Source of the DNA: Candidatus Zhuqueibacterota bacterium
GTDB lineage: Bacteria > BS750m-G25
Assembly: GCA_016783505.1 (NCBI GenBank)
Contig: JADHWK010000067.1
Coordinates: 1-12,005, forward strand
Length of the DNA stretch: 12,005 nucleotides
Direction: 5' to 3'
Shown: positions 1-12,005 of the stretch, in pieces
Numbering within the stretch: the first letter of the stretch is position 1
Layout: every line of letters begins with the position of its first letter
The notes under the pieces: model-generated
The model's input: only the letters and a program-made list of their open reading frames with translations
What the model was told of the DNA's origin: nothing
The model's database searches: none
Program-made: the position numbers and the translations under genes

Positions 1-284
1 CGCCAGGCGGATACCTGAACCGTAAAACCGGTTCCCCGGGAATAAGTGGGAACTTCGGTGTATGGCTTCACTTCTTCAACCGTTTTCAAGGTTTCTTCAG
101 GAACAATCGCCGGGGGGAACCCTTCTTCCTCCCCCACCACACCCGTATCCACGGGGGCAACCTCCTCGACCGGGGCTTTCTCTTCGGGCACCACCTCCCC
201 TTCCGGCTCCTTCTCCTTCTTCCCGCAGCCGACCAGCACCAGCAGGACCGTCGCAATCAGAACAGGCAAAACCATCTTCTTCAT
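1..284 (-). CDS. SPOR-domain-type lipoprotein, N-terminal part (runs off left edge)
   Basis: Open reading frame of 94 codons beginning with ATG at 284 and still open at base 1, so the C-terminus is missing. A purine-rich ribosome site (AAGGGAGGGG, 300-291) lies 6 bases upstream. The protein opens with MKKM, a hydrophobic stretch and the lipobox LVGC, with Cys20 as the likely lipidated residue (signal peptidase II site). Residues 21-70 are a low-complexity acidic, Val/Pro-rich linker (many E, V, P). The visible end reads GFTVQVSAWR, which resembles the first beta strand of SPOR domains; these bind denuded peptidoglycan at division septa (family knowledge). A lipid-anchored, periplasmic envelope protein is therefore likely, though only ten residues of the putative SPOR domain are visible. 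No promoter with good boxes was found; a 10-base repeat lies just upstream. It could instead be another periplasmic lipoprotein. Confidence 0.75.
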   Translation of the reverse strand, partial: MKKMVLPVLIATVLLVLVGCGKKEKEPEGEVVPEEKAPVEEVAPVDTGVVGEEEGFPPAIVPEETLKTVEEVKPYTEVPTYSRGTGFTVQVSAW

Positions 285-310
285 TGTTTACCCCTCCCTT
301 AATCAAAGCT

Positions 311-350
311 TTAATTACTAAGCATTTCTAAAGATTTCTAAGCAAATTAG
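311..350. repeat. 10-bp phased direct repeats upstream of the lipoprotein gene
   Basis: The decamers AGCATTTCTA (321-330) and AAGATTTCTA (331-340) follow each other directly, with partial copies on both sides (TTAATTACTA before, AGCAAATTAG after). The period equals one DNA helical turn, and the block lies 27-66 bases upstream of the lipoprotein start. That placement would suit an operator or a bent-DNA site, but the match may be chance in AT-rich DNA. Confidence 0.3.
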
Positions 351-397
351 TTTGACAAGGTCTAAAAAGTTTAATTTTTTCGTAACAGTTCAGCCAC

Positions 398-413
398 TCC
401 CGAAATATCGGGA
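398..413. repeat. Small palindromic hairpin (TCCCGA-aata-TCGGGA)
   Basis: A perfect 6-bp inverted repeat with a 4-base loop in the 326-base gene-less gap between rimI and the lipoprotein gene. There is no adjacent T-run, so it is not a convincing terminator. The flanking words (for example GTCACCAAGGTACAAAG at 427-443) look like dispersed intergenic repeat DNA, but a genome-wide copy count would be needed. Confidence 0.35.
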
Positions 414-486
414 TCACTTCATGACGAGTCACCAAGGTACAAAGATAAACGAATATGATAATCTTTAAATTGACTCTATGTCGTTT

Positions 487-540
487 CCCCCCTAAATCCC
501 CCCTAGCCCCCCTTTATTAAAGGGGGGATTTCAAAGGGGG
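487..540. repeat. C6/G6-tract palindromic intergenic repeat (REP-like)
   Basis: Three C6 tracts (487-492, 498-503, 507-512) are followed by a G6 tract (522-527) and a G5 tract (536-540). The third C6 and the G6 form a perfect 10-bp inverted repeat around T517. The second C6 with its AAAT flank (494-503) can pair instead with GGGGGGATTT (522-531), so two mutually exclusive hairpins are possible. No T-run follows. Similar C/G-tract repeats are common between genes in several environmental bacteria, so a dispersed REP-like element is the best reading. The minus strand carries three G6 tracts. Confidence 0.6.
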
Positions 541-610
541 ACTTTGGTAAAGGCCAAAAAGGACAAAAGATACAGAAATAAAATTTAGTAATGAACTGCT
601 ACCAAGAAAT

Positions 611-1090
611 TTATTTCTTTGCCTTTAATCGGAGAGCCATCACGTAGGCATCTTCCCCGCTGTTGGGGTAGCAACCCCTGCGAATGGCCACCTTTTGAAA
701 ACCCAACCGCTCGTAAAAGGTGATGGCCCCATCGTTGGATTCCCGAACATCCAGGGTCACCAAGTCCATCCCCCTTTCCCGGGACCGTGAGAGCAGTTCG
801 TGTACCAACTTAAGTCCCAACCCTCGCCCTCGATGGTACCCCTTAACGGCAAGGTTGGAAATGTAAACCTCCTCCCCTGTCCGGTGGGCCACTAAATAGC
901 CGACAATCATCCCCCCGAGCTTTAACACGAATGAGAAATTGCGGTCACCGGCCATCTCCAGGAACGTCCACCGGGTCCAGGGATACCGAAAGGCCTCTCG
1001 TTCAATGGCCATTACCTCATCCAGGTCGCCTTTAGCCAAAGGCTCAATCTTGGCCGTTCGAATATCATCCCTTAAAAGACTATGGTTAAT
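611..1090 (-). CDS. rimI: Ribosomal protein alanine N-acetyltransferase RimI (GNAT family)
   Basis: GNAT acetyltransferase that transfers acetyl from acetyl-CoA to the N-terminal alanine of ribosomal protein S18 or a related target (family role). Visible signatures: the acetyl-CoA loop HRGRGLG after the strand ISNLAV, the segment VRESNDGAITFYERLGF, and the RimI-type tail RRGCYPNSGEDAYVMAL. The only conventional start in frame is TTG at 1039, but it would drop the first beta strand (KIEPLAKGDL), which aligns with ISSLETTDL of E. coli RimI. The frame is open back to a stop at 1111-1109 and has no ATG or GTG. An ATT at 1090-1088 lies 6 bases after GGGAGA and gives 159 residues, near the usual length. 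I extend to 1090 on that basis; the stop is certain, the start is not. It begins 11 bases after the PRTase stop, so it is probably co-transcribed with that gene. No clear terminator follows. Confidence 0.85.
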   Translation of the reverse strand: MNHSLLRDDIRTAKIEPLAKGDLDEVMAIEREAFRYPWTRWTFLEMAGDRNFSFVLKLGGMIVGYLVAHRTGEEVYISNLAVKGYHRGRGLGLKLVHELLSRSRERGMDLVTLDVRESNDGAITFYERLGFQKVAIRRGCYPNSGEDAYVMALRLKAKK

Positions 1091-1101
1091 TACTTTTCTC
1101 C

Positions 1102-1734
1102 CTAGCGATTAGGACGCTGGACCCAAACCTCAGTGCATTGGCGACCCTGGCGGCATAGGGGACATGTTTGGGGCGAATATTTCGAGAAATCCACCTGCAG
1201 TAAGGAATAAGTGGGAATGGTGCCGAAATCTTCCTTCACCTCCCGCCGGTCAACGATGACCGCCACCGCTTCGATGTGAGCCCCCTGGCGTAAGATGAAT
1301 TTTACCAAGGAATCGAGGGTCTGCCCTGTAAATGAAATATCGTCCACAACGATGACCTGATCGCCAGCGCCCACTTCCATGAACTGCCGAAAGGTCCAGT
1401 CATCATCCTGCCTTATGGCCCAAAGGATGCGGTCGGCCCTTAGGAATTCCCCCGTCCAGAAAGCCACCGGGATCCCGGCGTCGGTGGGGCCCACCAGAGT
1501 GAAGCTCTTGTCCTTATCCAGACGGTTCAAAATTCCAGAGCGCAACAGGACACGGCCCAGATTGACGCACAGGGTCCTGGCGTTCTTCACCTTCTGCAAG
1601 GCGAGGGGAAGCTGAAAGAACTTGTCGTAGTGAAAACCGGTCACCGACAAGGAAAAATGCCCTTCCCTAAAGGCGCCAGTTGATTTCAAAATATTCCAGG
1701 TAAGATTGACCTCCTCTTCTGTGGCTAACCCCAT
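1102..1734 (-). CDS. pyrE: Orotate phosphoribosyltransferase-like PRTase (PyrE, Thermus-type)
   Basis: Type I phosphoribosyltransferase; orotate PRTases make OMP from orotate and PRPP in pyrimidine synthesis. The N-terminal signature STGAFREGHFSLSVTGFH followed by FFQ matches the OPRT segment before the core fold. The PRPP-binding loop is VIVVDDISFTGQT (about residues 127-139). The loop WAIRQDDDWTFRQF replaces the usual Lys-containing loop, as in Thermus-type enzymes. The C-terminus carries CPLCRQG; a CPLC tail also occurs in some Thermus-type OPRTs, but here the following residues diverge. AAGGAG (1746-1741) directly abuts the ATG at 1740, so the second ATG (1734, spacing 6) is the likelier start, giving 210 residues; the longer form would add two. 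A good promoter lies at 1804-1777. First gene of a pair with rimI. The PRTase fold is secure; the exact substrate is inferred. Confidence 0.8.
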   Translation of the reverse strand: MGLATEEEVNLTWNILKSTGAFREGHFSLSVTGFHYDKFFQLPLALQKVKNARTLCVNLGRVLLRSGILNRLDKDKSFTLVGPTDAGIPVAFWTGEFLRADRILWAIRQDDDWTFRQFMEVGAGDQVIVVDDISFTGQTLDSLVKFILRQGAHIEAVAVIVDRREVKEDFGTIPTYSLLQVDFSKYSPQTCPLCRQGRQCTEVWVQRPNR

Positions 1735-1776
1735 ACTCATCTCCTTATTTAATGATACGAAGGTTGCCTTTCATTA

Positions 1777-1804
1777 AATATACAAAATATTCCCATAAAA
1801 GCAA
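1777..1804 (-). promoter_or_regulatory. Sigma-70-type promoter of the PRTase-rimI pair
   Basis: On the minus strand TTGCTT (1804-1799) and TATATT (1782-1777) are separated by 16 bases. The predicted transcription start lies about 25 bases before the ribosome site AAGGAG. Spacing and position are good; the -35 box is partial. Confidence 0.6.
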
Positions 1805-2054
1805 GGATTTTTTAATAGAGTCTGAGTATCCCCCATTTTTCGGGTCATTTCCCAAGACCCTTCGGGCCCACAGAAGCTAATCAAACATTGCTTCAAGGTC
1901 GTAGCTTGAAACATCACAAAAACCTTTGGGTTAATTTATAGTAGACATCCCCAATTTTCTGTCTGCAGGATTTGGCAAAGCAGGCTAATTACCTCATCCT
2001 GCATTTGGAAAATTTATTTATGACGTTAGTGTTAGGTGCTGAAATCCTCAAGGG
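1805..2054. other. Gene-less spacer between ppdK terminators and the PRTase promoter
   Basis: No convincing gene is present on either strand. The only structure I see is an 8-bp inverted repeat, TGCAGGAT (1964-1971) with ATCCTGCA (1996-2003), separated by 24 bases and without a T-run. An open stretch in one plus-strand frame (from about 1945 to the stop TAA at 2086-2088) lacks a ribosome site and was not called. Confidence 0.4.
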
Positions 2055-2080
2055 AAAAAACACCACGATTTTAATCGTGG
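2055..2080 (-). terminator. Second (backup) terminator downstream of ppdK
   Basis: The perfect 8-bp inverted repeat CCACGATT (2063-2070) / AATCGTGG (2073-2080) has a 2-base centre. On the minus strand it is followed two bases later by six T residues (2060-2055). It lies 34 bases beyond the end of the first terminator, in the same direction. Confidence 0.55.
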
Positions 2081-2113
2081 ATACCTAAGAAGGTTGTTTT
2101 CCGAATCTGGGAT

Positions 2114-2144
2114 AAAAACAAAAGCCCCGACCATCGGCCAAGGC
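2114..2144 (-). terminator. Intrinsic terminator of the ppdK operon
   Basis: Read on the minus strand, GCCTTGGCC and GGTCGGGGC pair over 9 positions (with G-U pairs) around a GAT loop (2144-2124). This is followed directly by the T-rich run TTTTGTTTTT. It lies about 25 bases beyond the ppdK stop codon. Confidence 0.85.
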
Positions 2145-2168
2145 TTTTTTGTTTTTCGTGTTGTGCTT

Positions 2169-4925
2169 TTATTCTTTATCCTTAAGCGCCGCCTGAGCTG
2201 CTGCTAACCGGGCGATGGGCACCCGGAAGGGGGAACAGGAGGCGTAGTCCAGTCCAATGCGGTGGCAGAACTCCACCGAGGCCGGCTCCCCCCCGTGCTC
2301 CCCGCAGATGCCGATCTTAAGCCCGGGTCTACCCCGCCTCCCCTTCTCCACCCCTATCTTCATCAACAACCCCACCCCCTCTTGATCAATGGTTTGAAAG
2401 GGATCGGCCGGGAGGATCTTCTCCTGGACGTATTTGGGTAAAAATTTCCCGGCATCGTCCCGGGAGAGACCGAATGTAGTCTGGGTGAGATCGTTGGTTC
2501 CATAAGAAAAAAACTCAGCCTCCCGGGCGATCTGGTCAGCCGTCAGCGCCGCCCGGGGCAGCTCAATCATTGTCCCCACCGTATATTCAAACTCGATTCC
2601 GGACTCCTTCTTTACCTGTTTGGCAACCCGGTCCACGATCTCCCGCTGCACCTTTAGCTCATTCACGTGCCCCACTAAGGGGACCATCACCTCGGGAAGG
2701 ACTTTGGTTCCCTCCTTTTTTACCTGGGCCGCAGCTTCAAAGATGGCCCGGGCCTGCATCTCGGTGATCTCAGGGTAGGCTATCCCCAAGCGACAGCCCC
2801 GATGACCGAGCATGGGATTTAATTCCCTCAGACTTTCTATTTTGGCTTCCAGCCGCGCTGTATCAACACCCATGCTCCGGGCCAGTTGGGCAATTTCCCC
2901 CTCCTCGTGGGGCAAGAACTCGTGCAGGGGGGGGTCGAGGGTGCGGATGGTTACCGGTTTCCCTTCCATGGCCCGGAATATGCCGATAAAATCATGCCTC
3001 TGCATGGGGAGGAGTTTCGCCAAAGCTCGGCGGCGGCCCTCGGCGTCCTCGGCTAAGATCATCTTCCGGACCGAGTTGATGCGGTCGCCGCCGAAGAACA
3101 TGTGCTCGGTGCGGCACAATCCGATGCCCTCGGCCCCGAAGGCGACCGCCTGAGCCGCCTGATCGGGCTGGTCGGCATTGGTCCTGATCTTCAAGCGACG
3201 ATAGCGATCGGCCCAGGACATGAGCCGCTCATACTGGCGGTAAACGAGCGAATCCTCAGGCTTCAGTGTATCCTCAAACAACACCTGAAGCACCTCAGAA
3301 GGACTTGTTTTTATCTCCCCCAGAAGGACTTCCCCCGTGGTCCCATCAATGGAGAGGAAATCTCCCTCTTTGACAATCTGATCCTTAACCCCCATCTGCC
3401 GCTTGGCGTAGTTGATCTGGAGGGCTCCACAGCCGGCCACGCAGACCTTTCCCATCTGCCGGGCTACCAAGGCGGCGTGGGAGGTCATCCCCCCCCGGGC
3501 GGTCAGGATCCCCTGAGCCGCGTTCATCCCCCGAATGTCCTCGGGGGATGTCTCCAGCCTCACCAAAATGACCCTCTCCCCCCGCCGGACCCACTCCACC
3601 GCATCCTCGGCGTTGAAGACCACCCTCCCGGTGGCCGCCCCGGGGCCGGCGTTCAAGCCCCGGGCTAAAAGCCTCCCCTGGGCTAAGGCCTCTCCCTTTT
3701 CGTCCGGGTCGAAGACCGGACGCAAGAGCTGATTAAGCTGGATCGGCTCCACCCTCATCAACGCCTCCTCTTCGGAGATCAACCCCTCGTCCACCATGTC
3801 CACCGCCATCCGGAAGGCAGCAAACCCGGTGCGCTTGCCGACCCGGGTCTGGAGCATCCACAGCTTCCCCCGCTGAATTGTGAATTCTACATCCTGCATA
3901 TCCCGATAGTGGTGATCCAATTTTTTTTGGATTTCCTCCAGTTGCTGGTAGATTTCCGGCATCTCTTCCTCCAGCGACATAAGATCGCTTTCCCCTTTCT
4001 GCTTTTTGTTGATAGGCTGAGGAGTGCGGATGCCGGCCACCACGTCCTCGCCCTGGGCGTTCATTAGATATTCCCCGTAGAAAACGTTCTCCCCAATAGC
4101 CGGGTCCCGGGTGAAGGCCACCCCGGTGCCCGAGTTCTCCCCCATATTGCCGTAGACCATGGCCTGGACGTTCACCGCCGTACCCCAGTCAGGGGGTATG
4201 TTATTCAGCTCCCGGTAGGCCATCGCCCGGGGGTTGTCCCAGGAGCCAAATACGGCCCCGATAGCCCCCCAGAGCTGCTCATAGGGGTTTTGGGGAAATT
4301 CCTTCCCCGTCCGGGCAGTGATACACCCCTTGAAATCAGACACCAGTTCCTTCAAATCTTCCGCTGTCAATCCCATATCCGAGCTTATGCCCCGTTTCTT
4401 TTTCTTCTCATCGAGGATCGCCTCGAAGGGATCTATCTCGTCCTTCCCCCTGGGCTTAAGTCCCAACACTACGTCCCCGTACATCTGAACGAAGCGGCGG
4501 TAGCAGTCGTAGGCGAACCTCTTATCCCCCGTCTGCTTGATCAGCCCCTGAACGGTAATGTCGTTAAGACCTAAATTTAACACCGTATCCATCATCCCCG
4601 GCATGGACACCCGGGCCCCGGATCGGACCGACATCAGCACAGGGTTTTCCGGGTCCCCGAACCCAGCCTCCATGGCCCTCTCAACCTTTGACAGGGCCTT
4701 TCTTACCTCCGTTTCCAGACCTGGGGGATAGGTACGGCCATGCTGGGTGAAATAGGTGCATACCCCGGTTGAAATCGTAAACCCGGCGGGGACGGGGATG
4801 CCCAGATTGGTCATCTCCGCCAGATTAGCCCCCTTTCCCCCTAATAGGTTTTTCATTTCCGCACTACCATCGGCCTTTCCGTTCCCGAAGAAGTAAACGA
4901 ACTTCTCTGACATATTCACTCTCAT
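2169..4925 (-). CDS. ppdK: Pyruvate, phosphate dikinase
   Basis: Cytoplasmic enzyme for the reversible reaction pyruvate + ATP + Pi = PEP + AMP + PPi. All three domains are visible in 918 residues, full length for the bacterial form. The ATP-grasp nucleotide-binding domain occupies about residues 5-390 ([51 protein letters not shown]). The swivelling phosphohistidine domain is at about 420-540, with [12 protein letters not shown] and catalytic His483. The PEP/pyruvate TIM barrel (about 560-910) has [38 protein letters not shown] and the general-acid Cys874 in [10 protein letters not shown]. The start chosen is ATG 4925, preceded by AAGGA with a 9-base gap; an alternative is ATG 4913 (MSEKF). 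The start lies one base after the stop of an upstream membrane peptide, so translation may be coupled. Last gene of the likely 7545-2169 operon; direction in vivo depends on PPi and cannot be told here. Confidence 0.98.
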
Positions 4926-4926
4926 T

Positions 4927-5064
4927 TTATTTTTTCCTTACGTTCCTCATATAAATTTTAGCCACAACAAAGGCGGCCAACCAGCAAATGGCCCCCCAGG
5001 GAAAAAACACCACTCCCAGGGTGATGAGGACAAATTGAACGAGAAAAAAGACGGTCTTTTGCAC
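4927..5064 (-). CDS. Small two-helix membrane protein (45 aa)
   Basis: Short gene between nagB and ppdK. GTG at 5064 is preceded by TTGAGG (GAGG 5074-5071) at a 6-base spacing, and the frame ends in TAA (4929-4927) one base before the ppdK ATG. The product is very hydrophobic: a first helix at about residues 4-21 ([18 protein letters not shown]), a short PWG turn, a second helix at about 24-38 ([15 protein letters not shown]), then a basic tail RNVRKK. By the positive-inside rule both ends would be cytoplasmic. TTG 5076 or GTG 5085 in the same frame would add a few residues but have poorer ribosome sites. No family recognised. It could matter mainly for translational coupling to ppdK, or encode a small membrane partner. 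Confidence 0.6.
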
Positions 5065-5106
5065 GCCCAACCTCAAGGAGACCACATTGGATCACCGCAT
5101 ACATAC

Positions 5107-5850
5107 CTACCCATCGTAGGTACGGCTGAGTAAGGAGGCCCCTTCTTTATCCACAATGATGGTGGCCCACTGGTGCATCTGGACGATAGTGGCCGGCACC
5201 ATGGCGGTGATAGGGCCCTCCACCGTTTCCTTGATTGCCTGGGCCTTACCCCTGCCACCGGCCAATAAGACGAGCTGTCGGGCCTCCATGATGGTACCTA
5301 TGCCCATGGTGATGGCATAACGGGGTACGTCCTCAAACCGTTCAAAAAACCGGGCGTTGTCCTTGATGGTCTGCTCGGACAGGGTTTTGATACGGGTGCG
5401 GGAGCCCAGGGAAGAACCCGGCTCGTTGAAGGCGATGTGACCATTAGCCCCGATACCCAGCACCTGGAGGTCAATGCCCCCCGCCTTCTGGATCTCCTCC
5501 TCATACCACTGGCAGAAGGCTGCCACATCTTCAGTCATCCCATGGGGGACGTAGATGTAACGGGGGTTGATGTCAATATGATCGAAGAAGTTCACCCTCA
5601 TAAAGTAATGGTAACTCTGGGGATGTGTAGGGGGCAAGCCCACGTACTCGTCCAGATTAAACGTAGTTACCTTGGAAAACCGGAGGCCTTCTTCCTTGTA
5701 CATCCGGATCAACTCCTTATATAATCCTAAGGGGGTACTGCCGGTGGCCAGTCCTAAGACGCAATCGGGTTTCTTTCGAATCAAGCTGGCTACCCGGCGG
5801 GCTGCTTCCCTGGTCATCTCATCGTAATCCTCCTTGACGATCACTAACAT
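5107..5850 (-). CDS. nagB: Glucosamine-6-phosphate deaminase NagB
   Basis: Converts glucosamine-6-phosphate to fructose-6-phosphate and ammonia, the step linking amino sugars to glycolysis. The 247 residues match the shorter, Bacillus-type NagB and lack the C-terminal allosteric extension of the E. coli enzyme. Key segments: the phosphate loop LGLATGSTPLGLY (32-44), NLDEYVGL with catalytic Asp67, and LGIGANGHIAFNEPG with Asn136, His138 and Glu143. Asn at the position of E. coli Asp141 is normal for the Bacillus-type enzyme. ATG 5850 follows AAAGGAGGG with a short spacing, a strong site. It lies 96 bases after the GlmU-like gene and 42 bases before the membrane peptide gene. The context suggests balancing hexosamine between catabolism (NagB) and nucleotide-sugar synthesis (the GlmU-like protein). 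Confidence 0.97.
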   Translation of the reverse strand: MLVIVKEDYDEMTREAARRVASLIRKKPDCVLGLATGSTPLGLYKELIRMYKEEGLRFSKVTTFNLDEYVGLPPTHPQSYHYFMRVNFFDHIDINPRYIYVPHGMTEDVAAFCQWYEEEIQKAGGIDLQVLGIGANGHIAFNEPGSSLGSRTRIKTLSEQTIKDNARFFERFEDVPRYAITMGIGTIMEARQLVLLAGGRGKAQAIKETVEGPITAMVPATIVQMHQWATIIVDKEGASLLSRTYDG

Positions 5851-5946
5851 GATCCCTCCTTTAGACTCTAACCTTATTTGTTCATCCCGAAAAATGGAAA
5901 AATTAAAATCCTGGTGTTATTTTTTAAATCGCTCTGGGCGCAGGTT

Positions 5947-7185
5947 CTAAACTGTCTTTCTTTCCTTCCGGGTGATCTCAAACACCTGTCGCAGCACCTT
6001 CTCTTGAGCGGGACTTAGTTTTATATCCCTACGTTCCATTACCCGGCGGGCCACCTCCAGGGCTTTTTCCAGCCGGTATTCTTCAAATCCGTGGGCCCCA
6101 CCCCAGGAGAAAGAGGGAATGAATTTTGGGGGAAAGCCCCCCCCGAAGATATTGGCCATCACCCCGGCGGTCGTGCCGGTGTTGAACATGGTGTTGATAC
6201 CCGACTTGGCGTGATCCCCCATAAACAGGCCTACGAACTGGGAGCCGCTGTCCACCAGTCTGCCGTTAATGTAAACCTTGACGTTCCCGTAGTTGTTTTT
6301 GAGGTCCGAGTTATTGGTATCGGCCCCGATGTTGATCCAAGATCCCAGGTAGGAATGGCCCAAGAATCCGTCATGCTGCTTGTTGGAATAGGAATGAATG
6401 ATGGATTCCTCCACCTCCCCGCCCACCTTGCACACCGGCCCGATGGAGGTACCCTCGTAGATCTTGGCCCCGACCTTGATCTTGGTCCCCGCCCCGATGT
6501 AGGCCGGTCCCTCAATGACGGCGTTGGGAAAGATCTCCGCCCCCTCGTCAATATAAATCGGTCCTCCCGCGGCGTCTAAGATCACCCCCGGTTTGACCTT
6601 AGCTCCTTTGCCTATGAAAATCTCATCTTTGTTAAGCAGGGTTACTTTTTCATAAATCCTTCCTTGAATTAATCCACCTTTCTTTAAAGCGTCAAAATCT
6701 TCACTTATTTGCACCCCATTTTTGTGAATCAAATCCCAAGGATAGGTAATATATTCTTCACTGGCAGATTTCGAGGGAAGATCTTCAAAAATTTCAGGAG
6801 ATAGCGGTTGATTTAAGAGCCCCTTTAATTTATTCAGAAAACTGCCAGCAATCTTAGCCGCAAAAACAGTATCACCCTTTCGGTAAACTTCATTCATGTT
6901 GACCTGTTTTGAAACTTCTCTGAAATCCGAAAGGGCCAGAAGGCGACCATTAACGAAAAGGCATTCTTGTCCGCTAATCTGATTGACACTTAAACCAGGG
7001 TTTTCTTCAGACACCGCCTCTGCCAGATAATCCCGGCAGTGGAGCACGACCTCATATTCCGGAAAACAACGGGTGATTTTCTCCCGCAGGGTGGTCATCC
7101 CGCACCGGAGGTCGTACACCGGCCGGGTCAAACTCAATGGGTATAAATTTGAAAATTCCCTATCTTCAAAAATGCATAATTCCAT
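5947..7185 (-). CDS. GlmU-like UDP-GlcNAc diphosphorylase / GlcN-1-P acetyltransferase (Bacteroidetes type)
   Basis: Resembles the alternative GlmU-like family of putative sugar nucleotidyltransferases that replaces or supplements GlmU in making UDP-GlcNAc for cell wall and LPS. The N-terminus MELCIFEDREFSNLYPLSLTR, continuing PVYDLRCGMTTLREK, has the family's typical L-x-P-L-x-x-T-R-P-V pattern and lacks the classical GlmU glycine loop. From about residue 185 to 350 a left-handed beta helix of hexapeptide repeats is clear (IGKGAKVKPGVIL, IDEGAEIFPNAVI, IGAGTKIKVGAKI). It is followed by HDGFLGHSYLGSWINIGADT and NNYGNVKVYINGRLVD, equivalent to the acetyl-acceptor region of GlmU. Length (412) is normal. 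The ribosome site before ATG 7185 is weak (GGGACGG), and the gene starts 18 bases after the Rho-N gene. DNA for residues about 57-195 is markedly AT-rich compared with both sides. Nucleotide and sugar specificity are inferred. Confidence 0.88.
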   Translation of the reverse strand: MELCIFEDREFSNLYPLSLTRPVYDLRCGMTTLREKITRCFPEYEVVLHCRDYLAEAVSEENPGLSVNQISGQECLFVNGRLLALSDFREVSKQVNMNEVYRKGDTVFAAKIAGSFLNKLKGLLNQPLSPEIFEDLPSKSASEEYITYPWDLIHKNGVQISEDFDALKKGGLIQGRIYEKVTLLNKDEIFIGKGAKVKPGVILDAAGGPIYIDEGAEIFPNAVIEGPAYIGAGTKIKVGAKIYEGTSIGPVCKVGGEVEESIIHSYSNKQHDGFLGHSYLGSWINIGADTNNSDLKNNYGNVKVYINGRLVDSGSQFVGLFMGDHAKSGINTMFNTGTTAGVMANIFGGGFPPKFIPSFSWGGAHGFEEYRLEKALEVARRVMERRDIKLSPAQEKVLRQVFEITRKERKTV

Positions 7186-7203
7186 GTTTTTACCGTCCCA
7201 GTT

Positions 7204-7545
7204 TTATTTTTTTGAACCCTCTAAGGCTGCTTCGGCAACCAGTCTGCGGACCCTTCGCTTCAATTTTTTGATCTCTTTCCTCAACTTTTTGGTTTCCATA
7301 CGATCCTTCTTAGCAATAGCCTGTTCTTTCTGGGCTTTCAACCTCCGAATCTCTTTTTTTACCACCCCCTTATCATCAACTATTTTCTCGTCCTTCTTTT
7401 TCTCCGGAGAAATTCCCTTTGCCTCGGCCAGGGTCTGGATTAACTCGGCCTTTTTCATGGCATGCACCCCGGCGATTTCCGGATAGTTCAGGGCCTCTTC
7501 CCGCAGCTTAGTCACCGTCAGTTTCTGCAGATCTTCAAGCTTCAT
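7204..7545 (-). CDS. Rho-N (SAP-like) domain protein with basic coiled coil
   Basis: A 113-residue protein. Residues 1-43 (MKLEDLQKLTVTKLREEALN, then a helix-turn ending KKAELIQTLAEAKGI) match the N-terminal helical domain of transcription terminator Rho, a SAP-like nucleic-acid-binding fold. The remainder is a highly charged, Lys/Arg-rich helix (KKEIRRLKAQKEQ, KKLRKEIKKLKRRVRRL), probably a coiled coil or extended basic helix. There is no Rho ATPase domain. Cytoplasmic nucleic-acid binding is likely; the role is unknown. I prefer ATG 7545, which follows AAGGTGG with a 5-base gap, over GTG 7554, whose codon overlaps that ribosome site. First gene after the promoter at 7612-7584 and therefore the likely head of the operon with the GlmU-like gene, nagB and ppdK. 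Confidence 0.85.
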   Translation of the reverse strand: MKLEDLQKLTVTKLREEALNYPEIAGVHAMKKAELIQTLAEAKGISPEKKKDEKIVDDKGVVKKEIRRLKAQKEQAIAKKDRMETKKLRKEIKKLKRRVRRLVAEAALEGSKK

Positions 7546-7583
7546 CTCAACCACCTTTCCTAATAATTCTTCAAAACCATCAA

Positions 7584-7612
7584 ATTATAGTCAATTTTTT
7601 AGTAAAGATCAA
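7584..7612 (-). promoter_or_regulatory. Sigma-70-type promoter of the RhoN-GlmU-nagB-ppdK operon
   Basis: On the minus strand TTGATC (7612-7607) is followed after exactly 17 bases by a perfect TATAAT (7589-7584). The predicted start lies about 30 bases upstream of the Rho-N start codon. No clear terminator separates def from this promoter, so read-through from def is also possible. Confidence 0.7.
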
Positions 7613-7669
7613 GGAAAAATGAGACACATAGATGAATATCATCCATCTTTTCAGGTCATTTCTCCATCG

Positions 7670-8191
7670 CTACAAAGCTTTTGAGGGAATCGGTCTCAGC
7701 AGTGAGGGATCTGGTATCCGGCCTTCAGTGATCTGTTTATCCGGGATCTGGATCCGGTCCACGAACAGAATCCCTTTCAAGTGGTCAACTTCGTGTTGGA
7801 ACACCCGAGCCAGTAGGTCATCGCAGGTGATGACCTGTTCTTCGCCCTCGAGGTTCTGGCATTTCAGGGTGATTTTTTCCGACCTAACGACCTTTCCCCG
7901 TACGCCCGGGATGCAGAGACATCCCTCATCCATGACGGCCTCGCCCTCTGCTTTCAGGATCTCTGGATTCACGTAGGCTTTCGGACCGGCGCCTTTCTCA
8001 ATATAGCTGTGGTCAACTATGATTAAACGGATGGACTGACCCACCTGGGGGGCGGCCAGACCGATCCCCCCCGCCTCCCCCATGGCTTCGATCATCCTCT
8101 TAGCCAGAATTTTTATCCCCCTGTCAATTCTTTTAACCCTTTTGGTCCGTTCCCGCAGGACCGGATGCCCGATTTTTAGAATGTCCAGCAT
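7670..8191 (-). CDS. def: Peptide deformylase
   Basis: Metalloenzyme that removes the formyl group from the N-terminal formyl-methionine of new proteins, in the cytoplasm at the ribosome exit. All three motifs are intact: GIGLAAPQVG (42-51), EGCLCIPG (89-96) with metal ligand Cys91, and QHEVDHL (132-138) with ligands His133 and His137 and catalytic Glu134. The 173 residues are typical of type 1 bacterial enzymes. The usual partner fmt (methionyl-tRNA formyltransferase) is not next to it; the next gene encodes a Rho-N protein. The ATG at 8191 has no ribosome site in front (preceding bases TTATAATA) and lies six bases after a -10 box, so the mRNA is probably leaderless. Confidence 0.97.
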   Translation of the reverse strand: MLDILKIGHPVLRERTKRVKRIDRGIKILAKRMIEAMGEAGGIGLAAPQVGQSIRLIIVDHSYIEKGAGPKAYVNPEILKAEGEAVMDEGCLCIPGVRGKVVRSEKITLKCQNLEGEEQVITCDDLLARVFQHEVDHLKGILFVDRIQIPDKQITEGRIPDPSLLRPIPSKAL

Positions 8192-8197
8192 TATTAT

Positions 8198-8226
8198 AAT
8201 TTACACAATAAAAAAGAAAATGTCAA
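8198..8226 (-). promoter_or_regulatory. Promoter of def, implying a leaderless mRNA
   Basis: A perfect TTGACA (8226-8221), 17 bases, then TAAATT (8203-8198) on the minus strand. The A of the def ATG is the seventh base after the -10 box, which is where transcription would normally start. A perfect TATAAT at 8198-8193 is 22 bases from the -35 box, too far for normal use, and would put the start inside the gene. Confidence 0.65.
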
Positions 8227-8267
8227 TATCATTTCACTCTGCGGAAAATTTTTGGATCCGTACCAAG

Positions 8268-8299
8268 AAAAAACCCGAACCAAAAGGGTTCGGGTTTTT
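8268..8299 (-). terminator. Strong intrinsic terminator (possibly bidirectional) after the YjzC-like gene
   Basis: A perfect 13-bp inverted repeat, AAAAACCCGAACC (8269-8281) with GGTTCGGGTTTTT (8287-8299), has a 5-base loop. On the minus strand the stem is followed by TTTTTT, a classical terminator for the 8694-8464 gene. On the plus strand there is a run of five T, so it may work both ways. It isolates def's promoter from upstream transcription. Confidence 0.9.
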
Positions 8300-8398
8300 A
8301 GGGGGGTTGAGCTTAATTTTATTAGGTAATAACAAGCTTCTCGATGCCGGAGGCGGCCTCTCTTACGACCTTAAATATATTTTGCAAGTGACAACAAC

Positions 8399-8426
8399 AT
8401 AACGTTTTCCTTATAACGTTTTCCTT
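8399..8426. repeat. Tandem 14-bp direct repeat
   Basis: ATAACGTTTTCCTT occurs twice head to tail (8399-8412 and 8413-8426), perfectly. It lies in the 3' untranslated region of the YjzC-like gene. Nearby, GAGGC/GCCTC (about 8351-8361) forms a tight hairpin. No function is evident. Confidence 0.8.
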
Positions 8427-8463
8427 CTTTAAAAGCGAAAAGGCAAACGGAAATAGCCCGGGT

Positions 8464-8694
8464 TTAATTCGTGCTTATTTTAAACAACCGCCAGATTACC
8501 CCCTTACCGCAGCCCCGGTGAGGGGGGAAGAATTCCCCGGCAGTGAGGGTTACCTTTCTGTCATTAGAGTTGGGATTACAACCTGGCAAGGTGATGTGAC
8601 CTACGTATTCATAAATCCCGGATACCGGGGCTCTTTCCCCTGTACGAAAGGCATGGCCAACCTCTGTCATCTCTTTTTCTAATTCATTTTTCAT
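8464..8694 (-). CDS. Small YjzC-like protein
   Basis: A 76-residue protein starting at ATG 8694, six bases after AAAGGAAG; an in-frame ATG at 8721 is possible but has no ribosome site. Residues 16-33 (FRTGERAPVSGIYEYVGH) and 56-70 (FPPHRGCGKGVIWRL) resemble the two conserved blocks of the YjzC-like family of small bacterial proteins of unknown function, in which a 'GE.AP.tG.Y' start and a 'FPP...KG..W.L' end recur. Cys39 and Cys62 could bind metal or form a disulfide, but two are too few to assert a zinc site. No signal peptide or membrane helix, so probably cytoplasmic. It is transcribed alone: divergent from the plus-strand cluster and ending at the 8299-8268 terminator. The family assignment is from memory of the pattern and is moderate. 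Confidence 0.7.
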   Translation of the reverse strand: MKNELEKEMTEVGHAFRTGERAPVSGIYEYVGHITLPGCNPNSNDRKVTLTAGEFFPPHRGCGKGVIWRLFKISTN

Positions 8695-8751
8695 GGATTT
8701 CTTCCTTTCTATTATTATCATTGAATTACGAGAAAAATTACTAAAAAAGTC

Positions 8752-8780
8752 TTGACAAATCAGGGAAAAATCATTATATT
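8752..8780 (+). promoter_or_regulatory. Strong plus-strand promoter P1 of the accessory cluster
   Basis: A perfect TTGACA (8752-8757), 17 bases, then TATATT (8775-8780). It points away from the YjzC-like gene into a gene-less AT-rich stretch and toward the small gene at 9088, about 300 bases further on. The leader may be untranslated or contain a small RNA. Confidence 0.65.
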
Positions 8781-9017
8781 AACGACACGAAGTTATCGTC
8801 AATAAATGATCCTGAAAAATCATCAATTCATAACATCTTCAATATAATAATATTTTTTTACTTTGTCAAGTGTTTTTTCGCAAATTATTTTAATTTTATT
8901 TTATTCCTTATGGATGTGATTCCTAATCATTAAATTCAGTATTAATCACCCTGCAATAATTTTAAAAGATTATATGAAATTTTCATTAAAGAAAATGTCG
9001 CAATATTTATTATTTTA
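8781..9017. other. AT-rich gene-less leader region
   Basis: No open reading frame longer than about 15 codons is seen downstream of P1. The DNA is very AT-rich, with several poly-T/poly-A runs (for example 8851-8857 and around 8885-8905), which suggests bent DNA or an upstream activating region for P2. No convincing terminator or riboswitch fold was recognised by eye. Confidence 0.4.
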
Positions 9018-9046
9018 TTGACTTTTATTATAATATTTCTTATATT
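9018..9046 (+). promoter_or_regulatory. Plus-strand promoter P2 of the small peptide gene
   Basis: TTGACT (9018-9023), 17 bases, then TATATT (9041-9046). The predicted start is about 9053, giving a 35-base leader with a strong ribosome site (AAAGGAGGG). The -10 region and following bases (TATATTACGAC) nearly repeat those of P1 (TATATTAACGAC). Confidence 0.7.
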
Positions 9047-9087
9047 ACGACTAAGACCCGAACAGAAAACCCTGAAAGGAGGGTATT

Positions 9088-9285
9088 ATGGAAAGGATAA
9101 AAACGGGCTTAGCCGTAATCCTGTCGTGTGTAGTGCTGGTCGTTGGTTTTTACTTCGTGGACAGCCCCGGTGCCATTAAGAATATTGTTGATAAATACGA
9201 CCAGACAACCCAGCAAATTGATGGAAACGATTATGCTTCATTGCAAGTTGAATATCCACTGCCCCCACGACCACCTCCAAAATAA
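9088..9285 (+). CDS. Small membrane-anchored protein with proline-rich tail (65 aa)
   Basis: ATG 9088 is preceded by AAAGGAGGG five bases away and by promoter P2. Residues 1-5 (MERIK) are charged, residues 6-24 form one hydrophobic helix (TGLAVILSCVVLVVGFYFV), and about 40 polar residues follow (KNIVDKYDQTTQQIDG), ending in a proline-rich tail YPLPPRPPPK. It reads as a signal anchor with a short outside domain, or as a secreted peptide after cleavage. Cys14 sits mid-helix (ILSC) and is not a good lipobox. Strong promoter and ribosome site suggest high expression. An insertion sequence begins eight bases past the stop; before that event the membrane protein gene at 10716 would have started about 51 bases downstream. 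No family recognised; a signal peptide, a subunit, or a structural small protein are all possible. Confidence 0.65.
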   Translation: MERIKTGLAVILSCVVLVVGFYFVDSPGAIKNIVDKYDQTTQQIDGNDYASLQVEYPLPPRPPPK

Positions 9286-9287
9286 GT

Positions 9288-9306
9288 TGTTTACTAAACT
9301 ATTGTA
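9288..9306 (+). repeat. Left end of the insertion sequence: target duplication and inverted repeat
   Basis: TGTTT (9288-9292) is the left copy of the target duplication. ACTAAACTATTGTA (9293-9306) is the left terminal inverted repeat. Because repeat and target share bases, the duplication can also be read as 7 (TTGTTTA) or 9 (GTTGTTTAC) bases with a correspondingly shorter repeat. Confidence 0.85.
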
Positions 9307-10666
9307 AAAATCGGTTTTTGGGGTTATATTAAGCTATTTGGAATCGTTGTCCGATTTTGGATCTTGGTGCAAAGACGATAGTCAAAATCTCATTGGCACT
9401 TCTTTTCAGACTATTTTGTTTGAGAACCCAGAGGGTAAAGTCTCGTATAATCTCGCTGGCAGCCCACCGGCATTTTTCACCAATGGTTCTAACATTGGCA
9501 TTAACCCATATACGGAGACTCCGATCCATAGAACTTAGTGTAAGAAGTGTATAGGATAAGAAGACCAGATACCAATGACGCTTGATACCCACAAGGTCTC
9601 TCATCTCATAATCTTCGAGGGCTAAGTTTTGTTTGGAATTACGGTAAAAGGTCTCAATAGGCCAGCGGCCTTGGTAAACCTTGAGAATGCGCCGGGCTTC
9701 CCATCTGAGATTATTAGTCACCAGATATTTAGGGGTATCAGACAAATCTTCCTCCTCGTGCACGATGAGAAGACGGACTTTACCCAGCTTGGACATTTTC
9801 ACGGTTTTTGTAAAGCAATAAAAGGTTTTTCCATCTATATCAATCTTTTTAAAATCGGATTTCTTCAGGGTACAGCGAAATGTTTCCAGATTCATCCGCT
9901 GTCCACCAGGAAAGATGATACGATCGCTTTTGGCTGCACCCACCCAGTTTAGTTCTCTGGATTCTATAAACTTAACAAAGTCTTTTGAAAGGAACCAAGC
10001 ATCAAAAACAACTGTTTTAAAACGAAGTCCACTTAAGAGGGCGTGTTCGACCAACTCCTGGGCCAACTCGATTTTTGTCCTGAAGGCTTTATCTTTTTTA
10101 TCCCTTTTCAGATAAAGCCGCAACCCAATGGGAAAACAACCCCGAGGGGTAACATATTGACTGGTGACAATATTATGACCCCACACATAGCGGGCCTCGG
10201 CATGATCATAATACTTGCCCGCTTCCTCGATCTGTTTGCCGAATTTCTCAAGAATGGTATCATCAATGCCCAAGCAGCCTTTTACTGGATTCAGATGCCC
10301 GATACGGCTCTTGATAAGTTCAATCCGGCGACGGTCAACTTTTTCTTCCGGCCATCGAGCTCGGGTCATAAAACGGTCTTTGTTGCTATACTCACGATGA
10401 CCAACAAAAGAATTATTGATCTGTTTTATATTGGCTCGATCACAAACGATCAACCCAGTTAAGTATTCCGCAAAATGGCTTAGCTGTGGTTTTGAAAAGA
10501 GATCCTTAAATTGATCAAGATGATCTTTCACAACTACCGGATAATCTGTGATTCTAAACATCTGTGGGCCTCCATTTACCTAATCAAGAATTAACTAAAT
10601 ATAACCTAAATATCGGTAAATGCCAAGCCCAATATACCACGTTTAGGAAAAATACAATAGTTTAGT
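9293..10666 (-). mobile_element. Complete IS4-superfamily insertion sequence (about 1.37 kb)
   Basis: A single-transposase element. The 14-bp terminal inverted repeats ACTAAACTATTGTA are perfect (9293-9306 and the complement of 10653-10666), and the ends stay partly alike further in (both have TATATT about 30 bases inside). The same 12 bases, AGTTGTTTACTA, overlap both borders (9285-9296 and 10664-10675), which shows a target duplication. Ends, duplication and an intact transposase indicate a recent and possibly still mobile copy. It sits between the stop of the small peptide gene and the membrane protein gene, with its transposase reading against them. Confidence 0.9.
9329..10561 (-). CDS. 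IS4-superfamily (IS701-like) DDE transposase
   Basis: A 410-residue transposase that cuts and joins the element ends. The three acidic residues are present: Asp100 (GIDDTILEKFGK), Asp187 (VVFDAWFLS) and Glu303 in YQGRWPIETFYRNSK. The last segment fits the IS4-superfamily signature Y-2-R-3-E-6-K exactly (Tyr296, Arg299, Glu303, Lys310). The N-terminal part (DRANIKQINNSF, RFMTRARWPEEKVDRRRIEL) resembles IS701-group proteins, but the family within the superfamily is not certain. ATG 10561 follows GGAGG with a 7-base gap. The frame is intact from start to stop with no internal stop or shift. The stop lies 36 bases inside the left end. Confidence 0.93.
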   Translation of the reverse strand: MFRITDYPVVVKDHLDQFKDLFSKPQLSHFAEYLTGLIVCDRANIKQINNSFVGHREYSNKDRFMTRARWPEEKVDRRRIELIKSRIGHLNPVKGCLGIDDTILEKFGKQIEEAGKYYDHAEARYVWGHNIVTSQYVTPRGCFPIGLRLYLKRDKKDKAFRTKIELAQELVEHALLSGLRFKTVVFDAWFLSKDFVKFIESRELNWVGAAKSDRIIFPGGQRMNLETFRCTLKKSDFKKIDIDGKTFYCFTKTVKMSKLGKVRLLIVHEEEDLSDTPKYLVTNNLRWEARRILKVYQGRWPIETFYRNSKQNLALEDYEMRDLVGIKRHWYLVFLSYTLLTLSSMDRSLRIWVNANVRTIGEKCRWAASEIIRDFTLWVLKQNSLKRSANEILTIVFAPRSKIGQRFQIA

Positions 10667-10671
10667 TGTTT
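10653..10671 (+). repeat. Right end of the insertion sequence: inverted repeat and target duplication
   Basis: TACAATAGTTTAGT (10653-10666) is the exact reverse complement of the left terminal repeat. It is followed by TGTTT (10667-10671), the second copy of the target duplication. Confidence 0.85.
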
Positions 10672-10715
10672 ACTAGAATTAATCTTGTAAATATCCTAAT
10701 TAATTTGAATAGGTT

Positions 10716-11828
10716 ATGTTCGGGTCTTCCATGAAAATTAAGCAGAATGTTTATCATAAAATCGGTATGGCTTTTCTTATCTGGTTGGGGATTATTTTCT
10801 TAACCTCTAACTTACCCCATGAACCAATCCCCTGGTCAAGTTACGTGAACTTTTGTCTTTATTTTTTAGCCGCAATCCTTGCGTTTTCTATCTTCAGGGC
10901 GGACATTTATTATAAAAATATTTTCCTGAACTTTTCCATCTACTTCCTGTACATTTCTTTACAATATTTCATCAGTTTTATCGGTTCTGATAATCTTTTT
11001 GGGAATTTTTATATATATCTGTATATATATCAATACCATATCGTCGGTTTATATTTCCTTAAAATTCTGGTGGTACTTTATCCCCTCCTCTTCATCCTTT
11101 TTCCCAACAAGCCACCAAAATTTATTTACTTAATCGCCTTTTCAATCATCACCCCGGTTATCTTTTTAATTTATCACGGTTTTTTTCTGGATAAGAATTT
11201 TCTTTATCAGCTCGGTCTAAACAATTTTTACGCCCCTCTTTTCAGGGAAAATATCTATTCAAACCTGGTTATCCTCTCCATCCTGTTAGGATTTTGGCAG
11301 AATTATGTTCGCAACGACCCGGTATTAGGTGAATACATAAATGTGATTATAGTGATTTTTACTTATGAAGTTCTAATTAGTATTCTGCATCATATCAGCC
11401 TTCTGTATAATACGGAACTTTTTTCGCTGGGTCAACATATCTATACCGGTCTTTTAATCCTGTTATCTCTGGTGCTTTTTCTGAAACTGAGCTACAGCTT
11501 AAGTCCTTTTTGGAGACAATATGAGGAGGTCGTTCAATCGGGGTCAGACTGGATAGGAAGGAGAAGGGGTATCTGGTTTAAACTTATCAAGAGGTTCCGG
11601 CATCTCTTAAATGATCCCATCGTCCTTCTAATTAATATCTTATTTCCCCTGTTTGGATTCTCCACCATTCTATATCTCAACGTCATTCAGAAAAAACTGA
11701 TAAATCCCTGGACTTTTGTATTTGCCCATATGTTTCTGGTGGTTGCCATCACTTACACGGTGATCATGATATACCAGATTTTGGCAAAAAGAAGGGAAAA
11801 GATAGGTTTGTTAATAAAAGGAGCTTAA
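10716..11828 (+). CDS. Multi-pass membrane protein of unknown family (about 10 helices)
   Basis: A 370-residue integral membrane protein. Hydrophobic segments lie near residues 16-30, 43-61, 69-91, 97-129 (probably two), 135-155, 181-195, 206-229, 240-260, 302-323 and 333-355. The segment between the last four helices, about 261-301, is strongly charged and basic (GRRRGIWFKLIKRFRHLL) and probably cytoplasmic, as is the tail KRREK. No kinase, cyclase or transport signature was recognised. The start is uncertain: ATG 10716 has only AGG two bases away, and ATG 10731 (MKIKQ) is the alternative; neither has a strong ribosome site. The gene is AT-rich (about one third GC in the line I counted), unlike the 8.2-kb block to the left. 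Its TAA is one base before the ATG of the AAA+ gene, so the two are probably coupled and may form a membrane-sensor/regulator pair. Its native promoter is probably P1/P2, now separated from it by the IS. Confidence 0.8.
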   Translation: MFGSSMKIKQNVYHKIGMAFLIWLGIIFLTSNLPHEPIPWSSYVNFCLYFLAAILAFSIFRADIYYKNIFLNFSIYFLYISLQYFISFIGSDNLFGNFYIYLYIYQYHIVGLYFLKILVVLYPLLFILFPNKPPKFIYLIAFSIITPVIFLIYHGFFLDKNFLYQLGLNNFYAPLFRENIYSNLVILSILLGFWQNYVRNDPVLGEYINVIIVIFTYEVLISILHHISLLYNTELFSLGQHIYTGLLILLSLVLFLKLSYSLSPFWRQYEEVVQSGSDWIGRRRGIWFKLIKRFRHLLNDPIVLLINILFPLFGFSTILYLNVIQKKLINPWTFVFAHMFLVVAITYTVIMIYQILAKRREKIGLLIKGA

Positions 11829-11829
11829 A

Positions 11830-12005
11830 ATGAAGAGTTCTAACACCCATGAGGAACGCCTTACCACTGAAGACCTGATCTGTAATAGTGACGTCATGAA
11901 AAAGGTCCGGCAGGAAGTCAGGCTGGTTGTAGATGGCGAAGATCCCGTTCTGATAACCGGTGAGGAGGGCAACGGCAAGAGGCTGCTGGCCAGAACCATC
12001 CATAA
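11830..12005 (+). CDS. Sigma-54-type AAA+ protein, N-terminal part (runs off right edge)
   Basis: Starts at ATG 11830 with AAGGAG (11818-11823) six bases upstream, and is still open at the window end (58 complete codons). After a short leader, residues 16-58 (LICNSDVMKKVRQEVRLV, DPVLITGEEGNGKR, LLARTIH) align with the beginning of the sigma-54 interaction domain of NtrC/PspF-type activators, where LIG-S..M..V...V......VLI.GE.G.GKE..A..IH is usual. The Walker A motif is GEEGNGKR (44-51) instead of GESGTGKE, an unusual form. There is no receiver or other sensory domain before the AAA+ domain, so control must come from a C-terminal domain or a partner such as the membrane protein. The GAFTGA loop and DNA-binding domain are outside the window, so sigma-54 dependence is inferred. 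Confidence 0.8.
   Translation, partial: MKSSNTHEERLTTEDLICNSDVMKKVRQEVRLVVDGEDPVLITGEEGNGKRLLARTIH

Follow-up and report, generated by a model that had tools for sequence, protein, structure and literature searches.

The window, i.e., the whole 12,005-nt stretch of DNA analysed here, is one entire contig of a source genome that is 60% complete. From position 9018 to its end it carries an interrupted copy of a three-gene unit, in which a small ORF for a putative peptide precursor is followed by a polytopic membrane protein and an AAA+ regulator (Table 1). The unit is split by a 1,374-bp insertion sequence (IS), present as a single copy within the source assembly, and the AAA+ gene is truncated by the contig end. 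Since the window is the whole contig the AAA+ gene could not be extended, and its remainder was not found at any other contig end of the assembly. A previous reading of the sequence alone (the sequence-only reading) had placed a promoter before the 65-residue ORF, a first gap of about 51 bases after removal of the IS, and the AAA+ start one base behind the membrane gene. The promoter is indeed seen there, the gap was computed at 51 nt to ATG 10716, and ATG 11830 follows the end of the membrane ORF at 11828. The 370-aa membrane ORF of that reading also stands, but its start probably lies at ATG 10731 (365 aa) rather than 10716, because positions 10717-10728 form a conserved non-coding arm that precedes the start codon in relatives.

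Table 1. Features of the interrupted three-gene unit (window positions).
Feature	Position	Strand	Basis
Sigma-70-type promoter of the peptide operon, TTGACT-N17-TATATT	9018..9046	+	10 of 12 consensus bases
5' arm AAGACCCGAACA, where the transcript is predicted to start	9053..9064	+	12-bp perfect complement of 10717-10728; conserved, with covariation, in KSB1-phylum loci
Shine-Dalgarno sequence AGGAGGG of the peptide ORF	9077..9083	+	sequence
Putative peptide precursor, secreted/anchored, 65 aa, single-copy tail EYPLPPRPPPK	9088..9285	+	positional counterparts in relatives
Target-site duplication TGTTT, left copy	9288..9292	+	sequence
Insertion sequence, 1374 bp, TIR ACTAAACTATTGTA, secondary insertion within the operon	9293..10666	-	sequence
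IS transposase, DDE_5 / DDE_Tnp_1, 410 aa, intact	9329..10561	-	Pfam
Target-site duplication TGTTT, right copy	10667..10671	+	sequence
3' arm TGTTCGGGTCTT, ending 2 nt before the probable membrane-gene start ATG 10731	10717..10728	+	complement of the 5' arm
Polytopic membrane protein, probable peptide receptor, 365 aa (370 aa from 10716)	10731..11828	+	AF2 model, homologues
AAA+ regulator, first 58 aa, truncated by the contig end	11830..12005	+	Pfam, alignment with relatives

The genome set compared held no further genome from the window's own phylum. The first homologue search gave one distant match, in a KSB1 genome, where a short secreted ORF, the membrane protein and an AAA+ gene stand in the same order as in the window. 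The sole match in two contig scans, KSB1 locus WJMF01000238.1, is apparently on this same contig. A two-row profile of the membrane protein (P0001) was used to search 82 genomes of the KSB1-type phylum and found homologues at 34 loci in 27 of them. With a 31-member profile the family was reached in further phyla, namely in 12 of 39 genomes of a second phylum and in 3 of 40 of a third. The receptor profiles of the KSB1 and second phyla match each other with 99.7% probability over 250 columns.

The gene order is kept along with the membrane protein. The sequence-only reading had proposed that peptide, membrane protein and AAA+ protein are encoded in a single, undescribed operon, and had asked whether homologues co-occur beside AAA+ genes in genomes free of the IS. 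In the KSB1 phylum an AAA+ gene lies directly downstream of the membrane gene in 31 of 32 testable loci, and in 28 of 33 a short ORF lies upstream whose N-terminus is hydrophobic and whose tail is Pro-rich in most cases; the peptide ORF is not recognisable in the other five. Peptide ORF, membrane gene and AAA+ gene occur again in that order in the second phylum. In the third phylum a soluble PAS-HisKA-HATPase-REC hybrid kinase follows the receptor at both loci where the next gene is visible, so the membrane protein appears to pair with exchangeable signalling outputs. We concluded that the cassette is real and conserved, and that it is undescribed as far as our searches show: no description was found in literature searches, which covered open-licence papers only.

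Positional counterparts of the 65-aa ORF number 28 in the KSB1 phylum and 12 in the second phylum, and many of them are multi-copy. In 12 loci the precursor tail consists of 2-8 near-identical Pro-rich units in tandem, for example eight IDPTPRPP units in G216, five LIDPTPRPPK units in G217, four FMDPVPEPKRPT units in G215 and six ALTPVVPPQPGK units in G490; in the third phylum a locus other than the two with the kinase encodes a precursor in which IWNPIPPPGLPR stands eight times. These tandem precursors had escaped the reading of the window by itself. When units were compared within one gene, pS was 0.53 (synonymous) and pN 0.10 (nonsynonymous), a sign of purifying selection, and the repeats are therefore translated and conserved in sequence. 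The small ORF thus looks like a multi-copy peptide precursor in many relatives, and we infer that it would be exported, cut and released as a peptide. The window precursor has one unit only, at its C-terminal end (EYPLPPRPPPK). No clear signal-peptidase site was found in it, and like some other members it appears anchored and not cleaved.

The anchored members would also suit a small protein that remains in the periplasm as a partner to the membrane protein, senses the state of the envelope or its proteases and carries no intercellular signal. Such an arrangement would recall PspF with PspA, where a receiver-less AAA+ protein is held by membrane-associated partners. Nevertheless, the predicted exported part in G155 and G490 consists of identical tandem units and nearly nothing besides, which looks more like a peptide store than a folded partner, and we regard a resident partner as unlikely. 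Multi-copy short Pro-rich precursors are likewise known from insect antimicrobial peptides such as apidaecin, and their presence here could mean that the small protein is a secreted antimicrobial or toxin-like peptide, with the membrane protein conferring immunity and the AAA+ protein regulating the locus. However, many tails contain few cationic residues (e.g., IPVPPPPYPEPDAQP), and the membrane gene adjoins a regulator at nearly every locus and a histidine kinase in another phylum, for which sensing is a better fit than immunity. An antimicrobial locus is accordingly given a low probability.

The most likely role of the membrane protein is that of a receptor, because a regulator constantly adjoins its gene and a kinase can replace that regulator. 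The suggestion of the sequence-only reading that the membrane protein may sense the peptide agrees with the tandem-copy precursors and with the hybrid kinase in place of the AAA+ protein elsewhere. The AF2 model of the window protein is confident (mean pLDDT 84.6) and has ten main helices (8 + 2 long), the number expected from the sequence, laid out as a single helix followed by a bundle of seven, a short helix and then two more long helices. That the protein could not be recognised by eye is likewise confirmed: the window protein matched no Pfam or NCBIfam family, and other members of the family gave scattered weak matches only. A PDB sequence search found nothing, and Foldseek gave no structural match at E<=0.001. 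VIA-align placed GPCR-type chains first for the window model (Z 14.2, rmsd 3.9, 214 aligned), a score that helical bundles may reach by chance. A separate model of a second-phylum receptor, weaker at pLDDT 68.8, again had GPCR-type chains first (Z 14.4, rmsd 4.2, 206 aligned), near the helical-bundle background; chains of this type make up most of the matches for either model. Since the scores lie near this background, the GPCR-like similarity is taken as one of arrangement and not of ancestry. Membership in the 7TMR-DISM family (PF07695) was rejected: the window protein does not match it.

The AAA+ fragment of the window retains an intact Walker A motif (GEEGNGK), and its 58 residues match Pfam Sigma54_activat at E=2e-7; its relatives match the same family at E=5e-16 to 7e-39. 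Both features would be in line with the sigma-54-type regulator of the sequence-only reading, in which a normal sigma-54 activator is controlled by the membrane protein. That claim was not supported by comparison with the relatives. GAFTGA was found in none of the 40 AAA+ relatives scanned, a set that includes one spurious ORF (G198b) and one sequence cut before its end, and sigma-54 activation is therefore unsupported. Most relatives have lost the Walker-B glutamate and an arginine finger, and their motifs read mostly LDN/LDH/LEN and YYLL; LEE is kept in G488 and G487. The promoter of the peptide operon is moreover of the sigma-70 type. The absence of GAFTGA from the window copy is deduced from the relatives, because its loop region falls beyond the contig end. 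A Fis-type HTH is usually retained, and in one clade of the second phylum 285-aa members stop before it. The AAA+ protein would thus descend from a sigma-54 activator and could hardly still function as one, and we consider a normal activator highly improbable. PspF, a receiver-less sigma-54 activator, consists of an AAA+ core with a Fis HTH. The proteins studied here share this core and HTH, the absence of a receiver and possibly the control by membrane partners, whereas all relatives lack GAFTGA and ATPase residues are often lost.

The non-coding DNA of the operon contains two complementary arms that flank the peptide ORF; neither they nor the stem they may form had been noted in the sequence-only reading. 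The 5' arm of the window begins 6 nt after the -10 box, and by a hand estimate two such stretches would match over 12 bp about 3 times in 10,000. Arms flanking the peptide ORF reach a score of 18 or more in 20 of 29 loci. A reversed control gave 95% at a score of 19 and 99% at 22, so the cut-off lies below the 95% level; among the 20 loci, 18 score 22 or more or have the arm in the usual place. G254 is counted among the 20 and pairs other sequences, and G215b joins the arm loci after correction of its start. Clear arms are absent in about a third of the KSB1-phylum loci, mainly in families f190, f191 and f45/f187. A spacing of 3-7 nt separates the end of the best sigma-70-like promoter from the arm that follows in 12 of the 20 arm loci.

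Arm sequences vary from locus to locus while their complementarity is kept, as in G217b (GACTCGAACAG/CTGTTCGAGTC) and G239b (GGGCTGGTC/GACCAGCCC). Covariation would also be seen if the arms were two DNA operator sites bound by one looping regulator, perhaps the AAA+ protein itself, and the overlap of the 5' arm with the predicted transcription start would suit an operator. Yet the arms are always inverted and neither is palindromic by itself, the genomes show no enrichment of the arm core outside the locus, and the outward extension of the pairing differs between loci, reaching 20 bp in G217b and 19 bp in G228. Positions outside Watson-Crick pairing are G.U in 17 cases vs. A.C in 4 (18 vs. 4 including G215b; p about 0.002-0.004, the 17 to 4 count giving about 0.004). 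An excess of G.U over A.C is expected from RNA pairing and not from paired DNA sites, which supports an RNA stem; the DNA-site explanation is rather unlikely on these counts. In our reading, pairing of the arms would keep receptor synthesis low relative to that of the peptide. Loci of the second phylum have a strong local hairpin that covers or abuts the receptor start and often has a T run after it, so that a structured element is again present between peptide and receptor, in another geometry. The IS of the window, placed inside the predicted RNA loop, probably weakens or disables this copy of the unit.

Two other roles for the arm were rejected. A genome-wide operator is not indicated by counts of GACCCGAACAG in nine genomes, where it and the reversed control have about equal frequency once the locus is set aside. 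Targeting of tmRNA fails as a general rule, the match being present in the window's genome only.

We consider it probable, from sequence comparison and modelling, that the three genes form a peptide-signalling cassette made of a precursor, a 7TM-type receptor and a cytoplasmic regulator, whose place a hybrid kinase takes elsewhere, and that expression of the receptor is gated by RNA. The precursor would be exported through its N-terminal signal sequence, with a short Pro-rich peptide in one or several copies at its C-terminus. The polytopic receptor, with its seven-helix bundle, would sense the released peptide and control the cytoplasmic AAA+ protein. The latter, apparently derived from a sigma-54 activator, usually with a Fis-type HTH and lacking the sigma-54 contact loop, may regulate transcription through contact or oligomerisation and not by remodelling of sigma-54 polymerase. 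The 5' end of the transcript would pair directly upstream of the receptor start codon and close the peptide ORF in a loop; this pairing probably limits receptor translation, and the peptide would therefore be made in excess.

Parts of this design are found in known systems. Tandemly duplicated Phr propeptides occur in Rap-Phr (RRNPPA) systems (PLoS Biol 2024, PMC11343458), where a secreted precursor with several pheromone copies is encoded beside its receptor; the cassette is predicted to resemble them in this. RRNPPA receptors, however, are cytoplasmic Bacillota proteins, while here a polytopic membrane protein would work with an AAA+ protein or kinase in other phyla. No sequence relation was found between the cassette proteins and Rap-Phr, and Pfam found no TPR domain, the RRNPPA receptor type, in the membrane or AAA+ proteins. 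In fungi, the alpha-factor precursor has a signal peptide and tandem peptide copies, and Ste2 is its seven-helix-bundle receptor. The design proposed here is alike, but there is no sequence homology, the outputs here are bacterial and the likeness in fold is at helical-bundle level only. The 7TMR-DISM receptors, too, are seven-helix sensory modules of bacteria whose signalling outputs are exchangeable; the difference is that 1 of 31 members here matches that family (E=0.013) and hhalign profile comparison gave probabilities of 0.6% and 0.2%. As to the RNA stem, in S. aureus the 5'UTR and 3'UTR of icaR mRNA are reported to pair, with the 3'UTR acting on the translation of icaR itself (PMC3868564). 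Pairing across an ORF controls translation in that case and is proposed to do so here, where the 5' end would pair beside the start of the following gene.

A wider reading is put forward tentatively, as a serious possibility that falls short of probable: the cassette may serve hormone-like cell-to-cell signalling in uncultured phyla, with a tandem-copy precursor, a receptor with a GPCR-like bundle, a sigma-54-independent AAA+ protein or hybrid kinase as output, and 5'-end pairing that sets receptor translation. Most of what is known of peptide signalling concerns Bacillota. If the reading is true, a receptor family not recognised before, in several phyla that have been little studied, would extend both the range of bacteria that may use peptide signals and the ways in which they may do so. 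The number and sequence of the repeats supply immediate candidates for the mature peptide, such as LTPVVPPQPGK or IDPTPRPPK, and the paired arms offer a clear case for studying RNA control within an operon.

The 5' arm GATCATGTCA at the predicted transcript start, which is complementary to a 3' arm just before the receptor start codon, has a second possible partner in the peptide ORF start region TTGACATG of the KSB1-phylum loci in genomes G228, G227, G230, and G244. Since the arm is complementary to this region as well, two mutually exclusive pairings are possible at these loci.

The window's transcript start AAGACCCGAACAGA showed 14-nt complementarity to the tmRNA of the same genome (G000). 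This complementarity was absent in 13 other cassette-bearing genomes, and the match in G000 is perhaps due to chance. The IS that splits the window's cassette may be of the IS701/ISAba11 type.

Locations of the features discussed
Feature	Location	Remarks
Alternative 5' arm pairing, G228	L057
Alternative 5' arm pairing, G227	L061
Alternative 5' arm pairing, G230	L060
Alternative 5' arm pairing, G244	L064
tmRNA stretch complementary to window's transcript start	L122 ~1455-1465	G000:C28:6954-6964
IS	window 9293-10666	DDE_5 transposase; 5-bp TSD TGTTT

Most second-phylum loci carry a conserved opposite-strand gene upstream of the cassette (stretches L088, L103-L112); judged by eye, it resembles a gene for peptide chain release factor 1. 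A strong hairpin between the peptide and receptor genes overlaps the receptor start (L088, L103-L113), often with T runs on its 3' side. This hairpin may act as an RBS trap and, in addition, as a terminator/attenuator.
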